From a virus, in the IMG/VR virus record IMGVR_UViG_3300046542_000168, positions 43,408 to 107,407 of that record: a stretch of DNA of 64,000 nucleotides. The stretch is one strand, 5' to 3'. How positions within the stretch are numbered: the first letter of the stretch is position 1; each line of letters starts with the position of its first letter. Under the pieces are notes generated by a model. The model saw only the letters and a list, made by a program, of their open reading frames with translations. It was not told the origin of the DNA and searched no databases. Positions 1 through 64,000 of this stretch are shown one piece after another. The position numbers and the translations under genes are program-made.

Positions 1-21
1 ACACTTTCTCAACTTTCCCTG

Positions 22-49
22 TTGACAGGAGTTGAAAGTCGTGTAGTAT
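22..49 (+). promoter_or_regulatory. sigma70-type promoter
   Basis: TTGACA (22-27) and TAGTAT (44-49) are separated by 16 bp, a near-consensus host sigma70 promoter about 80 bp upstream of the first gene. It probably drives the gene at 131 and perhaps the tRNA array beyond. Confidence 0.6.
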
Positions 50-100
50 GGCGTCTCCAGTTTGCTCAAGGGCAGACTGACGTAAGAACAGAATTTATTT

Positions 101-123
101 CAGTAAGTCAGTAAGACAGGAAG
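101..123 (+). promoter_or_regulatory. recurring CAGTAAGTCAGTAAG leader with RBS
   Basis: CAGTAAGTCAGTAAG is followed by ACAGGAAGA, which supplies the Shine-Dalgarno for the GTG start at 131. Nearly the same leader precedes the genes at 43235, 56968 and 60758, so it is a shared 5' UTR element rather than chance. Its role is unknown; it could set translation or bind a regulator. Confidence 0.55.
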
Positions 124-130
124 AACTAAA

Positions 131-745
131 GTGACCCAGATTTCCGTAACTCGTGCTCTCGCCCAGGTTAAGAGCCTGAATGACCGCATTCAACGTGGCA
201 CCGTAGCACAGTTCATCGCAATTGCCGTAGGTGGTAAGGTTTCCGGTAAGTCCTCTGTTCAAGAGGCAGAGCAAACCGTTACTAGCAACCTACAGTCCGT
301 CCAGGGCCTAATTGCCCAGCGGAACACCCTCAAATCAGCCATCGTCAAGAGCAACGCGACCACTACGGTGTCGATCGCCGGTAAAGTCATGACTGTGGCT
401 GAGGCCATCGAGCGTAAGTCCTCGATCATCCTCGAACACAACCTACTCCAGCAGATCCGTGGCCAGCAGAATCAAGCCATTGCTGCTGTAGATCGCCACA
501 ACGTCGATGTACGTCAACGCTGTGACAATCTCCTGGCCCAGGCTTATGGCCGTGACGTGAAGATCAGCGAGGCCGACAGTCAGGCTATCACCGGCCCATA
601 CGAAGAGAAGCACAAAGCTGCTCTGGTAGATGCGAACAAGCTGGACACTGTTATCGAAAAGATGCAGGCCGAGTTGGACGCTTTTACCCTGGAAGTAGAC
701 TTCGCCCTGAGTGAAGTAAACGCTAAGACTCTGATCGAAGCGTAA
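131..745 (+). CDS. helical coiled-coil phage protein, unknown function
   Basis: A 204-residue protein starting at GTG, chosen because AGGAAGA sits just upstream. It is rich in Ala, Gln, Lys and Leu and reads as long amphipathic helices, with a short internal segment around residues 75-95 (AGKVMTVAEAIERK). That layout (helix, T-x-x-x-V-x-x-A-I hairpin, helix) resembles coiled-coil proteins of unknown role seen in other large phages. No signal peptide or membrane segment is visible. It stands alone between a promoter and the tRNA array. Function is not assignable. Confidence 0.8.
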   Translation: MTQISVTRALAQVKSLNDRIQRGTVAQFIAIAVGGKVSGKSSVQEAEQTVTSNLQSVQGLIAQRNTLKSAIVKSNATTTVSIAGKVMTVAEAIERKSSIILEHNLLQQIRGQQNQAIAAVDRHNVDVRQRCDNLLAQAYGRDVKISEADSQAITGPYEEKHKAALVDANKLDTVIEKMQAELDAFTLEVDFALSEVNAKTLIEA

Positions 746-1077
746 CACAGTTCAAACAAGTTTTCTCTTGTGACAGCGAGTTGTCTTAACTTAGCTGGGC
801 TTCTAGGGGTGAGCCTATCACCTCTAACAATTACTGGCATGTAATCATAAACGACCAGTCCCGCCATTTCTGGGACATATCCTTCGTAGGGATTTTAAGC
901 AGTGACTAAGTTCATCGCTCAACGTTTAACCAGTAAAGATGCAACGCTCAACGAAGAAACTTTTAAACAGGTAACTTCTAAAGGCCAAAGCTTCTAAAAT
1001 CCCAGAACAAGGTTGAGTAGTGGTTAGCTATCGACTCTGACGACGCCCTGGGCTGCTGTTCACAAGAAACCCATTAT
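746..1077. other. 332-bp intergenic stretch before the tRNA array
   Basis: No convincing gene is present. It contains an 8-bp hairpin (805-812 with 818-825, one G-U pair), a 5-bp ATTAC/GTAAT hairpin near 830 and a GTCCC/GGGAC hairpin near 857-875. These suggest a structured leader or processing region for the tRNA transcript, or a weak terminator of the first gene. Confidence 0.4.
902..997 (+). CDS. possible 31-residue ORF
   Basis: A GTG-initiated reading frame of 31 codons with phage-like codon use, preceded by AGGGAT about 13 bases upstream, which is too distant for a good ribosome site. Nothing in the peptide is recognisable. It may equally be non-coding leader sequence. Confidence 0.2.
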   Translation: MTKFIAQRLTSKDATLNEETFKQVTSKGQSF

Positions 1078-1153
1078 AGAGGATTGGCGAAGTGGGAACG
1101 CTACGGGCTTTGATCCCGTCATTGACTAGGTTCGATCCCTAGATCCTCTTCCA
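1078..1153 (+). tRNA. tRNA-Gln (UUG)
   Basis: The acceptor stem AGAGGAT/ATCCTCT pairs perfectly, the anticodon stem ACGGG/CCCGT encloses loop CTTTGAT with anticodon TTG, the T loop is TTCGATC and CCA is encoded. It is the first member of the array and reads CAA. Confidence 0.93.
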
Positions 1154-1315
1154 CATTCGAAGTATCGTTGAAAACTACGGTTGTCTACGCGCAAACGCCG
1201 GACTTCGAACTCTACATACCTGGGAACTCAAGCGCCTTGGTTTGTACAATCCACTCGACCAACCGGATGGATTCAGACGCATGGGATCGTCTCTAACTTA
1301 TCCCTACCTATTTCT

Positions 1316-1391
1316 ACCCAGGTAGCTCAACTGGCAGAGCAGCGGCCTCCAAAGCCGTTGGTTGTAGGTTCGACTCCTACCCTCGGTGCCA
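1316..1391 (+). tRNA. tRNA-Trp (CCA)
   Basis: Acceptor ACCCAGG/CCTCGGT has one C-C mismatch. The anticodon stem GCGGC/GCCGT encloses CTCCAAA (anticodon CCA), the T loop is TTCGACT and CCA is encoded. It reads UGG. Confidence 0.9.
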
Positions 1392-1395
1392 CTTC

Positions 1396-1471
1396 GCAGA
1401 TATAGATTAAACGGATAAATCACGCGGCTTTCAACCGCACGTTCCGAGTTCGATGCTCGGTATCTGCACCA
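1396..1471 (+). tRNA. tRNA-Glu (UUC)
   Basis: Acceptor GCAGATA/TATCTGC is perfect and the D stem GATT/AATC is visible. The anticodon loop CTTTCAA gives TTC, and the terminal CCA is encoded. The last anticodon-stem pair is a C-A mismatch. Confidence 0.9.
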
Positions 1472-1493
1472 TTATTCAAGTTAAGGAAGACTC

Positions 1494-1637
1494 ATGGCTC
1501 AGAAGCCTTACGATGCAACTAAAGAACACACCCCGTTCGACCGTACCCGTAAAACAGATGGGAAAGGTCGTCACCCTAATAAGGGGTTGAGTTCGAAGCA
1601 CCCGGTGTCGGGCAAGAAGAACCGATACTTCGAATGA
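1494..1637 (+). CDS. 47-residue basic protein inside the tRNA array
   Basis: ATG at 1494 follows the ribosome site AAGGAAGA at the right distance. The 47 residues are strongly basic (many Lys, Arg and His) and largely disordered, beginning MAQKPYDATKEH and ending KKNRYFE. It sits between tRNA-Glu and the next folded spacer on the same strand, so it is probably translated from the tRNA transcript. Size and charge suggest nucleic-acid or ribosome contact. No family is recognised. Confidence 0.65.
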   Translation: MAQKPYDATKEHTPFDRTRKTDGKGRHPNKGLSSKHPVSGKKNRYFE

Positions 1638-1642
1638 TTCCA

Positions 1643-1736
1643 CCAGGGAGGCTATAGGGGTCTTATGACCGCTCCCCGCTGCTGAGGCTACTCAGTTGTC
1701 CCGATGACAGGCAACAGCGTCCTACCCGCTCCCTGG
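1643..1736 (+). ncRNA. closed-stem folded RNA between tRNAs
   Basis: An 8-bp perfect stem (CCAGGGAG 1643-1650 with CTCCCTGG 1729-1736) encloses smaller hairpins such as GGTC-TTAT-GACC, CTGA-TCAG and TGTC-GACA, giving a multi-branched 94-nt fold. It lacks a T loop or an obvious anticodon, so it is not a normal tRNA. It may be a tRNA relic, a processing element or a small RNA. Confidence 0.35.
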
Positions 1737-1744
1737 AGCGCTGA

Positions 1745-1763
1745 GGCACTAGAGAATAGTGCC
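1745..1763 (+). other. 7-bp hairpin before tRNA-Phe
   Basis: GGCACTA/TAGTGCC with loop GAGAA ends 10 bases before tRNA-Phe. No U-run follows, so a processing signal is more likely than a terminator. Confidence 0.35.
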
Positions 1764-1773
1764 GTTTATATTC

Positions 1774-1849
1774 GCATTCTAAGCTAACCCGGTGAAAGCG
1801 ACGGATTGAAAATCCGTAGAGACTGGTTCGACTCCAGTAGATTGCACCA
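1774..1849 (+). tRNA. tRNA-Phe (GAA)
   Basis: Acceptor GCATTCT/AGATTGC has one T-T mismatch. The anticodon stem ACGGA/TCCGT is perfect with loop TTGAAAA (GAA), the T loop is TTCGACT and CCA is encoded. Confidence 0.92.
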
Positions 1850-1850
1850 T

Positions 1851-1924
1851 AACAATGAGAACCAGGGTACTGGTTGAGTAGCAGCCCATGGAGCCGCCAA
1901 AGGCGCTGGGCCCGGTTCATTGTT
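1851..1924 (+). ncRNA. 74-nt closed-stem folded RNA between tRNAs
   Basis: AACAATGA (1851-1858) pairs perfectly with TCATTGTT (1917-1924). Inside are ACCAG/CTGGT and GCCC/GGGC arms, the second carrying a GCCGCC/GGCGC extension, so a three-way junction is possible. The 74-nt length matches a tRNA, but no T loop or anticodon arm is present. It begins two bases after tRNA-Phe. Confidence 0.35.
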
Positions 1925-1991
1925 GTACTGTACGCACTGGCCAGCGTACTTCGCGTTTACGGTAGAGGTCGCAAACCGCTTTATTTTCCCT

Positions 1992-2068
1992 ACTGGTATA
2001 GTTCAACTGGAAAGAGCATCCGCCTTCTAAGTGGTTAGTTGGGGGTTCGAATCCCTCTACCAGTGCCA
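1992..2068 (+). tRNA. tRNA-Arg (UCU)
   Basis: Acceptor ACTGGTA/TACCAGT is perfect. The anticodon loop CTTCTAA gives TCT, reading AGA (and AGG by wobble), codons that are rare in GC-rich pseudomonads. The T loop is TTCGAAT and CCA is encoded. Confidence 0.92.
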
Positions 2069-2116
2069 GATATGCAAGAAAGTTGTAGAAAGTTCGAACT
2101 ATTTTCATATTGCCTA

Positions 2117-2145
2117 TTGACAAAATAGAAAAGTGTGAGAATATT
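2117..2145 (+). promoter_or_regulatory. promoter inside the tRNA array
   Basis: TTGACA (2117-2122), a 17-bp spacer and AATATT (2140-2145) form a good sigma70 promoter about 55 bp upstream of tRNA-Asp. It would boost transcription of the downstream tRNAs. Confidence 0.55.
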
Positions 2146-2203
2146 CACGGACTCGAAGTTACCTTCGACTGAATTACCCCTCTTGTATGTAGTTCCCCTC
2201 TTA

Positions 2204-2279
2204 GCCTAATGATTCCTCTGGGAAGGAAGACGCACTGTCGATGCGTTCGCTGCGGTTTCGAATACCGTATTAGGCGCCA
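2204..2279 (+). tRNA. tRNA-Asp (GUC)
   Basis: Acceptor GCCTAAT/ATTAGGC and anticodon stem ACGCA/TGCGT are perfect. Loop CTGTCGA gives anticodon GTC, and CCA is encoded. Confidence 0.93.
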
Positions 2280-2284
2280 TATTT

Positions 2285-2362
2285 GCCCTTGTAGCTCTTA
2301 ACTGGCAGAGCAGCCGCCTTGTAAGCGGACGGTTGGGAGTTCGAATCTCTCCTGGGGCACCA
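2285..2362 (+). tRNA. tRNA-Thr (UGU)
   Basis: Acceptor GCCCTTG/CTGGGGC contains a G-U pair and a T-T mismatch. Anticodon loop CTTGTAA gives TGT, the T loop is TTCGAAT and CCA is encoded. Confidence 0.87.
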
Positions 2363-2369
2363 TATTCTT

Positions 2370-2445
2370 TCCGGTATAGCTCAGTTGGTAGAGCAGCGGC
2401 CCGATAAGCCGTTTGTCACTAGTTCAAGTCTAGTTACCGGGACCA
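2370..2445 (+). tRNA. tRNA-Ile (GAU)
   Basis: Acceptor TCCGGTA/TACCGGG pairs with one T-G. The canonical D arm TAGCTCAGTTGGTAGAGC is present, loop CCGATAA gives anticodon GAT, and CCA is encoded. Confidence 0.93.
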
Positions 2446-2450
2446 TCTAT

Positions 2451-2524
2451 GGGCTGTAAGAATTACGACAGTTCGCCTGCCTTGCACGCAGGAAGCCAGG
2501 GTTTGACTCCCTGACGGTCCACCA
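2451..2524 (+). tRNA. tRNA-Ala (UGC)
   Basis: Acceptor GGGCTGT/ACGGTCC pairs with two wobbles. Anticodon stem CCTGC/GCAGG is perfect with loop CTTGCAC (TGC). The T loop is TTTGACT and CCA is encoded. Confidence 0.92.
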
Positions 2525-2592
2525 TTACAAATGCAGAGACTTACGGCTTATGTCGTTACAAGTCAAACCGGGGATATGCACCCCTTTACAAT

Positions 2593-2674
2593 AGCGAGAG
2601 AGTTAAGACTGTCTGGTGATGTCGCCCGGCTCATAACCGGCTGCTTTGTGGTTCGATTCCACCTCTCGCCACCA
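2593..2674 (+). tRNA. tRNA-Met (CAU), unusually long D region
   Basis: The anticodon loop CTCATAA gives CAT. The T arm GTGG-TTCGATT-CCAC and encoded CCA are clear, and GCGAGA/TCTCGC pairs in the acceptor after an A-C mismatch at the first position. The distance from the 5' end to the anticodon is about five bases longer than normal, so the D arm is atypical. The anticodon stem lacks the three G-C pairs of initiator tRNA, so elongator Met is more likely; a lysidine-modified Ile tRNA is not excluded. Confidence 0.75.
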
Positions 2675-2680
2675 TATTTG

Positions 2681-2766
2681 AAGAGAGAACCTGGGTTCAA
2701 GTCCCTTGTCTCGGAAGGCCCGCCTGTATAACAGGGCTGATAGCTTAGTGGATTAAAGCGCTCTTC
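2681..2766 (+). other. tRNA-like arms in non-standard order, relic or permuted tRNA
   Basis: GAAGAG (2680-2685) can pair with CTCTTC (2761-2766). Between them lie a T-arm-like segment (GGGTTCAAGTCCC), a GGCCC/GGGCT pairing and a D-arm-like GCTT-AAGC hairpin. That is the order expected for a circularly permuted tRNA, but the T stem is only three pairs and the acceptor match only five. A decayed pair of tRNA fragments explains it as well. Confidence 0.25.
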
Positions 2767-2838
2767 ATCTCACACACTGGGTTGCTCCCCATGTGAACAC
2801 TCGCCACAGAGTGTATAAATAAGTGTGGCACGATCAAT

Positions 2839-2915
2839 TGGACATAAGCTAACTAGGCGGAAGCGGGTGGCTGTTAACCACCAGATGCTAGGTTCGAATC
2901 CTAGATGTCCAGCCA
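2839..2915 (+). tRNA. tRNA-Asn (GUU)
   Basis: Acceptor TGGACAT/ATGTCCA and anticodon stem GGTGG/CCACC are perfect. Loop CTGTTAA gives GTT, the T loop is TTCGAAT and CCA is encoded. Confidence 0.94.
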
Positions 2916-3031
2916 ACTTTGCGACGTGAGGTTTTATGCCCACGATCCTTCCAGGGCTTACCTGGGAGAGATGAGAGTCGCGCATTAAGCTGTCTGCTAG
3001 GCCCGGACGTTAAATGGGCGACAAGATCAAT

Positions 3032-3107
3032 ACCCCGATGGCTGATCGTCTTAGGCAATCGCCTGCAAAGCGATATCAGGCTGGTTAGATTCCAGCTCGG
3101 GGTTCCA
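3032..3107 (+). tRNA. tRNA-Cys (GCA)
   Basis: Acceptor ACCCCGA/TCGGGGT and anticodon stem ATCGC/GCGAT are perfect. Loop CTGCAAA gives GCA. The T loop reads TTAGATT instead of TTCGANT. CCA is encoded. Confidence 0.92.
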
Positions 3108-3115
3108 GTTATAAA

Positions 3116-3201
3116 GGTCGTTGTAGAGTCAGATGGCTACTGACAGGGCGCTGTAAACGCCCCGCTTCTGCTAGAGGTTCAATTCCATCCTTCGACCACC
3201 A
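3116..3201 (+). tRNA. tRNA-Tyr (GUA)
   Basis: A class II tRNA with a long variable arm, as expected for bacterial Tyr. Anticodon stem GGGCG/CGCCC is perfect with loop CTGTAAA (GTA), and D stem GTCA/TGAC is clear. The acceptor pairs five of seven positions, so it is somewhat degenerate. CCA is encoded. Confidence 0.85.
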
Positions 3202-3287
3202 ATTTGCCGTATAGGTGCCATACCCGAAAGCATTCGTGCAGTGAGGGCAGGTTATCGTCCCCTTCCCAGGGCGGCAGACGCGAGAAT

Positions 3288-3364
3288 GAGACGTTGGCCG
3301 ACCGGCGCTAGGCAACAGGCTTTTAACCTGTATTAATCTGGTTCGATTCCAGAGCGTTTCACCA
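3288..3364 (+). tRNA. tRNA-Lys (UUU)
   Basis: Acceptor GAGACGT/GCGTTTC pairs with two wobbles. Anticodon stem ACAGG/CCTGT is perfect with loop CTTTTAA (TTT), the T loop is TTCGATT and CCA is encoded. Confidence 0.92.
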
Positions 3365-3369
3365 ACAAT

Positions 3370-3437
3370 GGAGGGTCCGCTGGGACGGGACTACTGAAGA
3401 AGTAGAGAGTGTGGTTAGAATCCACTACCCTTCGCCT
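3370..3437 (+). pseudogene. degenerate tRNA-like sequence
   Basis: Acceptor GGAGGGT/ACCCTTC, a T arm GTGG-TTAGAAT-CCAC and an anticodon-like CTAC-TGAAGAA-GTAG hairpin are present in tRNA order. The element is only 68 nt, position 33 is G rather than T, the D arm is compressed and the tail is CCT instead of CCA. It looks like a decaying tRNA gene; the original specificity is uncertain. Confidence 0.5.
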
Positions 3438-3442
3438 TATAT

Positions 3443-3530
3443 AGTAGATTGACCGAGAGGCCGATGGTAGGGGATTGCTAATCCCTACGGTGTAACAGCC
3501 GCACAGGTTCGAATCCTGTATCTACTGCCA
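3443..3530 (+). tRNA. tRNA-Ser (GCU)
   Basis: A class II tRNA. Acceptor AGTAGAT/ATCTACT is perfect, anticodon loop TTGCTAA gives GCT, the variable arm is long, the T loop is TTCGAAT and CCA is encoded. It reads AGC and AGU. Confidence 0.93.
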
Positions 3531-3547
3531 TATTCCAGGCAAACAAA

Positions 3548-3568
3548 AGCCGCCTTAGTAGGGCGGCT
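3548..3568 (+). terminator. hairpin after tRNA-Ser
   Basis: AGCCGCC/GGCGGCT with a 7-nt loop, but only CTTG follows, so termination is probably weak. It may act as an attenuator before the oxygenase-like gene. Confidence 0.4.
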
Positions 3569-3635
3569 CTTGACAACGAACTCTACCGTTCATTGTAGGT
3601 GGGATGCACTGGCGTACTCCGAGGGGAATCCTATC

Positions 3636-3941
3636 ATGTGGACGAATGGCCGACAAGGCACCGGGTACGCGAAACTAACGCTCCTAGCCACCTCCAGGCT
3701 CGACTGTCACGTTTTACGATATATGCCTGGGGATAGCATTCCATCTCACACAGATAAGCTTGTGGACGGCAGGAAGCACTTCAGGATGAACATCCGGCTA
3801 GCCGGTGAAGACACTTTCAAGTGCTGCAAGGTATTGTTTAGATTCTGGCGGGTTACGATCTTCCGACCGGACCTCTATGAGCACTCAGTACCGGCAGTAA
3901 AGAGAAAACGATACATGCTCAGCATCGGCTGGGTAATATGA
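3636..3941 (+). CDS. small 2OG-Fe(II) dioxygenase-like protein
   Basis: The ATG at 3636 is preferred over an upstream TTG because GAGGGGAA lies ten bases before it. The 101-residue product carries His38-x-Asp40, a distal His83 and following Arg residues (90-92). This is the H-x-D...H...R layout of 2-oxoglutarate- and iron-dependent dioxygenases, within a compact double-stranded beta-helix length. N-terminal GRQGTGYAKL and the R-x-N-I-R-L strand fit small phage members of the family. The substrate is unknown. Its position between tRNA genes raises RNA or translation-factor hydroxylation as an inference only. Confidence 0.6.
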   Translation: MWTNGRQGTGYAKLTLLATSRLDCHVLRYMPGDSIPSHTDKLVDGRKHFRMNIRLAGEDTFKCCKVLFRFWRVTIFRPDLYEHSVPAVKRKRYMLSIGWVI

Positions 3942-3946
3942 TACAA

Positions 3947-4031
<85 letters not shown>

Positions 4032-4083
4032 TTTACAACGATTGAAGGTTGAGCCTATCGCTCCCTCTCGTTACAACGAATAC

Positions 4084-4171
4084 GGCGTGTAGGCTCCATG
4101 GGGAGATGCGGTCTTGAAAACCGTCCCATTGCAGAGATGTGGTGAGGGTTCGATTCCTTTATGCGCCTCCA
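4084..4171 (+). tRNA. tRNA-Ser (UGA)
   Basis: A class II tRNA. Acceptor GGCGTGT/ATGCGCC pairs with wobbles, anticodon loop CTTGAAA gives TGA, the variable arm is long, the T loop is TTCGATT and CCA is encoded. It is the second Ser tRNA of the array and covers UCN codons. Confidence 0.92.
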
Positions 4172-4270
4172 ACTTAACGCACGAGACTGGAGGCTGAAAT
4201 GCCCGTGCGATCCGGCCGATACGGCTCCCAGCCTTGAGCGGGTATGAAAGGATAATGCCTGTAACGCACA

Positions 4271-4296
4271 AACAAAAACACCGCCTTTCGGCGGTG
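4271..4296 (-). terminator. terminator of the leftward mvaT-like gene
   Basis: Read leftward, CACCGCC-GAAA-GGCGGTG is followed by TTTTTGTTTG, a textbook intrinsic terminator 20 bp after the stop codon of the gene at 4317-4706. Confidence 0.8.
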
Positions 4297-4316
4297 CTCA
4301 GGAACGCAAGTGAAGA

Positions 4317-4706
4317 TCAGCCCAGGATAGTTACCCAGCTCTCTACGGACTCATTACCCCACTTCGCTTTCCACTCTTTCAGAGTCTTGTGGTTGCCACC
4401 TTTCGTCTCGATGACTTCGCCGTTGTGCGGGTTTTTGTACTGCTTAACGTGACGCTGACGACGAGTAACGGAAGAGGATTTATCAGAAGCCTGCTTCGAA
4501 GACTTACCGCCGTGGCGACCGTCTGGGTCCATAATACCCAGGATGTCTTTCAACGACTTGCTATATTCGCCCATCAAGCTACGCAGCTTACCTTCGAATT
4601 CCAGTTCTTCTTGCAATTTACCGTCCGACTGGAGGGTAGCCATGCGGGCCTGGAGTTCTTTAATTGCGGCTTCTGTAGCGCGGTATTCAGCAATAACTGA
4701 CGACAT
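4317..4706 (-). CDS. mvaT: MvaT-family H-NS-like DNA-binding protein
   Basis: A 129-residue protein closely matching the chromosomal MvaT/MvaU layout of Pseudomonas. It has an N-terminal coiled-coil oligomerisation domain (EYRATEAAIKELQ), a flexible basic linker around 60-85, and a C-terminal DNA-binding domain with KQYKNPHNGEVIETKGGNHK and a W-K-A-K-W-G motif. MvaT silences AT-rich DNA. A phage copy could protect phage DNA, interfere with host silencing or tune phage genes. The start at 4706 is preferred to the ATG 15 bases upstream because GGGGAAC then serves as ribosome site. It is the only leftward gene in the tRNA array. Confidence 0.92.
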   Translation of the reverse strand: MSSVIAEYRATEAAIKELQARMATLQSDGKLQEELEFEGKLRSLMGEYSKSLKDILGIMDPDGRHGGKSSKQASDKSSSVTRRQRHVKQYKNPHNGEVIETKGGNHKTLKEWKAKWGNESVESWVTILG

Positions 4707-4800
4707 ATTTGCGTTCCCCATGGGATGTCTGTGTGATGTGTCAGAGGATATACACGGCTTATTATTATGTAAAGCCCTTAGTGTAAAAGTTTTTTAAAAT

Positions 4801-4877
4801 CTCGCTGTAGCTCAGATCGGTAGAGCGCCTGCTTTGGGAGCAGGAGGCCGGGGGTTCGATGCCCTCCAGCGTGACCA
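4801..4877 (+). tRNA. tRNA-Pro (UGG)
   Basis: Acceptor CTCGCTG/CAGCGTG has one mismatch. Anticodon stem CCTGC/GCAGG encloses TTTGGGA (TGG), the D arm TAGCTCAGATCGGTAGAGC is canonical and CCA is encoded. Confidence 0.92.
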
Positions 4878-4892
4878 TATTAAGATGTAGTC

Positions 4893-4967
4893 GTGGGGCC
4901 GTGCTGCCTGGATGTAGCCATCAGGTTGTGACCCTGTTGTCGGAGTTCGAATCTCCACCTCACCCCA
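4893..4967 (+). tRNA. tRNA-His (GUG)
   Basis: Anticodon loop TTGTGAC gives GTG and the discriminator is C73, the His hallmark. Acceptor GTGGGGC/ACCTCAC has one wobble and one mismatch. The base before G1 is C rather than the encoded G-1 usual in bacteria, so G-1 may have to be retained or added differently. Confidence 0.85.
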
Positions 4968-4972
4968 ATTTA

Positions 4973-5049
4973 GCGTGCTTCGTATAGCCAGGTTATTACC
5001 TCCGGCTTCCACCCGGATGACAACAGTTCGAATCTGTTAGCCCGCACCA
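4973..5049 (+). tRNA. tRNA-Gly (UCC)
   Basis: Acceptor GCGTGCT/AGCCCGC has one T-C mismatch. Anticodon stem TCCGG/CCGGA encloses CTTCCAC (TCC), the T loop is TTCGAAT and CCA is encoded. Confidence 0.9.
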
Positions 5050-5053
5050 ATTC

Positions 5054-5127
5054 GCTCGATTAGCTCAATGGGAGAGCAGAGCCCTTACAAGGCTTTTACG
5101 GTGGTTCGATTCCATCATTGAGCACCA
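5054..5127 (+). tRNA. tRNA-Val (UAC)
   Basis: Acceptor GCTCGAT/ATTGAGC pairs with one wobble. Anticodon loop CTTACAA gives TAC, the D arm TAGCTCAATGGGAGAGC is canonical and CCA is encoded. It is the last tRNA of the array. Confidence 0.94.
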
Positions 5128-5188
5128 TATTACGGATGAATGAGGTACATGCCCTCAGCCCTTACGGGTGCCGTAACCCCACCTCTGA

Positions 5189-5213
5189 AACCCAGCCCTC
5201 TGCTGGGTTTTTT
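5189..5213 (+). terminator. strong terminator closing the tRNA array
   Basis: AACCCAGC-CCTCT-GCTGGGTT with a run of six T. It separates the tRNA transcript from the virion module that starts 18 bp later. Confidence 0.85.
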
Positions 5214-5230
5214 CGTTCCTGAGAAAAGAT

Positions 5231-5641
5231 ATGGCCGGAAACCCGAACCTACAAAAAGGTGGTGCCTCGCTGAATCCAGCAGGACGCCCGAAAGAAACCC
5301 CCGAACAGAAAGCCGCGAAGCTGAAGCAAAGTAAGCTGCGGAAGACTGAGAAAGCCCTACTTAACCTCAATGCGGCTGCCCTGGAGAACATCCGGCGAAG
5401 TGTAGAGGGTGAAGACATCGATAAAGAAGTGGTTAACACCAGTAAGTGGGTTGTAACGACAACTGTAACCGTTTCTAAGGCCGCAATGACCGAAGAGATG
5501 GAGTTGAACGGCCTGAAGGACAAAGCGGGCAGAGAGGCCCTAACAGAGGCCCAGGCAGATGAAGATGACGCCAGTGATGCTATCGCTGAGTTCTCGCTTC
5601 ACATGCTCCCTACCCCAGCCCAGTTGAAAGGCGTTAAGTAA
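5231..5641 (+). CDS. probable small terminase or packaging accessory protein
   Basis: A 136-residue protein with an N-terminal GNPNL...LNPAGRPKET segment. That GNPxGRPK-like basic motif is typical of a phage family usually found next to terminase genes (DUF5681-like). A Lys/Glu-rich helical middle (30-60) and an acidic, Ala-rich C terminus follow. The position at the head of the virion module, 1.4 kb before the large terminase, supports a DNA-packaging role. The winged-helix fold usual for small terminases is not obvious by eye. It overlaps the next gene by one base. Confidence 0.5.
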   Translation: MAGNPNLQKGGASLNPAGRPKETPEQKAAKLKQSKLRKTEKALLNLNAAALENIRRSVEGEDIDKEVVNTSKWVVTTTVTVSKAAMTEEMELNGLKDKAGREALTEAQADEDDASDAIAEFSLHMLPTPAQLKGVK

Positions 5642-5931
5642 TGCCAGCAGGTTTACAAACCTGGGATGAATACGGACGCCTCCGATTAGATACCAGTGTG
5701 CGTATGGCAAACATCGTTGGCCTAGTTTATACAAACGGGACAAACGGTAGTATTGCTACTGACACATCTAAGGGCACACCGTTCTTCTATGTAACCCTTC
5801 CCTTCGACCCCTCCATTAGTACGCTTCTCCCGACTGTATATTTCAGTGGTAACACACTTATCTGGCAGTACATAGGCGGTACTGGGTATACCGCCCCAGT
5901 CGGTGTCTACATAACATATGGATTCTTTTAA
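5641..5931 (+). CDS. virion-associated protein, MPAG family, short copy
   Basis: A 96-residue, beta-rich protein whose start overlaps the previous stop (TAATG). It opens MPAGLQTWDEYGRLRLD and is clearly paralogous at its N terminus to the next gene, which opens MPAGFQSINDSGTVQID. Ser, Thr and Gly richness with aromatic strand ends suggests an exposed virion protein. Function is unknown. Confidence 0.75.
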   Translation: MPAGLQTWDEYGRLRLDTSVRMANIVGLVYTNGTNGSIATDTSKGTPFFYVTLPFDPSISTLLPTVYFSGNTLIWQYIGGTGYTAPVGVYITYGFF

Positions 5932-5933
5932 CC

Positions 5934-6611
5934 ATGCCAGCAGGGTTTCAATCTATCAACGATAGCGGTACGGTCCAGATTGATGAAAACTACTCGACTC
6001 TGACCCTTATCGCTGCACCGACGATCACAATCAATGGTGCAGGCCCAGGGTCAGCGTATCCTGGCACAATGTGGGCAAGTTACACGGTTAACAGCCCCAA
6101 CCCCCAACTTTTTATCGGCAACACCTCCGGCGTATATGTAGCGGTTGTTAGCCGAACAAACCCCAGTGCTGGAGTCTGGACCTACACGTTCGCAGCAGGC
6201 GCTGCGGTTTCTGTACGGTTATTTATTTATTCACAAGCAGTAATGACTGCCGGTAACTGCGGAATGCAGGTATTTAATTCCGGTGGTGGACTCGTCTTCG
6301 ATAGTTCTGCTCCATTCCTCCGTATGTCTGCGGTATATCAGATTGGTGGTGCAGCGGGCAGTAGCTCCTTCGGTATTCCGCAAGACGGTCGGGCCTACGC
6401 TGCCGCTCTCTCATATAGTCGGTGCTCGATCACTGGCCCAGGTGCTGGTTATTACTACTGGATGGCTGAGTGGATTAACGTCAGCGGGACCACGATTACA
6501 ACATCTACTCAGGGACCAATCTACCGGTTTCCTGCAAACAACCCGTATGCCTATCCCCCTCTTGCTAACGCACCCCCGCAAGTGTTGATGGTCGATGTGA
6601 CATATATTTAA
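5934..6611 (+). CDS. virion-associated protein, MPAG family, long copy
   Basis: A 225-residue paralog of the preceding protein, sharing M-P-A-G-x-Q-x(3)-[DE]-x-G-x(3)-[IL]-D. The body is Gly, Ser, Thr and Tyr rich and probably all beta. The pair lies between the packaging genes, an odd place for surface proteins, so a head or tail decoration role is only inferred. Confidence 0.75.
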   Translation: MPAGFQSINDSGTVQIDENYSTLTLIAAPTITINGAGPGSAYPGTMWASYTVNSPNPQLFIGNTSGVYVAVVSRTNPSAGVWTYTFAAGAAVSVRLFIYSQAVMTAGNCGMQVFNSGGGLVFDSSAPFLRMSAVYQIGGAAGSSSFGIPQDGRAYAAALSYSRCSITGPGAGYYYWMAEWINVSGTTITTSTQGPIYRFPANNPYAYPPLANAPPQVLMVDVTYI

Positions 6612-6621
6612 AGGATTAATG

Positions 6622-7053
6622 ATGACCGAACAAGCAATCGCTGAAGTGGTGACTACCTCTGTAGTCAAGCCAACTAAAGCCACAAAGAAAGTAAAACTAG
6701 TCAAGCAGAAGATTACATTGTTCTCTGCTGACCCGATGACCCTTATCGCTAAGCTTGAGGAATACATCCTCGCAGGCGCTAAGGTAGACCCAACGGAATT
6801 CTCCTACCTCAAGACACTGCCGATGCGAATTGGCCTGTACGTCGAAGGTCCGGCAGATAAAGACGACTGGTTGTGGAAGAGCGATGCCCACCTTAATTGC
6901 TTCGGCATTGATGTAGCAGAGTTCACATATGATGCAAAGGCTCTTGATGCCCTGGAGTGGAACGACTTCCGTAAAGTCTGTGCTGCTGTGGACGTTAAAG
7001 GCCGGGACCGCGCCAAGATGACTAAAGAGTATCTGGCCGCGATTGCTGAATAA
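6622..7053 (+). CDS. conserved-looking protein upstream of large terminase
   Basis: A 143-residue acidic protein with a Lys/Thr-rich N-terminal stretch and a C-terminal region around 90-140 with alternating hydrophobic helices. Two ATGs stand side by side; the second is chosen because AAGGA then has proper spacing. Its location directly before terminase makes it an alternative candidate for the small terminase subunit. No family is recognised. Confidence 0.7.
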   Translation: MTEQAIAEVVTTSVVKPTKATKKVKLVKQKITLFSADPMTLIAKLEEYILAGAKVDPTEFSYLKTLPMRIGLYVEGPADKDDWLWKSDAHLNCFGIDVAEFTYDAKALDALEWNDFRKVCAAVDVKGRDRAKMTKEYLAAIAE

Positions 7054-7062
7054 GGTTGACCT

Positions 7063-8568
7063 ATGGCCAATCCTCCATTTCAGCAGAAGAAGGAGCTGAT
7101 TGGCCCCGCCTCAGCAAAGCAAGTAATGATGTTACAAGCCGCTGCATCTACCGCCGTTATCGGTGGAGCTGCTGGCTCTGGTAAAAGTCACATTGCCCTT
7201 CTATTCCCTCTCAAGTACAAAGATGACCCCTACTTCCGTGGCGTTATCTTCCGTAAGACTACAGGCGAACTTCAAGACCTGTGGGACCGTGCTTGCGAGA
7301 TGTATCCGAAGCTCTACCCGAAAGATGATCGCGGTAGAAGCCCCGTCAAGATCCACCAGCAGAAGATGCGTATTACCTTCCCTTCTGGTGCGACTGTTTT
7401 ATTCTCTTACCTCGATCACGAGAAAGATAAATACAAGCATCAGGGTAAGGAATACACCTTCATTCTTTTCGATGAAGCAACGCACTTCTCGCAAACTCAA
7501 ATTGAATACCTACGTGGTCGTCTGCGTAGTTCCCGCTCTGAAAATCCAATTCAGATGATCCTCACGGCAAACCCGGACCCCGACTCAATTTTATTTAACT
7601 GGGTTGAATGGTACTTGCACGAAGACGGGCTGCCTAATCTTGATAAAGATGGCGTTGTTCGTTACTACGTGATGGAAGGCGGTGAATACATCTGGGCAGA
7701 CACTCGTGAGGAACTAGAGGCCATTCACGGCACCGGTCATGAAAGTGGTATCCAGTCGTTCACGTTCATCTCTGCAACGTGTTATGACAATCCCGTGTTG
7801 CTCTCCAACGACCCTTCATATCCGAGTCGGCTTAAAGCGAACAACGAAGTGGACGTGCAGCGGTTGCTATATGGTAACTGGAAAGTACGCCCTTCTGCTG
7901 CCGGGATTATGAAGCGTGAATGGTTCCACGAACTAGAGCAAGAGCCCGCCTGGACAGAGATTATCAAGTCGGTACGTGCGTTTGATTTCGCAGGTACGTT
8001 AAAGAGTGATTCAAACCCCAGCCCCGATTACACCGCTTGCGTGAAGATGTCACGACTCAAGAGCAGTACTTACCACATTCATGAAGTTCGCCGTACACGT
8101 ATTCGTTACGGAGACTGGGTGAAGTGGATTCTACACTGCTGTGTCGATGATGGCCCGAAAGTCGATGTAATTATCCCTATCGACCCTAACCCTGCTGCCG
8201 CTGCTGCATCAATGATGCTGGCACGAACTCTCAGCGAACATGGGTTGTATGTTCGAAGGTTTAAAGCCTCCGGCAAAAAGATTGATCGTGCAAGGCCATT
8301 CGCCTCGATGCTGCTTAATGGTGGCGTCAGTATCTCTAAAGACTGTGCAGTCGATGAAGAGAACAAAATCAATTACGACAACACTTTCTATTTCAAAGAG
8401 TGCGAAGCATTCGATGGTGAAAAGAGGAAAGGCGAGAACGGTCACGACGATATGGTCGATGCCACTTCCGATGCCTTTATGGCCCTCGCTCAGAAAGCTG
8501 TTATCCCCAACGTTTCTCACGGATTGAAGCAATTCAATACCTCTTTCAGTAACCCATTCTCACGATAG
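7063..8568 (+). CDS. terL: terminase large subunit
   Basis: A 501-residue ATPase-nuclease that pumps DNA into the prohead. Walker A is GAAGSGKS (35-42) and Walker B with the catalytic carboxylate is FILFDEAT (133-140). The C-terminal RNase H-like nuclease shows the first metal-binding Asp in AFDFAG (306-311), a second acidic site near IPIDPN (371-376) and the late GHDDMVDA (460-467). Length and motif order are typical. It is followed after 12 bp by the portal gene. Confidence 0.95.
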   Translation: MANPPFQQKKELIGPASAKQVMMLQAAASTAVIGGAAGSGKSHIALLFPLKYKDDPYFRGVIFRKTTGELQDLWDRACEMYPKLYPKDDRGRSPVKIHQQKMRITFPSGATVLFSYLDHEKDKYKHQGKEYTFILFDEATHFSQTQIEYLRGRLRSSRSENPIQMILTANPDPDSILFNWVEWYLHEDGLPNLDKDGVVRYYVMEGGEYIWADTREELEAIHGTGHESGIQSFTFISATCYDNPVLLSNDPSYPSRLKANNEVDVQRLLYGNWKVRPSAAGIMKREWFHELEQEPAWTEIIKSVRAFDFAGTLKSDSNPSPDYTACVKMSRLKSSTYHIHEVRRTRIRYGDWVKWILHCCVDDGPKVDVIIPIDPNPAAAAASMMLARTLSEHGLYVRRFKASGKKIDRARPFASMLLNGGVSISKDCAVDEENKINYDNTFYFKECEAFDGEKRKGENGHDDMVDATSDAFMALAQKAVIPNVSHGLKQFNTSFSNPFSR

Positions 8569-8580
8569 TAGGGAACATGA

Positions 8581-10077
8581 ATGGACGAAGATAATATCTC
8601 CCTGGAAACTGGGAGTAACGATACTCCTACGCTTACTATGGGTGAGATTGGCCGTTCTGGCTTGATCGTACTAGGTGGGAACATCTTCGAAGAGTGTCAG
8701 GATGAACTTCGGTGGCCACAAGCCGCTGAAACATATAAAGAGATGTCTAAAGACGCCTCTATTGCTGCCGCTCTCGATTATGTAGATAACAAAGTAGCCA
8801 CAGCCGAGTGGGAAGTAAAGATCCCAGAAGGCTATGACGAAAAGCTCAAGACTCATGCAATCTTCCTGAAGCAATGCATGAACGATATGGAACACACATG
8901 GACCGACTTCATTAAGCAAGCTGCTTCTTTCGGTCGATATGGCTTCGCTCCTATCGAGAAGGTTTACCGCTACAGAGACAAGACAAAGGGAAGCAAGTAC
9001 GGCGATATGCTGATTGCCCCCCGTAAGCTCGTTCTACGCTCCCAGGACTCTATTGATAGATGGAGATGGGGCACAAGCGGCAAAGACCTTCAGGGGTTCT
9101 ACCAGAACGTCTGGAGCATGACATCCAACCCGATCAACAGTGAAGGTTGGGGCTACATTGATGGCCCACGCGAATTAGCACAGAAGTTTATCCCGCGTAA
9201 AAAGTTTCTCCTGTTCCGCCATAACCCACAGAAGGATAGCCCTACCGGCACATCCCCTCTGGCAAGTGTATGGCAAGCCTGGAAAATGAAGCAGGCATAT
9301 CAAGAGGCTGAGGCCCTAGGTGCTGCTCAAGACGCAAACGCATTTAAGATCCTCTTCCTTCCGCCAGAGTATCTGGTATCGGACGCGGATGAAGATAAGA
9401 AAGAAGCCCTTAAGATTTTCCAGAAGGCTCTTTCAAACTCTCACAGAGCCCTGGAATCAGGAATCATCCTGCCTTACGTCACTGACGAACAAGGCAAGAA
9501 GATGTTCGACTTTGAAATTAAGAACATCGCCGGTACTTCCCGATATGACACTGACACCATTATTAATCGCTACAACCAAGAGATTCTTGTCGGCCTATTT
9601 GCCGACGTACTTGCTCTAGGAAGTGGTGGCGGTGGCGGTAGTTATTCACTCTCTGAATCGAAACTATCAGTTATCGACCTCGCTGTCCGGGCCCGCCTGG
9701 ACGAGATTCGTAATCAGATCAACCACGACCTAGTTCGACAAATCTTCGAACTTAACGGATGGGACACTGAGGTAATGCCGTACTTCGAATACAGGCTACC
9801 AGAAGCAGTCAACTTAGAAGAACTAGGTAAGTTCATCCAGCGTGTTAAAGCGGTTGGTATGTTGCCTATTACTCCGAAAGTTGTGAACTGGGTACTTAAG
9901 CTCGCTGAGATTCCTTATCAAGTTGATGAAGACGCCACTACAGAAGAACTTCTGAAGATGATGGGCGCCGATGAATCAGCATCTGGTGAGGGAATGAAGG
10001 AAGGGTTGAGTTCGGGAACTGGCAAATCGTCGGGAGGAAGCGGTGACGCCTCTACCGGCAATAAAGAAAATGCCTAG
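8581..10077 (+). CDS. portal protein (DUF935/Mu gp29-like)
   Basis: A 498-residue portal that forms the dodecameric ring at the packaging vertex. The region from about 25 (IFEECQDELRWPQ) through the DAS-I-A-A-ALDYVDNKV segment matches the Mu gp29 / DUF935 portal type rather than the lambda B type. A Gly-rich loop (LGSGGGGGSYSLSES) lies near 350, and the C-terminal tail beyond 465 is low-complexity Ser/Gly. It is followed by the protease after 8 bp. Confidence 0.9.
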   Translation: MDEDNISLETGSNDTPTLTMGEIGRSGLIVLGGNIFEECQDELRWPQAAETYKEMSKDASIAAALDYVDNKVATAEWEVKIPEGYDEKLKTHAIFLKQCMNDMEHTWTDFIKQAASFGRYGFAPIEKVYRYRDKTKGSKYGDMLIAPRKLVLRSQDSIDRWRWGTSGKDLQGFYQNVWSMTSNPINSEGWGYIDGPRELAQKFIPRKKFLLFRHNPQKDSPTGTSPLASVWQAWKMKQAYQEAEALGAAQDANAFKILFLPPEYLVSDADEDKKEALKIFQKALSNSHRALESGIILPYVTDEQGKKMFDFEIKNIAGTSRYDTDTIINRYNQEILVGLFADVLALGSGGGGGSYSLSESKLSVIDLAVRARLDEIRNQINHDLVRQIFELNGWDTEVMPYFEYRLPEAVNLEELGKFIQRVKAVGMLPITPKVVNWVLKLAEIPYQVDEDATTEELLKMMGADESASGEGMKEGLSSGTGKSSGGSGDASTGNKENA

Positions 10078-10085
10078 GAGTAGAG

Positions 10086-11480
10086 ATGGCTCACACCCTT
10101 ATTAGACTCAGGGAGAAGTATTACAACACTCCCCTGTTGGTAGACACAGAGACATTTAACTCTGTGATGTCCTACCTAGATACACGCAACGACGGCAATG
10201 TAGAAATTAACGCTCGAAGCGGAGAGGACGAAAGCGGGCATTCCCGCATCCTCTACAACGAAGATACACAGACCGCTGTTATGCACATTGAAGGTCCACT
10301 GACATATCGTCCAGTTACTTTCATGGGCTTCGACTGCGGCGGAACTAACTACACCGATCTAAAGCAAGATGTTGAAACGGCCATTGATATGGGCGCCAAG
10401 ACAATTGCCTGGATGGTAGATAGTGGTGGTGGTGAAGCACATCAGATGTCGGACTCTGCGAAGTACATTCGCAAGCTACTTGATGAAAGTGGTGTTCGAC
10501 TCCTGGCGTATGTAGATGGCCGGTCGGCCTCTGCTGCTTACGGCCTTACAGCTATCGCTGATGAAATCATTGCCTCACGAGATTCCGAACTAGGAAGCAT
10601 CGGGGTACTTGTTCAACTCATCAACGATTCCCAGGCCATGAAGAAAGAAGGCTATGAACGCACGTTCATTACTGCCGGTGACGACAAGATCCCGTTTGCC
10701 GAAGATGGAAGTTGGCGTGAAGGATTCTTAGCTGATCTTCAGAAAAAAGTAGACATCACCTACAAAGACTTTACCGAGCATGTTGCTGACCACAGAGGCA
10801 TCTCAGTAGAAACAGTTAAGTCCACTCAAGCACGAATGTTCTTTGCAACAGATGCTATCGGGTTGGGCCTCGCTGACAAAGTAATGACTCCTGAAGAGTT
10901 CTATACATATCTGGCTGATGAAGCCCAATCAAACATGAGTGGAAACGCTGTGTTCAAACCACGCATTTTTAAATCTATGTCCGCACAGGATGACCCTATG
11001 AAACTAGCTGAACTGGAAGCTCAACTTACCGAGCTGACAACTAAACTAGCCGACGCCGAAGCAACTATCGCTGCAAGCGTAGAAGCTAACACATCAGCCG
11101 CTCAGGCTGTTGTCGAGGCTCTGGCAACTAATGAAACTCTGGCTTCGCAACTACTGGCTGCTCAAGACGAACTAACTTCGCTTAAAGCAGAGAAAGCAGA
11201 AGCTGCTCTAGCCTCTCGTAAAGCTTCCCTACTTGCTGCTGCTGTTCCGGCTGATCGTGTTGAAGGAATGATGACAAGTCTGTCGTCGCTTGATGACGCA
11301 ACCTTCCAGACTGTAGTTGATGGCTTCGCTGCCACTAAAGCAACTGTAGAACAATCTGCACTTATGACCGAACTAGGTCAAGACGCAGAAGTTGAAGCTC
11401 CTGCAAAAGCAACTGCTGATGCTGACGCAGCAGACGCTGCAACTCGTGCCGCTATCGCTCGTCGCGCTAACCGCAAGTAA
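10086..11480 (+). CDS. head maturation protease (S49/SppA type) with C-terminal scaffold
   Basis: A 464-residue fusion as in lambda C. Residues about 60-270 form the ClpP-fold S49 protease with VDSGGGEA (111-118) and the nucleophile Ser149 in G-R-S-A-S-A-A-Y. Residues about 300-464 are an Ala/Glu coiled coil typical of scaffold. It processes the prohead and self-digests during maturation. An in-frame internal start at 10998 would yield free scaffold, as lambda does with Nu3. Confidence 0.9.
   Translation: MAHTLIRLREKYYNTPLLVDTETFNSVMSYLDTRNDGNVEINARSGEDESGHSRILYNEDTQTAVMHIEGPLTYRPVTFMGFDCGGTNYTDLKQDVETAIDMGAKTIAWMVDSGGGEAHQMSDSAKYIRKLLDESGVRLLAYVDGRSASAAYGLTAIADEIIASRDSELGSIGVLVQLINDSQAMKKEGYERTFITAGDDKIPFAEDGSWREGFLADLQKKVDITYKDFTEHVADHRGISVETVKSTQARMFFATDAIGLGLADKVMTPEEFYTYLADEAQSNMSGNAVFKPRIFKSMSAQDDPMKLAELEAQLTELTTKLADAEATIAASVEANTSAAQAVVEALATNETLASQLLAAQDELTSLKAEKAEAALASRKASLLAAAVPADRVEGMMTSLSSLDDATFQTVVDGFAATKATVEQSALMTELGQDAEVEAPAKATADADAADAATRAAIARRANRK
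10998..11480 (+). CDS. nested scaffold protein (internal in-frame start)
   Basis: Within the protease gene, an in-frame ATG preceded by AGGA at eight bases would give a 160-residue coiled-coil protein beginning MKLAELEAQLTEL. The lambda C/Nu3 arrangement is the precedent. An ATG seven codons earlier is an alternative start. Confidence 0.55.
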   Translation: MKLAELEAQLTELTTKLADAEATIAASVEANTSAAQAVVEALATNETLASQLLAAQDELTSLKAEKAEAALASRKASLLAAAVPADRVEGMMTSLSSLDDATFQTVVDGFAATKATVEQSALMTELGQDAEVEAPAKATADADAADAATRAAIARRANRK

Positions 11481-11507
11481 TTACCCCCCGAACTTTAAGG
11501 AATAAAA

Positions 11508-11960
11508 ATGCCATTCCAAGCTATGCCTGTGCGTGAAAAACGCCTATCTGACCTAGTTGTTTTCGAAGGTTTCGAACCAACAGTTGGTTATAACCGTCGT
11601 GACATTAACGTCACCCCTCCTGCCGCTAGTGCTCCAGTAAAACTAGGGACCATCGTGTTCCGTGCTAAATCGACTGACGAAGCTGCTCCATTCGCAGTAG
11701 TTGCGGCTGTTGGTGACATTGCTCTGACTAACGAGTACGCAGTCGTTATTGGCGACCACTACGGCTACAAGCCTTCATTTGTTCCTGCCGCTATTGCTGC
11801 TGGCAAGTTCAACTCGATTGGTTACACAAGTGGTCCGATGAAAATCAAAGACTACCTGCCTAAACAAATCCACTCCGCCCTCAACCCTACTCAGTTTGCT
11901 GCCCTGGCACAAGCACTAGAGAAGCAGGGCATCGTCGTAGTTGACCACGTAATCGTTTGA
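11508..11960 (+). CDS. probable head decoration protein
   Basis: A 150-residue beta-rich protein directly between the protease and the major capsid gene, the position of lambda gpD-like decoration proteins that bind capsid trimers and stabilise the shell. It starts MPFQAMPVREKRLSDLVV. The assignment is by position and size; sequence similarity to gpD is not evident by eye. Confidence 0.7.
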   Translation: MPFQAMPVREKRLSDLVVFEGFEPTVGYNRRDINVTPPAASAPVKLGTIVFRAKSTDEAAPFAVVAAVGDIALTNEYAVVIGDHYGYKPSFVPAAIAAGKFNSIGYTSGPMKIKDYLPKQIHSALNPTQFAALAQALEKQGIVVVDHVIV

Positions 11961-12010
11961 TTACGTGTTTCACCACAACTAACTAATATCATAGGACATA
12001 GAGACTTATT

Positions 12011-13096
12011 ATGGGTATCACTCTTAACCGTAACAACCTTGGTAAGGTTGTTGACCGTACCGACGTACTGGTAGATGTACCGTACACAGCGGACATCACC
12101 GAAGCACTGGGTCTGTTTACTGACCACTACAGCACACAGAAGACTGTTGAAATTGTTCGTAAGAGCAGCAACCAACAAATTCTGACCGACAGCAACTGGG
12201 ATAGTGGCCGTGGGCAAACACTGACTGTAGAACCAACTCGTGAATTCGTTCACGCTAGCATCCCGCACATCAGTGCATCGGACGCTATCTACCCGCACGA
12301 CCTAGACGGCGTAGTGCAGATCGACGACAGCGTTGAAATCATGAATCTCGCTCAGGTAGCGGACATTCGTGCAGAGAAGATGCTGACTCTGAAAGATGCT
12401 CACAACCTGACTCAGGTTGCAGCTCGTTTCCAACTTCTGCGTGACGGTACTGTTTACGCACCGAACAAAACCCTGCGTACAAGCTACGGCGACACCATCA
12501 ACTTCTACACAGAGTTCGGTGTTACACGTCAGTCTATCGCAATGGACTTCGGCAACACAGTAGACCCGCGTGCTCAGTCCCGCGAAGTACTGGCCAACCT
12601 GCGTAAAGACCTGCGTGGAACAACTGGCGCCCTTCGTGGTGTAGTTGCACTAGTAGGTAGCGAGTTCTTCACCAAGGTGATTATGAACCCGTATGTAACA
12701 GAAATGCTTAAGAGCCTGCCGACTTCCCAGTCCCTGGCAACTCTTCTGGGTGTTAATGCTGATGACCCGCGCTTCGCTGGTCTGAATGAGCGTTTCCCTA
12801 GCATCAGCCTGTTCGGTATCACCTATGTAGACGTAGGTGTTTCGGGTTACGACGTAGGGAACTCTTTCGTTCCGTTCGTTGCTGATGACGAAGGTATTCT
12901 GCTGCCAGTAGGTCTGACCAACTTGGCGAAGACTTACTACGCTCCAGCTAACCGCTTCAGCTCGGTTAACAAGAAGTCGCAAGGTAGCTACTGGTTCGAA
13001 TCCGCTTCTGACCAGAAGATCACCATCGACACAGAACAGAACTTCATGAACGCCCTGCTATGGCCAGCGGCTGTGAAGACTCTGACCCTGGCGTAA
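12011..13096 (+). CDS. major capsid protein (lambda gpE family)
   Basis: A 361-residue shell protein of HK97 fold, lambda E type. Recognisable are the N-terminal arm, the LTLKDAHNLTQ helix region, the GTTGALRGVVALVGSEFF segment and the late FESASDQKITIDTEQNF near the C terminus. Codon use is biased to abundant codons, as expected for the most expressed virion protein. A GC-rich hairpin follows the stop. Confidence 0.93.
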   Translation: MGITLNRNNLGKVVDRTDVLVDVPYTADITEALGLFTDHYSTQKTVEIVRKSSNQQILTDSNWDSGRGQTLTVEPTREFVHASIPHISASDAIYPHDLDGVVQIDDSVEIMNLAQVADIRAEKMLTLKDAHNLTQVAARFQLLRDGTVYAPNKTLRTSYGDTINFYTEFGVTRQSIAMDFGNTVDPRAQSREVLANLRKDLRGTTGALRGVVALVGSEFFTKVIMNPYVTEMLKSLPTSQSLATLLGVNADDPRFAGLNERFPSISLFGITYVDVGVSGYDVGNSFVPFVADDEGILLPVGLTNLAKTYYAPANRFSSVNKKSQGSYWFESASDQKITIDTEQNFMNALLWPAAVKTLTLA

Positions 13097-13103
13097 TTGA
13101 ACT

Positions 13104-13124
13104 GGGGCGGTCTTGTGCCGCCCC
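13104..13124 (+). terminator. hairpin after the capsid gene
   Basis: GGGGCGG-TCTTGTG-CCGCCCC; a poor T-run (ATTCTG) follows. It probably reduces read-through or protects the capsid mRNA 3' end. Confidence 0.5.
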
Positions 13125-13147
13125 ATTCTGCCTTCTAGGAGAAGTAT

Positions 13148-13354
13148 ATGAAACTTGATGACTTGTTCATCCAGGCTGGCTGGATTGCTACTTGCCGCCA
13201 ACTTGCCGCTACGCTGCCGAATAAGGCTGGTATTACCGCTCTTACTCCAGTGTCAGTTGCAAACGCTACAGACGCTACAACTGCTGCAACCCTGGCTAAC
13301 GCTAATAAGGTTGCTATCAACGCAATCATTGCTGCACTAAAGAACGTGGCGTAA
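13148..13354 (+). CDS. small Ala-rich head protein
   Basis: A 68-residue protein with AGGAGAAG ribosome site. The C-terminal half (ATDATTAATLANANKVAI) is the Ala/Asn-rich helix pattern seen in small phage proteins sometimes annotated as head fibre or head-associated. Position after the capsid gene supports a head role. No further evidence. Confidence 0.6.
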   Translation: MKLDDLFIQAGWIATCRQLAATLPNKAGITALTPVSVANATDATTAATLANANKVAINAIIAALKNVA

Positions 13355-13360
13355 ATAAAG

Positions 13361-13999
13361 ATGGCGTATCAACTCCCTAACGGATCTACTTTTGAATTTG
13401 CTAGCGGGTATACGCCGTTTTTAACAATCACGGCGATTTCTCGTGCTGCAAACGCTGTATGTACCGTATCAAGTCACACCCTAACAATCAACCAGATCGT
13501 AATGATTAAGTCTGGCTGGTGGGACATTGACGGACGCGCATTTAGAGTTTCAGCAGTTACGGCTACAACATTCACGTTGGCCGGTGCTGATACTACAGAT
13601 ACAAAGAGGAACGTTGGAACTAACTACGGCACAGCCCGTGGAGTTACCGCATGGGTACAAGTACCCCAGATCCTCAATCTCACTCTCTCCGGTGGAGAGC
13701 AGCAATACACAACATTTAGCCCCTCACGTTCCGGCAAGGAAGTCAGTCGCCCCACTATAAAGAGTGCAGCGGTCATGACACTTGAGGTAGCTGATGACAA
13801 ATCCCTCCCCCTGTTTTCCACAATTGAACTTGCATCGGAAACAGAAGAGATTCAGGTGCAACGCCTGACACTTATTAACTCCGATTACATCTTGTACGCA
13901 AGCTTAGCCTCGATGACTAAGACGCCTAAGATGCAACGCGATCAGTTAATGACAAGAACAATTTCCCTGGCTCTCCAGGGAGACAACACCCGATATTAA
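13361..13999 (+). CDS. tail tube protein paralog A
   Basis: A 212-residue protein opening MAYQLPNGSTFEFASGY and clearly paralogous over its whole length to the product at 15678 (MAYALPNGSTFDVAS). Shared blocks include the ADTTDT/VDTTST region, W-V-x-(I/V)-P-Q-I, SGGEQQ and the C-terminal RD(Q/E)LMTR. The family is tail tube (TTP_3-like), whose hexamers stack into the tail tube. Its position before the connector genes, away from the second copy, is unusual. Confidence 0.75.
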   Translation: MAYQLPNGSTFEFASGYTPFLTITAISRAANAVCTVSSHTLTINQIVMIKSGWWDIDGRAFRVSAVTATTFTLAGADTTDTKRNVGTNYGTARGVTAWVQVPQILNLTLSGGEQQYTTFSPSRSGKEVSRPTIKSAAVMTLEVADDKSLPLFSTIELASETEEIQVQRLTLINSDYILYASLASMTKTPKMQRDQLMTRTISLALQGDNTRY

Positions 14000-14008
14000 G
14001 GAAGCAAG

Positions 14009-14443
14009 ATGGCTGCAACAACTGAAGAAAAGATTGCTTTTATCAAGCTCCGTATCGGTGATGTAACTAGTAACCCTATCTTCCCTATGTTTACCGATGA
14101 AGAGTACACAGTTGTACTTGATGGGAACAGTGGGAACATTGAACGAACTACCCGCATGATGGCTATCAGTGCCACGATGATTGTTGGCTCTGTTAGCACT
14201 AGGGAAATGGTTGGTGACATCGAAGTACAGAACGTCTTCGCTACGAACTACCTGAAAGCCCTGGACTACCTGATTAACGATCCGATGACCCGCATTCCAG
14301 CGAACCTAATGCCGTGGGTAGCAGGTATGGATAGCCAACCAACTAAGTTGGAACAGGCTTCCGACCTATCTTGTGGATGCCGCAACGGCCTAACATTCGG
14401 CGGATATCAGTCAAGTTATCACCTCTGCACTTGCGGAGGTTGA
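14009..14443 (+). CDS. head-tail adaptor (connector) protein
   Basis: A 144-residue mainly helical protein in the adaptor position. The pattern IAFIKLRIGD...PMFTDEEY matches gp6/Ad1-type connector proteins that dock under the portal. The C terminus is odd: CGCRNG and CTCGG give four cysteines that could bind a metal. Confidence 0.75.
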   Translation: MAATTEEKIAFIKLRIGDVTSNPIFPMFTDEEYTVVLDGNSGNIERTTRMMAISATMIVGSVSTREMVGDIEVQNVFATNYLKALDYLINDPMTRIPANLMPWVAGMDSQPTKLEQASDLSCGCRNGLTFGGYQSSYHLCTCGG

Positions 14444-14444
14444 T

Positions 14445-14834
14445 ATGGCCGATCTATTCGACCGACTGAGGAAGACAGTTGTTAAGCAACTGGCTCCCCG
14501 CTCTGTTGGTGGTAAGGGTATGGCTGGACTCCTTATTCGTAAGGAACGCACTTACAACCCCGATACTGACATGAACGAAGTGGTTGATACCACTTACGAC
14601 ATCTCCGGCCTCAAGGCTACTTACAAGCTCCACTACGTCGATGGCTCGCTTATCCGTATGAGCGATGTGAAGTTCGATCTTAGTCCGTCGCTGTTAGATG
14701 GCACCGTATGCCCTACCCCAACTACTTCCGATCAGATTCAACTTGATGGAAAGGTTTACACCGTCGTCACAGTTGCTAACTGGAATGGTGCTGGTGATGA
14801 CCTGGGCTGGGTCTTGCAACTGAGGACAGCCTAA
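14445..14834 (+). CDS. head-tail stopper / completion protein
   Basis: A 129-residue beta-barrel-like protein starting one base after the preceding stop. The segments LIRKERTYNPDTDMNEVVD, DGSLIRMSDVKFDL and P-T-T-S-D-Q-I-Q-L-D-G-K-V-Y-T-V-V match phage stopper or neck proteins that plug the head after packaging. Its stop overlaps the next start (TAATG). Confidence 0.75.
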   Translation: MADLFDRLRKTVVKQLAPRSVGGKGMAGLLIRKERTYNPDTDMNEVVDTTYDISGLKATYKLHYVDGSLIRMSDVKFDLSPSLLDGTVCPTPTTSDQIQLDGKVYTVVTVANWNGAGDDLGWVLQLRTA

Positions 14835-15253
14835 TGGCTAATGGATTCGACTCTTTCACAAAAGACCTCGAAGGCTTTGTTAAGCGTACAGAGAAGGCTC
14901 TGACAGATTCATTCAGAGAGTTGGTAGTAGAGATTGGTGCAACAGTAATCAAGTTCTCTCCAGTCCTTACAGGCCGCTTTAAAGGCAACTGGCAGATGAC
15001 TGTCGGTTCACCTTCGACCCACAGTGTACCTAACTACGATCCTGAAGGGGCAGCAACACTCGCTCAACTCAAGATCATGGCTTCAACACTTACTCCAGGC
15101 GAGATTGCTTACATCGTCAATAACCTCTCCTACGCCTATAAGGTCGAAGTTGAAGGTTGGAAAGTTACACCCGCCTATCAGCCAGTGCTACGCACATACG
15201 CAGAGTTTGATGCTCTTGCGAATGAGGCAGTACTAAGGAACAGGGTGGGCTAA
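14834..15253 (+). CDS. neck / tail completion protein (HK97 gp10-like)
   Basis: A 139-residue protein with an N-terminal helix, the family hallmark P-V-L-T-G-R-F-K-G-N-W and a late YIVNNLSYAYKVEVEGW. This is the gp10/lambda Z type that completes the tail for joining. It overlaps both neighbours by one base, as in a coupled operon. Confidence 0.82.
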   Translation: MANGFDSFTKDLEGFVKRTEKALTDSFRELVVEIGATVIKFSPVLTGRFKGNWQMTVGSPSTHSVPNYDPEGAATLAQLKIMASTLTPGEIAYIVNNLSYAYKVEVEGWKVTPAYQPVLRTYAEFDALANEAVLRNRVG

Positions 15254-15663
15254 TGAGCGATAGTAAAATTCGCAAAGCTTTTAACGACATCGTTCGAGGA
15301 TATGGAACTTCGAAAGGTTGGGTAGTTGTTATTGAGAACTCAGTAGCCACGCCGCCGCCTAATCAACCATATCTGAAAACAACACTTGGCCCATCTACAC
15401 CTAGGGCCAGTACTTTAGCAGGTGATGGCAAGACTTACCGTGGAGCATTCCAGGTGATGGTTGTTGTTCCTGCTGGAGAAGGAACAGGACGTGTCACGAC
15501 CATCATTGATGAGTTGCAGGAACTCTTCCCGCTCTATGGGCGAGTAAGTTACGGCACTAATGAAGCCGTGATTATGACGCCGATTCAAACATTAATGGGC
15601 ATTACAGATGGTGGAAATTACTCCACCCCAGTCTCTTTTACCTACCGCTCTGATACAAACTAA
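15253..15663 (+). CDS. tail terminator protein (gpU-like, DUF4128)
   Basis: A 136-residue protein with the family core K-T-Y-R-G-A-F-Q-V-M-V-V and TIIDELQELFP. Such proteins cap the tail tube and stop its polymerisation. Order (neck, terminator, tube) is exactly lambda-like. Confidence 0.8.
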   Translation: MSDSKIRKAFNDIVRGYGTSKGWVVVIENSVATPPPNQPYLKTTLGPSTPRASTLAGDGKTYRGAFQVMVVVPAGEGTGRVTTIIDELQELFPLYGRVSYGTNEAVIMTPIQTLMGITDGGNYSTPVSFTYRSDTN

Positions 15664-15677
15664 CGAGGAAACTCAAT

Positions 15678-16319
15678 ATGGCATATGCATTGCCGAACGG
15701 CAGCACCTTCGACGTGGCAAGTGTCCTTGCTGCTGCGAAACCAATTACAACCATCACTAACGCTACTACCCCGCTAGTTACATCGACAGCTCACGGTCTT
15801 CTGACTGGTGATTATGTTGTCGTTACATCGGGCTGGTCGAAGCTAAACAACCGCGTTTTCCGTATCACAATCGGTACTGCAAACGACTTCACACTTCAGG
15901 GTGTAGATACTACTTCTACTGCCAACTTCCCTGCTGGCCAGGGTGTAGGTACATACCAGAAAGTGACTACCTGGGTAAACATCCCACAGATCACTGAAGT
16001 ATCGTTCTCTGGTGGTGAGCAACAATTCATTAACTTCGCCTTCCTTGAAGATGTTGATGAGAAGCAGATGCCAACAAGTAAGTCGGCTATCTCGATGTCA
16101 CTGACTGTAGCGGATGACCCATCCCTTCCATACGTGACTATTGTTGAAGCTGCGGACGTTGACCTGAAACCTCGCCCAGTTCGCCTTAACCTAGTCTCTG
16201 GCTCGGTAATGGCTTACAACGCGATTGTCAGCATCACTGCAACTCCGACTGTTACCCGCGATGAACTGATGACCCGTGTTATCACCCTCTCGCTGCAAGC
16301 ACGTCCAACACGTCTGTAA
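15678..16319 (+). CDS. tail tube protein paralog B (major tail protein)
   Basis: A 213-residue paralog of the product at 13361, in the canonical major tail protein position between the tail terminator and the G/GT chaperones. A strong ribosome site and biased codon use suggest this copy is the main tube protein. A TTCG-loop hairpin terminator follows, limiting read-through to chaperone genes. Confidence 0.85.
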   Translation: MAYALPNGSTFDVASVLAAAKPITTITNATTPLVTSTAHGLLTGDYVVVTSGWSKLNNRVFRITIGTANDFTLQGVDTTSTANFPAGQGVGTYQKVTTWVNIPQITEVSFSGGEQQFINFAFLEDVDEKQMPTSKSAISMSLTVADDPSLPYVTIVEAADVDLKPRPVRLNLVSGSVMAYNAIVSITATPTVTRDELMTRVITLSLQARPTRL

Positions 16320-16326
16320 GGACATA

Positions 16327-16349
16327 GCCGCCCTTCGGGGCGGCATTTT
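16327..16349 (+). terminator. terminator or attenuator after the tail tube gene
   Basis: GCCGCCC-TTCG-GGGCGGC followed by ATTTTAT. It would favour tube protein over the downstream chaperones. Confidence 0.7.
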
Positions 16350-16369
16350 ATAACAAGGAAAAAGTTATA

Positions 16370-16747
16370 ATGGCTAAATTTAAGATTGCCCAGAATCCAA
16401 CATTCACTACTACCGTATCTATTCCACGGGTTGGTGGTGATCCGATTGATGTACCGTTCACATTTCGCAACCTAGGCCGTACCCAGCTCGCTGCTGTTTA
16501 CGACAAGTGGAGCGATGCAGCTAGCCAATTCTCGCTAGATGACGATGACATTACATTTACATCGCTGGCTGATGCCGACAAGACCGTCCAGGCACAGCAA
16601 ATTAAAGATATCGTGCTGAGCTGGGGATTCGAAGATGACTTCAATGAAGAAAACATCCTCGCCCTTTGCGACACATGCACCCTTGCTGCACAGGCTATTG
16701 TTGAAGCGTACCGTAAAGAGTATGCCGAGGCCCGCCTAAAAAACTAA
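16370..16747 (+). CDS. tail assembly chaperone (gpG-like)
   Basis: A 125-residue protein upstream of the tape measure. It ends ...EARLKN just after a canonical A-AAA-AAC slippery site. As in lambda, this short product and a longer frameshifted GT product would coat the tape measure during tail assembly. Confidence 0.85.
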   Translation: MAKFKIAQNPTFTTTVSIPRVGGDPIDVPFTFRNLGRTQLAAVYDKWSDAASQFSLDDDDITFTSLADADKTVQAQQIKDIVLSWGFEDDFNEENILALCDTCTLAAQAIVEAYRKEYAEARLKN

Positions 16748-16766
16748 GAAGCGCCGCCCGTGCGCT
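16738..16766 (+). promoter_or_regulatory. programmed -1 frameshift site
   Basis: AAAAAAC (16738-16744) lies in the correct frame (CTA AAA AAC). The zero-frame stop follows immediately, and a hairpin AGCGC/GCGCT (16750-16766) with a 5-6 nt gap lies downstream. The -1 frame stays open to 17064. Confidence 0.85.
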
Positions 16767-17064
16767 ATACGACAGAGCCCCAGACGCTAACAAGATGGCG
16801 GCCTGGGGCTTTTCTATGGGCGACTTGCTAGAAGAAGAGATTGAACTATGGCCAGACTGTTGGCCTGCATTCCTTATCTTCGAAGCAATGTCCACTCAAT
16901 GGAGAGTCGGTATGGGCGGTGCTATCGGTCTTGACTATCAGGCCCTTCCCGTCGTTGTGAAGTACCTCGAAGTCGATGAACAAGATATGCCCCTGGCGTT
17001 TAATGACATTCGCGTAATGGAAGCGGAAGCTCTGAAGAAGATGGCCGAGGGGAGAGATAAGTAA
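16744..17064 (+). CDS. tail assembly chaperone T domain (frameshift extension)
   Basis: In the -1 frame the peptide continues LRSAARALYDRAPDANKMAA and then contains ELWPDCWPAFLIFEAMSTQW, the DUF1799/gpT-type signature. Joined to the G protein it gives a GT product of about 231 residues. There is no good ribosome site before the internal ATG at 16795, so expression by frameshifting is favoured. Confidence 0.82.
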   Translation, partial: LRSAARALYDRAPDANKMAAWGFSMGDLLEEEIELWPDCWPAFLIFEAMSTQWRVGMGGAIGLDYQALPVVVKYLEVDEQDMPLAFNDIRVMEAEALKKMAEGRDK

Positions 17065-17078
17065 GACTTGGAGACACA

Positions 17079-20000
17079 ATGACATATATTGCTAATTTGC
17101 AAATCAAGGTTGACTCCACGGAAGTTGAATCAGCCACAGATAAACTTCATGAACTGATCCAGGCTTCTAAGGGCCTGGGCAACAGTCCTCTCTCGAAACC
17201 ACTTCCCCCTGTTAAGCCGCCTCCACAGCCGAAGCAACCTAAGAGTAGTCCAGATGATAAGTCTGCTGATAAGCTCCTGGCTCAGATTGATAAACAGACC
17301 GGTAGCCTACAGAAACTGACTAAGCAGCAGTCCATGCTTAATCAGGCCCGTGATGCTGGTACTGTATCTGATGATAGCTTTGCTAAATACAATCAGATTA
17401 TCGAGACAAACAAGAAGGCAGTACTCGACCGGGGTAATGTTGTAGAGCAAGCCAGCAAGAAGGAAATCGCTGCTGAGCAAGCCCGCCTCGATGCGTGGTA
17501 CAAAAGTGCTGATGGACGTAAAACGGTTGACTCAGAGTATCTAGACTCACTTGCAAAAGGCTCCCAGGCTCGCCAGAAGAGAGTTGCGGAAGAAGATGCC
17601 AGCGAGCGTCAGCGCCTTGATAGCTGGTTCGCTAACGCGGACAAACAAAAGAAGGCCGAAGCTAAGGATATTGAAGACCGGCATTCAGCTCTTGCAACAG
17701 CTTCGAAAGATCGAATTAAACAAGAAGCGGCTGCTCAAAAAGCCCGTGATGCTATTGACAAAGCGAAAAAGGATAGTACACTTGCGGCATCTAAAGCAGA
17801 TGATGATGCAGCCGCAAAAGCTGAACTAGCCTCGAAGAAACGTCAGAAGGCGTTGGACGATGAGGCTAAAGGTTTACAGAACCTTCTAGCAGCAATTGAC
17901 CCTGTTACAAAAGAGCGTCAACGCCTCGCTAAGCTAGAAGCTGAGTTAGAGAAAAATTACAGTAGCGGTAAAATCACTGAGCAACAACGCGGCCAATACC
18001 AGTCGGTAATTGACGAAGCTCGGCAGAAGACTGACCGCTATAAAAACTCCCTAGGCCGAACTGCCCTGACTGCTAAGCAGCTTCAGATGGCACAAGCTGG
18101 CCTCCCCGCTCAGTTTACTGACATTGCTGTTTCCCTTCAGGGTGGACAAGCGCCGCTAACTGTCTTCCTGCAACAGGGCGGGCAGATTAAGGACATGTTC
18201 GGTGGAACAGTCCCTGCAATTAAGGGTGTTACATCGGCATTTGTCGGTCTGATTAATCCTATTACTATCCTCGGCGCCACGGTCCTAGCACTTGGCGGTA
18301 TCTGGTATGACGCTGAGCGCCGGATGTCTGCTCTCAATGCGGCCATCTATAAAGGCAATGAATTGGTCGGAACTTCTAAGTTCGGGCTTGAGGTAATTGC
18401 TGAAGGTGCAACTGTTGCTGGCAACTCTGTTGCTGAAGCTCAAGAGGCCATCACGGCCCTGGCTGCAACTGGTGAAGTATCCTCTAGCCGTCTCGCTAAC
18501 TTCGGTAAGGCCGCTCAGGCTATCGCTGTAACGTCTGGTAAAGACATTAGTGCAGTAGCTGAAGAGATGGCAACCCTGGGCGACACGGCCACAGAGAAGG
18601 CTGAGAAGCTTAGTGAGAAGTACGCGATTGTAACTGCTGAACAGTATGAAACAATCCGTGCCCTGGAGAAGAAAGGCGAAACTGAAGAGGCAATGGACGT
18701 ACTTAGTTCAAGCCTCGCAGGAAACGCTCAGGAACGCTTGCAGCGCTACCGTGACTCCCTCTCCGACCTCGAAAGAGATTGGATGGATGTTAAGACCGCG
18801 ATCAGCAATGCCTATGGCGCAGTTCGTGCGGAACTCTTCCCCGACCTCAACGATGAGATTACCCAACTTCAGCGTATTATCAAGACGCGGAAAGAAGGTG
18901 GTGTAACTGGCACTATCTCTAGCTTCCTCGGCTTCGGTGATAATTCAGACGAAGCTCTGAGCCAGCAACTACAGTCGCTAATTAATCGCAGAGACTTTAA
19001 GAACAAGTATGATGCGGAAGTTGCTCGCCGCAATCAGGCCAACAAAGAAGTAGTTGAGTCTGAGAAAAAGCTATTCAAGGATCTTGAGAAAGCTGGCAAG
19101 ACCGTCAAGAAGAACGAATACCTTGAAGACCTCAATAAGGAATTCGATTCTCTTGTTGAGAATGCTAAGACTCTTAAAACTATCCCTAAACTGCTGGAAG
19201 GCGTCACATGGACGACAGAAGGTGGATACAAGGGTGGTGCCTACGATACCCTGAAAGCTGAAGCTGAGCGTAAGTTTAAAGAGAAACAGCCTAAAACTCC
19301 TAAGTCCGCTATCCTAGATAACACTGACGCTAACGAGTTCCAGAATCAAGTTAACGAAGTTAAAGCCCGCTATAAGTCGATGAATGAGGACATCATTCAG
19401 GCACAGAACGCTGGCACAATTTCAATGGCTGCTGGTGTAACTAAGCGTAAAGCTCTACTGGAGCAAGAAGCTACCCAGGTTAAAGATGCCTATGAGAAGC
19501 AGATTGCTTCCCTTGAGGCATTGAAGGGCAGTAAGAACATCTCTGCCAATCAGGTTATCTCGATTGATCGTCAGATTGCTGATGCTCGCTCGAAGATGGT
19601 TGTTGCCCAGGAAGAGTCTGAGAAGCAACTGAAGAAGCTTGCCGGTGATGAAGAGACTCGCCTTAAAAAGCAGAGTCAAGCAATCTCCGCATACGCTGAA
19701 AACCTCAATCAGATGGTGAAGAACCTCGAAGTTGCTGGCCAGCGTCAACGTGCTGCTCTATCAATGAGCAGTGGGCAGGCCGGACTTCAGGACCAACTTA
19801 GCTCGGAAGATGACCGTTACAACGAAGAGCAACGTACTCTTACCCTGCAACTGGGTGAGGCTGGACGCGACCAGACTGAAGTAATTGCTAACTTGCGGGC
19901 TTCTGCTGCCGCTCACACTGCTATGAAAAAGCAGATCGTTACCAACTACGAAGAGATGAAAGCCGCCCAGGCTGATTGGGGAGCCGGTGTTAGTAGCGCC

Positions 20001-20690
20001 TTCCACCAATATATCGAAGACGGTCAGAACTACGCTCAGATGACGAATCAGGCGTTCACAAGTGCCTTTACAGGTATGGAAGACGCACTGGTTAACTTCG
20101 TTACAACTGGCAAGCTCTCCTTCGCTGACCTAACTAAATCCATCCTCGCTGATATGGCACGTATTGCTGTCCGCATTGCTGCGTCTAGAGCGCTTATGGC
20201 GATCTTCCAGGTATGGGGTGGACCTAAGACTGCTGATACGGCTTCGATGAACAGTGCTACAGCTTATGGCGACGGCATCGCAGCGGCGAAAGGTGCGGCC
20301 TTCGACGGCGGTACTCAGTACTTCGCTAAAGGCGGATCGTTCACCAACTCAATCGTAAGTAAGCCTACATCGTTCGCTACCAACAAGAGCAACAACAATG
20401 TAATGGGTGAAGCTGGGCCAGAGGCGATTATGCCGCTGACTCGCTCTGCCGATGGTTCGTTGGGTGTTCGTGCTTCGGTCGATGTATCTGGCCTACAGCA
20501 AGGTGGAGGAAGTGGTGTACAGGTTTACATCACTGTTGACGGTCAAGGGAATACGAAAAGCTCAGCTACTGATTCTGGCTACTCGTCGTTCGGTAATGAT
20601 GTTGGTCAGTTTGTTGACCAGCGTTATAAGCAACTCATCAGCAAAGACCTACAACCCGGTGGCGACATCTGGAAGTCAATGCAATCTTAA
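17079..20690 (+). CDS. tail tape measure protein
   Basis: A 1203-residue protein that sets tail length and probably leaves the tail at infection. Residues about 40-340 are coiled coil rich in Lys, Ala and Gln. The segment L-P-A-Q-F-T-D-I-A-V-S-L-Q-G-G near 345 and the hydrophobic stretch around 385-410 match lambda H-type tape measures. A second coiled coil spans about 790-960, and the C-terminal GEAGPEAIMPLTRSADG motif is common in the family. Length predicts a tail of lambda-like or somewhat greater length. Confidence 0.93.
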   Translation: MTYIANLQIKVDSTEVESATDKLHELIQASKGLGNSPLSKPLPPVKPPPQPKQPKSSPDDKSADKLLAQIDKQTGSLQKLTKQQSMLNQARDAGTVSDDSFAKYNQIIETNKKAVLDRGNVVEQASKKEIAAEQARLDAWYKSADGRKTVDSEYLDSLAKGSQARQKRVAEEDASERQRLDSWFANADKQKKAEAKDIEDRHSALATASKDRIKQEAAAQKARDAIDKAKKDSTLAASKADDDAAAKAELASKKRQKALDDEAKGLQNLLAAIDPVTKERQRLAKLEAELEKNYSSGKITEQQRGQYQSVIDEARQKTDRYKNSLGRTALTAKQLQMAQAGLPAQFTDIAVSLQGGQAPLTVFLQQGGQIKDMFGGTVPAIKGVTSAFVGLINPITILGATVLALGGIWYDAERRMSALNAAIYKGNELVGTSKFGLEVIAEGATVAGNSVAEAQEAITALAATGEVSSSRLANFGKAAQAIAVTSGKDISAVAEEMATLGDTATEKAEKLSEKYAIVTAEQYETIRALEKKGETEEAMDVLSSSLAGNAQERLQRYRDSLSDLERDWMDVKTAISNAYGAVRAELFPDLNDEITQLQRIIKTRKEGGVTGTISSFLGFGDNSDEALSQQLQSLINRRDFKNKYDAEVARRNQANKEVVESEKKLFKDLEKAGKTVKKNEYLEDLNKEFDSLVENAKTLKTIPKLLEGVTWTTEGGYKGGAYDTLKAEAERKFKEKQPKTPKSAILDNTDANEFQNQVNEVKARYKSMNEDIIQAQNAGTISMAAGVTKRKALLEQEATQVKDAYEKQIASLEALKGSKNISANQVISIDRQIADARSKMVVAQEESEKQLKKLAGDEETRLKKQSQAISAYAENLNQMVKNLEVAGQRQRAALSMSSGQAGLQDQLSSEDDRYNEEQRTLTLQLGEAGRDQTEVIANLRASAAAHTAMKKQIVTNYEEMKAAQADWGAGVSSAFHQYIEDGQNYAQMTNQAFTSAFTGMEDALVNFVTTGKLSFADLTKSILADMARIAVRIAASRALMAIFQVWGGPKTADTASMNSATAYGDGIAAAKGAAFDGGTQYFAKGGSFTNSIVSKPTSFATNKSNNNVMGEAGPEAIMPLTRSADGSLGVRASVDVSGLQQGGGSGVQVYITVDGQGNTKSSATDSGYSSFGNDVGQFVDQRYKQLISKDLQPGGDIWKSMQS

Positions 20691-20716
20691 AATAGGGGGC
20701 TCTCGGGCCCCTTATT
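20691..20716 (+). terminator. hairpin after the tape measure
   Basis: A ten-base stem (AATAGGGGGC with GCCCCTTATT, one wobble) with a 6-nt loop, then CTTT. Probable partial terminator before the tail tip genes. Confidence 0.6.
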
Positions 20717-20731
20717 CTTTCAAGGGTAGTT

Positions 20732-21070
20732 ATGGCAACTTCAACATTCACTTGGGTAGTAAGTACCCAGGCCACATCAACTATGGGCTACACCATCCGT
20801 TCTGCACAGTTCGGTGATGGGTATAGTCAAGATGTTGGTGAAGGCGTAAACAATAAAACTGAATCCTGGGAAGTCTCGTTTACCGGCAGTGACACTGAAG
20901 TGCTTGCCATTATGAGCTTCCTCGATTCCATGGCTGGATACAAGTCCTTCTTCTGGACAAATCCACTCGGCCAACTCGGCCTGTATAAGTGTAAAGACCC
21001 TAAGCCTACAGAACTAGGTGGGAATACTTTCAGCTTCTCAGGCACATTCACTAAAGCATACGCAGCTTAA
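20732..21070 (+). CDS. minor tail protein M
   Basis: A 112-residue protein with the family pattern I-R-S-A-Q-F-G-D-G-Y-S-Q...ESWEVSF and F-F-W-T-N-P-L-G-Q. Lambda M acts in assembly of the tail tip that connects tape measure and J. It is followed by L after 12 bp. Confidence 0.88.
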   Translation: MATSTFTWVVSTQATSTMGYTIRSAQFGDGYSQDVGEGVNNKTESWEVSFTGSDTEVLAIMSFLDSMAGYKSFFWTNPLGQLGLYKCKDPKPTELGGNTFSFSGTFTKAYAA

Positions 21071-21082
21071 CTAGGAGGGCCA

Positions 21083-21814
21083 ATGCCGATCAAGTTAGAC
21101 GTGCAGAAGCTCGAACCGGGGCAACGTGTCCGGCTAGTCGAAGTTGACTGTACAGAATTTAATGGTCCTGTGATGCACTTCCATAACTACAATGTGGAGT
21201 ACACTCAGGCAGAACTTCTAGCGGCTCAAACTGCTGGAACAGAACTAACCCCAAAGAAAATTACGTGGAAGGGTCAAGCATATGATTGCTGGCCTTACGA
21301 TATTGACGGGATCGAACTAGATGGTACTGGTTCAACCGCATCTCCTAACCTGACAGTCGCTAACGTTGATTCAACTATTAGCTCGCTCTGTCTGGCTCTC
21401 AATGACCTTGCACAAGCCAAGGTAACAATTCACATCACCTTCCAGCATTATCTAGATGGTGAGCCTGGGGCAGACCCGACACAAGAGTTTACTCAAGTCT
21501 GGTATATCGACCGCAAGACTAATGAAGATAACGTTTCCATCTCTTGGAGCCTATCTAACCCAGCGGACACTACAGGCAAACTTATCCCTGCTCGCCAGAT
21601 CCACGGTATCTGCTATTGGATGTTGCAGGGACAATACCGTGGTGCTGATTGCGGATATACCGGCACAGCATACTTCGATGCTGACGGGAACTCAGTAGCT
21701 AACCCAGCCCTGGACAGACCATCTGGTCTTCTATCCACATGCTGCAAGGTACGCTTCGGTGCAAGTAACCCCCTCCCCTTCGGTGGTTTTCCTGCATCAG
21801 CACTTATGAACTAA
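21083..21814 (+). CDS. minor tail protein L, Fe-S cluster type
   Basis: A 243-residue protein. C-terminal cysteines at 177, 190, 220 and 221 in I-C-Y-W-M-L-Q-G, A-D-C-G-Y-T-G and S-T-C-C-K-V-R-F-G correspond to the cysteines by which lambda L binds an iron-sulphur cluster in the tail tip. Here two are adjacent, a small departure from lambda spacing. Operon order M-L-K-I-J is intact. Confidence 0.88.
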   Translation: MPIKLDVQKLEPGQRVRLVEVDCTEFNGPVMHFHNYNVEYTQAELLAAQTAGTELTPKKITWKGQAYDCWPYDIDGIELDGTGSTASPNLTVANVDSTISSLCLALNDLAQAKVTIHITFQHYLDGEPGADPTQEFTQVWYIDRKTNEDNVSISWSLSNPADTTGKLIPARQIHGICYWMLQGQYRGADCGYTGTAYFDADGNSVANPALDRPSGLLSTCCKVRFGASNPLPFGGFPASALMN

Positions 21815-21822
21815 GGAAATAC

Positions 21823-22644
21823 ATGGAAGTATTTGATAACGAGAATTTGCGTGAGGATATTCGTCGTCACGCAGCCAGGGAATATCCACGGGAAAGCTGT
21901 GGCGTCATCGTGAGTATTCAAGGCGTACCTCAGTACTTCCCTTGCAAGAATATCTCTGAAGATCCTACGCAAGAGTTCCAGATGTGCCCAGAGGATATGA
22001 CTGATGCTATGGACCTGGGAGAACTGGAGGCCATTGTGCATTCACACCCAGACGCCACAAGCCAGCCTAGCACTTTCGACCTGGCCTTCATGGAGCGCTA
22101 TTACGCTCTTGAGCGCCTTCTAGACCCTGACGCACTACCTACTCCATGGATCATCGTATCGTGGCCTGACGGAGACTTCAGGCAGGTTGTAGCCCAGGGC
22201 GGCGTACCTCTCACCGGAAGAGAGTTTGTTCATGGCCTACATGACTGCTGGCAATGCTGTGCAGATTATTACCATCGGACATCCGGCCTCACCTTCCCCA
22301 ACTTCGAACGTGAAGATAATTGGTGGGAGAATAAAGAGGGAGTGTCGCACTATGAAGACAACTTCCTTTCTTGCGGATTCTATAAAGTACCGCTAGACGA
22401 AATTAAAGTAGGTGATCTAATAGTAATGCAAATAGGGCGAACTTATCACCCTAACCACGCAGCTATCTACCTCGGCAATACACCAAAGCTTCCTGATGAA
22501 GAGTTGGATGTATTCGGTCAAGGGCCATTCATCCTACACCATATGTATGCACGAAAATCTGCCGTTGAAATCTACGGCGGACAGTGGCTACACCGTACAT
22601 CATTTGTTTTAAGGCACAAAGATTATGTCGGAGAGACTAGTTAA
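21823..22644 (+). CDS. tail tip protein K: JAMM plus NlpC/P60 domains
   Basis: A 273-residue two-domain enzyme. The N-terminal JAMM metalloprotease motif uses Glu24, His73-S-His75 and Asp86. The C-terminal NlpC/P60 domain has Cys142 (H-D-C-W-Q-C-C) and His212 (N-H-A-A-I-Y-L-G). K helps tail assembly and is thought to cut peptidoglycan during entry. It overlaps gene I by 20 bp. Confidence 0.92.
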   Translation: MEVFDNENLREDIRRHAAREYPRESCGVIVSIQGVPQYFPCKNISEDPTQEFQMCPEDMTDAMDLGELEAIVHSHPDATSQPSTFDLAFMERYYALERLLDPDALPTPWIIVSWPDGDFRQVVAQGGVPLTGREFVHGLHDCWQCCADYYHRTSGLTFPNFEREDNWWENKEGVSHYEDNFLSCGFYKVPLDEIKVGDLIVMQIGRTYHPNHAAIYLGNTPKLPDEELDVFGQGPFILHHMYARKSAVEIYGGQWLHRTSFVLRHKDYVGETS

Positions 22645-23260
22645 AGTAAAACTCTACGGCCACTTGCGAAAGTTCGGGCGAGAGTTCGAAGTATCTGTTA
22701 AGAGCCCAGCGGAAGCTGTACACGCACTTAGTGTGATGCTTCCAGGCTTCAAGCACTTCATTGAAACATCAGAACATCGTGGAATGGCCTTTGCTATTTT
22801 CAATGGCAAAAGGAATATCACTGAGGAAGAACTTACGCTAGGTGCGAAAGACGAGATTCGTATTGCCCCTGTGTATGGTGGCCGTAAGAACAGTGGTGGC
22901 TTCGCCGTAGTTGTTGGTATCGCTCTGATGGCCATTGCCACAGTTATGACTGGTGGTATTGCTGGCCTTGCTTCAGCGGGTGCTTGGGGTGCTGCCCTGG
23001 GTGGTACTGGTGGAGCCTTCGCGGGTGCTATCGCTATGACAGGCTTCGCGATGGCAGTTGGTGGAGTCATTCAAATGCTCACCCCTACAGCTAACACTGG
23101 CTTGAAGACAAGTAGCGATAGCGAGAACACATCGGCCTACGCATTCGGCGGGCCAGTTAACACCACAGCACAAGGCACACCAGTCGGCCTCCTATATGGA
23201 GAGCGAGAAATTGGTGGGGCAGTGATTTCAGCCGGAATCTTCGCAGAGGACCGGACGTAA
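22625..23260 (+). CDS. tail assembly protein I
   Basis: A 211-residue protein. The N-terminal ubiquitin-like domain opens V-K-V-K-L-Y-G-H-L-R-K-F-G. A long Gly/Ala hydrophobic segment (about 98-150) follows, then a C-terminal tail with P-V-G-L-L-Y-G-E. This matches lambda gpI, needed for tail tip assembly with K and J. Confidence 0.9.
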   Translation: MSERLVKVKLYGHLRKFGREFEVSVKSPAEAVHALSVMLPGFKHFIETSEHRGMAFAIFNGKRNITEEELTLGAKDEIRIAPVYGGRKNSGGFAVVVGIALMAIATVMTGGIAGLASAGAWGAALGGTGGAFAGAIAMTGFAMAVGGVIQMLTPTANTGLKTSSDSENTSAYAFGGPVNTTAQGTPVGLLYGEREIGGAVISAGIFAEDRT

Positions 23261-23270
23261 GAGGAATATA

Positions 23271-26200
23271 ATGGAACAAGTTATCCTACAAGGCCACAAG
23301 GGCGGCGATAGTAAAGCTCACACGCCTGTCGAGGAAAAGAATACCCTGCTATCGAAGTCTTACGCTAAATTGCTTCTGGCAATTGGTGAAGGTGAGTTCG
23401 CAGGAACCCCAACCGCTGAAAACATCTTCCTCGATGGCACCCCTCTTAAAAGTGCTGGTGGTCTAGATAACTTCGGTGGAGTTAAGTGGGACTACCGTTC
23501 TGGTCGTTCTGACCAGACATACATCACTGGCTTACCAGACATCTCTAATGAGTTCGCCGTCAATCTAGCATTGACTGATGCAACTCCCTGGACACGCCTG
23601 ATTAGCACGCAGCAGATCGATGCCGTTCGTATTACCCTGGCATGGCCAGCAGTGTATGAGCAGAAAGACAACGGCGATGTCGTTGGATATAACATTGAGT
23701 ATGCTATCGATGTTTCCACTAATGGTGGAGCATATGCCGAGCAAGGTAAGTGGAGCACCAACAGCCAGAAGACTACTGTTGAGTACAACCGTACACACCG
23801 TATTAATCTACCTAAGCCTGGAACTTCATGGACAGTACGTGTCCGTCGTCTTACCCCGAACAAAAATAACGGTAAGTTCGGTGACATAATGTCCGTCAAG
23901 TCGGTTGCAGAAGTAATCGACGCCAAGCTTCGCTACCCTAACACAGCCCTTCTGTTCCTTGAGTTTGACGCAGAGGCTTTTGGTGGATCTTCAATCCCGA
24001 AAGTGTCTATCAAGACTAAGGGCCGATTGATTCAAGTACCATCTAACTATGACCCAGACACTAGAGTTTACTCTGGCGTGTGGAACGGTACTTTCAAATG
24101 GGCCTGGACTAACAACCCTGCCTGGGTTTTCTACGACCTAGTTATTAACGAACGCTTCGGCCTCGGTGCTCGCATTAAGCCAGACATGGTTGATAAGTGG
24201 ACCTTGTACCAAGTATCGCAATACTGCGACGTTATGGTATCGAACGGTAAAGGTGGCCAAGAGCCCCGTTACACTTGCAACATCTACATCCAGTCACGTA
24301 AAGAAGCGTGGCAAGTATTGCGTGACATTGTTTCCATCTTCAACGGTATGTTGCACTGGAGCGGTACACAGATTGTTGCAACGGCGGATATGCCTGTTGC
24401 AGTCAATACTCTGCGTACCTACAGCCGTAGCAACGTTGTCGAAGGTAAATTCATTTACGGATCTACATCAGAGAAAACAATCGCTACAACAGCCCTTGTC
24501 TCGTTTGACGATCCAGACAACCACTTCGAAACCGCTGTAGAGGCCGTTAACGACCTCAATCTAGTCCAGCGGTACAAGACGTGGAATCAGGCTGAAATCG
24601 CAGCCATGGGTGTTACAAGCCGTGGTCAGGCACAGCGTAAAGGTAAGTACACGATGCTTACCAACTCGTTGAACCGCATGGTTACATTCAAGCTCGGCCT
24701 GGAAGGTTATCTGCCACGCCCTGGTGAAGTAGTCGGAGTTGCTGACCAAGTGTTGGCAGGTTCTAACTTCTCCGGTCGTATCAGTGCTGCCACCATTAAG
24801 ACTGTGACCTGTGACCGTGTACCGAACGTAGTTGCCGGGGATATCCTGTACGTTAACAAACCTGATGGAACTACCGGCGAAGGTCGCACAGTCCAGAGTG
24901 TTAGCGGCAAGGTAATCACTGTTACAGCAAACTACTCTGCGATTCCTACTGTTGAACTCGGCTGGTATGTCGAGAAGACAACACTGAAGTCTCAGCTCTA
25001 TCGCATCACAAAAGTTACTTGGTCCGATAACGACGCTAAGTTCGAAGTTACCGGCGTGCAATACGAAGACAGCAAATATGCTGCCGTAGATAGTGGTGCT
25101 CGACTGGAGAGCCGCCCTATCACAACTATCCCGGCTGGTGGTCAGGCTGCTCCAACTGGTCTAACAATTTCAAGCTTTACTTACATTGAACAGACAATGG
25201 CTGTTACAACCCTTTCGGTTAAGTGGACTCCAGCAGTTGGGGCCATGAACTATGAAGGGCAATGGCGTAAGGATGGTGGTGACTGGAACAACGTTGGACT
25301 GACAGCAAGTACTGGGTTCGATGTTAAAGGTATTTATTCAGGAGCCTATCAGGCTCGTGTTCGAGCTATCAACGCCCTGGGCACTAAGTCTGTCTGGGTA
25401 GAGTCTACAAACACCCAGTTAACGGGTAAAGTTGGTGCTCCACCAACACTAACCGCCTTTACTACCCTACCGGAAATCTTCGGTATCCGCATCAACTGGG
25501 CATTCCAGGCTGGATCGGACGACGGCGCATTCATCCAGATTCAACAAGCAGACACCATCGCTGGTGGTAACACTACTGAGTTAACTCTAGTCGCCTACCC
25601 TGCTCAGACTTACGTTAAGTCCAACATGCTTGGTGGTGTAGTTAAGTTCTTTCGTGGCCGCTTGATTGACCGTACAGGAAACCAAGGCGCATGGACAGCC
25701 TGGACTTACGGTATCTCGGAATATGGTACAGATAAGATCCTTGAAGCGATTGTCGGTGAAATCAAAGAGACGCATCTAGGGCAAGAGTTGCTAACTGAGA
25801 TTGATAAGATCGAAGTAATCGAGCGCTCTAATGAACTGCTTGAAGCTCAACTTGGTGCAGCGGAAGCAAGTGTTGCGGAAGTTAAAGCTGCCGCTGATGC
25901 CGCTGTAGCTGACTTGAATAATAGTGTAACTCTGCTGAATGGCGACTTGTCGGCATTGCATACACAAGTAAACAACATCAAGGATGCCGCACTCTACGAC
26001 CCTACAAAGACATATGCGAAAGGAACTAGTGCCCGCGTTGGTGATCGCCTGTATCAAGCTAAGCAGGCTGTTCCGATTAACACTTCCCCACCTAACACCA
26101 CTTACTGGCTTGATGTCGGTCAAGTTATTGAAGAGGCAGGGGCTGTCGCTACACAGGTTGGATTGAACACCGTAGCAATTACGAATCAAGGTGGCACCCT

Positions 26201-29200
26201 TACTGCACAAGGCCAGAAACTTGACGCCTTCGATGTACGTCTCGTAGATGCTGAGGGCGATATTATCACTCAAGGTGATGCACTCACCAATCTTCAAACA
26301 ACAGTTACAACTCAAGGCAACACCATTACCTCTCAGGGTAATAACATCACTTCCTTGAACAACAACCTAACCACAACCAACAGTAACGTCACAGCCGCTC
26401 AGAATGCCGCTAACGCAGCAAACACTCTGGCTGGTGGTAAAGGTAAGGTACTTGTCCAATCGACTACTCCAGTCACTGCTGACCAGCTTGCACAGAACTT
26501 GTGGATCGATACAACAGGTGGTGCTAACACACCTAAGCGTTGGTCCGGTAGTGCATGGCTCGCTGTAACTGACAAGGTTGCTACGGACGCAGCAGCAGCA
26601 GCTTCAAGTGCATTGACGCAGGTAGCAACTAAAGCTGATTCCTCTGTTGTGTCTGCATTGACTGGCCGTGTTACAACAGCCGAAGGTTTGATTACTTCAC
26701 AGGGCAGCAGCATCACGTCATTGAACAACAGTTTAAGTGTACTTGGTGCATCTGGCGTAAACATTTTACCTGCTGAATATACAGTGTTTTCGGCAACACC
26801 ACCAGTAACAAACCTTGCAGCAGCGGTGACAACTGAGGTTGATACAGCGACATTACGTGGTTATGCATTGAAGATGGCAACAACCAATGGCACGTCTCAG
26901 ACTGCAACATTTGGTGCTGCACTTACAGCAGATTCATGTAACATTCCGTTCAAAGCACAGAAATACATCTTGTCGTATTGGGCAAAGGCTAACGTTGTTG
27001 GTCATCAGATTGCAAGTTATTTGCGTGTACTTCTTAGTGATGGTGTTACTTTCACAACAGGGCCAGCAACGCTTGTAACATTGACTGATACATGGGCACG
27101 TTATTCGGTGGTCATGGATGTATCGAACGCGACAACTTACAGCGGTATTAAAGCTCAATTGAGCTTCCAGTTTAACCGTTCTGCTGTTGCTGGTCGTATG
27201 GTGTGGTTTGATGGTATTATGCTTGAGGCTGCATTGAATAATGTGTCTACACCATCAAACTTTGTGATTGGACAAAGCTTTGACCAGAACTCAGCTACAA
27301 GCAATGCCGTATCAGCATTGACTTCAACTGTGACACAACAAGGTGACACACTAACCAGTCAAGGCAACAGTATTGTATCGCTGAATAACACGATTGGTAG
27401 TTTGGGTGGTGAAAACCTCCTGTACAACCCTTCGTTCGATAAGCCTAGTACCACTACCGGATTAGCCGATGGTTGGACATCAGGCGGAACAGCAGTTGTT
27501 GTACCTACACTCGTAGCCTCTACCTTAGACCCTGCCGGGTTCGCACAACGAGTTGATGCAACTAGCCTGAGTGCATCAGTCTATGCAGATGTGATCACCG
27601 CTGTAACTAAACGTCCAGCAGCAGTGACAGGACAGATTCATACCGTGTCGGCTTATGTTCGGGCAACGGCAGGGTGTAGTGTACGTCTTTATGTGCAGTG
27701 TGTTAACTCTGCTGGATCTGCAATTGGTACAACCACTGGGACACTAGTTACTACTGATGGAACTTGGCAGCGGATAGTTGTTACATCTAACGCAGCCCCA
27801 GCAGGTGTTGCTAAAATCTCCATTATTGCTCGTTTCTACGGAACAGCAGCAATCAATGCAGGGTTTGCGGAATGGGATCGGGCACAGCTTGAGATTTCTC
27901 CTGTAGTAACTGGCTGGAGAGATAGTGGACTTGCATTGTCGTCGGCTCAATCAGCAACTTCGACAGCAGTAGACGCTTTAACTAACCGTGTTACTGCCAC
28001 TGAAACCGCGATCACGGCATCGGCTCAAGATATCACGAGTCTAACAACAGAAGTTCACTTCCGTGAGTTGGAAGAGTTGTATGCCGGTGATGAAACAGAT
28101 GCTCAGATTGATGATACTTTGCGTATCGCAAGTGGGGCAGCAAATGCTACAACAGCCCTTACTTCAACTGTGACGCAAGTTGATGGGAAAGTTACCGCAC
28201 AAGCACAGCAAATCACTGACTTGACCGCAAGCCTTAGTACCACCAACGGCACTGTGGCAGGACAAGCACAAGCTGTATCTGATTTAACAGCGACGGTTAC
28301 GGCTCAAGGTAATACGCTGACTACACAAGCAGGCAGTCTCACTCAACTGCAAAGTACAGTTGGTGGTATTGCTGGTAACGGTTCTAACCTCCTACCGGAC
28401 ACTTATAGCTGGATCACTTCGACAACTCTACCAGCAACGGTTATGGGAACATCGATGACCCGTGTTGGTGTAGCTGTAGCAGGCTCGGTATCAGGGTTCG
28501 GCTACAAGATGACAACAGCCAGCACATCTACTGCTCAGTACATGATGCTGTCACCCACAAACGACGCCGCAGGCCGTAACGTATCACTTGAACCGGGTAC
28601 TTACCTAGTTTCCATGTTTGTGCAAGGTTCTGTCGCTGGCACTGCAAGAGTTTCACTGTTCGATGGAACGCACCGTAACTCACCAGTTCTGGATTTCACT
28701 ACAACAAGACAACGATTGACATTCATTTGTACAGTGACGAGTTCTACTCAAGCGAGTGTAATCATTTACTCGAACTTGTCTGGGCTGGCTGCTGGAGTTG
28801 ATATCACAGTTGACAGTGTGATGGTTGAAAAGCAGATCGGTACTTCCGTAGTTCCATCTCCGTTCGTAGCTGGTAGTTCGGCAGCAACATCGTCTGGACA
28901 AGCAACTGCTATTGACGCACTCAATACTTCAGTAACTCAGGTGAATGGGAAGATCGAATCAGTTGCACAGAGCGTTCAATCACTTACAGCTACGGCTCGA
29001 CAAGATGATGGCTCAGGTGATCTAGCTGACGCCCTAAACCTGTGGCAGAACACTGCTTCAATCCAGACCGAAAGTATTGCTCGTGCTGACCAAGACGGAG
29101 CAATGGCGGCTAAGGTTGAAACAATCATCGCCCAGGTGAACGACAACACTGCGTTGATTCAACAAGAGTCAGTAGCAAGGGCCACAGCAGACTCAGTAAA

Positions 29201-29738
29201 TGCTACGTACACTACGTCTGTACAGGCTAGTTTGAACAATACTAACGCAATGGTTCAAACTCAAGCAAGTGCAATCGCCACAACCGATGGCAACCTGAAT
29301 ACTCTAAACACCAAGGTAGCTGCCGCGTACAGTATCAAGTTGGGAGTTGCTTCTAACGGGCAATACTATGCTGCTGGGATGGGTATCGGGATTGAAAATA
29401 CCCCGGCTGGTATGCAGTCGCAAGTGATCTTCACTGCGGATCGCTTTGCGATCATGAACCAGACCAATAACGTAACTACATCTCCTTTCGTAGTTCAAGG
29501 CGGTCAGACAATCATCAACAGTGCAGTCATCGGTGATGCAACTATCGGCTTCGCTAAGATTGCGGACAACTTGCAATCCACCAACTTCGTTTCTAACTCT
29601 ACTGGGTGGGCACTAACTAAAGGTGGCTATCTGGAGCTAAACGGAAGTGGCGGACAGGGAAGAATCTCCATTACTAACAACGTCATCATGGTGTTTGATG
29701 CTGGTGGTGTTCTCCGTGTACGGCTAGGGCTTTGGTAA
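23271..29738 (+). CDS. J-like central tail tip / host specificity protein with inserted binding domains
   Basis: At 2155 residues, this is almost twice lambda J. Residues 1-about 620 form the conserved hub (KGGDSKAHTPVEEKNTL near the start), followed by fibronectin-like modules to about 830. The remainder alternates heptad-like helices repeating T-x-Q-G-x-x-I-x-S-L with three jelly-roll-like modules at about 1160-1335 (GVNILPAEY), 1380-1550 (GENLLYNPSF) and 1700-1870 (GSNLLPDTY), which resemble carbohydrate-binding modules. The C terminus has the DUF1983-like end (FADRFAIMNQ type). It binds the receptor and triggers DNA release. The first inserted module has different codon use from its neighbours. 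Confidence 0.92.
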   Translation: MEQVILQGHKGGDSKAHTPVEEKNTLLSKSYAKLLLAIGEGEFAGTPTAENIFLDGTPLKSAGGLDNFGGVKWDYRSGRSDQTYITGLPDISNEFAVNLALTDATPWTRLISTQQIDAVRITLAWPAVYEQKDNGDVVGYNIEYAIDVSTNGGAYAEQGKWSTNSQKTTVEYNRTHRINLPKPGTSWTVRVRRLTPNKNNGKFGDIMSVKSVAEVIDAKLRYPNTALLFLEFDAEAFGGSSIPKVSIKTKGRLIQVPSNYDPDTRVYSGVWNGTFKWAWTNNPAWVFYDLVINERFGLGARIKPDMVDKWTLYQVSQYCDVMVSNGKGGQEPRYTCNIYIQSRKEAWQVLRDIVSIFNGMLHWSGTQIVATADMPVAVNTLRTYSRSNVVEGKFIYGSTSEKTIATTALVSFDDPDNHFETAVEAVNDLNLVQRYKTWNQAEIAAMGVTSRGQAQRKGKYTMLTNSLNRMVTFKLGLEGYLPRPGEVVGVADQVLAGSNFSGRISAATIKTVTCDRVPNVVAGDILYVNKPDGTTGEGRTVQSVSGKVITVTANYSAIPTVELGWYVEKTTLKSQLYRITKVTWSDNDAKFEVTGVQYEDSKYAAVDSGARLESRPITTIPAGGQAAPTGLTISSFTYIEQTMAVTTLSVKWTPAVGAMNYEGQWRKDGGDWNNVGLTASTGFDVKGIYSGAYQARVRAINALGTKSVWVESTNTQLTGKVGAPPTLTAFTTLPEIFGIRINWAFQAGSDDGAFIQIQQADTIAGGNTTELTLVAYPAQTYVKSNMLGGVVKFFRGRLIDRTGNQGAWTAWTYGISEYGTDKILEAIVGEIKETHLGQELLTEIDKIEVIERSNELLEAQLGAAEASVAEVKAAADAAVADLNNSVTLLNGDLSALHTQVNNIKDAALYDPTKTYAKGTSARVGDRLYQAKQAVPINTSPPNTTYWLDVGQVIEEAGAVATQVGLNTVAITNQGGTLTAQGQKLDAFDVRLVDAEGDIITQGDALTNLQTTVTTQGNTITSQGNNITSLNNNLTTTNSNVTAAQNAANAANTLAGGKGKVLVQSTTPVTADQLAQNLWIDTTGGANTPKRWSGSAWLAVTDKVATDAAAAASSALTQVATKADSSVVSALTGRVTTAEGLITSQGSSITSLNNSLSVLGASGVNILPAEYTVFSATPPVTNLAAAVTTEVDTATLRGYALKMATTNGTSQTATFGAALTADSCNIPFKAQKYILSYWAKANVVGHQIASYLRVLLSDGVTFTTGPATLVTLTDTWARYSVVMDVSNATTYSGIKAQLSFQFNRSAVAGRMVWFDGIMLEAALNNVSTPSNFVIGQSFDQNSATSNAVSALTSTVTQQGDTLTSQGNSIVSLNNTIGSLGGENLLYNPSFDKPSTTTGLADGWTSGGTAVVVPTLVASTLDPAGFAQRVDATSLSASVYADVITAVTKRPAAVTGQIHTVSAYVRATAGCSVRLYVQCVNSAGSAIGTTTGTLVTTDGTWQRIVVTSNAAPAGVAKISIIARFYGTAAINAGFAEWDRAQLEISPVVTGWRDSGLALSSAQSATSTAVDALTNRVTATETAITASAQDITSLTTEVHFRELEELYAGDETDAQIDDTLRIASGAANATTALTSTVTQVDGKVTAQAQQITDLTASLSTTNGTVAGQAQAVSDLTATVTAQGNTLTTQAGSLTQLQSTVGGIAGNGSNLLPDTYSWITSTTLPATVMGTSMTRVGVAVAGSVSGFGYKMTTASTSTAQYMMLSPTNDAAGRNVSLEPGTYLVSMFVQGSVAGTARVSLFDGTHRNSPVLDFTTTRQRLTFICTVTSSTQASVIIYSNLSGLAAGVDITVDSVMVEKQIGTSVVPSPFVAGSSAATSSGQATAIDALNTSVTQVNGKIESVAQSVQSLTATARQDDGSGDLADALNLWQNTASIQTESIARADQDGAMAAKVETIIAQVNDNTALIQQESVARATADSVNATYTTSVQASLNNTNAMVQTQASAIATTDGNLNTLNTKVAAAYSIKLGVASNGQYYAAGMGIGIENTPAGMQSQVIFTADRFAIMNQTNNVTTSPFVVQGGQTIINSAVIGDATIGFAKIADNLQSTNFVSNSTGWALTKGGYLELNGSGGQGRISITNNVIMVFDAGGVLRVRLGLW

Positions 29739-29742
29739 TAAA

Positions 29743-29768
29743 GAGGGGCTACGGCCCCTCATTCTTTT
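29743..29768 (+). terminator. terminator after J
   Basis: GAGGGGC-TACG-GCCCCTC followed by ATTCTTTT. Confidence 0.7.
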
Positions 29769-29779
29769 AAGGAATTCAC

Positions 29780-30622
29780 ATGGCTTGGTACTCTACCGGG
29801 ACAATCACTGCCACTAACAATAGTGGCGCCATTACGGGTGTTGGTACACTCTTTATGGCAAACGTGAAGATTGGAGATGGTGTTACCATTGCTGGTAGCA
29901 CGTCGATTCACGAAGTTATTAACGTAACAAGCGATACGCAACTAACTGTATCGCCAGTTTATGCAGGAACTACCGGAAGTGGCAAGACTTTCGGAGTTGT
30001 TCCGGTCCAGGGGTATGTAAAGGACTTGGCTAATCAGGCTAAGTCACTACTCCTAACTTTCAGTACTGTTGGGGCAAGTGTAAGTGTAAATGCTTTAGCG
30101 GGTATTACCGGCGCGGCCAATCAGATTCCTTACTTTACATCTGGCTCCACGATGTGGACAACCCCACTGACAGCCGCTGCCAGGACGCTACTGGATGACG
30201 CAGATGTCCCAGCGATGCGTACAACTCTTGGGTTGAAGGCAGCCGCACTAGCAGACATCAAGGGTACTGTTTCTCAATCTGGGGGTGTACCTACGGGTGC
30301 GATTATTGAGACTGGAAATAATGCAAACGGTTACTACACAAAATTCGCAGATGGCACACTCATTTGCACCAACGCAGCAGGTGTTGCATCCCCGACGATT
30401 GTAGCCAATGGTTCAACTCAGTTCAACGTTAACCTTCCCTCTGCATTCGTTGCTGGAACAATCTCCGGCTGGGCTTGTGGCTACCCTATGGGATCTTGGG
30501 AGTATTACGGCACGCTCGTGGTAGTGGGTAGCGGCACTAGTGCCATGACCGTTTTCATGAGAAACGGCCCATACCCACAACAGTTCTTCGTCTATTACAA
30601 CGCCATAGGGAGATGGTACTGA
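29780..30622 (+). CDS. tail fibre protein, tandem copy 1
   Basis: A 280-residue fibre. The N-terminal 110 residues (MAWYSTGTITATNNSGAITG) are shared with the next two genes, as is the segment T-x-S-x-A-R-x-L-L with MRTTLGLK and G-x-V-S-Q-S-G-G-V-P-T-G-A. The last 90 residues are unique, a typical attachment-shaft-plus-tip design. It overlaps copy 2 by one base. Confidence 0.85.
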   Translation: MAWYSTGTITATNNSGAITGVGTLFMANVKIGDGVTIAGSTSIHEVINVTSDTQLTVSPVYAGTTGSGKTFGVVPVQGYVKDLANQAKSLLLTFSTVGASVSVNALAGITGAANQIPYFTSGSTMWTTPLTAAARTLLDDADVPAMRTTLGLKAAALADIKGTVSQSGGVPTGAIIETGNNANGYYTKFADGTLICTNAAGVASPTIVANGSTQFNVNLPSAFVAGTISGWACGYPMGSWEYYGTLVVVGSGTSAMTVFMRNGPYPQQFFVYYNAIGRWY

Positions 30623-31458
30623 TGGGCTGGTACAACGGCGGAACTGTCACCGCAACAAATAACAGCGGAACACTAACTGGAGTTAGTACAGCCTTCATTG
30701 CGAATGTTCGGGTTGGTGATGGCGTTACTATCACTGGAAGCACTTCCATTCATGAAGTTACAAACATCACCAGCGAAACACAACTAACTTTCTCACCAGT
30801 TTATGCTGGAACTACTGGGAGCGGTAAAGCTTACGCTATCGTTCCCGTTCAAGGGTATCCACAGGCCCTGGCCGATCAAGCAAAGTCGCTCATCCTTAGC
30901 TTCGGTAACGTAGCTGCTAACGCTTCAGTTAACGCTCTCATGGGCGTAACTGGTGCAGCAGATAGACTGCCGTATTACACCTCGGCTTCAGCAATGGCAG
31001 TAACTACGTTTACGGCTGCTGCAAGAACTCTGTTGGACGATACGACTGTTGCAGCAATGCGTACAACACTAGGTCTTAAAACATCCGCTACAGCAGACCT
31101 CATCGGTACTGTTTCTCAATCTGCCGGGGTTCCAACTGGGGCAGTAATCGAGCGTGGGTATAATGCGAATGGCCACTACACTAAGTGGGCGGATGGAACG
31201 ATGATATGTCGCCAATGGATGACATATACCAGTGTTGGTGCAGGAGCTGTTGCCACTGGAACGTGGACCTTCCCTGTAGGGTTCTCTGCCACGCCGAACG
31301 TCAATATCACAGCCGGTGGATCGGGTTGGGGGTATCTAACAACTGTAGGGTTTGAGGGCTTGCCCGGTACTACTGGAGTTGGCTACTCGTACCAAAACAC
31401 ATTCAGTTCGGCAAAGACGGTCTATCTCAGTTGTCAAGCGACTGGATTGTGGTTCTAA
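30622..31458 (+). CDS. tail fibre protein, tandem copy 2
   Basis: A 278-residue paralog. The start at 30622 (MGWYNGGTVTATNNSG) is chosen over an upstream GTG-like start because it aligns with copies 1 and 3 and overlaps the previous stop (TGATG). Shaft conserved, tip from about 190 divergent (Trp, Gly, Tyr rich). Confidence 0.85.
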   Translation: MGWYNGGTVTATNNSGTLTGVSTAFIANVRVGDGVTITGSTSIHEVTNITSETQLTFSPVYAGTTGSGKAYAIVPVQGYPQALADQAKSLILSFGNVAANASVNALMGVTGAADRLPYYTSASAMAVTTFTAAARTLLDDTTVAAMRTTLGLKTSATADLIGTVSQSAGVPTGAVIERGYNANGHYTKWADGTMICRQWMTYTSVGAGAVATGTWTFPVGFSATPNVNITAGGSGWGYLTTVGFEGLPGTTGVGYSYQNTFSSAKTVYLSCQATGLWF

Positions 31459-31473
31459 CACAAGGATTAATAC

Positions 31474-32325
31474 ATGGCGTGGTATAACGCTGGCACATTA
31501 ACTGCCACAAACAACAGTGCAACTATTACAGGGGCTGGAACGCTGTTTCTTGCTAATGTGAGTGTTGGGGACGGTGTAACTATCGCGGGTAGCACGACTA
31601 TTCATGAAGTTACTAACGTTGCCTCTAACACACAACTTAGCATCTCCCCTGTTTACACCGGCACAACGGGATCGAGCAAGACTTATTCTATTATCCCTGT
31701 CCAGGGATATGTAAGAGACTTAGCCAATCAAGCTAAACAACTCATCCTCACCTTCTCTACCGTAGGCTCTAGTGTCAGTGTTGGTGCATTAGCTGGCATT
31801 ACGGGGGCTGCTGACATGATCCCCTACTTTACTTCCGGCTCGACAATGTGGACTACTCCACTCACATCTCAGGCACGTAGTCTATTAGCCAATACAACAG
31901 CAGCTAATATGCGTACAACTCTCGGATTAAAGGCTGCCGCTCTGGCAGACATCACTGGAACTGTCTCTCAATCTGGGGGCGTTCCAACTGGTGCGGTAAT
32001 TGAGTCTGGCACCAATGCCAACGGCTTTTATATCAAGTGGGCAGACGGGACGATGATCTGTCGTCAAATTAGTGGCTCGACAGTAACAAACAACGCTGGA
32101 GCAGGTGGCATCTACTATTCCAACGGAGTTGGATTCACCTATCCGGTAACATTCGCCGGTAACGTTCCGTGTGTGTCATTGAGCGCTCTAACCGCAAATG
32201 GTTACTTCTGCTCGACTGCTGTAGAGGGACCGACCACTACAAGCGGAATTGTCTCACGACTTACCTCGTATATTCCTACAGCCACAGGGTACGTGTGTTA
32301 CATCGCCGTTGGTCGCTGGTATTAA
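31474..32325 (+). CDS. tail fibre protein, tandem copy 3
   Basis: A 283-residue paralog with shaft identical in pattern to copy 1 (FSTVGSSVSVGALAGITGAA against FSTVGASVSVNALAGITGAA) and a different tip ending G-R-W-Y, as copy 1 also does. Three tandem fibres with shared shafts suggest duplication for receptor breadth. Confidence 0.85.
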   Translation: MAWYNAGTLTATNNSATITGAGTLFLANVSVGDGVTIAGSTTIHEVTNVASNTQLSISPVYTGTTGSSKTYSIIPVQGYVRDLANQAKQLILTFSTVGSSVSVGALAGITGAADMIPYFTSGSTMWTTPLTSQARSLLANTTAANMRTTLGLKAAALADITGTVSQSGGVPTGAVIESGTNANGFYIKWADGTMICRQISGSTVTNNAGAGGIYYSNGVGFTYPVTFAGNVPCVSLSALTANGYFCSTAVEGPTTTSGIVSRLTSYIPTATGYVCYIAVGRWY

Positions 32326-32342
32326 TAATTAAGGAACAAACA

Positions 32343-32633
32343 ATGAAACTAACATTTAGCCCGCAACGTCGGGACGATACACTCGCACTCATTAAAGCGA
32401 ACGATACGCTAATCATCAATGGCGAAGTTCTTGACTTCAGCCCACTACCAGAAGGTGCCACTCTACCAAGTAGCGCTGTTGGCAATGACTGGATTATCGG
32501 TGACATCACCCGCAAAGATGGACAGATTGAATTAACTCTAATTCTCCCGCACGGACCAGACGCCTCTGAAGCAGCTCGCTTCCCAGTGCCACTAATCCTA
32601 ACTGAGAATGGTGCAGTGGAGCTGCCAGTATGA
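32343..32633 (+). CDS. conserved tail-region protein of Pseudomonas phages
   Basis: A 96-residue protein starting at ATG 32343, with GGAACAAACA upstream; a longer frame upstream lacks a ribosome site. It opens MKLTFSPQRRDDTLALIKAN and contains DFSPLPEGATLPSSAV, a pattern familiar from lambda-like Pseudomonas prophages, where it always sits after the fibre. Likely a fibre assembly helper; not proven. It overlaps the next gene by four bases. Confidence 0.8.
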   Translation: MKLTFSPQRRDDTLALIKANDTLIINGEVLDFSPLPEGATLPSSAVGNDWIIGDITRKDGQIELTLILPHGPDASEAARFPVPLILTENGAVELPV

Positions 32634-33028
32634 CTAGTATGATCGACTGGGGAAAACTGGTAACAGTTGAAGACAAGGCTGTAGAAGCCCTGGCTGCCCT
32701 AAAGAAACAAGTAGCGACAGTTCGTTACAATAATGAAGTAAAAGGAATCACCGTCTCTGGAATGTTGGTTGATACAGGACGTGACAGCCAGGGGCTCATT
32801 GCTGGAGCCTGTCTTGCAGCCGTAATTGATCCTGAATACTTGGTGAACTGGAAGTGTGTGAGCGGAGAATTCCTACCTCTTAACGCACAGCAAATCATTG
32901 GACTTGCTACGGCTGTCCGTGCTCATGTTCAAGCCTGCTTCAACAGAGAGAATGAATTGCTAACCGCCATCGAGGACAACACTTTCACAGAAAGTATGTT
33001 GACAGAAGGATGGCCGTCTAATGAGTAA
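32630..33028 (+). CDS. DUF4376-like tail-associated protein
   Basis: A 132-residue protein with the DUF4376 pattern: R-Y-N-N-E-V-K-G-I-T-V, V-D-T-G-R-D-S-Q, V-N-W-K-C-V-S-G-E-F-L-P-L-N-A and a late helical H-V-Q-A-C-F-N-R-E. It is found among fibre genes of many phages, probably as tail fibre assembly or capping protein. It overlaps both neighbours by a few bases. Confidence 0.8.
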   Translation: MTSMIDWGKLVTVEDKAVEALAALKKQVATVRYNNEVKGITVSGMLVDTGRDSQGLIAGACLAAVIDPEYLVNWKCVSGEFLPLNAQQIIGLATAVRAHVQACFNRENELLTAIEDNTFTESMLTEGWPSNE

Positions 33029-33383
33029 CGGCTTTCCTCTTCCGCTTAACGTTCAATACATGAATACCGCTAAGAACTGGAAACTTCTTCAGCCTTTTAT
33101 CTTCGTTGATGAAGTTGAAGGACCGATAGACATCCCAGCTCGTTTTACCACCAATGGTCTTACCCTCCCCCGCATTCCTCTAGTGCTCGCCTTGTTCGAT
33201 AACTACGGCTTCCCAGCAGCGGTTGTACACGATTATCTGTACGACGCCTCTGGGGTAGGCCGTAAAGAATCCGATCAAGTCTTCTACCGGGCTCTCAGAG
33301 CCTCTGGTGTAGCAAGATGGCGGGCTAGCCTGATGTATGCAGGTGTAAGGGTCTTTGGCCGCTTTTACTACAAGGGGCTGTGA
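33021..33383 (+). CDS. DUF1353 family protein
   Basis: A 120-residue protein with V-V-H-D-Y-L-Y-D, a following R-K-E-S-D-Q-V-F-Y-R-A-L and Y-A-G-V-R-V-F-G, the signature of DUF1353, a phage family with conserved His/Asp of unknown biochemical role, usually near tail or lysis genes. It overlaps neighbours by eight and one bases. Confidence 0.85.
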   Translation: MSNGFPLPLNVQYMNTAKNWKLLQPFIFVDEVEGPIDIPARFTTNGLTLPRIPLVLALFDNYGFPAAVVHDYLYDASGVGRKESDQVFYRALRASGVARWRASLMYAGVRVFGRFYYKGL

Positions 33384-33961
33384 TGGCTAAGGCAACTTAT
33401 ATCAACGCCACTACTGGCGGCAACTGGGTTGATATCGTAGCGGGTGAATGCACCATTGCATCGCTCGTTATGAACGCAACCTCTCAAGATACAATCGTCG
33501 CATTGCGGATTCTTAAGGGAGGTACAACACCGTCTCTGGTTATCCCGTGCAACCTGTTAAAGTATAACGCTCCGCACAGACCAGCAGTAGGTGGGATCGC
33601 TCTTAAGCCAACAGATAAGCTGCAATGCTTGTCTGAGTATCCTGTCGATTGGATTACCACGACCATTACTGGTACTGCTTACAACACCCTGGTTGCAATC
33701 TCCCCCGCTGGTAAGGCATGGACAACTCTTGTTAGCGGACCTATTACCGTCCGGGCAATATTTGCGTGCGTACCGAATGGCGGGGTTGTAGGAATTCGAC
33801 TCCACAAGACAGCTTCTGATGCAGCAGTTGTCCTGGCAGAGGATGTTGCAGCAGCAGGCTCTAAACGGCTAGTTACCCCCATCGTCCTAGCTACAGGGGA
33901 TTCAATTCAAGTTCAAAGTACAGAAAGCGCCCAGTGGATTGCGACCGGCGTGGGCACATAA
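33383..33961 (+). CDS. two-repeat virion protein
   Basis: A 192-residue protein made of two similar halves of about 90 residues. Each runs from a glycine-tryptophan start (GGNWVDIVAG, then AWTTLVSG), through hydrophobic strands with I-R-L/L-R-I, to a GD-x-[IL]-Q-[VC] and a late W-I. Probably a beta-sandwich dimer in the virion. Start at ATG 33383 overlaps the previous stop. Confidence 0.75.
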   Translation: MAKATYINATTGGNWVDIVAGECTIASLVMNATSQDTIVALRILKGGTTPSLVIPCNLLKYNAPHRPAVGGIALKPTDKLQCLSEYPVDWITTTITGTAYNTLVAISPAGKAWTTLVSGPITVRAIFACVPNGGVVGIRLHKTASDAAVVLAEDVAAAGSKRLVTPIVLATGDSIQVQSTESAQWIATGVGT

Positions 33962-33976
33962 ACAAGGAATAATAAC

Positions 33977-36661
33977 ATGAGTGCAATGGGTCTTGTGACC
34001 ACACTTCCGGGTGTAGACAACACTGCTAACTTGAACCTAGACTTCATTAACCAGAAGTATTCGGTTAACGGGGTTAGCAAAAACTTTAACGAAGTTATTA
34101 CGTTCTCCCGTAATAGCACTGCAACTTACTTCGGCAGCGACGGCCTACTTAAAACTGCTGGAGTTAACACGCCAAGGTTTGAGTTCGATCCTGTCACTAA
34201 AGCTAATAATGGCTTTCTGGCCGAAGAGGCACGGACTAACTTCCTGACATACAGCGAACAGTTTGATAACGCTGCATGGGCCAAGGCAGGCAGCATCCTA
34301 GTGACACCCAACGCAACAGTTGCTCCAGACGGAACTGTATCTGCTGACAAGATAATCACACTAACAGGCGTGGCCACAGCATCATCCAGCGTGGTTCAAA
34401 CAGTTGCTAAAGCTGCAACACCTAATACCTATACCGCCAGTGTTTACGCAAAAGCTGGTGAGATGGATATTATTAGATTGTTCATGTATGGAGCAAACAC
34501 AACTACAGCCCGGTGCTTGGCCAACTACAACCTATCTACGGGTGTAACCAGCGCCTTGAACCAAGGAAGTGATGGCTTTAATAACGCCACTGTATCAATG
34601 ACTGCCGTTGGTGGTGGTTGGTACAGATGCACGATGACCGCCACTACTGACAGCGCTACTACTGTGGGTGTCCGATTCTATTCCATGCACACCACGATTG
34701 TGACTGGGGATAGCGTATCGGGTATGTATGTATGGGGTGCCCAACTAGAGGCTGGCCTATTTGCAACATCGTATATCCCATCTCAAGTAGGGTTTACGGG
34801 ACGGACTAGTACTGCTACTTACTTAGATAGCACTGGGGTATTGAGAACGGCTGCTGCCGGTGTTGCCCGCAATGGTTACAGCTTGAATGGTAGTACATGG
34901 ACTCCACAAGGACTGGTACTAGAAGCTGCTGCAACTAATATCACAACATACTCCGCCCTGAATCATGCTTCGTGGACAAGAGGGACAGGCGCTACATGGA
35001 CCGACGGGCAGGTATTTGTTGATGGCACTAATACAGCAATACTAGCTACAGGGCTTACAGGGAGTACCATCACAGGTACAGGTACAGCCATGTATCGTAC
35101 ACTTATTCCTGTGACTGCTGCTTCGACCTACACATTCAGTGTGTTTGCTAAGTTGAAGACTGCGAGCACTACAGGGATTAGACTGCGAGTACAGTCGAAC
35201 CCATCTGCCACTAACTTCAACGTTGATGTCCCGCTGATAACAACTGATTGGACCCGAGCCTCTATCACCGTGACGATTCCGGCTGGAGACACGAGTGTTG
35301 TACTCCTGATGGGTACTGCTACATCACCTATCGATGTCTACCTTGGCGGTGTTCAACTGGAGCTAGGAACATACCCAACATCCTATATTCCGACACCAGC
35401 AACTTTTACATCCCGCTCTAGTGTTGCCACCTACCAAGACTCCGCTGGAGTATTGCAGACAGCAGCAACTAACGTGGCTCGCAGTGATGCTTACAGCTAC
35501 GACTCGGCAGGCACTCTGCGTCCAATCGGACTGCTGCTGGAGACTGCTGCTGCAACCAATCTTCAAATATACAGCGAGCAGTTCGATAACGCTGCATACT
35601 CGAAGAGCGCTGCTACGATTGTTGCAAACTCTACAGCCGCCCCAAACTCGGCAACGACTGCTGATAAAATGGTTGAAACCGTGGCGACAGGTGTTCATTA
35701 CCTTGACTATGTATATAACGGTACATTTGCAACAGGGGATACATATACATACTCGGTATTTGTGAAGCCTGCTGGTCGTACTTTTGTTCGGCTTAACTTC
35801 TACTATGCAATCGGCTCGTCTGGCGGTGGTAACGCACTCTTTGATCTTACGAACAAGGCCATTACGTTTTCTGGTGGTGTTACAACTACACAGGGTATGG
35901 TCACTATGGCTAATGGCTGGGTTCGTTGCTGGATTTCTGGCGTGGTTGACACCCCGGCTGAAACGCGCCTTCTAACAAGGGTTCTGATTAGTGATGGTAC
36001 TTCTGGCAGTTCATATACTGGAGATGGTACATCTGGTCTTTATCTGTGGGGTAGTCAACTTGAGACTGGTAGGAACTTCACTAGTTACATCCCAACAGTA
36101 GCAACAAGTGTAACTCGCTCGGCGGATGTTGCTACCAGCGTAGCTGCCACAAGAGCTGCTGATGTATCCACTAGTTCTACTGCAACCCGTGCGAAAGACG
36201 CTGTATCTATCGAGACACTAACTCCTTGGTACAACCCATCGGCTGGGACTATCTCACTAAACTATACACCCCTTGGACCTAGAACTGGATCGGGCTTCAC
36301 TGCTTCGTTTTCGAGCGGCACTAACGACTACCTAGGGTTCTGTTATCAGAATACTAGTGCTACCGGCGCTGTTGGTAACACTTATTGGAGGAATGGAGGT
36401 AGCGGTATTATTTCCACTTTCATCAACGGGAACTTCGGTGCTCGACATAAAGTGGTCAACGCTTGGTCAGGAACTACGCTATCAACTTCTGCTGATGGGG
36501 CAACAACTGTTACAGGCACATCTGTTACAGCAATCCCTACCGCAACGAAGTTCGAACTTGGCGACAGATTGGGTGCCTACCCAACTTCGAACTACTTCAG
36601 TAGCGTTCAATTCTATGCTCGTAGATTGACGGACAGCATGATTCAAATACTGAGTTCTTAA
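33977..36661 (+). CDS. repeat-built tail or head fibre/spike
   Basis: An 894-residue protein. Residues about 15-270, 270-495 and 495-725 are three similar modules. Each opens with F-S/T-R-x-S-x-A-T-Y, a G-V-L-[KR/Q]-T-A-x-x line and an EA-A-[RT]-T-N/ATN-L turn, contains a jelly-roll-like domain and ends W-G-[AS]-Q-L-E-x-G-x-x-x-[TS]-SYIP. This matches the 'phage head spike fibre' modular type. The C terminus (about 745-894) looks like a LamG-type lectin domain. Likely recognises host glycans. Confidence 0.85.
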   Translation: MSAMGLVTTLPGVDNTANLNLDFINQKYSVNGVSKNFNEVITFSRNSTATYFGSDGLLKTAGVNTPRFEFDPVTKANNGFLAEEARTNFLTYSEQFDNAAWAKAGSILVTPNATVAPDGTVSADKIITLTGVATASSSVVQTVAKAATPNTYTASVYAKAGEMDIIRLFMYGANTTTARCLANYNLSTGVTSALNQGSDGFNNATVSMTAVGGGWYRCTMTATTDSATTVGVRFYSMHTTIVTGDSVSGMYVWGAQLEAGLFATSYIPSQVGFTGRTSTATYLDSTGVLRTAAAGVARNGYSLNGSTWTPQGLVLEAAATNITTYSALNHASWTRGTGATWTDGQVFVDGTNTAILATGLTGSTITGTGTAMYRTLIPVTAASTYTFSVFAKLKTASTTGIRLRVQSNPSATNFNVDVPLITTDWTRASITVTIPAGDTSVVLLMGTATSPIDVYLGGVQLELGTYPTSYIPTPATFTSRSSVATYQDSAGVLQTAATNVARSDAYSYDSAGTLRPIGLLLETAAATNLQIYSEQFDNAAYSKSAATIVANSTAAPNSATTADKMVETVATGVHYLDYVYNGTFATGDTYTYSVFVKPAGRTFVRLNFYYAIGSSGGGNALFDLTNKAITFSGGVTTTQGMVTMANGWVRCWISGVVDTPAETRLLTRVLISDGTSGSSYTGDGTSGLYLWGSQLETGRNFTSYIPTVATSVTRSADVATSVAATRAADVSTSSTATRAKDAVSIETLTPWYNPSAGTISLNYTPLGPRTGSGFTASFSSGTNDYLGFCYQNTSATGAVGNTYWRNGGSGIISTFINGNFGARHKVVNAWSGTTLSTSADGATTVTGTSVTAIPTATKFELGDRLGAYPTSNYFSSVQFYARRLTDSMIQILSS

Positions 36662-36667
36662 CAAACC

Positions 36668-36686
36668 GGGGCTTCGGCCCCATTCT
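36668..36686 (+). terminator. hairpin after the fibre gene
   Basis: GGGGC-TTCG-GCCCC followed by ATTCT, a short but stable hairpin ending the virion transcript. Confidence 0.6.
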
Positions 36687-36699
36687 ATTGGAAAATAAA

Positions 36700-37122
36700 A
36701 TGACTAATGAAAAAGACTTAGACGTACTCGCCCGAACACTATGGGGGGAGGCACGCGGGGAAGGATTCAACGGCATGGTCGCTGTAGGCTGGACGATCCG
36801 CAATCGGGTATTCGACGGTAAGTCGAACTCGTGGTGGGGAGAAGGCTATGCGGGGGTTTGCCAGAAAGCCTGGCAATTCTCTTGCTGGAACAAGAGTGAC
36901 CCTAACTCTGCGTACTTGCGTGGAGAGAAGGCTATCCCGTTTGCTCAATTCGATATGGCTAAAGAAGCTGCAAAGGCTGTGTTGGAAACACTCATCCCAG
37001 ATCCTACTGGTGGAGCGACACACTACTACAGCACATCAATGAAGAAAGCGCCTGCCTGGGCTGCTGTAGGCACTCAGACGGTACAACTCGGAAGACACTT
37101 GTTCTACAAGGATGTCAAATAA
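36700..37122 (+). CDS. endolysin, SleB-type cell wall hydrolase
   Basis: A 140-residue enzyme from ATG 36700; a TTG four codons upstream is less likely. It contains L-A-R-T-L-W-G-E-A-R-G-E with the catalytic Glu17, I-R-N-R-V, Q-F-S-C-W and a late G-A-T-H-Y-Y, all marks of the Hydrolase_2/SleB family of lytic transglycosylase-like enzymes. It degrades peptidoglycan at lysis. No signal peptide; release depends on the holin-like gene immediately downstream. Confidence 0.88.
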   Translation: MTNEKDLDVLARTLWGEARGEGFNGMVAVGWTIRNRVFDGKSNSWWGEGYAGVCQKAWQFSCWNKSDPNSAYLRGEKAIPFAQFDMAKEAAKAVLETLIPDPTGGATHYYSTSMKKAPAWAAVGTQTVQLGRHLFYKDVK

Positions 37123-37131
37123 GGAGGCCGC

Positions 37132-37389
37132 ATGGCCATTCTATCCCCTGATAGTAAAAGACTACACAAGAGCAGCACAGTCGTCCTTAGTGTCCTGCTC
37201 TTCGTGATTACATTGCTGGAAATCCTCCAGCCCCAGGTAGAGATACTGGCGCCTCTTGTGCTGCCTCCAGGGACTTACCCTTATGTCTCTGCTGGACTGA
37301 GTATTGCAATCGGAGTAGGCCGCTATGTAAGCCAAGAGTGCCTACGCATTAAAAAGGAAGAGGACGCTTCAGATGACGGCGCTGTTTAA
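37132..37389 (+). CDS. holin-like membrane protein
   Basis: An 85-residue protein with a perfect AAGGAGG ribosome site. Two hydrophobic segments (about 16-34 and 50-66) are joined by a Pro-rich turn, and the C-terminal tail is charged: class II holin size and shape. Position between endolysin and spanins supports the role. It overlaps Rz by 17 bases. Confidence 0.75.
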   Translation: MAILSPDSKRLHKSSTVVLSVLLFVITLLEILQPQVEILAPLVLPPGTYPYVSAGLSIAIGVGRYVSQECLRIKKEEDASDDGAV

Positions 37390-37888
37390 TTTGTTTAGTT
37401 CCCTGCCGCTTACAACGGTATGGGGCAAAGTTAAAGTCGGCCTATTGGCCGGTGCTGTTGCCTTCATGGTATGGCAAGGATGGCAAATGACCGTCCTCCA
37501 GAAGGATGTAACTAAACTAGAGACGGTACAGAGTAGCCTCCAGGCCCAGGTTCAACAGATGTCTGTTGACTATTCAGTCCTCCGAGATAACTACAAGAAT
37601 AACGCTAAGACTAGCGAACAGTATGTGCTGTCCCTTAACCAGCTAAATGGTAAGTCAACAGAGCTGGAGAAAACCTTTACAGCCCTGGACAAGAAGGGCG
37701 TTGAGACGCAGCCAACGCAAACAGGTACTACCCCGAGGGTCTACCATGAAACAAGCTCTACACAAGCTCACACGAGCCCTGTCCGGGGTAATGGTGGTGG
37801 GGTTAGTAGCTCTGATGCTGAGTGGCGCCAGTTGCTCGACTCTACCTTCTGCTCCACCTTCCCCACCGACAACAAATGTTCTAAGTGA
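37373..37888 (+). CDS. Rz: inner-membrane spanin (Rz-like)
   Basis: A 171-residue protein with one N-terminal membrane segment (about 20-38) and a long periplasmic coiled coil (45-115). It ends in a Ser/Thr-rich region with two cysteines. It would pair with the outer-membrane spanin encoded in another frame inside its 3' end to fuse the membranes in the last step of lysis. Confidence 0.82.
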   Translation: MTALFNLFSSLPLTTVWGKVKVGLLAGAVAFMVWQGWQMTVLQKDVTKLETVQSSLQAQVQQMSVDYSVLRDNYKNNAKTSEQYVLSLNQLNGKSTELEKTFTALDKKGVETQPTQTGTTPRVYHETSSTQAHTSPVRGNGGGVSSSDAEWRQLLDSTFCSTFPTDNKCSK

Positions 37889-38075
37889 CATTCAAGTCCC
37901 ACACTATCTTCTAGTGCCTTGCCAATATGAAATGGTCAACTGGGACGAAGAACGCGGCCTAGAGAAAGCATACACAAGAAACTTGCTTATCGGCAAAGGA
38001 TGTAACGATAAGATCGAGGCGTTTAGAGACTGGGTAGACGGTACGTTCCCTGTCGCGAAAGAAAAGAGTAAATAA
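37746..38075 (+). CDS. Rz1: outer-membrane spanin lipoprotein (Rz1-like)
   Basis: A 109-residue lipoprotein starting at ATG 37746 inside Rz in a different frame. Signal peptide with lipobox L-S-G-A-S-C (Cys30), then Pro-rich PSAPPSPPT, the Rz1 hallmark. Unlike lambda Rz1 it extends well past the Rz stop, by about 62 codons. Overlap with Rz is 143 bp. Confidence 0.85.
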   Translation: MKQALHKLTRALSGVMVVGLVALMLSGASCSTLPSAPPSPPTTNVLSDIQVPHYLLVPCQYEMVNWDEERGLEKAYTRNLLIGKGCNDKIEAFRDWVDGTFPVAKEKSK

Positions 38076-38076
38076 G

Positions 38077-38370
38077 ATGGCCGAAAATGGAGAGATGAGT
38101 ACAGTAGGTAAAGCCCTGCTGGACTTCAGTAGTAAGTGGATGCTCCCTTTTGTCCTGGCCTTTGTATCCTGGCAATACACCGAGATATCGAAGCTAGAAG
38201 ATCGGGTGGGTGCCCTTCAACGTGAAGCAGTTACGCATTCGGAACTGCAACTTACAGAAAGCAGGATGGTCGGCCTGCTGGACCTTAGAATTAAAAACCT
38301 CGCAGATCAACAGAAGGTTACTAACGAGTATCTTCGTATTCTGATCGACCAAAAAGCAAGCCGCCCGTAA
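38077..38370 (+). CDS. small membrane protein with coiled coil
   Basis: A 97-residue protein with one membrane segment (about 19-35) and a helical, charged remainder with leucine periodicity. It starts two bases after the Rz1 stop and ends inside the terminator hairpin. It may be a second holin or a pinholin regulator; no direct evidence. Confidence 0.65.
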   Translation: MAENGEMSTVGKALLDFSSKWMLPFVLAFVSWQYTEISKLEDRVGALQREAVTHSELQLTESRMVGLLDLRIKNLADQQKVTNEYLRILIDQKASRP

Positions 38371-38382
38371 GGGCGGCTTTTT
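38360..38382 (+). terminator. terminator of the lysis cassette
   Basis: GCCGCCC-GTAA-GGGCGGC then TTTTTATTT. The stop codon lies in the loop. It faces the leftward operon that ends at 38400. Confidence 0.88.
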
Positions 38383-38399
38383 ATTTGTCTGGAGAAAAG

Positions 38400-38624
38400 T
38401 TACATCCACGTCTCAACAAGTTGTGGCACGTCTGATTCGTCCCGTAGGAAGCATATCAACCCTGGAGGTACATCCTTACGAATATCTTCTAACGTCTTAG
38501 CAAACTTCGTGACTGGTGTGATGATTAGCCTGCCGTTCACAACGAGCCACAGCCTCATTACATAGTGCTCAGGGTAGTCTTGAGGCCGCTCATAGATCAC
38601 CCAGTTCTTCATATGCTCGCTCAT
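38400..38624 (-). CDS. unknown protein at the end of the leftward operon
   Basis: A 74-residue protein starting by ATGA overlap with the HicA-like gene. Pattern: V-I-Y-E-R-P-Q-D-Y-P-E-H-Y-V-M-R-L-W, then L-E-D-I-R-K-x-x-P-P-G-L-I-C and a terminal V-E-T-W. It is a soluble alpha/beta protein. The family is seen in proteobacteria and phages without function. As the partner of a HicA-like toxin it is an antitoxin candidate, although it does not look like HicB. Confidence 0.75.
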   Translation of the reverse strand: MSEHMKNWVIYERPQDYPEHYVMRLWLVVNGRLIITPVTKFAKTLEDIRKDVPPGLICFLRDESDVPQLVETWM

Positions 38625-38872
38625 GATGGTTGCCTGAGTTGCTTATCTTCAGCTTCTCGCAATGCCCGCTTCAACTTCGCCCTAGTGTTCATGTACGCCC
38701 GGTGATCGCTTGGCGTCATCGATGACGAAACTAGTGGAGTATTAGGGCGACGAAACCTTATGTGGGAACCCCTGGTCCGCTCGCATTCAAATCCTAATTC
38801 CTTTGCCCATTCAACTAAGTCGCGCAATTCAGTACCAGCACGAACTACCTTACCAGTGTTACCCTTGTGCAT
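38621..38872 (-). CDS. HicA-like toxin (mRNA interferase fold)
   Basis: An 83-residue protein. L-V-E-W-A-K-E-L-G-F-E-C-E-R-T, the key R-G-S-H-I-R-F-R with His in the HicA active-site position, and a late helix of basic residues match the double-stranded RNA-binding HicA/YcfA fold. HicA toxins cut mRNA. The usual HicB antitoxin with its partial RNase H fold is absent. It overlaps the upstream membrane protein gene by 14 bases. Confidence 0.72.
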   Translation of the reverse strand: MHKGNTGKVVRAGTELRDLVEWAKELGFECERTRGSHIRFRRPNTPLVSSSMTPSDHRAYMNTRAKLKRALREAEDKQLRQPS

Positions 38873-39170
38873 TGGAGTCCTCCCGGTTGTAAGCCAGCAT
38901 TTCCTGATATTGGGCGTTCATATTGCTATACAAGCGAACATGCCGATATAACTTGTACATCATGTAGACAACAAATACTGCGTATGCACCGAACAGTCCG
39001 CTGGATGGCCACTGCTCGTCTAAGTAATTGGTGACTGCTAGATAAGCGAACACTACTAGCCCCACCACCATTGCGTACATCAGCCGCTTACCCCGGCGAG
39101 TCCACTGCAACGGAATACGCTTCTCGATATATGCCCCTGTCAAGGGACTTACGATCTTCATGCGGCTCAT
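38859..39170 (-). CDS. small membrane protein of the leftward operon
   Basis: A 103-residue protein with two membrane segments (about 30-50 and 60-77) and charged termini. Between them is N-Y-L-D-E-Q-W, the motif shared with two or three other proteins of this operon. Start overlaps the upstream stop as ATGA. Confidence 0.75.
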   Translation of the reverse strand: MSRMKIVSPLTGAYIEKRIPLQWTRRGKRLMYAMVVGLVVFAYLAVTNYLDEQWPSSGLFGAYAVFVVYMMYKLYRHVRLYSNMNAQYQEMLAYNREDSNAQG

Positions 39171-39598
39171 TTTCGCTCCAGTTTGATATCTTCGTCCTGG
39201 CCTTCAGGGAAGTGCTCAGCAAAGAAGGCAGCTAGCTTCGTGTCAAGCTCAACCGCTTCCTTGAACGTTTTCCGCTGCCTGTAGACAAGCCAGACGTTCA
39301 AGACCGCCAATGCTAGCCAGTATAGCATAGTTAAGTGCTTGCCCTGACCATAGTATTCATATGTAAGAACTGCGCCTACTACCACTATAGCCGTATTAGC
39401 ACAACTTGCTAACTGGATTGCTTTGTACTTACCACCATGAATACGCACTGCACGAATGAGGTCGAAGACAGCGAAACCCGCCATGAATCCCCATATAACG
39501 GCAAAGGGGGTTTCGCCTGTGCAAACGAAGTAGCCCAGGAACAGAACCGATATGCATAACCACGCTGACAAGAATACAACTGATCTAATTACTTTCAT
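39167..39598 (-). CDS. four-span membrane protein of the leftward operon
   Basis: A 143-residue protein with hydrophobic segments about 5-25, 30-48, 66-84 and 90-106 and a charged C-terminal tail (120-143). Y-E-Y-Y-G-Q-G lies in the place of the aromatic-x-x-D-[GE]-Q-aromatic motif of its neighbours. Coupled by ATGA to the upstream gene. Confidence 0.75.
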   Translation of the reverse strand: MKVIRSVVFLSAWLCISVLFLGYFVCTGETPFAVIWGFMAGFAVFDLIRAVRIHGGKYKAIQLASCANTAIVVVGAVLTYEYYGQGKHLTMLYWLALAVLNVWLVYRQRKTFKEAVELDTKLAAFFAEHFPEGQDEDIKLERK

Positions 39599-39945
39599 TT
39601 CTGTTCTGCCTTAAGGAGCAATCTAGTCTTGTTCGCATACTTGGTAGCAACTAGCCAGACCACACAGACCACAGTTTGCCCCATAGCATTTATCCACTGC
39701 TCATCGAAAACGTATTCGATAGCACTGGCACAATGTACGCCTGAAATCAGGAAGAACGTCGGGACAACCCGCCACGGCTGCAAACCAATCTTTATTAACA
39801 TCACGGCAAGGTGGAAGAAAAGGAAGCTCGATGCTCCATTAAAAGCAACCTGGGAGTAGTTGTCAGTAGCAACAGATACTATCGTAGTTAATCCATTGCC
39901 AACGGCGACCAACAGTAATGCCAGGGTAATGATTGTCTTGCTCAT
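39595..39945 (-). CDS. four-span membrane protein of the leftward operon
   Basis: A 116-residue protein starting at ATG 39945, chosen because it forms an ATGA overlap like every neighbour. Four hydrophobic stretches; the motif Y-V-F-D-E-Q-W-I lies between spans 3 and 4. Basic C terminus. Confidence 0.78.
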   Translation of the reverse strand: MSKTIITLALLLVAVGNGLTTIVSVATDNYSQVAFNGASSFLFFHLAVMLIKIGLQPWRVVPTFFLISGVHCASAIEYVFDEQWINAMGQTVVCVVWLVATKYANKTRLLLKAEQK

Positions 39946-40259
39946 CTCTTGTTCACCCACAGAGCGACACCCAGGGATGCTATAAACGCCCCGCCATTAG
40001 TTGCAGCGAATAAATACTGTCCGTCAAGTGCGAAGTCTACGACGTTCATAAAATAAACAGCAGCGAGGGCTAGAAACAGCTTTACAATTGATTTCAATGA
40101 TGCCTCATTTTTCTTGAGCTTCTGAGCGACTAGAATCCACAGTACCACAAGGGCTGCTGCGTATGATGCACGGGAGTAGTCCCCTCCCCCGACGAAGATG
40201 CCGGAAGTGAGAGCCGCCCAGGCACCCAGGGCGTAGCAGCTAATGACAACGCCGTTCAT
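39942..40259 (-). CDS. four-span membrane protein of the leftward operon
   Basis: A 105-residue protein starting at ATG 40259 by ATGA overlap (a GTG further upstream gives 131 residues but ignores the coupled gene). Four spans, motif F-A-L-D-G-Q-Y between spans 3 and 4, basic loop K-L-K-K-N after span 2. Paralogous in layout to the next two genes. Confidence 0.78.
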   Translation of the reverse strand: MNGVVISCYALGAWAALTSGIFVGGGDYSRASYAAALVVLWILVAQKLKKNEASLKSIVKLFLALAAVYFMNVVDFALDGQYLFAATNGGAFIASLGVALWVNKR

Positions 40260-40414
40260 TCTGGCTTCACAGGCTTCACGCTCGTCTTGTAGCAAGCCGT
40301 GTTGTATAGAGCCAGCAGGGCCCAGAACGCGCACCACATCTCCCTACCTACCCCCAGGGTCCACAGAGACATACCCGCACAGAACACAGCCGCCCCTACG
40401 CAATACCACCTCAC
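40256..40414 (-). CDS. 52-residue membrane protein of the leftward operon
   Basis: GTG start at 40414 overlapping the stop of the upstream gene (GTGA), stop overlapping the downstream start (ATGA). Two short hydrophobic, Trp/Cys-rich segments (about 3-20 and 27-42). Ribosome site AGGTGAGAGG. It resembles one half of the four-span proteins downstream. Confidence 0.62.
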   Translation of the reverse strand: MRWYCVGAAVFCAGMSLWTLGVGREMWCAFWALLALYNTACYKTSVKPVKPE

Positions 40415-40584
40415 CCTCTCACCTGCTTAGAAGTGGTATACGCAAGCACGAACTCCAGGGCAGCAACAACAGCCATGAGAAGACCCACCCAGTAATTACC
40501 CCTTGAACAGTGGATAGCAGCAGTGATACCGAGGGCCACACCGACCCCGAAGAAAACCTTACCTGATGCACTTAACTGTCCCAC
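40411..40584 (-). CDS. 57-residue membrane protein, first gene of the leftward operon
   Basis: GTG start at 40584 with AGGAAGG seven bases upstream. Two hydrophobic segments (about 9-25 and 31-50) joined by C-S-R-G-N-Y-W. Short tail K-Q-V-R-G. First of eight coupled genes; the promoter must lie in 40585-40740 on the reverse strand, where no strong match is obvious. Confidence 0.65.
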   Translation of the reverse strand: MGQLSASGKVFFGVGVALGITAAIHCSRGNYWVGLLMAVVAALEFVLAYTTSKQVRG

Positions 40585-40703
40585 TTGCTGCCTTCCTGAT
40601 CCATTTTTTAGTGTCAGAGATTCTACCTTACCCGGCCACTGGTCACCAGCAAGATCAGCCTTCAGGCGATGAACCGTGAGCCTCCAAGGCGCCAGGGCTG
40701 GAC

Positions 40704-40717
40704 CTCCACTACAGGGG
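40704..40717 (+). promoter_or_regulatory. isolated copy of the CTCCATTACAGGGG motif
   Basis: CTCCACTACAGGGG differs by one base from repeat 2 of the array at 50211-50317. It lies 33 bp upstream of the promoter at 40751, a plausible operator. Confidence 0.45.
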
Positions 40718-40750
40718 GGTAAAGTGTCGAAGAAAATTTCTCACGCACTA

Positions 40751-40778
40751 TTGACATAGGATTTCAGATCGATAGAAT
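40751..40778 (+). promoter_or_regulatory. strong sigma70-type promoter
   Basis: TTGACA (40751-40756), 16-bp spacer, TAGAAT (40773-40778). Transcription would begin near 40785 and meet a strong hairpin about 140 bases later. Confidence 0.7.
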
Positions 40779-40784
40779 GCGGCC

Positions 40785-40930
40785 CATCGAGAGGAAAACA
40801 CCACGCTCGATACACAGATTCGCTACACAAGATCCCCGCCAGGGAGCTACCACCAAGAGCAACCGGCCCTGGGATCACACAATACGATTTTCTAGCCTGA
40901 TGGAGGTACTAACCATCAGGCTTTGTTGCG
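40785..40930 (+). ncRNA. candidate small RNA with three hairpins
   Basis: After the promoter at 40751 come ATCGAG/CTCGAT (40786-40811), then CCAGGG/CCCTGG (40839-40872), which competes with GATCCC/GGGATC (40831-40876), then a 10-bp terminator-like stem AGCCTGATGG/CCATCAGGCT (40894-40922) followed by TTGTTG. No ribosome site or good ORF is present. It could be a free small RNA or a regulated leader. Confidence 0.5.
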
Positions 40931-41008
40931 TCCAGAGTTTTTCAACCCAGTTTTAACCCGATAGCCGAGGTCCGCTTGCAGTGGGAACTTGAGTGGATAA
41001 GTACGCAC

Positions 41009-41158
41009 ATGCATTTGTATACCTCTCCTGAGCATGCAGAGGCTGTTAAACGGAACATCGAAAAGCGGTATCTGATTCTCTGCCTGCAAGCACGCATAAA
41101 GGAACTAGATCCTGGCCAAGAAGAAGAAGGGCAAGAAAAAGAAGTCCCTGCCCCGTAA
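41009..41158 (+). CDS. 49-residue acidic-tailed protein
   Basis: ATG 41009 gives MHLYTSPEHAEAVKRNIEKR, a two-helix protein ending in an acidic Q-E-E-E-G-Q-E-K-E tail. A TTG 33 bases upstream would add 11 residues. It overlaps the next basic protein in another frame. Unknown role. Confidence 0.5.
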   Translation: MHLYTSPEHAEAVKRNIEKRYLILCLQARIKELDPGQEEEGQEKEVPAP

Positions 41159-41273
41159 TTTCGTTGCAAAGAATTTGCCACTACAACATAAATCCGTCCC
41201 GTTTCGGGACAAGACAAAATATTCACGGAAAGACAGTAAGGAAGTAAGTCATGATTTTGCCACAGCCGATTAA
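41112..41273 (+). CDS. Lys-rich small protein with probable CTG start
   Basis: In the +1 frame relative to the preceding ORF, and right after an in-frame TAG, CTG at 41112 stands eight bases after AAGGA. The product would be 53 residues beginning (M)AKKKKGKKKKSLPRNFVAKN, with HKSVPFRDKTKYSRK following. This resembles the small basic phage proteins of the type K-x-x-x-P-R-N-x-V-A-K-x-x...H-R-x-K-x-x-Y-S-R-K. There is no ATG, GTG or TTG, so a non-canonical start or a +1 shift from the upstream ORF is needed. Confidence 0.5.
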   Translation: MAKKKKGKKKKSLPRNFVAKNLPLQHKSVPFRDKTKYSRKDSKEVSHDFATAD

Positions 41274-41826
41274 CGAGTTTGCCCAGAAGTACTTTGCCGC
41301 TGAGTCCCGTGCCTCTTATAGCCACGATGGCCGTCGTCTCTCATTCCGTACAGTGGACAAGAAAGCCCTGGCCCGCGAATGTAAGGTTCTGTTGGAATCT
41401 GGTGCTGTAGAACATCTTCATCAGCTATCCACCGATTTGACCAGCTACAACCCAACAAACCCGCCTGAAACTCACACTTATCGGCTGAATGCTTTCGCTG
41501 AAGTAGTGGGCATCAAGTACCCACGCTACAAGCGTCCGTCTGCGTCTAAAGCAGAACCGAAAGCTTCCTCCCTGGCAACCCCTGCCCAGGTTGTACATCG
41601 TGCCCCCGCTCACGGCTTTGATATCCGCGAAGAACTGGGTGCCAGCTTCTCGAAGGCCCTGGTTAACGGCATGACCCTGAGCACTATCCAGGCTCACGCA
41701 AAAGAAGTATTGGTTGACTGCCACTACAAAGTGCAAGTGGGTAAGGCAACTACCGGCCTACAAGAGTTGATGCGCAACACTGGCATGACTGCATCGCAGA
41801 TTGCACAGATCGCACATCGCCTGTAA
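41251..41826 (+). CDS. unknown early protein
   Basis: A 191-residue protein with leader GACAGTAAGGAAGTAAGTC directly before ATG. N-terminal helical domain (1-95), a Lys/Ala/Pro linker (95-125) and a C-terminal helical part that ends in a helix-turn-helix-like T-G-M-T-A-S-Q-I-A-Q-I-A. Possibly DNA binding, not proven. Confidence 0.75.
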   Translation: MILPQPINEFAQKYFAAESRASYSHDGRRLSFRTVDKKALARECKVLLESGAVEHLHQLSTDLTSYNPTNPPETHTYRLNAFAEVVGIKYPRYKRPSASKAEPKASSLATPAQVVHRAPAHGFDIREELGASFSKALVNGMTLSTIQAHAKEVLVDCHYKVQVGKATTGLQELMRNTGMTASQIAQIAHRL

Positions 41827-41897
41827 TTCCAGGGCATCTCTTGAACCTATTTAACTTGAAGTCCGGGGGTATTCCCCTGGGCGAGATGTGGATAATT

Positions 41898-42320
41898 ATG
41901 ACTACTACTTCGCGTGACAAGATCGAGCAGCACCTCATTCAACAGAAAGCCCGTGCTGTACAGCCTGGGGAACTGATTGACGATCAAACAGCCGACCGTT
42001 GCCAGTATCGGACAGCCTCTGGCCTGATGTGTGCTGCTGGCTGCCTGATTCCTGATGAAAAGTACATCCCAGAAATGGAAGGTCTTACTGCTCACGGAGT
42101 GAAGAATAACTTCGGTGATATCTTCCCCCAGGATATCAGTGACCGGGAACTGAATCACTGGCAAGACTACCACGATAACTACTCGCTTATTGGTCACTCT
42201 TACTACTCCTACAAGAACTGGATTAATGGTGACGAAACTAATCACCCTAGCGAGTTCAAGAAGATCCTGGCCGAGACTCTTAAGCCAGTTGAACCATCTA
42301 TCGTGGTCTGCGAACCGTGA
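41898..42320 (+). CDS. unknown early protein with Cys/Tyr-rich core
   Basis: A 140-residue protein from ATG 41898 (an upstream TTG or ATG would extend it). It opens MTTTSRDKIEQHLIQQKAR and contains R-C-Q-Y-R and M-C-A-A-G-C-L-I, a pattern shared by small proteins of large phages. Acidic, soluble. Stop overlaps the next GTG. Confidence 0.72.
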   Translation: MTTTSRDKIEQHLIQQKARAVQPGELIDDQTADRCQYRTASGLMCAAGCLIPDEKYIPEMEGLTAHGVKNNFGDIFPQDISDRELNHWQDYHDNYSLIGHSYYSYKNWINGDETNHPSEFKKILAETLKPVEPSIVVCEP

Positions 42321-42742
42321 GCTTCGTTAGCCAGCAAGGCCGGGTAGCCCTGGAGAAGGTGGCAGACTGGCTGGAGGCCGGGGCCCCACATACGACCCTG
42401 GACAATGGCCTGGCACTCGATGCGTTCGATATGTCTGTCGCGCTTGAGGTTGACCCTGACTGTGGTACGAGTTGTTGCATTGCAGGGGCTGTGTGCCAGT
42501 TTGAGGGGCTTGGGCTCAATAGCCGTGCAACAGACGGCAGTATGGGCTGGGTGCTCCCAGGCGGCGCCCTGGACCTCGCAGGGGCCTACCTGGGCATGGA
42601 GATGATGGATCAGATCAAGCTGTTCGAGCCCTGGCATCACTTCGAAGGCGGCGCCAGTTCGTTCAATAACCCGGCACGCGGTGCAGCGGTGATTCGCCAC
42701 TTCCTGGCAACAGGCAAGGTGGACTGGGACAACTTCGAATAG
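42317..42742 (+). CDS. unknown protein related to its upstream neighbour
   Basis: A 141-residue protein with GTG start in a GTGA overlap. The segment D-C-G-T-S-C-C-I-A-G-A-V-C is reminiscent of C-A-A-G-C-L in the preceding protein, suggesting a distant paralog. Acidic, Gly rich. Confidence 0.75.
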   Translation: MSFVSQQGRVALEKVADWLEAGAPHTTLDNGLALDAFDMSVALEVDPDCGTSCCIAGAVCQFEGLGLNSRATDGSMGWVLPGGALDLAGAYLGMEMMDQIKLFEPWHHFEGGASSFNNPARGAAVIRHFLATGKVDWDNFE

Positions 42743-42753
42743 AGGCAGAGTAA

Positions 42754-42906
42754 GTGACGTGGATTTATATCATCCCGATCTTCTTCCTCACTGATGCACT
42801 GTTATACATGAAGTACTGGCAGCAGTTTGCTAAGCGTTACTACTTCGTGGACTATGGCATCGGCATGGGTTGGATGATTGCTTACAAGTTAAGGAACAAG
42901 AAATAG
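42754..42906 (+). CDS. 50-residue membrane-associated protein
   Basis: GTG start after GAGGCAGAGTAA. A hydrophobic N-terminal segment (2-18, aromatic rich) is followed by K-Y-W-Q-Q-F and a basic tail K-L-R-N-K-K. Overlaps the next gene by one base (TAGTG). Confidence 0.55.
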   Translation: MTWIYIIPIFFLTDALLYMKYWQQFAKRYYFVDYGIGMGWMIAYKLRNKK

Positions 42907-43025
42907 TGGCGACAGTATTAACTGTAGTTGGTGGTGTGGTAGTTACCTACTTAATTATAAGCGGGCTTTATTACCACTTCAGTAAGAAAGTAGGGGTGAA
43001 AGATGACAGTTCGATATCGGGTTGA
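42906..43025 (+). CDS. 39-residue single-span membrane protein
   Basis: GTG start overlapping the previous stop. One membrane span (2-20, V-L-T-V-V-G-G-V-V-V) and a short charged tail. It overlaps the next gene by 23 bases. Confidence 0.5.
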   Translation: MATVLTVVGGVVVTYLIISGLYYHFSKKVGVKDDSSISG

Positions 43026-43197
43026 TTTTATCGAGTCGGAGCGAGGCTGGGGGCAGAAGATCGATGATACTCGGTACTTCGATACTGCTGAAGAAGCCCG
43101 CCAGTTCGTCAAGGAATACAACGACAAGCACAACCCACCTGGGCCTGTGCCTGACTGGTACTACATGGCGAGCTATCGCGGCGCTGTACCAGCGTAA
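43003..43197 (+). CDS. small unknown protein
   Basis: A 64-residue soluble protein with AGGGGTGAAAG before ATG. It opens MTVRYRVDFIESERGWGQK and has a two-strand, one-helix look with F-D-T-A-E-E-A-R-Q-F-V. Confidence 0.65.
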   Translation: MTVRYRVDFIESERGWGQKIDDTRYFDTAEEARQFVKEYNDKHNPPGPVPDWYYMASYRGAVPA

Positions 43198-43208
43198 TCT
43201 CACAAACA

Positions 43209-43231
43209 CAGTAAGTAAGTAAGACAGGAAG
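43209..43231 (+). promoter_or_regulatory. recurring CAGTAAG leader with RBS
   Basis: CAGTAAGTAAGTAAGACAGG is almost identical to the leader at 101-123 and places AGGAAGA before the SPFH gene. Confidence 0.55.
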
Positions 43232-43234
43232 ACA

Positions 43235-44539
43235 ATGAACTTTATTAAGAAAGCAGGTATCGGTATTGCAGCCGGTGCCTTGGTACTGATCGGCACATTC
43301 AATAGTGTATTCGTATACAACGAAGCCGGTTATCAAACTCACATTCGTACAATCACGGGTGAAGAGAAAGTAGTTACCGAAGTTGGTTATGCCACTAAGT
43401 GGTTCGGTAAGGCCACGCCCTGGAAGCAGGCACAAACCCTCCAGTTCTCCATCGTTAAAGAAGGTGAAACAAGCCGTGAGGTTGATGACGGCGTAGGGAT
43501 CGACAACTACCGCGTTACCTTCCTGGGCAACGTTGATGGTGTTGTGGAAGCTTCCACACGATTCCGTATGCCCCAGGGCGAACAGTTCCTGAAGATTGCT
43601 CGTGAGTATCGCACTCCAGACAACTTCATGCAGACTGCTGTATTGCCAGCAGTGAAAGAGACTCTGCAAACTACAGCGTCCCTGATGACTGCCGATGAAT
43701 ACTTCGCTGGTAGCCGCTCTGAGTTTAGTTCGAACTTCGATGACCAACTTCGAAATGGCCAGTTCGCAGTTAAACGTAAGGAAGTTCAACAAGTAATTGA
43801 AACCAATCGTAGCGAAGGTGACAAGCTTGTTTCCGGTGCTGGTATTGACGGTGAACAGAAACGTACAGCGTTCGTAACTGAGAAAGAAACTGACGACAAG
43901 GGCCGTGAAGTTCGCAAGTCCCAGGTCTTCGTTGGTATGGGTGTAGACGTTGTAGAGGCTCGTGTCCCTAACATCCTGCCGAACCCTCAGTTCCTGGCTC
44001 GCATGGTCAAGGTGCAATCGGCCCAGGCGGATCTGGTAGTCGCTCGTGCGGATCGTCTGAAAGAGGAAGAGGCGAAGCTGCTGGCCATCGCTCGTGGTCA
44101 ACGCAACGTCGAAGAGAAGCGCCAAGAAACCTTGCGTAATCAGGTCGAGCAGACCACCAACGCAGAAACCACCAAGCTCCTGGCGATCACCGCTGCTAAG
44201 CAGGCTGAAGAGTCGGCAGCCATCTCTAAGCGTACCTCCGTCGAGCTGCTGGCAAAGGCTGAGATTGACGCCAAGGCGACCAAGACCACTGCTGATGCTG
44301 AGGCGTATGCGAAAAAGGCTCTGATCCTCGCTGACGGCGCTCTGACGCAGAAACTGGCTACCCTGGAGAACATCAACAGCGTGTGGGCCCAGGCTGCTGC
44401 TAACGCCCCTGTACCGAGCGTGATGATGGGTAATGGTGGTGGTCAAGGTTCTAGCCGTCAGAGTGAGATTGGTGAACTAATGTCGATCATGGCTGCAAAG
44501 GCTGCGAAAGACTTGTCGGTTGATCTTTCCACTAAGTAA
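43235..44539 (+). CDS. SPFH/band-7 (prohibitin-like) membrane protein
   Basis: A 434-residue protein: N-terminal membrane anchor (7-25), SPFH domain to about 250 (F-R-M-P-Q-G-E-Q-F, V-L-P-A-V-K-E-T-L) and a long Ala/Glu/Lys coiled coil (270-390), then a Gly-rich tail. SPFH proteins form large membrane rings or cages. Several big phages carry one, with proposed roles in membrane integrity, lysis inhibition or host takeover. Codon use is highly biased to common codons, implying strong expression. Confidence 0.88.
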   Translation: MNFIKKAGIGIAAGALVLIGTFNSVFVYNEAGYQTHIRTITGEEKVVTEVGYATKWFGKATPWKQAQTLQFSIVKEGETSREVDDGVGIDNYRVTFLGNVDGVVEASTRFRMPQGEQFLKIAREYRTPDNFMQTAVLPAVKETLQTTASLMTADEYFAGSRSEFSSNFDDQLRNGQFAVKRKEVQQVIETNRSEGDKLVSGAGIDGEQKRTAFVTEKETDDKGREVRKSQVFVGMGVDVVEARVPNILPNPQFLARMVKVQSAQADLVVARADRLKEEEAKLLAIARGQRNVEEKRQETLRNQVEQTTNAETTKLLAITAAKQAEESAAISKRTSVELLAKAEIDAKATKTTADAEAYAKKALILADGALTQKLATLENINSVWAQAAANAPVPSVMMGNGGGQGSSRQSEIGELMSIMAAKAAKDLSVDLSTK

Positions 44540-44542
44540 CTA

Positions 44543-44634
44543 ACTGCGGAAGATTCCGTTCCGTGGTAATTACTTACTGCGGAACATTTCTAAAACTAGT
44601 GCGGAGTATTCCTAAAATTACTGCGGAAGATTCC
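44543..44634 (+). repeat. four phased palindromic repeats (operator or iteron array)
   Basis: ACTGCGGAAGATTCC occurs at 44543-44557 and 44620-44634, with variants at 44576-44590 (ACTGCGGAACATTTC) and 44598-44612 (AGTGCGGAGTATTCC). Each core is a GGAA-N2-TTCC dyad. Start-to-start spacing is 33, 22 and 22 bp, multiples of the helical turn, so all sites lie on one DNA face. Confidence 0.8.
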
Positions 44635-44677
44635 AGTACGTCAAAAGCGAGTAATCAGTACAGTGGGTAATTCAGAA

Positions 44678-45073
44678 ATGTCGAAAGTCAGTAACACCGA
44701 GTTGACTGGAGAAGTTCGATATAAACATCTCCGACTGCAAGTCTGGGATCAGAACATGCAGGAACAAACTTACAACAAGGGCGGGATCACTATCGCGTAT
44801 CGCTACTTGACCGGCGATGAGGCCGAACGAGTCACTGGCCTGGATATTCAGCCAGCAATCTTGGTGGGGTTCGCGGGGTGTTCCTGGGCAGACAACTTCG
44901 ACCGGAAGGTTGGTCGTTCGATTGCCGAACAGCGATTGGCGAAAAGTCAGGTAGTCATCACCGGGGAGCGAACTATCAAGCGCCTGATGACGGCGACTGA
45001 TCCGATGCACGTTGCCGATATCCTGGGAGAACCGATGGCGACTCAAGGTCTTCGGATCGGACTCTGCGCCTGA
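44678..45073 (+). CDS. unknown protein downstream of the phased repeats
   Basis: A 131-residue protein from ATG 44678 (GTG at 44663 is an alternative). Mixed alpha/beta with no clear motif: Y-K-H-L-R-L-Q-V-W-D near the start, G-F-A-G-C-S-W in the middle. It lies directly behind four operator-like repeats, so it may be autoregulated or under a phage regulator. Confidence 0.65.
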   Translation: MSKVSNTELTGEVRYKHLRLQVWDQNMQEQTYNKGGITIAYRYLTGDEAERVTGLDIQPAILVGFAGCSWADNFDRKVGRSIAEQRLAKSQVVITGERTIKRLMTATDPMHVADILGEPMATQGLRIGLCA

Positions 45074-45193
45074 AACGGGCAGAGCTAAGTTACTGTTTTC
45101 GCTGATGAAATAATTCATCTAGTTTCCCTTCGACAACCCACCGAACAGGCGGATTGATCCCGTAAAAAGTTGTATCGAAGGGGGGCGAATCAG

Positions 45194-45223
45194 TAGACAT
45201 CCTAGGCTGGTAAGACCTATAAT
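45194..45223 (+). promoter_or_regulatory. sigma70-type promoter
   Basis: TAGACA (45194-45199), 18-bp spacer and a perfect TATAAT (45218-45223). It leads into a non-coding unit that ends in a terminator at 45340. Confidence 0.65.
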
Positions 45224-45229
45224 AGGGTC

Positions 45230-45341
45230 TGCTGAGTCGAGAATCCCAGGCGGCTAAACCAGGTATTCCCCTCGACTCCAGAACAGGTGGGTTGGTATCC
45301 CAGCCGGTTCACTTCAAGGCCCCTCTTCGTGAGGGGCTTTG
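45230..45341 (+). ncRNA. candidate small RNA with three hairpins
   Basis: Promoter at 45194, then an 8-bp perfect stem GAGTCGAG/CTCGACTC (45234-45278), a GGTTGG-TATC-CCAGCC hairpin near 45290-45306 and the terminator 45319-45340. About 110 nt, no ORF. The architecture parallels the candidate at 40785. Confidence 0.55.
45319..45340 (+). terminator. intrinsic terminator
   Basis: GCCCCTC-TTCGT-GAGGGGC followed by TTTG; ends the small RNA candidate. Confidence 0.7.
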
Positions 45342-45411
45342 TCGTTTCTGGGGCAGAGGTTAGTCCCGTTCGGAACACTTCGCAATACCCCATCGTAAAT
45401 AACCTTTTTCT

Positions 45412-45545
45412 TGACAATCAGCTCTGACTGGCGTAGAGAGCTGCGGCACGACGGATTGGCCACCCCAGCGAAGCGCCAGGGTGGACGATGCGTTGGGACG
45501 TAGCCGACAAGCGAAGCGCGTCAGTGTCCCAGGCACCGCGTTCCA
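45412..45545 (+). other. highly structured non-coding segment
   Basis: After TTGACA at 45412 come CCACCC/GGGTGG enclosing AGCGAAGCGC, and TGGGAC/GTCCCA enclosing a second AGCGAAGCGC. Two domains with the same GCG-AAG-CGC tip suggest a two-module RNA, or a protein-binding DNA site near the rep gene. The remaining sequence to 45770 is AT-rich leader without a gene. Confidence 0.4.
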
Positions 45546-45770
45546 CCCCGCTAAAACACCCCCTATAAGATAAGAGCTTTTCCGAACTCCCGGTTTTATT
45601 ACCTTTCCCCGATTTTTCATACCGTTAAAGCGTATGAACACTTCCTTTTAAAATTATGACTTGTACCTCTTAAAGGTATAAAAGATAATGGCAAACGGAG
45701 GGTGAAAATAAGCATCCTCTAGTACCTTGATTTAGAAGATTTTATCGATCACTAGGGGAAGGCGAACGCC

Positions 45771-46268
45771 ATGGCTAGCGGCAAGAAAACGGTTAAAAAT
45801 CGTACAGAAATGACCGTCACCGATCACACGACTGGGGAGGCTCTATCGAGTGAAAAAACCGTCACGTACAGAGTCCCGAGAGAGCCGGACTTTGTAAAGG
45901 TGTACACCGGGGCCTTTAAGGAGGTAGTCACAAAGAAGGGTTGCCATCTGGCGATGTTTATGCTTCTGGTTGACAAGATGGGGTATGAGAATGAAATCGG
46001 CCTGACCCCGGCCGGTCGTGTCAGGATCTGCGAAGCCCTGGGTATCCAGGCACAGACCTTCCGAAACCATTTGAATGACTTGCTGGAGCGCGATGTTCTC
46101 CGTCGAACTAGTCACGGAGAGTTCATAGTAAACCCGACGTATATTGCCAGGGGTGAGTTCGAGAAAATTCTGCCCAGGATAGAGGCGTACAATAAGATCG
46201 GGAGGGTGAAAACTAAGAAGGGTCGGGCCCCGAAGCCTAAAGAATCCCTGGAAGAGTCAACTAATTGA
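45771..46268 (+). CDS. RepL-like replication initiator (winged helix)
   Basis: A 165-residue protein with GGGGAAGGCG before ATG. The core resembles plasmid RepL initiators: F-V-K-V-Y-T-G near 43, M-F-M-L-L-V-D-K-M-G-Y-E-N in the middle, a helix-turn-helix (ICEALGIQAQTFRNHLNDL) and the wing R-R-T-S-H-G-E-F-I-V-N-P-T-Y. N and C termini are Lys rich. It would bind origin repeats and start replication. The assignment is from pattern only; a transcriptional regulator with the same fold is the alternative. Confidence 0.62.
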   Translation: MASGKKTVKNRTEMTVTDHTTGEALSSEKTVTYRVPREPDFVKVYTGAFKEVVTKKGCHLAMFMLLVDKMGYENEIGLTPAGRVRICEALGIQAQTFRNHLNDLLERDVLRRTSHGEFIVNPTYIARGEFEKILPRIEAYNKIGRVKTKKGRAPKPKESLEESTN

Positions 46269-46275
46269 TACAAGA

Positions 46276-46299
46276 AAAGGGCCGAAAGGCCCTTTTTAT
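46276..46299 (+). terminator. terminator of the rep-like gene
   Basis: AAAGGGCC-GAAA-GGCCCTTT then TTATTT. Confidence 0.85.
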
Positions 46300-46328
46300 T
46301 TGCCCGAAATAAGGGGCTAAAACAACTA

Positions 46329-46348
46329 AAGGGGCCATATGGCCCCTT
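46329..46348 (-). terminator. terminator of the leftward RHH/par genes
   Basis: AAGGGGCC-ATAT-GGCCCCTT, symmetrical; read leftward it follows the stop at 46372 and precedes TTTAGTTG. Confidence 0.65.
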
Positions 46349-46371
46349 GCTATATACGACTTTTTACTGCC

Positions 46372-46965
46372 CTACTGGGGTGGCTGGATAAATCCATGAC
46401 TAGTCAGCCACATATCCAGGGCCTCGGTCATAATGGCTTTCTGTGACTTCTTAGTAAACATCCCAGCCAGTTTCAACAACTGGGCGCGACGGGGATCTAA
46501 TGGGGTGCTGACGTTACACTCCTTTAGAAACTCCGGGTTGAGTCCCCCTGTTTCCATCATTCCAGTTAGCATAGCAGCCATAGCCGCCATTGGATTCTGA
46601 GGTGCATCGCTCACTGGTGCAGCTTCCTGTACTGGTTGCGGTTGAGTGGGTGCAGGCTCTACTACCTGGGCAACTGGTGCAGGTTCCGCTACTTGCTGCG
46701 GTTGAACTGGCGTTGGCTGTGGTGCTGCAACTGGTGCAGGGACAACTTCTTCAGCCTGGGCGATTTCAGTCTGTGCAACTAACACAGGCTGCGGGGCTGG
46801 CTCTTCTGTTACCTGGGGCTGAGCAACTACCGGCTCTTGTACCTGGGCTGCACCTACCGCCGAGATGTTATTCACCGGGGTCGGGTTCGTAAGCATATCT
46901 TGAAGAGATAGGCGATCAGCGGCACGGTCGGCGGCGCGATCTGTTCGAGTTTTCTTGGCGCTCAT
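46372..46965 (-). CDS. ribbon-helix-helix protein, probable centromere-binding partition protein
   Basis: A 197-residue protein in three parts: basic N terminus (KKTRTDRAADRAADR), a long Pro/Gln/Val/Ala low-complexity linker (35-120), and a C-terminal domain (about 150-197) reading S-T-P-L-D-P-R-R-A-Q-L-L-K-L-A...S-Q-K-A-I-M-T-E-A-L-D-M-W-L, the strand-helix-helix of RHH regulators. Lying beside parA and in DNA with a 4-bp phase, it is best explained as a ParG/omega-like ParB substitute. The linker is much longer than in known ParG proteins. Confidence 0.65.
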   Translation of the reverse strand: MSAKKTRTDRAADRAADRLSLQDMLTNPTPVNNISAVGAAQVQEPVVAQPQVTEEPAPQPVLVAQTEIAQAEEVVPAPVAAPQPTPVQPQQVAEPAPVAQVVEPAPTQPQPVQEAAPVSDAPQNPMAAMAAMLTGMMETGGLNPEFLKECNVSTPLDPRRAQLLKLAGMFTKKSQKAIMTEALDMWLTSHGFIQPPQ

Positions 46966-46969
46966 AATT

Positions 46970-47380
46970 GCATACCTGCTTAATTATTCAACCACTTCTT
47001 TAAGTGGCCGCGTGATGACGTGGTTGAGCCCTCACGTCACTGATGCAGCGCTTACCTGGGCAAGCGGTCACTATAGCAACCACTCCCCTGCGTAACCCCT
47101 CACGCGATTAGATGCCTAACTGACTGATTCGTCAAGCGATCAACCACGCAAGTGACCATTCAAGTAAGCGGACACTCGGTCAATTAGCCGAGTCATCACG
47201 CGGGTGATGAATCAATCGTTCAAGCAATTGATGGATCAATGGACCGATTGAACGATGGATCAATGAAGCCATTGATCCATCGGATGTATATACAACCCAT
47301 GGGTCAATGGATCACTCGTTCAAGCAATTGATTGATCACTCGTTTGCTTGGTCAGTCACTTCGCCGCCTGCTTGCCTGAC
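46970..47380. repeat. 4-bp-phased repeat region, left arm (candidate centromere)
   Basis: About 390 bp between the RHH gene and parA can be read as unbroken tetramers drawn from a small vocabulary (CAAT, CACT, TGAT, CGAT, GGAT, CAAG, CACG), for example CAAT TGAT GGAT CAAT at 47225-47240. There is no open frame. A 23-bp exact repeat (47220-47242) and GGATGTATATACAA (47282-47295) recur in the right arm. Confidence 0.75.
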
Positions 47381-48135
47381 TGGTCATCCAGTTTGATGCT
47401 TGCGTGCTTGCTCGGCTTCTTCACCACCTTTGCCTTGCCCACTTCTTCATTAGTAAGTGGGTCGATGATTACTGGGTTTTCGACATGAATGCCCAGCTCC
47501 ATCAGGATGCAGTCGGTTAGGGCGGCAATCTCCCTGGCACCCTTATTACGCTTATCAATCTCGGCCAGGGTGCTACCAGTTCTCAGACAGTTCACGAAAC
47601 CTGCCTTGTAGTGGATGGTAGGGCCAAGCTTCCCGGCAGACGCCAGGGCAATCACTGCATCAGTTGCAATGTTGGTGGTCGGATGTACTTCGTTCAGTAC
47701 GAACAGCCGGGGAGTAGTGATTTCTTTCGAAGTGAGGTCGCTCAACGACTTGACCATCGACCACAGGTCGAAGTAGCTAGCCTTCGAAGGCATAACCAAC
47801 AGGTCAGCAAGTTTGAGCACGTTGAAGATATCGCTGTGGCCGAAACCTGGGGTGTCGATCACCAGGAAATCCAGGCCCCCCGCTTCCAGCTTCGGGATTA
47901 CTGCTTCTAGCTGATCGATGCCGATAGCCAGCAACTCTGGGTCGCCCAACTCGCGCTTGTCCAACCATGTAGTGGTGTTCGCAGTGGGGTCGATGTCCAT
48001 CATGCCAACGTGGTAGCCCTTCGATGCCAGGGTGCCGCCGAGTTGAACGCTGATGGTGGACTTACCACAGCCGCCCTTCTGGTTGGTGACACAGATGATC
48101 TTGAGCTTACGCTTGAACTGACTAGGGAGTTGCAT
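47356..48135 (-). CDS. parA: ParA-family partition ATPase
   Basis: A 259-residue Walker ATPase with deviant P-loop KGGCGKST (20-27), M-D-I-D-P-T-A-N (switch I) and L-V-I-D-T-P-G (switch II), all in proper order. ParA binds DNA non-specifically and moves the centromere complex to segregate low-copy plasmids. Ribosome site AGGAAG; a TATATATAG box 15 bp further up is the likely -10. The C-terminal tail is Lys rich. Together with the RHH protein and the flanking phased DNA it forms a complete type Ib-like partition locus. Confidence 0.9.
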   Translation of the reverse strand: MQLPSQFKRKLKIICVTNQKGGCGKSTISVQLGGTLASKGYHVGMMDIDPTANTTTWLDKRELGDPELLAIGIDQLEAVIPKLEAGGLDFLVIDTPGFGHSDIFNVLKLADLLVMPSKASYFDLWSMVKSLSDLTSKEITTPRLFVLNEVHPTTNIATDAVIALASAGKLGPTIHYKAGFVNCLRTGSTLAEIDKRNKGAREIAALTDCILMELGIHVENPVIIDPLTNEEVGKAKVVKKPSKHASIKLDDQSGKQAAK

Positions 48136-48139
48136 GGGT

Positions 48140-48990
48140 GCTTCCTCTATATATAGGTGCTCACTGAGTGAGCTATTCCTTGCTAGGTTGACCGCTTACG
48201 CGGCTGAGTGCGTCCGTGCGTGGGCAAGCTATCGATGGGGCAGTCGGTCACTCGCGTAACCCATCACTGCATCAATCGCCTGGGTAATCCCCTAAGTGCG
48301 CAATTCATCGAGCCATTCATTGGCCGATCATTTCACTGCTTGAGTCATCCATCGCTCGATTGGTCGGTAGCGTGCTTCTTCACTTAATCAATGCGTCAAT
48401 CAAGTGCTTCCGCACGCAACCCATCAAGCAAGCCATTAGTCCATCCATCGCTTCCGTAAGCACTCACTGGCGCGATTCACCACTTACTTGGTCGTTCGCT
48501 TGCGTGAGTGACTGGTTACGCGGTGAAGCAACTACTGGCTTGCTCAACCACTCCCTCGCTCGACTATCTGATTGCCCGACCGATTAAGGCAGGAATCAAT
48601 CAATGAGTCAGTCAACGAAGCAGTTGCTCGATCAACCGAGTCATCACTCGGTCAGGAACTCAATCACTTGCGCCCTTGAGGAACCATTTAAACACCCGCT
48701 CGATCCCTTGTCAAACTAATTGATAGCTTAAAGCCTTCATGAATTGATCGTGCGACTGACCGATAGATCGATAGGCTGATGAATTGAGTGACCAACCGAT
48801 GGAGCGATGATTGACTGAAGTAATTGATATCTCCATTCCTGAAGCAAGCAATGCCGCACTGATGTGTGTGAGGCAATGATGACAGGACCGAATGAACAAG
48901 CGTCCAATGGGTCAAGCAATTGATGGATCAATGGGTCGAGCGTTCAATGGGTCAATGGAACCATGGGATGTATATACAAGTAACGGTCCT
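48140..48990. repeat. 4-bp-phased repeat region, right arm
   Basis: About 830 bp upstream of parA keep the same tetramer phase with very few slips, e.g. CAAT CAAG TGCT TCCG at 48396-48411. The 23-bp repeat recurs at 48912-48934 and GGATGTATATACAA at 48966-48979. Reading frames across it are by-products of low complexity. Likely binding platform for the RHH protein and the parA operator. Confidence 0.75.
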
Positions 48991-49263
48991 ACGCCGATTC
49001 TGACCAGTTCACAGGAGCTAAGCCCCTGCCAGGGCACCCAGGGTCGGCATACCGCTATCCAGGCCAATACCAGGGCAGATACGCAACGTCGCTACAGGGG
49101 GCTCATAGGGGCTTCAGGCGGTAAATTCGCAGGAGGGTTGCAAGGATGGGAGGAAGTGGATAGAGTGCCGTCCGTCGAACGTTGCTGACCCTCATAATCT
49201 CCCCGGAATATGTTGGTCCGTTGCTTCCTTGCTCTGATCCGTGATTGGTGGCGTTCGATACTA
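48991..49263 (+). other. non-coding stretch between centromere-like DNA and terminators
   Basis: No convincing gene. It contains GC-rich words such as CCAGGG and a partial copy of the ACAGGGG motif at 49091-49100. It may be the body of an RNA ending at the terminator at 49290, although no clear promoter is visible. Confidence 0.35.
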
Positions 49264-49290
49264 AGCCGCTCCCTCGTGAGCGGCTTTTTC
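49264..49290 (+). terminator. intrinsic terminator
   Basis: AGCCGCTC-CCTCGT-GAGCGGCT followed by TTTTC. First of three terminators in 360 bp with no genes between them. Confidence 0.8.
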
Positions 49291-49303
49291 ATGCCCGCAA
49301 TAA

Positions 49304-49317
49304 TTGCCTCACAGGGG
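49304..49317 (+). promoter_or_regulatory. isolated copy of the TTCCTCACAGGGG motif
   Basis: TTGCCTCACAGGGG matches the array at 50211-50317 closely; possible operator for the following RNA units. Confidence 0.4.
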
Positions 49318-49416
49318 CTCTATCCCGCAAGGCCCATCGGTCAGATTGTCCTACACCTCAGATGAACGGTGCCATCACTCATTGCGTCAGGTGCCATCAT
49401 TGGGTAAAATCCCTGG

Positions 49417-49482
49417 GTTGGTTGTACAGTTCGCCTACTCAGCAACAACATCGAGAAGCCGCCCACACCGGGGCGGCTTTTC
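49417..49482 (+). ncRNA. candidate small RNA
   Basis: A promoter TTGCGT-16-TAAAAT (49383-49410) leads to about 65 nt ending in the 9-bp terminator stem AAGCCGCCC/GGGCGGCTT (49456-49479) plus TTTCTTT. No ORF. Confidence 0.45.
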
Positions 49483-49500
49483 TTTATCTGATGGAATGGC

Positions 49501-49528
49501 TGGACAGGCGAACAGTACTGTATATAAT
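49501..49528 (+). promoter_or_regulatory. sigma70-type promoter
   Basis: TGGACA, 16-bp spacer and a perfect TATAAT (49523-49528), directly behind the previous terminator. Confidence 0.65.
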
Positions 49529-49534
49529 TACAGC

Positions 49535-49625
49535 GTTAACCTCGGTAGGGACTCGTCATCCCTTCACCAGTCTTAGGGTGGATTCGTCGTCCACACTTTA
49601 GCCGCCTACCAGGGCGGCTTTTCTT
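49535..49625 (+). ncRNA. candidate small RNA
   Basis: A transcript of about 90 nt from the promoter at 49501 to the terminator AGCCGCC/GGCGGCT (49600-49619) plus TTTTCTTT, with no ORF. It repeats the design of the unit at 49417. Confidence 0.5.
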
Positions 49626-49671
49626 TGCTCGATGGGGAAGGAGTAGAGGGAGGGGTAGAGCAGAAATGAAG

Positions 49672-49693
49672 AAGGGCCTCGATTGAGGCCCTT
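49672..49693 (-). terminator. terminator of the second mvaT-like gene
   Basis: AAGGGCCTC-GATT-GAGGCCCTT, followed leftward by CTTCATTTC; located just after the stop at 49705. Confidence 0.7.
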
Positions 49694-49704
49694 GCTTGTG
49701 TAGC

Positions 49705-50097
49705 TTATTCGTTGAGAGTGGCCCAACCTTTTACCGCTTCAACTCCCCACTTCTTCCTCCACTCATTGAGCACTGTGTGGTTGCCGTGAGAGCTAACAAT
49801 TTTCTCGTTAGTGTGAGGATTTACCCAGGTCTTTGTGGGCCTTCCTCCCTCTGTTGTAGCTGCTGCCTTAGCTACCTTAGCTGCACCTGTAGCTTGAGCT
49901 TTCGGAGCCTTATAGTTCTCATCAAGGATCTGATTCACATCTACCAGGGAGCGAGAGTGCTTAGCTAGGAGAGCACGTAGCTCACTCTCGAATACCTGTA
50001 GCGACTTAAGCTCAGGGTCATCCTGAAGAGCATCCAGTTGAGCTTTAGCCGCAGCTAGGGCAGCTCGTGCGAGACGGAGTTGAACGATCTTGGACAT
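49705..50097 (-). CDS. second MvaT/H-NS-like DNA-binding protein
   Basis: A 130-residue divergent relative of the gene at 4317. It has an N-terminal coiled coil (L-R-L-A-R-A-A-L-A-A-A-K), an S-R-S-L-V-D-V-N segment, an Ala/Lys linker and a C-terminal T-W-V-N-P-H-T-N-E-K-I-V-S-S-H-G-N-H with E-W-R-K-K-W-G. The key K-G-G-N-H of MvaT is S-S-H-G-N-H here, so DNA specificity may differ. It sits beside the origin-like repeats, where silencing or nucleoid structuring would affect replication control. Confidence 0.88.
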   Translation of the reverse strand: MSKIVQLRLARAALAAAKAQLDALQDDPELKSLQVFESELRALLAKHSRSLVDVNQILDENYKAPKAQATGAAKVAKAAATTEGGRPTKTWVNPHTNEKIVSSHGNHTVLNEWRKKWGVEAVKGWATLNE

Positions 50098-50210
50098 ATA
50101 GCTCTCTTGCGTGATTGGTGGAAAGTCTTACACTAGCAGTGCGTTAAGTCGCGCACTATAAGCTCAAGTAGCTCGCAACGGAAGAGAGTACTCAAGCTTA
50201 AGCTCAAAAA

Positions 50211-50317
50211 TTCCATCACAGGGGCCTCTCAAAAACTCCATTACAGGGGGTACAGATTTCCTCACAGTGGGGTACTGAATTTCCCTACAGGGGCTAGCTG
50301 AGTTTCCTCACACGGGG
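50211..50317 (+). repeat. five iteron-like direct repeats
   Basis: Copies at 50211, 50236, 50258, 50281 and 50304 match TTCC(A)TCACAGGGG with few changes and are spaced 25, 22, 23 and 23 bp. Regular two-turn spacing is typical of initiator-binding iterons. Confidence 0.75.
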
Positions 50318-50385
50318 TAAGCTCGATCTACCCTGGCTCGATGCTGCATTGTGAGCGTCCCCATTCATTCCTGTCTTAGATAGGT

Positions 50386-50481
50386 AGCTAACTATCGATT
50401 TACTTGCATAGCTAGCTATCGATTTAGTTGATTAGCTAACTAAGCATTTAGATGCATAGCTAACTAACTACCTGAATAGCG
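50386..50481 (+). repeat. four tandem 24-bp AT-rich repeats
   Basis: Units at 50386-50409, 50410-50433, 50434-50457 and 50458-50481 each begin AGCTARCTA and most continue with an ATTTA block; period exactly 24 bp. Lying 70 bp from the iterons, this looks like the AT-rich unwinding region of an origin. Confidence 0.78.
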
Positions 50482-50512
50482 CCCACACTCCCCCCTTGAA
50501 GTCCGGTATCCG

Positions 50513-50541
50513 GCCCAGGCTGGCAGTGGCTCTGCCTGGGC
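50513..50541 (+). other. 8-bp hairpin
   Basis: GCCCAGGC/GCCTGGGC with a 13-nt loop, downstream of the repeats; no T-run. Confidence 0.4.
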
Positions 50542-50553
50542 TTACGTTCCCGC

Positions 50554-50580
50554 TAATACAGCATAGTCTATGCTGTATTA
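50554..50580 (+). promoter_or_regulatory. 27-bp perfect palindrome, variant of the early operator
   Basis: TAATACAGCATA-GTC-TATGCTGTATTA; the inner ACAGCAT/ATGCTGT equals the core of the operators at 50737, 53550, 60111 and 61907. No -10 box follows, so it may be an operator or an RNA hairpin near the origin. Confidence 0.55.
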
Positions 50581-50732
50581 GAGTCAGGGGCAAGCCCTGG
50601 GAGCATTATTTTTTAACCTGGCGCCCCTAGCTTTTAACCTGGCTCGATTCGCCTCTATATAGTCGGAATGTCCAGGGGGCTAGCCTGGGGCCTGGGCCTA
50701 CCTGGGGAATGAAAAGAAAATGAAAAAACAGC

Positions 50733-50762
50733 TTTACAGCATGGGCCATGCTGCAATAGGAT
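50733..50762 (+). promoter_or_regulatory. early promoter with embedded palindrome
   Basis: TTTACA and TAGGAT (18 bp apart) flank the palindrome CAGCATGG-G-CCATGCTG (50737-50753). It drives the operon starting at 50808. Confidence 0.6.
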
Positions 50763-50783
50763 TAACCCCATCGGAAAGAAGCG

Positions 50784-50804
50784 GCCCAGTAGGGCAAAGG
50801 GGAG
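50784..50804 (+). promoter_or_regulatory. GCC-AGTA-GGC AAAGGGG leader
   Basis: GCCCAGTAGGGCAAAGGGGAG: a small GCC...GGC hairpin abutting the Shine-Dalgarno. Four further leaders of this type precede the genes at 51666, 53625, 60201 and 61996. Confidence 0.55.
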
Positions 50805-50807
50805 CAA

Positions 50808-51590
50808 ATGAAATACCGCATAGAAGTACAGCAAGTTTTCACGGCTCAAGGTTATGACCGTGGCGGGGAATGGTTGGCCCTGGGCGACAAGCCACGCGGC
50901 AAGGCCGCTGCAATCGCCCTGATGGAAACTATCCAGGCCGCTAGTGGTTTGGAGCCTCCTTACCGCGTAGTCTCGGTTGACGCCCTGGGGGATCGCGTGG
51001 AAGTGGCGAGGATCGAAAGCCCGCATAAACCGGCCCCTAAGTATGCAGTCGAAGTAACAGACGCCCAGGGCGAGAAACGCCAGGAATTCGAATCGCTCCC
51101 CCTGGCTATGCAAATGTATACCGCTTGTGTTGACGGTGCCGAGAATGACCCACGCAAGGGCTATACCCGTCGTGTCGCCCTGGTCGGGATTGAGTCCGGC
51201 GATACTTACTATAAATGGGAGTATCTAGTCCCCCAGGCCCAGACCGGCGCTAATAAACGCCCTGAAGGGTTGACCGGCTCCCAGCTCGACTGGGCCTGTA
51301 AGCAGCCATGGTTCCACGCTTGCGAATACTTTAATGAGTTGTCGCGTAACTGGATTGTCTGGGCAAAGGAGGGGGATAAGGTTCACCCCTTTGCTGACTT
51401 TGCGGAGTTGCAAGCCTGGGCAAAGGCTAAAGAAGCCCAGGCGACTAAGCCGGTACTTTATCAAGTTTTCGAAAAGGCAACCGGGGAGGCAGTTGGCAAG
51501 AAGTATCATAATAGGAACGGCGCGGAGAATTATTGCGACGGGTTCCACCCCTACGCCCCCGGCTGTTATGAGGTAAGGCAAGTTCAATAA
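50808..51590 (+). CDS. unknown early protein, first of operon
   Basis: A 260-residue acidic protein made of at least three small modules. The first (1-70) opens MKYRIEVQQVFTAQGYDRG; the second (78-130) has A-V-E-V-T-D-A-Q-G-E-K; the last (215-260) has VLYQVFEKATGEAVGKKYHN. The modules resemble the small single-domain proteins encoded downstream, so this may be a fusion. Function unknown. Confidence 0.82.
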   Translation: MKYRIEVQQVFTAQGYDRGGEWLALGDKPRGKAAAIALMETIQAASGLEPPYRVVSVDALGDRVEVARIESPHKPAPKYAVEVTDAQGEKRQEFESLPLAMQMYTACVDGAENDPRKGYTRRVALVGIESGDTYYKWEYLVPQAQTGANKRPEGLTGSQLDWACKQPWFHACEYFNELSRNWIVWAKEGDKVHPFADFAELQAWAKAKEAQATKPVLYQVFEKATGEAVGKKYHNRNGAENYCDGFHPYAPGCYEVRQVQ

Positions 51591-51638
51591 TTGATTAACC
51601 GGGCTGGCCCCTACCTGGGGCCAGTCATTAAAGAATCG

Positions 51639-51657
51639 GCCTAGTAAGGCAAAGGAG
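51639..51657 (+). promoter_or_regulatory. GCC-AGTA-GGC AAAGGAG leader
   Basis: GCCTAGTAAGGCAAAGGAG before the gene at 51666, same element as at 50784 but without its own palindromic promoter. Confidence 0.5.
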
Positions 51658-51665
51658 TTATAAAG

Positions 51666-51941
51666 ATGTCGGACCAACAAAAGACCATAGCCCAGGTGGT
51701 TATGGCCCTGGTAAGCCAGGGGAAAGCCGCTGTAACGTTAGAAGGGGGCTATGCCGTCGATTATGCCGGAAAGCGTACTATGTTCGCCCCTGGTCACGTT
51801 GTATCTGAAAAGCGCAATAAAGCCGGACGTTGTACAGCCCTGGTCGTAAGCTATAAGGATAATTCTGTATTGTCCTTTACATGGTCGGAAAATGCCGGGG
51901 CCCGTTATCAGGTTAAACCGTCGATTAAGGGGAGCAATTAA
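51666..51941 (+). CDS. unknown small early protein
   Basis: A 91-residue protein. N-terminal helix (T-I-A-Q-V-V-M-A-L-V-S-Q-G-K) then beta-rich G-Y-A-V-D-Y-A and R-C-T-A-L-V-V-S-Y. Basic C-terminal half. Unknown. Confidence 0.75.
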   Translation: MSDQQKTIAQVVMALVSQGKAAVTLEGGYAVDYAGKRTMFAPGHVVSEKRNKAGRCTALVVSYKDNSVLSFTWSENAGARYQVKPSIKGSN

Positions 51942-51942
51942 A

Positions 51943-52212
51943 ATGCTAAAGGCCCATTTTATTCGCGACACTATAGACGCCGACAAAGGCGCCCCGCGTG
52001 TGGTCCGGGTTATCCTTTGCGATAATCATGGTTATCTAACGTATGCGGGGGAGTGTGGCTGCTCCCGCCAGCACGATTACCAACGCTTTGCAGTAGTCGG
52101 CACTTCCTACGGCTGGCTACATAATACCGCCGGTGATAAACGTTTCTGGCAATCTGAATCGGGCGCCCGCCATGCTCTTAAAAATTATCAGGGGGTTGAC
52201 CATGCCAACTAA
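51943..52212 (+). CDS. unknown small early protein
   Basis: An 89-residue protein starting at ATG 51943 (AAGGGGAG ribosome site). Beta-rich with E-C-G-C-S-R-Q-H-D-Y in the centre. Overlaps the next gene by 11 bases. Confidence 0.75.
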   Translation: MLKAHFIRDTIDADKGAPRVVRVILCDNHGYLTYAGECGCSRQHDYQRFAVVGTSYGWLHNTAGDKRFWQSESGARHALKNYQGVDHAN

Positions 52213-52543
52213 TAAACCTTTGCAGGCCGTCACCCTGTTACTTGATAGTAACCGTGGGGTTTATATCCCGCGTGACTTCCTGGCCCCTGGTACTAACTTG
52301 CCAGACTGGGACCACTGCCAATCCTGGGGCCTTACTTCTGAAAATCAGGGGCAATGGATAGCAGCTTGTCACCCTGGGAACGATGCCTACTGGGACGCCT
52401 GGACCTGGATTCTGGACAATGCCGAGTTTAAAGACGCAGACGGCAACTTATACCGCTTGCATCATGACGGGGATTTGTTCGGCTTGTGTTATGAGCGTAT
52501 GACGCCAGAAGAGCGTGCGAACTTCGGATTTGATGAGGATTAA
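52202..52543 (+). CDS. unknown acidic early protein
   Basis: A 113-residue protein starting at ATG 52202, after AGGGGGTTGACC. Trp/Asp rich, with Y-I-P-R-D-F near 22 and L-H-H-D-G-D-L-F-G-L near the end. The pattern recurs in plasmid and phage hypothetical proteins. Possibly a DNA mimic by charge; not shown. Confidence 0.75.
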   Translation: MPTNKPLQAVTLLLDSNRGVYIPRDFLAPGTNLPDWDHCQSWGLTSENQGQWIAACHPGNDAYWDAWTWILDNAEFKDADGNLYRLHHDGDLFGLCYERMTPEERANFGFDED

Positions 52544-52546
52544 AAA

Positions 52547-52780
52547 ATGGCTAGTACTTCAGCCCCTGGGCAGGCTCGCAAGCCGGTAAACGTCGATACT
52601 ATCAGAGTAGGCGACACCGTAGAAATTGACGGGGTTCTAAAAACCGTCTGCCCAGGTGACATTAAATCCGGCTTTATGGGAACTACTCTTTTCGGGGATT
52701 CTTACCGCCTGGGAACGGTGCCGGTTATTAAGGTTACGTTTGTTCTAGTTGAACCTGGGAGCGTTAAGCATGGCTCTTAA
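52547..52780 (+). CDS. unknown small early protein
   Basis: A 77-residue protein, an SH3-like beta barrel by pattern (I-R-V-G-D-T-V-E-I-D-G-V-L-K-T-V, V-I-K-V-T-F-V-L-V). Overlaps the next gene by 11 bases. Confidence 0.72.
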   Translation: MASTSAPGQARKPVNVDTIRVGDTVEIDGVLKTVCPGDIKSGFMGTTLFGDSYRLGTVPVIKVTFVLVEPGSVKHGS

Positions 52781-52979
52781 GTCTAAGGAACTTTGCCGCC
52801 GTATCCGGTTATCAGACGGGGCCGTAACTTTCCACGTTGTAACGTCCGAAGGTAAGTTAACCCAGGTTGCGGAATCAACTTTTCGCGATTATGAGGCGCG
52901 GGCATTCCGTACCGATTGTTTCCATGGTCGGCATGATAAGCAGTTCCAACGCTCTTTTAAAACCGTCTATTTCAATTAA
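52770..52979 (+). CDS. unknown small basic early protein
   Basis: A 69-residue protein from ATG 52770 with GGGAG upstream. Basic, with one beta-hairpin-like segment (A-V-T-F-H-V-V-T). Unknown. Confidence 0.68.
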   Translation: MALKSKELCRRIRLSDGAVTFHVVTSEGKLTQVAESTFRDYEARAFRTDCFHGRHDKQFQRSFKTVYFN

Positions 52980-52989
52980 GGGGCCACGT

Positions 52990-53268
52990 ATGGCACGTAA
53001 TGAAGTTGTGCAAAAAGTTAAAGAATATATCCGCCAGCCTTACGCATGGCCGGGGGGTTATCCTGTTGTGTTGTTTATGGCTGATGGGGAGTGCCTTTGC
53101 TCCCAGTGTGCAAAAGAAAATTACCGCTTGATTAGCAAGGCCACGCGGGATAGTTTGCGCGATGGTTGGAAAGCAGCGGGAACCGATATCCACTGGGAAG
53201 GCGCTCCCCTGGTTTGTGCCAACTGCAATAAAGAAATCGAGTCAGCGTATGGGGAGCCGGAAGAGTGA
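52990..53268 (+). CDS. zinc-ribbon early protein
   Basis: A 92-residue protein from ATG 52990. Two Cys pairs (C-L-C-S-Q-C and V-C-A-N-C-N) form a likely zinc ribbon around a helical insert. G-G-Y-P-V-V-L-F-M-A-D-G-E and H-W-E-G-A-P-L-V-C are conserved in many Pseudomonas phage and plasmid proteins of unknown role. Stop overlaps the next GTG. Confidence 0.78.
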   Translation: MARNEVVQKVKEYIRQPYAWPGGYPVVLFMADGECLCSQCAKENYRLISKATRDSLRDGWKAAGTDIHWEGAPLVCANCNKEIESAYGEPEE

Positions 53269-53537
53269 AAGAGAAACAAAAGGTTTTGAGGGGCCCGCGT
53301 GCCGGTAGTCGTCGGGCTATCTTAGAAGCCCTGGAAACGGGCGAAAGCGCTATTTTCTACGGTGAGCCAGGGGCGAGCCTGCAAAGCCTGCAATCGTCGG
53401 TAAGCTCGACTTACAGGGGCCCGGAAACCCTGGGGACGCAGGGGCTAGTCCAGACTGGCGGGGTTATGATGTTCGAGGGCGAATTGCCTACGCCAGTGAC
53501 CCGCGTTACGCGCCTGGGGCCCCCTGGGGCAGTCTGA
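53265..53537 (+). CDS. unknown small early protein
   Basis: A 90-residue protein with GTG start in a GTGA overlap. Basic N terminus (K-E-K-Q-K-V-L-R-G-P-R-A-G-S-R), rest low in order. Last gene before the next palindromic promoter. Confidence 0.65.
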   Translation: MKEKQKVLRGPRAGSRRAILEALETGESAIFYGEPGASLQSLQSSVSSTYRGPETLGTQGLVQTGGVMMFEGELPTPVTRVTRLGPPGAV

Positions 53538-53547
53538 AAAATAGTTA

Positions 53548-53576
53548 TTGCAGCATGCCGCATGCTGCTATAGAAT
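53548..53576 (+). promoter_or_regulatory. early promoter with embedded palindrome
   Basis: TTGCAG and TAGAAT, 17 bp apart, with GCAGCATG-CCG-CATGCTGC (53550-53568) overlapping -35 and filling most of the spacer. A repressor or activator dimer bound there would directly block or remodel the promoter. Confidence 0.7.
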
Positions 53577-53597
53577 ACCTGGACACCACACGGAAAC

Positions 53598-53615
53598 GCC
53601 CCGTAGGGCAAAGGA
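53598..53615 (+). promoter_or_regulatory. GCC-GTA-GGC AAAGGAG leader
   Basis: GCCCCGTAGGGCAAAGGAG, the recurring hairpin-SD leader, 10 bp before ATG. Confidence 0.5.
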
Positions 53616-53624
53616 GTTATAACC

Positions 53625-54326
53625 ATGCAAGACATTAACGAATTGAAGGCTAAGCAAGCGCGTGAACTGGCAGACCTGAAGGCTATGCAGGACTTTGCCC
53701 AGTTGTTGCCCCTGGCGCCTTCCTATGTTCGCGCTAGCCTTGTGGCTGGCACTCCCCGCGCCACTATCAAGGTAGAGGGTATTGGCGGGGCCCTGGAAGC
53801 GCTCAAACTGTTTACAATCGTTCCGTTTACTGAATACCGCGACGGCTGCTTAAATCTAAAGCCTATCGCCTTCTGTAAAGGTATTGATGCGGATAAGCAC
53901 GCCGACCAATGGGCTGCTAGCCTTGTGGCCGAAACTACCTTTATCAGCGACCTGGGCCCCCATACTAAAGTTAAATTGAAGTTTTTCGCCCGTATACCTG
54001 GGGCGCTCCAGGCTAACGGCGTGGTACACATTACGCTAGCTATCAAGGGCCCGGACTATATCGGAATGTTTAACGCCCTGGGGGCAAGTTGCGAACTTAG
54101 CCCAGGGCGCAAGCAAGTTAGGCAGGGGACAAAGCGCCCTAACAATGCTTTGAATGGTTATTGTGATCGCGTTATTAGCTGGGCTAGTGACGATACAACG
54201 GCAAATTATGAATATTTAATTTGTTCTGATTATGCCGATCAAGACGCAACCGGCCCTAAAGAACTTTCGCACCTTTTCGGGCAGTTGCAGAATATGTCGG
54301 ACGAATTCGACAAAGGGGCTAAATAA
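53625..54326 (+). CDS. unknown early protein
   Basis: A 233-residue protein. N-terminal helix (NELKAKQARELADLKAMQDF), then a mixed alpha/beta body with W-A-A-S-L-V-A-E-T-T-F and V-K-L-K-F-F-A-R-I-P-G. Basic loop around 155-170. Stop overlaps the next start (TAATG). Confidence 0.82.
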   Translation: MQDINELKAKQARELADLKAMQDFAQLLPLAPSYVRASLVAGTPRATIKVEGIGGALEALKLFTIVPFTEYRDGCLNLKPIAFCKGIDADKHADQWAASLVAETTFISDLGPHTKVKLKFFARIPGALQANGVVHITLAIKGPDYIGMFNALGASCELSPGRKQVRQGTKRPNNALNGYCDRVISWASDDTTANYEYLICSDYADQDATGPKELSHLFGQLQNMSDEFDKGAK

Positions 54327-54682
54327 TGACTAATCGAATCGCTGTTAAAGTCTGCCTTTCCGATTCGCGTTATAATTATGTAACGGAAGTTAACGGCACT
54401 ATTGAAAACGCCCGCCGTTACTTTGTCGGCCAGGAAATAAACGTCGGCAGTGTTGAGGACCACGTACTTAAGTGCCTGGACGTTGTAGACGTTACGAATT
54501 ACAAACGTTTCCGCGTTAATTTCAACGGGCGTACAAAGGGCGCTATCGGTATCTGTTACAGCATTACCGACACCGTATGGGCCCCGGACGTGGAAGGGGC
54601 GCGGCTGGCCCTTTACGATAAGTACGAACATATTCACCGCGTTTATGAAACCGTCGAAGTTCCCCAGGAGGGCCAGCAATGA
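54326..54682 (+). CDS. unknown small early protein
   Basis: A 118-residue alpha/beta protein, I-A-V-K-V-C-L-S-D-S-R near the start and a C-terminal helix. Overlaps both neighbours by one and four bases. Confidence 0.78.
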   Translation: MTNRIAVKVCLSDSRYNYVTEVNGTIENARRYFVGQEINVGSVEDHVLKCLDVVDVTNYKRFRVNFNGRTKGAIGICYSITDTVWAPDVEGARLALYDKYEHIHRVYETVEVPQEGQQ

Positions 54683-55017
54683 CTGCTTTTAATGTTTACA
54701 AAGGCCGTAAACTTATTGATACCGTTTTTTATAGCGGCCCAGGTAATACAGCGGAAAGCGTCAAAGCTTCCCTTATCGGCCACGATGGTTATGCTGCTGA
54801 TATCCGCGTAACTAAAGCCCGTGGCAAGCCTACCACCGAAGTGCAGCACGTTGTCCAGCTTGATTATGGTTATGGGCAACGCTGGGAGGACGTAACCGCC
54901 AGTACTGACTATAAAGAGGCAAAGGCCGATTTAAAGGCATACCGGGAAAATTCCCCGGAATATAAATCACGCCTGATTAAACGGCGCGTTAAAATTGAAC
55001 CGCAAGCAAACCAATAG
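54679..55017 (+). CDS. unknown small early protein
   Basis: A 112-residue two-part protein: Y-A-A-D-I-R-V-T-K-A-R in the first half, W-E-D-V-T-A-S-T-D-Y-K-E-A-K in the second, ending K-R-R-V-K. The second half resembles small phage proteins with an E-A-x-x-x-L-x-x-Y-R-E-N core. Unknown. Confidence 0.75.
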   Translation: MTAFNVYKGRKLIDTVFYSGPGNTAESVKASLIGHDGYAADIRVTKARGKPTTEVQHVVQLDYGYGQRWEDVTASTDYKEAKADLKAYRENSPEYKSRLIKRRVKIEPQANQ

Positions 55018-55029
55018 TTAGGGGGCAAT

Positions 55030-55209
55030 ATGAAAGAGAAAACCGCTTATACAGTCGTGCTACAGGTTGAGAAATTCGCGGGCCTGGGGAAACATACCGT
55101 TAACATCCTGGCAAGCGATAAGGATAACGCCAGGACGGCGGCAATCGAAAAGGCCGAAAAGGACGGCCACAAAGTAACCAACTGCTTTACCGTGGAACTG
55201 GCGGGCTGA
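55030..55209 (+). CDS. 59-residue early protein
   Basis: ATG 55030 preceded by AGGGGGCAAT. Product opens MKEKTAYTVVLQVEKFAG and ends FTVELAG, a compact beta-alpha-beta shape. Coding codons match the neighbours. Unknown. Confidence 0.65.
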   Translation: MKEKTAYTVVLQVEKFAGLGKHTVNILASDKDNARTAAIEKAEKDGHKVTNCFTVELAG

Positions 55210-55293
55210 ATAGTTTTTTAGATGGCCCTGGCTCCCAGGGCCATTTATAAAGACTGTTTATCAATGGCAAGTATGCTAAGCAAGGGGCAAGAT

Positions 55294-55578
55294 ATGAACG
55301 CAAGCGAACTCAAGGCAAAGGTAGAGGAAGCCGGACACGAACCGTATTTTTTCAGCCGTAAGACAATGAAAACCTTCGGCGATTCTATGCGGAATTACGG
55401 CGTGCGTTCTGCCGTCATTGTTAGCGAGTATGGCGCCGATGGTAATTACCTTGGCCAGGAAGGCGAGACGGTCGAAGTCTGGGAGCTGTACCGCAAACGT
55501 CCAGTTAGTGGCGGGCTTTCGGGTTCCTCCTATTTCCGTAAAGACAAGTTCAGTCAAGTTTTCCCGAAGGGGGAATAG
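55294..55578 (+). CDS. unknown small early protein
   Basis: A 94-residue protein from ATG 55294 with AAGGGGCAAG upstream. The leader words GCTAAGCAAGGGGCAAG recur behind the promoter at 61905. It contains E-P-Y-F-F-S-R-K-T-M-K-T-F-G-D and Y-G-V-R, a pattern common to a small phage family of unknown function. Confidence 0.75.
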   Translation: MNASELKAKVEEAGHEPYFFSRKTMKTFGDSMRNYGVRSAVIVSEYGADGNYLGQEGETVEVWELYRKRPVSGGLSGSSYFRKDKFSQVFPKGE

Positions 55579-55583
55579 ACCCC

Positions 55584-55940
55584 ATGCATAAGTCTATCTG
55601 CTATCACACTCGGTTAGATGGTAACAATACCATTAAACTGACGGGGGGAAGTTTCAGCGGCTCTATCGATTCCGAAACGGTTAACCGGATTGTAAAGGCG
55701 TTCTTTACTGTTAAAGTAAAACCGTCCGGGCGCCTTGTTTTTGTCGATAAGCAGGAACGTGAAGTTAGTTTGTATCTCTCGATTAGTCCCGACGATACAG
55801 ACGCGGGGAAAGCAGCCCAGGCGGAATACCTGAAAGAGCGGGGCCAACTGCAAAAGGCAGAAGAGGAAAAGGAAAGGCAAATTAACGACCTAATGGGCAG
55901 TTTGTCGAGCGATGAAATTATCAGGCGTCTAACGGAATAA
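55584..55940 (+). CDS. unknown small early protein with C-terminal coiled coil
   Basis: A 118-residue protein, beta-rich up to about 70, then charged helix (Y-L-K-E-R-G-Q-L-Q-K-A-E-E-E-K-E-R) to the end. Confidence 0.72.
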   Translation: MHKSICYHTRLDGNNTIKLTGGSFSGSIDSETVNRIVKAFFTVKVKPSGRLVFVDKQEREVSLYLSISPDDTDAGKAAQAEYLKERGQLQKAEEEKERQINDLMGSLSSDEIIRRLTE

Positions 55941-55950
55941 GGGGGCTTTA

Positions 55951-56232
55951 ATGAAGTTGCCACCCTGGTTAAGACCTAGCCCCCCGCCACTTATCATAGG
56001 GGATAAGTTAGACTTTAACGCCCTATCCCCTGAGCTTGCCGCCATTCTCAAGGCGATTATAGGTAAGCTAGACCGGGAGGATTTAGGGGATCTAGAGCGG
56101 GCCCAGGTAAAGGCCCTATATCAGAAACTGGACGGCCCCACGTACAGGATAGTAACGCGGGGAATGTTCGACACATACGGGGCTCCAGTCGAGCATATAA
56201 AGGGCTTACCACCTGACCCCCGGCGAAAGTAG
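55951..56232 (+). CDS. unknown small early protein
   Basis: A 93-residue protein, Pro-rich start (P-P-W-L-R-P-S-P-P-P) and a helical remainder (L-A-A-I-L-K-A-I-I-G-K-L). AGGGGGC ribosome site. Last gene before a terminator. Confidence 0.7.
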   Translation: MKLPPWLRPSPPPLIIGDKLDFNALSPELAAILKAIIGKLDREDLGDLERAQVKALYQKLDGPTYRIVTRGMFDTYGAPVEHIKGLPPDPRRK

Positions 56233-56349
56233 CCTAGGCCCTGGGGAACGCTCCCAGGGGCCCAGGAAGCGGCCCAGGCTCCCCAGGTAAGCCCCTGGCC
56301 CTACGGCCTATCGGTTTTCTCTTACACTAGCGCCGAAAGTGGTATATTA

Positions 56350-56376
56350 AGCCCCGTCCCCTTGACGGGGCTTTTT
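56350..56376 (+). terminator. intrinsic terminator
   Basis: AGCCCCGT-CCCCTTG-ACGGGGCT then TTTTT. Ends the operon begun at 53548. Confidence 0.88.
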
Positions 56377-56397
56377 AATACACTTAGAATTCCTACC

Positions 56398-56416
56398 GCA
56401 GCATAAGACATGCTGC
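56398..56416 (+). promoter_or_regulatory. early operator, degenerate copy
   Basis: GCAGCAT-AAGAC-ATGCTGC, same dyad as the other early promoters but with weak -35 and -10 matches. Confidence 0.55.
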
Positions 56417-56454
56417 AATAACACAACGTAAAGCTAGGGTAAGGACGTAAGCTA

Positions 56455-56826
56455 GTGAAAAAGAAGTCAGATAATTATGAGCGGTTGCAGTTGGGGTTCC
56501 ACTTGTGGGAGGGGAGCGCTCCGCACCTGGGCCGGTCGCGTAAGGAATCGCAAGCCGACTTGCCTATCAGGGCGAGCGAGCACGATAAGAATTTTGACCT
56601 TTTCAAGCTTACTGACGTGTGGACCCACGACGGCTGGCTAATAACGTCGAGCAGCCTAACCGGGTGCATCGTCCGTTGTAATGTCCGCAAGGGTACTCAA
56701 GTCGGAATGTATGTCGTAGAGGATACCGAACTTTTTTACCACAGTAACAGCGGTTTGCCGCATGAAACTAAATTCGACGACGTACCGACCGCCCTGGGGA
56801 GCGGGCCCAGCATTAAAGCCGCGTAG
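56455..56826 (+). CDS. unknown early protein
   Basis: A 123-residue protein from GTG, basic start (K-K-K-S-D-N-Y-E-R). A weak GGGTAAGGACG lies upstream. Alpha/beta, V-W-T-H-D-G-W-L-I-T-S-S in the middle. Confidence 0.68.
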   Translation: MKKKSDNYERLQLGFHLWEGSAPHLGRSRKESQADLPIRASEHDKNFDLFKLTDVWTHDGWLITSSSLTGCIVRCNVRKGTQVGMYVVEDTELFYHSNSGLPHETKFDDVPTALGSGPSIKAA

Positions 56827-56842
56827 TAATTAATTGTAAAAA

Positions 56843-56890
56843 CCTAGTCTAGTGGGGGTTGTCGGGGAGGCAAAAAGCCACTAGACTAGG
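56843..56890 (+). repeat. 13-bp perfect inverted repeat
   Basis: CCTAGTCTAGTGG (56843-56855) and CCACTAGACTAGG (56878-56890) with a 22-nt loop. Very stable as RNA but with no T-run after it. It may be an mRNA stabiliser, a protein-binding site or a recombination site. Confidence 0.65.
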
Positions 56891-56928
56891 GGCAAGCAAC
56901 AAAAAACGCCCCCAGGGGCACCGGAATT

Positions 56929-56959
56929 CAGTAAGTCAGTAAGCCACGCAAGAAAGGAG
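56929..56959 (+). promoter_or_regulatory. recurring CAGTAAGTCAGTAAG leader with RBS
   Basis: Copy of the leader seen at 101-123, here followed by AAAGGAG ten bases before ATG. Confidence 0.5.
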
Positions 56960-56967
56960 CTAGACCG

Positions 56968-57423
56968 ATGAAATTAACCCCCGTACAAGCCCGCAACAAA
57001 ATCCGCCAGGAACTGGACAAAGGCAACGGTGCATATATTGACGCCCGTTTCTATAACGTCCGCGTATCCGCTGGCGTTCTTCAGGTTAGCTATGATTTTA
57101 AAACCTGGACCGACGTGAAGCCTGGGAGCGAATTCCGTAACTACTGGGGTTCCGCTATGTTCACTTATGAGCTGGAAACTAACTACAAGGCTTTAACTGT
57201 AGTTTCGGCCAGCTTCTATAATCCTGATTCGGAGTTTGTTAAACCCTGGGCCGAAACTTTCCAGGCCGGGGCTATGATCGAAGTTGTACGCGAAACCGCG
57301 ACACTTTATGTCATAGCCCCCATGGGCTTCGAACAAAAGGTTAATAAGTCCACCGGCTTGTTGGTCGCTTATAAGGGTTCGAAAACTTCCGTACAGTTTC
57401 AGGCACCTGGGGCAGGGGTTTAA
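56968..57423 (+). CDS. unknown early protein
   Basis: A 151-residue beta-rich protein. N-terminal helix (P-V-Q-A-R-N-K-I-R-Q-E-L), then strands such as V-R-V-S-A-G-V-L-Q-V-S-Y. The leader suggests strong expression. Unknown. Confidence 0.78.
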   Translation: MKLTPVQARNKIRQELDKGNGAYIDARFYNVRVSAGVLQVSYDFKTWTDVKPGSEFRNYWGSAMFTYELETNYKALTVVSASFYNPDSEFVKPWAETFQAGAMIEVVRETATLYVIAPMGFEQKVNKSTGLLVAYKGSKTSVQFQAPGAGV

Positions 57424-57425
57424 TC

Positions 57426-58022
57426 ATGGCTAAGACTAAAGCGTATTACCACCTTAAAGGCGTTAACGACTTCGAAGCCGGGAAGCCTTGCGCCCCTGCT
57501 AGCGAATCCTGGCAGAGTGTGGCTTATGTCACTGGCTACAAGTCCGCTCAAGTTGATAAAAAGAACCGTGAGCAAGCGGAACATATATACGCGACCACGG
57601 ACATTATTAAGCATGATGTCGAATCGTTCGTTAATGGTTATTTAGTCGCGGCTCTATGGTCCTCTAGCGATACGCTCCCAGGTAAAGACGGGGAGGAAGG
57701 CGAGACGGTTAACCTAGATAATTTCGATTGGGCAGACGGCCAGGAAGCAAAGTTAATGGGCGATTGTCTGGCGTTTATCCAGGCCAATGCAGCCGACTTA
57801 ATCCATTATGAACAAGTTAAAACGCATGCCCCTGGTTATGGTGCCTGGGAGTGTGCCGGCCACGACTTTTGGCTTACCCGTAACGGCCATGGGGCTGGAT
57901 TCTGGGATAGAGGGCTAGGGGAGCTAGGCCAACGCCTTACAGAAGCATGTAAAGCGTTTAGCGGGGTTGACCTGTACCTGGGCGACGATGAGCAAGTATA
58001 CGCTAGCGGCCTGGGGGGTTAA
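57426..58022 (+). CDS. early protein with RMF-like N terminus
   Basis: A 198-residue protein. The first 45 residues (A-K-T-K-A-Y...S-W-Q-S-V-A-Y-V-T-G-Y-K-S-A) recall the ribosome modulation factor fold and align with the N terminus of the next protein. The C-terminal half (H-D-F-W-L-T-R-N-G-H-G-A-G-F-W-D-R with D-L-Y-L-G-D-D) is a known phage family without function. Two-domain fusion; role unknown. Confidence 0.75.
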   Translation: MAKTKAYYHLKGVNDFEAGKPCAPASESWQSVAYVTGYKSAQVDKKNREQAEHIYATTDIIKHDVESFVNGYLVAALWSSSDTLPGKDGEEGETVNLDNFDWADGQEAKLMGDCLAFIQANAADLIHYEQVKTHAPGYGAWECAGHDFWLTRNGHGAGFWDRGLGELGQRLTEACKAFSGVDLYLGDDEQVYASGLGG

Positions 58023-58025
58023 GTT

Positions 58026-58586
58026 ATGGCTAAGTCTAAAGCTGATTTTGTCGCTGAAGGGCGGGCGTCTTATAATCACCCGTCGCGGGTTAGTGGCTCG
58101 ATTACAGATACAACGATGGCACTTTTCGGCCTGGGGCATTCCTGGCAAGCTAAAGCCTTTGCAGAAGGCTGGAAAGCGGCCCATGCTGAAACTAAGCAGG
58201 AAGGCGAGCAAGCCCCCCAGGCTGCCCAGGTAGTCGCCACACAAGGCGAGACTATTCAAGTCCCGACAACTAAAGGGAATACGCCCGTTGAGATCCTGGC
58301 GGAATACGTGTGGCCAGTTAATGGCTCTACTATCCGCTTTGTCTTACATATTGAGCCCAGCGGCCAGGACCGTCTAACTGTTAGCGAATATCGTACCGGA
58401 TTCGGGTTAGGTAATGTCCGCATGCAGTGGGATCTATTCCGGCGATTGTCGGACGGATACACGAAAAAAGACCTAGCCCGCTTTTGTGAGGCTCAAGTAT
58501 TGGAAGTTATCCTAAAGCATGGGACTGATAAGCTAGTCCAGGCCCTGGCGGATAAACCCACTATTAACTCCCAGGGGGGCAACTAA
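58026..58586 (+). CDS. early protein with RMF-like N terminus
   Basis: A 186-residue protein. N-terminal A-E-G-R-A-S-Y-N-H-P...H-S-W-Q-A-K-A-F-A-E-G-W-K-A-A matches the preceding protein and the RMF/CrpP-like pattern (small Trp-rich helical pair). Linker about 55-75, then an alpha/beta domain with a final helical segment. Ribosome contact is an inference from the domain only. Confidence 0.72.
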   Translation: MAKSKADFVAEGRASYNHPSRVSGSITDTTMALFGLGHSWQAKAFAEGWKAAHAETKQEGEQAPQAAQVVATQGETIQVPTTKGNTPVEILAEYVWPVNGSTIRFVLHIEPSGQDRLTVSEYRTGFGLGNVRMQWDLFRRLSDGYTKKDLARFCEAQVLEVILKHGTDKLVQALADKPTINSQGGN

Positions 58587-58904
58587 ATGCCCATCCTACT
58601 GTCACAAACTTATGAGATTGTAACCGAGGAAAGTGCCCAGGACGGGGAAGCGGCAGAAAACGGGTTCGACTTTGAAAACGTAAGTTACGGCTTTCGTGAA
58701 CTTGTGGACTATATCGATTCCGAAGGTTTTAACGTACCTTCTTGCTCCCCTGGCGTTCCTGGCTGGCTTTCAACTCAAGTTATAGAGGATCGCGCATACT
58801 TCGAACGGGGCGAGCATAGAACGCTTTCCTTGCATCCTGGGAAAGATAAGCGTTCCCAGAAGTACTGGGCTAAAGCTTGTCGGGCTGCTGGGGTTATCAA
58901 ATGA
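58587..58904 (+). CDS. conserved early protein of unknown function
   Basis: A 105-residue protein with Y-E-I-V-T-E-E-S-A-Q-D-G-E-A, S-Y-G-F-R-E-L-V, C-S-P and a late K-Y-W-A-K-A-C-R-A-A-G. This set of motifs recurs in proteins of many plasmids and phages. Overlaps the next start (ATGA). Confidence 0.78.
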   Translation: MPILLSQTYEIVTEESAQDGEAAENGFDFENVSYGFRELVDYIDSEGFNVPSCSPGVPGWLSTQVIEDRAYFERGEHRTLSLHPGKDKRSQKYWAKACRAAGVIK

Positions 58905-59095
58905 TAGAGCGTAACCGTAACCCCATTGGCCGCTTAGGTAATATCGTTTTCGGGCTGGCCACCCTGGCAGACGGGTTAATCCGGGTAATTAGCCTGGGTT
59001 ATTTACATACGCGCTTCCCGGTCAACCTGTCTAAAAGCCAAACAAAACGCTATTTAATGCGGATAAAAGCCGCTAGGGTAGTGGGCAAGCAATGA
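58901..59095 (+). CDS. small membrane-associated protein
   Basis: A 64-residue protein from ATG 58901 (ATGA overlap). One moderately hydrophobic segment (13-30, I-V-F-G-L-A-T-L-A-D-G-L-I) and a basic tail. Confidence 0.65.
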   Translation: MIERNRNPIGRLGNIVFGLATLADGLIRVISLGYLHTRFPVNLSKSQTKRYLMRIKAARVVGKQ

Positions 59096-59472
59096 CAAGC
59101 AAGGCGCTAGACCGGATAATGGGACGCCTAGATAAGGCGCTTGCAAAGGCTATGCAGATAGCCCTAACCGAGATTGAAAAGGAGGCCAGGAAGGCTATAG
59201 AGGCTAGCCCGGATACAGTTAAAAGCTTTTGTATGGCAATGGGGAGTGCATCTTTCCACGTTGTCTGGCTTGAAAACTGGGACGGGGAGCCGATGCCTAG
59301 GGATGAGCATATAAACCCGGATGAATTCGAAAAGTATGGGCATATAAACCGCCATGCTGGAAATATTGCAAAGCTGTTAAATGAATATAATTGTATGTTG
59401 CGGCTTACCGGCTATCCGATGAAAATAGTACGCGACGACGACGGCGAACTTATTAAACTTAAAGACTGGTGA
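59092..59472 (+). CDS. unknown early protein
   Basis: A 126-residue protein, helical N terminus (R-L-D-K-A-L-A-K-A-M-Q), H-V-V-W-L-E-N-W in the middle, acidic end (D-D-D-G-E). Coupled to the previous gene by ATGA. Confidence 0.72.
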   Translation: MTSKALDRIMGRLDKALAKAMQIALTEIEKEARKAIEASPDTVKSFCMAMGSASFHVVWLENWDGEPMPRDEHINPDEFEKYGHINRHAGNIAKLLNEYNCMLRLTGYPMKIVRDDDGELIKLKDW

Positions 59473-59476
59473 ACCT

Positions 59477-59755
59477 ATGACGACTCAATCAATTCCTTTA
59501 GATCAACTGCAAACTGTACTAGAACATAAGTTCCAGTTTCGCCATATTAAAAACGCCAGGACTGCTAAAGGCTTTTTTGTAAAATTGGAACGGTGCCCGC
59601 TCCCCATCTATAACGATAATGCGGAATATTCCGGGGCCGATCTATTGTCTATGCTGGGCAAGCTAACCGAGTGGGAAAAGACTATTGCAGAATGTAGGGA
59701 AGGACTCTATGACGCTCTAGCAGCCCAGGTAAAGGCCCAGCAAGCTAACCGCTAA
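59477..59755 (+). CDS. unknown small early protein
   Basis: A 92-residue protein, mixed, with a C-terminal helix (E-W-E-K-T-I-A-E-C-R-E-G-L-Y-D-A-L). Last gene before a terminator. Confidence 0.7.
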   Translation: MTTQSIPLDQLQTVLEHKFQFRHIKNARTAKGFFVKLERCPLPIYNDNAEYSGADLLSMLGKLTEWEKTIAECREGLYDALAAQVKAQQANR

Positions 59756-59769
59756 GCTTTAAACCTATC

Positions 59770-59802
59770 GCCCCGCCTGGGCTTACCTGGGCGGGGCTTT
59801 TT
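59770..59802 (+). terminator. intrinsic terminator
   Basis: GCCCCGCC/GGCGGGGC with a 12-nt loop and TTTTTATT. Confidence 0.85.
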
Positions 59803-59881
59803 ATTGCCCAGGCGTTAACGATCGTTTGACGGCCCCAGGGGGACTAAGTAGCATTCCGCTATCATGGTAGGAGGTAGGCAA

Positions 59882-60091
59882 GTGAGGGCGTTTCAAACCG
59901 CGTTATTGACTATTTGTGTCGTGCTAGTGGGGGCTAGGCTAGCGGTTAGCTTTAAACAGTCTGTAGAGCCCCAGGAAGCGGCCCAGGTAAGGCCGGACAA
60001 TCCAGACCTATCCCAGGTAGCGGAAAGGGCGGGGACTGCCCACCTATGCCGGGAATCGCCATTCCTAACCGTGTGCAGCCAGATTTTCTAA
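59882..60091 (+). CDS. small exported or membrane protein
   Basis: A 69-residue protein from GTG 59882, chosen because AGGAGG lies seven bases upstream; an ATG six codons earlier would put the AGGAGG inside the gene. Signal-like hydrophobic start (L-L-T-I-C-V-V-L-V-G-A-R-L), then a soluble part with two cysteines near the end. Confidence 0.6.
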   Translation: MRAFQTALLTICVVLVGARLAVSFKQSVEPQEAAQVRPDNPDLSQVAERAGTAHLCRESPFLTVCSQIF

Positions 60092-60108
60092 AGGATGAAA
60101 ATAAGCTA

Positions 60109-60137
60109 TTGCAGCATGCGGCATGCTGCTATAGAAT
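60109..60137 (+). promoter_or_regulatory. early promoter with embedded palindrome
   Basis: TTGCAG-17-TAGAAT with GCAGCATG-CGG-CATGCTGC (60111-60129) between the boxes. Confidence 0.7.
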
Positions 60138-60173
60138 GCTAAGCACGGGGACGGCAAAGGGCCTAACCGCTAA

Positions 60174-60190
60174 GCCTAGTAAGGCAAAGG
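60174..60190 (+). promoter_or_regulatory. GCC-AGTA-GGC AAAGG leader
   Basis: GCCTAGTAAGGCAAAGG directly before the Shine-Dalgarno GGAAG of the next gene. Confidence 0.5.
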
Positions 60191-60200
60191 AAGCTAAAAA

Positions 60201-60695
60201 ATGAACATTATGAAATTCGCCCACTTTACCGCTAAACGTGACCGCGCCACCTATCCAACCCTGTACAAGTCCTATCGTGAGGCGCTTTCGTTCAAACTGT
60301 ATAAAGCCCATCAGATGGTTCGCCGTGGGGAATGCCTGGAAGCGGCAGTAACCGAACTTAAGAAAATCGACCGTCGCATTGCTGGGGAAAAGGCAGTTGT
60401 ACGCGCAGCCGTTCGCAATGCCATTAAGTTGGGCCACGCTGTTAGCTTGTACGATGGGGAAGAGTGGTGTGTTAAAGGTTCCACTAGTGAAAAAGAAGTT
60501 ATGGAAAACATATACGCGACCGATATGGAAACGTTGAGTTTCCGCAACTCTACAGGCGTAGTCGGAAAGGTTTATCTAGTTTACGGGAATAGCGCTAGTG
60601 AGGTTATTTCCGATCATACCGACTCTGAAGCCGTGGATATTATCCTGGCCCCTGCTAATCGTCGGGCTGATAAATATGCGGCCCTGGGCCTGTAA
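60201..60695 (+). CDS. conserved early protein of unknown function
   Basis: A 164-residue protein. N-terminal helices up to 60, then A-V-S-L-Y-D-G-E-E-W-C-V-K-G-S-T and a late V-I-S-D-H-T-D. The D-G-E-E...S-T-...I-S-D-x-T arrangement is familiar from plasmid and phage hypothetical proteins. Start: ATG 60201 or 60210. Confidence 0.8.
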   Translation: MNIMKFAHFTAKRDRATYPTLYKSYREALSFKLYKAHQMVRRGECLEAAVTELKKIDRRIAGEKAVVRAAVRNAIKLGHAVSLYDGEEWCVKGSTSEKEVMENIYATDMETLSFRNSTGVVGKVYLVYGNSASEVISDHTDSEAVDIILAPANRRADKYAALGL

Positions 60696-60707
60696 GTAAA
60701 CAATCCA

Positions 60708-60727
60708 GCCCAGGCGAAAGCCTGGGC
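60708..60727 (+). other. 8-bp GAAA-loop hairpin
   Basis: GCCCAGGC-GAAA-GCCTGGGC, very stable but without T-run. Lies between two genes; may protect mRNA. Confidence 0.5.
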
Positions 60728-60733
60728 CCCCTG

Positions 60734-60750
60734 GTAAGTCAGTAAGGAAG
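60734..60750 (+). promoter_or_regulatory. CAGTAAG-type leader
   Basis: GTAAGTCAGTAAGGAAG, fourth copy of the leader family, supplying AAGGAAG. Confidence 0.45.
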
Positions 60751-60757
60751 CGCAATT

Positions 60758-61180
60758 ATGAATGCTATGTCTCTAGCCCATAACTTGACTAAGGCCCATA
60801 ACCTGGGCGCGGCAGTTCGCAACTATAAGGAAAGTTTTTCTAACTTCCTGGCCCATTCCCACAAAGTGGAAAAGCAAGTTGTAAAGCGTGACGCTAAGTA
60901 TCTAATTACTTACCCTGTAGCGCGTGGCTTCGCGATTGTCGATATCCGCAACTTGCCAGTGTTTAGCGCTTCCCGCGACGTTATCATGGTGGGGGTTGAT
61001 AACTGGACTATTAAGGGGAATGTTCGGACCCGCCACGGCTGGAATATTGAAAGCCATTCCGGTTATTACCTGGACTGGCTTAATGAAAGCCTGGGGCAGT
61101 TCGTTAACTTCGCCGGGGAATATCGGGAACTTTGCTTGCTACTTGAATTTAACGGCAATCTGTACCGCTTAACTAAGTAA
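60758..61180 (+). CDS. unknown early protein
   Basis: A 140-residue protein with an N-terminal helix pair and a beta-rich half (G-F-A-I-V-D-I-R-N-L-P-V-F, V-D-N-W-T-I-K-G-N). May be a distant relative of the product at 60201 (both have a short W-[TC]-[IV]-K-G motif). Confidence 0.77.
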   Translation: MNAMSLAHNLTKAHNLGAAVRNYKESFSNFLAHSHKVEKQVVKRDAKYLITYPVARGFAIVDIRNLPVFSASRDVIMVGVDNWTIKGNVRTRHGWNIESHSGYYLDWLNESLGQFVNFAGEYRELCLLLEFNGNLYRLTK

Positions 61181-61190
61181 GGGGCTTACT

Positions 61191-61385
61191 ATGGCACGCC
61201 GTGCGAATTATCTAACCCGTGGTCAATACTGCGCCCTGATTAGGGCCCAGCATGATGCAATAAACGCGGCAATAGAGTGCCGTCTGCCTGTTACGTGCCT
61301 AGACTCTATTTTTGATTGTGCAGTGACCTGGGATAGTGGTTATTCGTGCTACACTATCCACCACAAACGAAAGTACAATTTTTAA
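61191..61385 (+). CDS. unknown small basic protein
   Basis: A 64-residue protein with four cysteines (Y-C-A-L, E-C, T-C, D-C, plus S-C-Y), basic termini. AAGGGGC ribosome site. Confidence 0.65.
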   Translation: MARRANYLTRGQYCALIRAQHDAINAAIECRLPVTCLDSIFDCAVTWDSGYSCYTIHHKRKYNF

Positions 61386-61396
61386 CCGAGGTTCAA

Positions 61397-61615
61397 ATGT
61401 CACTCCCAGTAGTTAAAGTTTTCGAAGGCGGCGAAGTGCAAGCCGTTGTAAAGCGCGATGCCAAGTGGGATGAATACGTTGTCGAATTCTGGATTCGCGA
61501 AAAGGTACAGGGCCGATTTGCCCACCGGCCCCAGGCTGATTACCGCACTAGTGATAAGCAGGACGCGCTAGACACGGCAAAGGCCGCTGCAAACTCCCGT
61601 GATTTACAGCGCTAG
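61397..61615 (+). CDS. unknown small early protein
   Basis: A 72-residue protein from ATG 61397 after CGAGGTTC. Strand-rich first half, then K-Q-D-A-L-D-T-A-K-A-A helix. Confidence 0.67.
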   Translation: MSLPVVKVFEGGEVQAVVKRDAKWDEYVVEFWIREKVQGRFAHRPQADYRTSDKQDALDTAKAAANSRDLQR

Positions 61616-61680
61616 CGTCTAACCCCTACAATCGAGCCAGGGCGGGAAGTGGCCCCCCTGGTTAGATGGTAAGGCAAGGA

Positions 61681-61890
61681 ATGGCACTTAGTAAGCTTGA
61701 TTCGATAGCCCAGGGCGTGACCCTGGCAATGGTTGCGGCCCTCAAGCAATACGCCCAGGACACGCAAGCGGGAAGCTTTAGCGATACAGAATTAACCGAC
61801 CTGCTAGCCCAGCACAGTGGGAGCATGGTTCTAGCCCTGGCATACCTGCAAGCCCAGGGGGAAAGGCGCCGGGGCCCATCTAGAAAATAG
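61681..61890 (+). CDS. unknown small helical protein
   Basis: A 69-residue protein starting at ATG 61681 (AAGGCAAGGA upstream). Helical throughout with a basic tail R-R-R-G-P-S-R-K. Confidence 0.65.
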   Translation: MALSKLDSIAQGVTLAMVAALKQYAQDTQAGSFSDTELTDLLAQHSGSMVLALAYLQAQGERRRGPSRK

Positions 61891-61904
61891 TTTATCTTTC
61901 CTTA

Positions 61905-61933
61905 TTGCAGCATGAGACATGCTGCTATAGAAT
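61905..61933 (+). promoter_or_regulatory. early promoter with embedded palindrome
   Basis: TTGCAG-17-TAGAAT with GCAGCATG-AGA-CATGCTGC (61907-61925). Confidence 0.7.
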
Positions 61934-61969
61934 GCTAAGCAAGGGGCAAGGCAAGGGCCAGCCCGGAAA

Positions 61970-61986
61970 GCCTAGTAAGGCAAAGG
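61970..61986 (+). promoter_or_regulatory. GCC-AGTA-GGC AAAGG leader
   Basis: GCCTAGTAAGGCAAAGG ten bases before ATG, identical to the copy at 60174. Confidence 0.5.
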
Positions 61987-61995
61987 AAATAGAAA

Positions 61996-62388
61996 ATGAA
62001 TGCTCAAGACAAACAATCGATTCTGCTGGCTGCCCGTATCGCTAACTACTGCCGTAGCAATGCCCTTTCCCTGGGCGGTCTGGTTGACCGTATCGCTGAA
62101 GACTACCGTTTGACCCAGGCAAATGCAGACGCGGTAATCGAGTATTGCCAGGACCATTGCCTAACCCTAAACGGCCTGCTTAGCGAAATCGCCATCTACG
62201 CTAACGAACTTAACGAACTGGCTAGCGTAGCCAATGAAATTAAAGGCGTAGCGGCTGAATATATCGATGAGCGTTACGACGAATTAACCGAGGTAGAAAA
62301 AGCCTGCTTAGTTGAAATCACCACTAGCGTTTCAATATCTAACAGCCGAATTATTGAGCTGTTCAAGGCTAGCGGTCTGACTTATTAA
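61996..62388 (+). CDS. unknown helical early protein
   Basis: A 130-residue, almost all-helical acidic protein (S-L-G-G-L-V-D-R-I-A-E-D-Y, N-E-L-N-E-L-A-S-V). Internal similarity between A-L-S-L-G-G-L and C-L-T-L-N-G-L suggests two helical repeats. First gene of its operon. Confidence 0.78.
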   Translation: MNAQDKQSILLAARIANYCRSNALSLGGLVDRIAEDYRLTQANADAVIEYCQDHCLTLNGLLSEIAIYANELNELASVANEIKGVAAEYIDERYDELTEVEKACLVEITTSVSISNSRIIELFKASGLTY

Positions 62389-62400
62389 CGCAACTTTTCA

Positions 62401-62421
62401 GGGGGAACTTTGTTCCCCCTT
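62401..62421 (+). terminator. hairpin between early genes
   Basis: GGGGGAAC-TTT-GTTCCCCC then TTCC; probably attenuates. Confidence 0.5.
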
Positions 62422-62438
62422 CCTGGGAGTAACTTGTA

Positions 62439-62729
62439 ATGACTATGACCGAATTTCTCGCTAATCCAATGGCCCCCGTCGCTATTACCTTTTTCGTTCT
62501 GATGGTCGGTTTTATTGTCGCCCTGGCTTGCCAGTCGAGCGAGCCAACCCCGGAATATCTCCGCATCATGGCCGAACATAACGCCCGCATGGCTGCCTGG
62601 GAGGCTGAAGCCCCGGCCAGGGCTGAAGCATATAAAGCCCAGTATGCCGCACGCCTGGAAACAATGCGCCAGGAATCAGAAGCCCGCCTAGCTTCCTGGC
62701 GTGCTGGCCTTGCGAACAAAGGGGAATAA
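62439..62729 (+). CDS. membrane-anchored coiled-coil protein
   Basis: A 96-residue protein. One span (12-31, V-A-I-T-F-F-V-L-M-V-G-F-I-V-A-L-A) ends at Cys32 in a lipobox-like A-L-A-C, then an Ala/Glu/Arg coiled coil. Either a single-span anchor or a lipoprotein. Confidence 0.7.
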   Translation: MTMTEFLANPMAPVAITFFVLMVGFIVALACQSSEPTPEYLRIMAEHNARMAAWEAEAPARAEAYKAQYAARLETMRQESEARLASWRAGLANKGE

Positions 62730-62733
62730 GACG

Positions 62734-63111
62734 ATGAATAATAAACGCGCTTATGCCCCTTGCTCTAAATGCGGCGCTATTAACCACGGTGCAAGTAAGC
62801 ACCGCCCCGTTAAAGTAGAGGGCGGGGCCTTTTGTGGTCATTGCGGCTCTAAACTAAGCCTCCCAGGCGATGCCCAGGTTAAGCCCGTTACACGCTGGGA
62901 TAAGTTCCCCCCAGCTAATAAACGTTATGTCGTTCGTAAGTTCGAACGGGAATGGGTCGGGAACTATCGCCGGGAACAATGGGTTATTGTTTTCGAGTCT
63001 GATTCTAAAGAGGATGCATTTAATTATTATCAAGCTCAAGCTGGCGGGTATTATCAAGTTGCCGATGAGAGCGTAAGCCCGTTCGACGTTGTTTCAATAA
63101 CTTGTATTTAA
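62734..63111 (+). CDS. zinc-ribbon early protein
   Basis: A 125-residue protein from ATG 62734. N-terminal zinc ribbon C-S-K-C and C-G-H-C (residues about 10-37), then an alpha/beta domain with E-R-E-W-V-G-N-Y-R-R-E-Q-W. Confidence 0.75.
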   Translation: MNNKRAYAPCSKCGAINHGASKHRPVKVEGGAFCGHCGSKLSLPGDAQVKPVTRWDKFPPANKRYVVRKFEREWVGNYRREQWVIVFESDSKEDAFNYYQAQAGGYYQVADESVSPFDVVSITCI

Positions 63112-63115
63112 AGCC

Positions 63116-63134
63116 TGGGGGCATAGCCCCCAGA
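63116..63134 (+). other. hairpin between early genes
   Basis: CTGGGGGCATAGCCCCCAG, a 7-8 bp stem; no strong T-run. Confidence 0.45.
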
Positions 63135-63151
63135 TTTAAGAGGGTAGCACC

Positions 63152-63466
63152 GTGGTTAAACTTATTCGCTTTGTAGACGGTGTTTTCTTAAACGCTCAAA
63201 ATCCTAGAACTTTCGAGATTCCGTCCGAAGTTGAAAAGGCTAGTGTAGAGCCTGGGCACCATATCAAGGCTGGCGTATTAGTCGGCCTGGGGGATAAATA
63301 CCCTGAAGCCGAACGATTCTGGTTAGAAGTTATATCGAACGATACAGTTAAGCGGGTAGTAACTGGGCGTATTGATAATGACCTAGTTTTAACTGTGGGC
63401 CACGGCTTGCAGTGTGATAATGTGATCGAAGTTCCGTATAACGCTGTATTGGCAACTATGCCGTAA
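63152..63466 (+). CDS. unknown early protein
   Basis: A 104-residue protein with GTG start and AAGAGGGT upstream. R-F-W-L-E-V followed by V-T-G-R-I-D-N-D-L resembles a beta-barrel family found in phages and plasmids near DNA-modification or anti-restriction genes. Confidence 0.72.
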   Translation: MVKLIRFVDGVFLNAQNPRTFEIPSEVEKASVEPGHHIKAGVLVGLGDKYPEAERFWLEVISNDTVKRVVTGRIDNDLVLTVGHGLQCDNVIEVPYNAVLATMP

Positions 63467-63480
63467 TAAGGAGTAAGAAA

Positions 63481-63744
63481 ATGGCAATGAATACAACCCC
63501 AGGCTATATAAAGGCTTTCGTCGATGTTTCTTATATGACGCATGCAGGCGTTAAACATCATATGATGTCGTTTCAACTTGCGACTGGTCGTAATGACGTG
63601 GCCGGTGATATTGACCGCGTAACGCAAAAGAAACTAGCTTGCGAAGCTGACCCTAGTAAAATGCAGGACTATATCAAGGCAGCTATTGCCACGGCTGAAG
63701 CTAACGATTATCAAATTACACTAGACTTCGGCCTTTCGTGCTAA
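63481..63744 (+). CDS. unknown small early protein
   Basis: An 87-residue protein with AAGGAGTAAG ribosome site. V-S-Y-M-T-H-A-G-V-K-H-H-M-M is the notable His/Met-rich stretch; helical C terminus. Confidence 0.7.
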   Translation: MAMNTTPGYIKAFVDVSYMTHAGVKHHMMSFQLATGRNDVAGDIDRVTQKKLACEADPSKMQDYIKAAIATAEANDYQITLDFGLSC

Positions 63745-63756
63745 AGTCCCACCTAT

Positions 63757-63779
63757 AGCCCCAGGGTAAGCCCTGGGGC
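63757..63779 (+). other. hairpin between early genes
   Basis: GCCCCAGGG-TAAG-CCCTGGGGC, a nine-base stem, followed by AACTAAGGAG; no T-run. Confidence 0.5.
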
Positions 63780-63798
63780 AACTAAGGAGAGTAACAGC

Positions 63799-64000
63799 AT
63801 GTCTAAAGTTAAAACTATTACTACCGTCGCCCCCGTCAAAGTGGCGGGTATGGAAGTAGGCTCTATCATGCAAGATAAAGACGGTTATTTTTATCGTGCT
63901 AAAGGGCTAAGCGGCGCGCACGACTGGCGGAAAGATAACGACCATCGCCCGACTATCGATGACGTTAAGCAGGACTTGCCCCCAGGCGGTACTATCCCCC
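63799..64000 (+). CDS. unknown early protein, cut by the window end
   Basis: ATG 63799 with AAGGAG upstream. The 67 visible residues open MSKVKTITTVAPVKVAG and contain I-M-Q-D-K-D-G-Y-F-Y-R-A. The frame is open to the end of the window. Unknown. Confidence 0.65.
   Translation, partial: MSKVKTITTVAPVKVAGMEVGSIMQDKDGYFYRAKGLSGAHDWRKDNDHRPTIDDVKQDLPPGGTIP

Follow-up and report, generated by a model that had tools for sequence, protein, structure and literature searches.

Eight leftward genes that exactly fill positions 38400-40584 of the window form a coupled operon encoding a series of small predicted membrane proteins, a solo HicA-like protein and one further soluble protein, and comparison with a related genome reveals gene turnover, a change in gene order and a duplication (g3/g4). 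The window is the whole stretch of DNA that was analysed (64,000 nucleotides, bases 43408-107407 of the 107,407-base IMG/VR record IMGVR_UViG_3300046542_000168). The operon may be a lineage-restricted, fast-evolving host-interaction cassette, most likely serving superinfection exclusion, a reading that is put forward tentatively; superinfection exclusion or envelope takeover would be the likeliest uses of the cassette. The membrane proteins represent new orphan families, whereas their setting, the phage accessory operon, is a known one.

Sequence origin and host

The portal protein of the record is 49-50% identical to those of the Pseudomonas phages phiPMW (Plaisancevirus) and SYP. By this marker the nearest named phages are phiPMW, SYP and M1 (43-50% identity), and the portal of PAK_P3-type phages is 39% identical. 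The virus is accordingly placed as a large phage, kin of phiPMW and SYP, and its host is probably Pseudomonas, because of the portal kinship to phiPMW, SYP and PAK_P3-type phages. At the DNA level, neither the cassette nor 25 kb of structural-gene sequence gave any match in the phage collection.

Organization of the operon

The eight genes (g1 to g8, Table 1) are joined by 4-nt overlaps at six of the seven junctions (GTGA at g1/g2; ATGA at g2/g3, g3/g4, g4/g5, g5/g6 and g7/g8) and by a 14-nt overlap at g6/g7, which confirms the coupled eight-gene leftward operon of the original prediction. Its predicted position after the lysis genes was also upheld. Ribosome-binding sites were found just 5' of the starts of g1 (AGGAAGG) and g7 (GGGAGG). 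For g3 and g4, the ATG codons at 40259 and 39945 were taken as starts in place of the longer GTG ORFs. Membrane spans were predicted by hydropathy with a cut-off of 1.4, giving two spans for g1 and g6 and four for g3, g4 and g5; g2 has one strong span and a second that falls below the cut-off. The originally predicted set of six small membrane proteins is supported. With a G + C content of 0.498, the cassette matches the window as a whole (0.50), which does not suggest a recent foreign origin.

Table 1. Coordinates of the operon genes and of neighbouring features in the window
Feature	Position	Strand	Description
tRNA gene cluster	1078..5124	+	17 tRNA genes, upstream of the structural genes
Lysis operon genes	37373..38370	+	Rz-like spanin, overlapping Rz1-like gene, phrog_4172 gene
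Rz1-like ORF	37647..37888		out-of-frame 242-base overlap with the Rz-like ORF, extends beyond the end of the latter
Bidirectional terminator	38358..38379	.	stem of 9 bp; separates the cassette operon from the convergent spanin operon
g8	38400..38624	-	74 aa, soluble; kin in Microbacterium phages; not in the L005 cassette
g7	38621..38872	-	83 aa, HicA-like, GSH motif, own strong ribosome-binding site
g6	38859..39170	-	103 aa, soluble N-terminal stretch and two-span hairpin, turn EQW
g5	39167..39598	-	143 aa, four spans and charged C-terminal tail
g4	39595..39945	-	116 aa, four spans, true ATG at 39945, g3 paralogue
g3	39942..40259	-	105 aa, four spans; starts at the ATG at 40259
g2	40256..40414	-	52 aa, a strong span and a weaker one; overlaps g1 by GTGA
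g1	40411..40584	-	57 aa, a single hairpin of two spans with turn GNY; starts with GTG
Candidate promoter/regulatory site	40610..40649	-	40 nt, upstream of g1, ends in GGTAGAATCTCTGACACT
Conserved intergenic element	40869..40974	.	106 nt, perfect 9-bp stem-loop, between divergent operons
SPFH/prohibitin-like gene	43235..44539		434 aa

Comparison with related genomes

The IMG/VR contig IMGVR_UViG_3300009092_000012 (hereafter L005), whose SPFH protein is 86% identical to that of the window, carries a leftward operon of overlapping genes in the same slot and on the same strand. Orthologues were recognised for g1 (44% identity), g2 (34%), g5 (15%, weak), g6 (39%) and g7 (49%), and both g3 (23%) and g4 (30%, E 4e-12) match a single L005 protein of 107 aa. 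Against 400 shuffles preserving the hydrophobic pattern, the z-scores of g1 to g6 with their L005 orthologues were 14.2, 6.9, 9.2, 20.1, 5.7 and 21.4. Since these orthologues persist even though the cassette DNA cannot be aligned, g1, g2, g3/g4, g5, g6 and g7 are real coding sequences. In L005 the order of g5 and g6 is swapped, g3/g4 is present as a single copy, g8 is absent, and two genes are added that encode a 90-aa soluble protein and a 103-aa two-span protein.

Identity with L005 is 15-49% for the cassette proteins, against 70% (Rz-like) and 74% (Rz1-like) for the spanins, 84% for the phrog_4172 protein and 86% for SPFH. Such faster change of the membrane proteins than of the adjoining lysis genes fits a contest with the host or with rival viruses. 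Other genes change fast as well: the rightward accessory neighbours (49-57% identity, the nearest of them 49-54%) and the tail fibre gene (22% over part) have also diverged. The cassette is thus among the fastest-changing stretches, and not the sole one.

In L007 (phrog_4172 protein 68% identical), the slot holds mixed, mostly soluble genes and one g1-like protein of 51 aa (z 4.9). In the same record, two adjacent rightward ORFs at 16935-18012 have the stretch MWNPEHPYGALRLELLDF in common, and are likely a tandem duplication to judge by this shared segment. L010 has its lysis genes on the other strand, and a cassette of this kind is absent from it. In phiPMW, SYP and M1, other small genes, mostly soluble, occupy the slot. 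A phrog_4172-like profile was run on 12 further records and matched 11 of them (all but G020); G024 (39 kb, weak match) and G001 (which is L005) were dropped, leaving nine records of 96-107 kb. In the downstream stretches of these nine, four (L054, L055, L056 and L061) have an unrelated membrane family of 117-145 aa in the slot, which is also found rightward in L007. This IPSKKEMA-IIAAAGVTYNVVTSE family was located at 1377-1754 in L054, 1601-1954 in L055, 1614-1967 in L056 and 2877-3314 in L061 (positions in the oriented stretches), and at 12850-13410 in L007; Pseudomonas phage Milchi has a protein that matches it in part.

No relative (E<=0.5) was found with the g1, g3/g4 and g6 profiles in 27 portal-related records, many of them short fragments; of the three profiles, that of g3/g4 alone has a positive control, as it recovers the present record and L005. 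IMG/VR scans with g6 and with the g1 family returned the L005 contig as sole match, and those with the single proteins g7 and g3 returned nothing. No relative of g6 was found by its profile in bacterial and archaeal genome contigs (84,980 species by description), nor of g4 in 72,556 plasmids; these pattern-based scans (IMG/VR, bacterial and archaeal contigs, plasmids) are best at reaching close relatives. The slot is a variable accessory locus, since other small genes fill it in relatives, and among the records examined the membrane set occurs in two and, in part, in L007. Of the accessory exclusion or defence cassette originally proposed, the accessory and fast-evolving character therefore stands, given the divergence from L005 and the slot turnover; exclusion or defence would be its possible use.

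Membrane protein families

Searches of g1-g6 gave no match at the curated cut-offs of Pfam and NCBIfam and no convincing match in PHROGs or PADLOC; in PADLOC, seven of the eight cassette proteins were unmatched at E<=0.1, g7 alone being matched. A tblastn search with g1, g4, g5, g6 and the L005 107-aa protein (g2 and g3 were left out of the set) found nothing at E<=1 in 50,697 phage records. The expectation that no known family would fit the membrane proteins was thus borne out by the Pfam, NCBIfam, PADLOC and PHROGs profiles, and g1, g2, g3/g4, g5 and g6 constitute five orphan membrane protein families, previously undescribed. Counter-defence, in which the membrane proteins and g7 would neutralise membrane-acting anti-phage systems of the host, accords with the fast divergence and turnover of the cassette, but the lack of a match to a known family in these four collections speaks against it, and it is judged quite unlikely.

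The original prediction also held that four of the proteins arose by serial duplication and share the motif aromatic-x-x-[DY]-[GE]-Q-[WYG]. Duplication is supported for g3 and g4, which are paralogous (z 5.9 against pattern-preserving shuffles); g1 and g6 are linked to them by a turn signature only (see below), and g2 and g5, which lack it, fall outside. Four profile-profile comparisons (the g1 family against g3/g4 and g2, and g3/g4 against g5 and g6) were weak, all with probabilities below 5%, and the N- and C-terminal halves of the four-span proteins show no likeness beyond z 2.5. Descent of the six membrane proteins from one ancestor was thus considered and set aside as unsupported. Pairs reaching z 3 numbered 12 of 91 within the cassettes, mostly orthologue pairs, and 2 of 99 when a control protein was involved, one of the latter being a true holin pair.

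The full motif is met by g3, g4 and g5 alone, the g6 segment (NYLDEQW) beginning with N. Its core, [DY][GE]Q[WYG], does occur in four of the six window proteins, against at most two of six in 5000 hydrophobic-pattern-preserving shuffles, but in none of the six L005 cassette membrane proteins, so the exact motif is not conserved. A looser signature, [GED][DNEQ][YW], was observed at 11 of 19 hairpin turns in three genomes (6/9 in the window, 4/8 in L005, 1/2 in L007); the shuffle mean is 1.17 and none of 3000 shuffles reached 11. Among nine control membrane proteins it was seen once at a turn and once elsewhere. The signature is common to g1, g3, g4 and g6, and is lacking in g2 and g5. It is to be taken as a lead only, because it was defined after the sequences had been seen, and short interface turns could converge.

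In the window, g6 and the second hairpin of both g3 and g4 carry D-[GE]-Q-[YW], and the L005 counterparts read [GED]-D-Y. A more specific and distinctly improbable reading is that one two-span hairpin module gave rise to g1, g3, g4 and g6 by copying and diversification, and that the set could form a multi-specific membrane barrier to rival phages, coupled to a HicA-like RNase; the periplasmic turn [GED][DNEQ][YW] could be their common part, and the loops could change together within each phage genome. We know of no phage-encoded exclusion array of diversified hairpin modules, from a narrow look at the literature.

The AlphaFold2 model of g3 (three sequences) is an antiparallel four-helix bundle (pLDDT 92, pTM 0.82). 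Its fold search yielded generic helical bundles only, and neither PDB nor viral structures matched at E<=0.001. The best VIA-align hit (Z 13.1), a designed four-helix coiled coil, was rejected as lying within the stated helical-bundle noise. The model of g5 is unreliable (pLDDT 56).

The HicA-like protein and g8

The prediction of a HicA-like gene was upheld for g7, which matches PF07927 above the curated cut-off (32.1 bits against 27), the alignment covering profile positions 2-33 of 58 only; it also matches phrog_2089 (E 1.4e-12) and the PADLOC HicA-like profile (E 3.8e-7). The L005 orthologue scores 19.2 bits with PF07927, below the cut-off. The GSH-motif histidine is catalytic in HicA toxins; g7 carries RGSH and its L005 orthologue GQH. 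No relative of g7 beyond chance was found among PDB sequences. HicB (PF15919 and PF05534) was not found at E<=1 in any of the three records searched (the present one and those of L005 and L007), in which controls were recovered. An antitoxin unrelated to HicB, for example g8, may be the partner of g7.

The gene g8 had been listed as encoding an unknown protein, but it does have kin: tblastn detected relatives in 57 of the 50,697 phage records, all Microbacterium phages, with up to 43% identity. These detectable kin sit far from Pseudomonas phages. In the stretches around the HicA-like loci of Milchi and PspYZU01 and around the g8-relative locus of Megan, the membrane proteins had no match at E<=0.05.

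A further explanation would make g7 (with g8) a selfish or host-shutoff HicA module, the membrane genes being unrelated passengers. The strong Shine-Dalgarno sequence of g7 itself and the occurrence of related HicA-like genes in 21 of the 50,697 phage records (tblastn, E<=0.1) are in its favour, but the HicA-like gene is kept alongside five membrane families in both of the diverged genomes, and this explanation is given a low probability.

Flanking regions and lysis genes

The rightward lysis operon encodes endolysin-like and holin-like proteins, Rz-like and Rz1-like spanins and the phrog_4172 protein, and is separated from the convergent cassette by a terminator hairpin of which similar forms are found in L005 and L007. 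Holins and antiholins are usually, though not strictly, encoded within the lysis transcription unit. That the cassette proteins are holin- or antiholin-like and tune lysis timing is unlikely: the cassette does adjoin the spanins and holin, but it is convergent, on the opposite strand and behind a bidirectional terminator, the phage already has its own holin-like protein (37132-37389), the best holin profile for g6 (PF23778) reaches 15.4 bits where the cut-off is 32, and the flanking lysis genes are conserved where the cassette is not. This lysis-timing role would have a parallel in Girr, whose two-span N-in/C-in holin-like proteins are described as regulating lysis (PMC13056207).

Upstream of g1, the 40-nt candidate promoter element occurs once in the window and is 90% identical in L005, and the 106-nt element is 84% identical. 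These divergent intergenic elements are thus kept in L005, whereas the cassette DNA itself is not alignable. The 106-nt element matched no Rfam family at the gathering score. A sigma-70 scan gave no match above threshold for the operon, and a phage-specific promoter family was not found, the 20-nt motif occurring once in the window.

The SPFH gene, so named because it resembles genes that are annotated as band 7 in SYP and PAK_P3, lies 2.7 kb beyond the cassette in the rightward block. In PAK_P3, gp34, gp37, gp38, gp45 and gp46 are described as overexpressed early (PMC4933390). PAK_P3 is a distant relative, and this parallel is loose because its genes at the comparable place are on the other strand. 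Takeover of the host envelope, whereby small membrane proteins made early, perhaps jointly with the phage SPFH protein, would inhibit or remodel inner-membrane enzymes or transport and g7 would cut host mRNA, is a possibility that we regard with some doubt. It is consistent with an accessory slot that encodes small orphan proteins, with a strongly conserved SPFH gene nearby and with the early overexpression of the PAK_P3 genes. Against it, SPFH is conserved in L010 where the cassette is absent, so the link between the two is not tight.

Proposed function

Superinfection exclusion is tentatively preferred because the cassette proteins are 15-49% identical between the two genomes, against 70-86% for the spanins, phrog_4172 and SPFH; because g1, g4, g5, g6 and the L005 107-aa protein have no match in the 50,697 phage records, nor do the g1, g3/g4 and g6 profiles in the 27 portal-related records; because the slot holds other small genes in relatives; because the turn signature is found at 11 of 19 turns against a shuffle mean of 1.17; because g3 is modelled as a confident four-helix bundle; and because PAK_P3 genes at a comparable place are overexpressed early. 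Exclusion-protein homology was not detected for the cassette proteins in Pfam, PHROGs, NCBIfam or PADLOC.

Under superinfection exclusion, the conserved element at 40610-40649 would drive leftward transcription of the operon. Both termini of the inserted hairpin proteins would be cytoplasmic and their [GED][DNEQ][YW] turn periplasmic, and the proteins would assemble into inner-membrane complexes. Such complexes might act against a quickly changing target, most likely the entry of competing phages, and g7, a presumed RNase, could add inhibition of the host or of a rival at the RNA level.

If exclusion or takeover is true, the five orphan families would be testable phage proteins acting at the Gram-negative inner membrane. 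The diverged cassette pair (window and L005) provides natural material for swap experiments. Regardless of function, a fast-evolving membrane-protein slot is documented between conserved lysis and SPFH genes.

Comparison with known systems

The closest system is the L005 cassette, which has the same place, strand and overlapping genes and orthologues of g1, g2, g3/g4, g5, g6 and g7, and differs by its one g3/g4 copy, swapped g5/g6, added 90- and 103-aa genes and missing g8. With the HicA toxins of HicAB (PF07927), g7 shares a profile score above the curated cut-off and the GSH motif, but its match covers positions 2-33 of 58 and no HicB was found in the three records searched. HicA domains have been proposed to serve anti-phage defence, in a text whose passages on these domains do not report their pairing with membrane operons (PMC10865869).

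The mycobacteriophage Girr proteins LysF1a and LysF1b are described as small one- and two-span holin-like proteins near lysis genes (PMC13056207). Set against Girr by this description, the window cassette likewise has small proteins with one or two spans beside lysis genes, but it is convergent, on the other strand and behind a terminator.

T4 Imm, a small phage-encoded inner-membrane protein of superinfection immunity, has no counterpart of its family type among the Pfam, PHROG (E<=1) and NCBIfam (E<=0.1) matches of g1-g6. P22 SieA is described as a superinfection exclusion membrane protein (PMC10883804). Compared with Imm and SieA, the window has a six-gene membrane operon that has no sequence match to either; the likeness is that both are phage-encoded inner-membrane proteins, as is predicted for g1-g6.

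Follow-up and report, generated by a model that had tools for sequence, protein, structure and literature searches.

Four-base-pair phased DNA on both sides of parA in a tailed phage, a candidate giant split centromere for a ribbon-helix-helix protein

Introduction

Bacterial partition systems of the ParA type differ in how their centromere-binding proteins occupy DNA. ParB proteins of the helix-turn-helix (HTH) type use CTP-driven spreading, and ParG of plasmid TP228, a ribbon-helix-helix (RHH) protein, recognizes ACTC-type boxes with 4-bp spacing. In type Ib systems, the RHH protein binds repeats beside the par genes and stimulates the ATPase activity of ParA. The parH centromere of TP228 is composed of degenerate tetramer boxes and AT-rich spacers (PMC7308502). 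In the pSM19035 delta/omega/parS system, an RHH ParB is paired with contiguous short repeats in direct and inverted orientation, and their contiguity matters (PMC9499535). One published RHH system requires a minimum of four adjoining, gap-free binding repeats, RHH-type ParB cannot spread from its own sites, and the fit of systems with limited numbers of ParB dimers to the diffusion-ratchet model has been described as unclear (PMC9499535).

The locus described here lies in the window, the 64-kb stretch of virus DNA that was analysed, which belongs to a Pseudomonas-type tailed phage; its portal protein shares 49% identity with the counterpart in Pseudomonas phage phiPMW. As in TP228 ParFGH, the gene for a type Ib ParA precedes that for an RHH protein carrying an N-terminal tail, and degenerate tetramers, in direct and inverted repeats, lie beside parA; with pSM19035 the locus shares an RHH protein gene accompanied by contiguous short repeats in both orientations. 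Unlike parH, it consists of 304 contiguous tetramers in two arms that flank parA, without spacers and without an 8-bp alternation, with a GC content near 50% and with a pyrimidine-purine (Y-R) rule in place of an ACTC-type box; the array is also much longer than parH. Unlike pSM19035 parS, it has a period of 4 and not 7, it has no fixed repeat sequence, and it extends over ~1.2 kb, compared with 7-10 repeats per parS site (PMC5016525). ParG/parH is the nearest known system, and on its sequence features the locus may be filed as a variant of type Ib partition outside the ParG/parH subtype, the new elements being the spacerless array and the dinucleotide-step rule. We propose, with a probability of roughly 0.8, that the two arms form one giant split type Ib centromere, and probably also an operator, on which the RHH protein would assemble a continuous filament moved by ParA.

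The par Genes

The parA gene (47356..48135, minus strand) encodes a 259-residue ParA/MinD-type ATPase that has type Ib size (about 200-260 aa) and lacks an HTH extension at its N terminus. The protein matches Pfam AAA_31 (9.7e-16) and CbiA (2.1e-13), the ParA-like family PHROG 164 (3.1e-33) and, in the PDB, ParF 4dzz (1.8e-7), and it carries the ATPase motif NQKGGCGKS near residue 20. Along the minus strand the order is right arm, parA, left arm and the gene of a putative centromere-binding protein (46372..46965, minus strand). This 197-aa protein is laid out as a K/R-rich N terminus, a long P/Q/A-rich linker and a C-terminal RHH domain (46390..46518, minus strand; approximately residues 150-192, alignments A1 and A3) that includes the predicted DNA-contacting beta strand.

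A small downstream protein with a C-terminal RHH domain, as in type Ib systems, is thus present, though the window protein by itself gives a weak match: its C-terminal 62 aa align with Pfam Antitox_RHH at E = 0.0043, short of the curated cut-off, and its AlphaFold model is of low confidence, the two C-terminal helices having pLDDT values of 70-77. A profile built from alignment A3, which comprises 12 parA-linked RHH proteins, matches ParG (1p94) at E = 0.0012 and also retrieves CopG-type RHH structures, in line with the claim of the earlier note that an RHH protein is encoded beside ParA. A tblastn search of phages and plasmids for relatives of the RHH protein returned none, with one weak viral match. 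Repeats adjoining the par genes, a further type Ib trait, are found as the period-4 arms on either side of parA, and they are kept in a diverged relative.

Period-4 Signal and Register of the Arms

The period-4 signal was evaluated over 46967-47355 (left arm) and 48136-48985 (right arm), each against 500 dinucleotide shuffles. The base-by-phase chi2 at period 4 is 213.4 for the left arm (shuffles 9.1 ± 4.5, maximum 27.0) and 402.2 for the right arm (shuffles 9.5 ± 4.3, maximum 25.7), and the lag-4 autocorrelation reaches 0.384 (z 6.2) and 0.427 (z 12.3), respectively, vs. 0.249. By both measures the peak stands far above shuffled sequence, which was the check that the earlier note had proposed. 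By the same chi2, none of the periods 3, 5, 7, 9 and 11 rises above chance in either arm. The coding-type period 3 gives values of 1.4 and 0.6, less than in shuffled DNA, which rules out the arms as coding sequence. At period 7 the chi2 per degree of freedom is 0.75, left and right alike; period 8 adds nothing to period 4 (gains of ~17 on the left and ~8 on the right for 12 extra degrees of freedom), and the arms have no lag-8 excess. By chi2, the arms therefore have neither the alternation of boxes and spacers at 8 bp that marks the ParG/parH subtype nor the 7-bp heptads of the omega/parS subtype. The missing 8-bp alternation contrasts with the 7-8 bp spacing of known RHH dimers and is a point against the centromere reading.

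The highest 300-bp period-4 scores in a scan of the 64-kb window all fall at the arms, and period 4 is absent from the RHH gene, from parA and from the DNA past 48985. Register is constant, with no net slip, over ~46970-47370 and ~48150-48940, and the absolute 4-bp register is identical in the two arms; the signal fades at 48830-48870, in the outer stretch of the right arm. The left, smaller arm (46972..47371, no strand assigned), between parA and the RHH gene, contains 100 in-phase tetramers and overlaps the 3' end of parA by ~16 bp, and the right, larger arm (48148..48963, likewise without strand), upstream of parA, contains 204; the consensus of both is T-Y-R-A (B-Y-R-V), and their GC content is ~48-50%. 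Altogether, ~1.2 kb of noncoding DNA flanking parA holds 304 tetramers in one unbroken register, so that the phasing on either side of parA with hardly a slip, as first described from reading the sequence, holds up quantitatively (chi2 213 and 402). Elsewhere in the window, a weaker period-4 patch occurs at 50200-50480 (chi 49 at 50251), between an MvaT-like gene and the next gene; it holds CACAGGGG-type plus AGCTAACTA / TAGCTAGCTATCGATTTA-type repeats.

The Tetramer Rule

The phased tetramers follow the rule [not A][C/T][A/G][not T] (B-Y-R-V), with T and A favored at the outer positions and a Y-R step every 4 bp. Y-R occupies the in-phase core of 79% of the left and 66% of the right tetramers, compared with 8-16% in the other three phases. 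With 49 distinct tetramers per 100 positions on the left and 76 per 204 on the right, at 1.6-1.75 bits per tetramer, the arms represent a grammar rather than a sequence repeat. The restricted vocabulary of short words suggested by the earlier note is accordingly too narrow, and a degenerate, strand-symmetric Y-R rule takes its place. The phase matrix is nearly its own reverse complement about the Y-R core (r 0.99 and 1.00). Relative to independent letters, CA and TG cores are enriched (136 vs. 104 expected) and CG and TA cores are depleted (78 vs. 106), as would be expected if asymmetric half-sites serve in both orientations.

Functionless tetranucleotide microsatellites, generated by 4-bp slipped-strand expansion and then degraded by point mutation, could also leave DNA with a 4-bp period. 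In line with such an origin, the main internal repeat families are spaced by multiples of 4, and similarity exceeds that of tetramer-shuffled DNA at lag 16 in both arms, where it is modestly raised, and at lag 4 in the right arm. Decay should, however, bring 1-3 bp indels and slips of register, and none are seen across 1.2 kb; moreover, the phase rule is strand-symmetric and is realized by many distinct tetramers, and Tandem Repeats Finder returns just four weak rows for the arms, on which basis a plain tandem repeat was dismissed. We regard a microsatellite origin as quite unlikely.

The folding energy of the arms (z -5.8 and -6.2 vs. dinucleotide shuffles) raised the question of whether they encode a structured RNA or form a cruciform; vs. 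tetramer shuffles that keep the phase, the z values are only -2.3 to +0.7. Since the effect is mostly lost in this control, the folding appears to come mostly from the self-complementary rule; together with the lack of any Rfam match, this largely refutes a structured RNA, and we assign the RNA or cruciform reading a very small likelihood.

A Diverged Relative

A relative of the locus, which supplies the strongest evidence, was reached through the Band-7 gene of the window, whose protein is 86% identical to its counterpart in L236, part of the 105-kb virus G001; the ParA proteins of the two viruses are 42% identical. The L236 locus is syntenic with that of the window, in the order RepL-like gene, RHH gene (175 aa), arm 1 (~10.73-10.99 kb), ParA, arm 2 (~11.80-12.80 kb) and MvaT-like gene. 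The arm DNA of the two viruses is unalignable save for one 55-bp piece. Nevertheless, the L236 arms have period-4 chi2 values of 175 and 694, and in-phase Y-R accounts for 95% and 92% of their tetramers, which makes the rule stricter than in the window. An unbroken run of 123 Y-R tetramers contains 30 distinct tetramers with a self-identity of ≤0.55. The flanking letters are K...M where the window has T...A, and CG cores are almost excluded (4 seen vs. 36 expected). Retention of the rule while the letters change suggests selection on protein binding; that nearly all letters have been replaced under a stricter rule also fits selection better than the decay of microsatellites.

The cassette is flanked in both viruses by a RepL-like replication gene (45771..46268 in the window, plus strand, Pfam RepL 5.1e-10; 7.8e-12 at the same place in L236) and by a gene for an MvaT-like xenogeneic-silencer protein (49705-50097 in the window; L236:13981-14364). 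As a viral bait, the RepL-like neighbor gave zero matches. These flanking genes would fit a different DNA transaction, with the arms serving as a RepL-like origin or as an MvaT-like nucleation platform, and the rule could then be explained by the Y-R steps, which are the flexible steps of DNA. The arms, however, surround parA and not the RepL-like gene, their GC content of ~48-50% differs from the AT-rich target of MvaT, their step of 4 bp does not keep phase with the helical turn and so produces no curvature, and similar arrays are found again at the parA-RHH cassettes of plasmids whose replication genes differ; we judge this possibility unlikely.

Both viruses carry a palindromic element within this framework. 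The ATGTATATACAA element, which includes the 10-bp palindrome TGTATATACA, occurs at 47284..47295, within the left arm near parA, and at 48968..48979, at the outer end of the right arm (no strand assigned to either). These are the only two copies in the window, where 0.18 would be expected with one mismatch allowed, and they lie 1684 bp apart, an exact multiple of 4. The L236 copies, at 10979 and 12803, are separated by 1824 bp, again a multiple of 4. In each virus one copy of TGTATATACA (CGTATATACA in one L236 copy) is placed in the small arm near parA and another at the large arm's outer end, and its center of dyad symmetry sits in the Y-R register at every copy. It is possible that this element is a cap or the site of a second protein.

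Proposed Mechanism

We propose that RHH dimers would bind side by side on the arms, with one monomer per tetramer, recognizing it around the Y-R step; with 8 bp (two tetramers) per dimer, up to ~150 dimers could be accommodated on 1.2 kb. With a strand-symmetric and unbroken phase, the RHH protein could load either way round and build a long, continuous and evenly spaced filament. Its protruding N-terminal tails may then engage the nucleoid-bound ParA ATPase, which would segregate the phage DNA during a presumed plasmid-type maintenance, and occupancy of the right arm beside parA may also repress the operon; no sigma-70-like promoter was found within the arms, which makes the operator role uncertain. 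Selection on the unbroken register would follow from a contiguous-site requirement like that of the published RHH system (PMC9499535).

A centromere is the best explanation of the parA-RHH cassette, of the grammar kept in L236 and of the recurrence of 4-bp phasing at such loci in unrelated plasmids and phages, and in this respect the proposal of the earlier note is supported; the part that assigned the centromere to the ParG kind, with boxes and spacers, is not, given that the arms lack both an 8-bp alternation and an ACTC motif. More tentatively, and at somewhat below even odds, the locus may exemplify a rule-based class of centromere with one Y-R step per 4 bp, both strands equal, an RHH filament of >1 kb and TGTATATACA caps. 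If so, a rule-based RHH filament would replace the CTP-driven spreading of HTH-type ParB. A centromere of ~300 contiguous tetramers would be a natural case in which sites are many times more numerous. The DNA code would be unusual as well, in that the rule is retained though nearly every letter changes. Since the rule is kept without the letters, such centromeres would escape similarity searches, and a simple period-4 scan beside parA could find them.

Period-4 DNA at Other parA Loci

At loci of ParA relatives, strong period-4 stretches adjoin parA almost always. Arrays phased at 4 bp but with other vocabularies occur at parA-RHH loci of a Pseudomonas oryzihabitans plasmid (L139, NZ_CP044072) and of the viral contigs L004, L044-L052 and L039. 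In L139, Y-R arrays lie immediately upstream of parA; downstream of parA is an RHH gene (L139:5717-6013) that is not in the plasmid gene table. This and similar parA-RHH plasmids resemble the window in having period-4 arrays right at parA, with Y-R cores in L139, and in encoding RHH proteins that align with the window RHH domain; they differ in that the arrays are shorter and have other flanking or core letters. Vocabularies vary by lineage, and some arrays are not strand-symmetric. Scored in 100-bp segments, the arrays cover 1365 bp in the window, 850 bp in L139 and 130-460 bp in the others, the window array being the longest of this compared set; L236, outside the set, has an array of similar length.

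Within the 370 bp at the start of parA, the period-4 score is above the 95th percentile of the controls in about half (8) of 16 plasmid parA-RHH loci. This percentile was applied because the 99th-percentile control for period 4 is inflated by arrays in other parts of these loci. None of the 16 loci is over the 99th percentile of the controls at period 5, 7 or 11.

The viral loci L044-L052 have a third array within the stretch of the RHH gene that codes for the linker (L044:5755-6261, L050:5758-6315 and L052:5776-6273), where the DNA phase and the protein linker appear to use the same bases (overprinting). Across L044-L052, mismatches in the linker array tend to track position modulo 4 and mostly not codon position, and those in the RHH-domain-coding part mostly track codon position, several tests in either part being marginal and uncorrected for multiplicity. 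Subject to those marginal tests, substitutions that depend on position modulo 4 argue against decayed microsatellites. A search by grammar only (18 x YRNN) of ~790 cellular genomes was unspecific, with nearly all matches being simple tandem repeats; that long Y-R runs in these genomes are almost always true tandem repeats is a point in favor of a microsatellite origin. One 18 x YRNN match, a simple tandem repeat, lies directly at parA in L255.

In the related Pseudomonas phages phiPMW and vB_PpS_SYP (pieces of ~200 kb, with no parA annotated), period-4 DNA was not found, the maximum chi being 33, which is in favor of the centromere reading. Halomonas phage phiHAP-1 has CATA-type tetramers round a long palindrome between its protelomerase and parA genes (L147:2476-2725); this annotated repeat region may be a telomere site, and it was not counted as support. 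Three other loci of ParA relatives contain strong period-7 DNA (L135:6001, L056:5761 and L048:1681), possibly representing heptad centromeres of the omega type.
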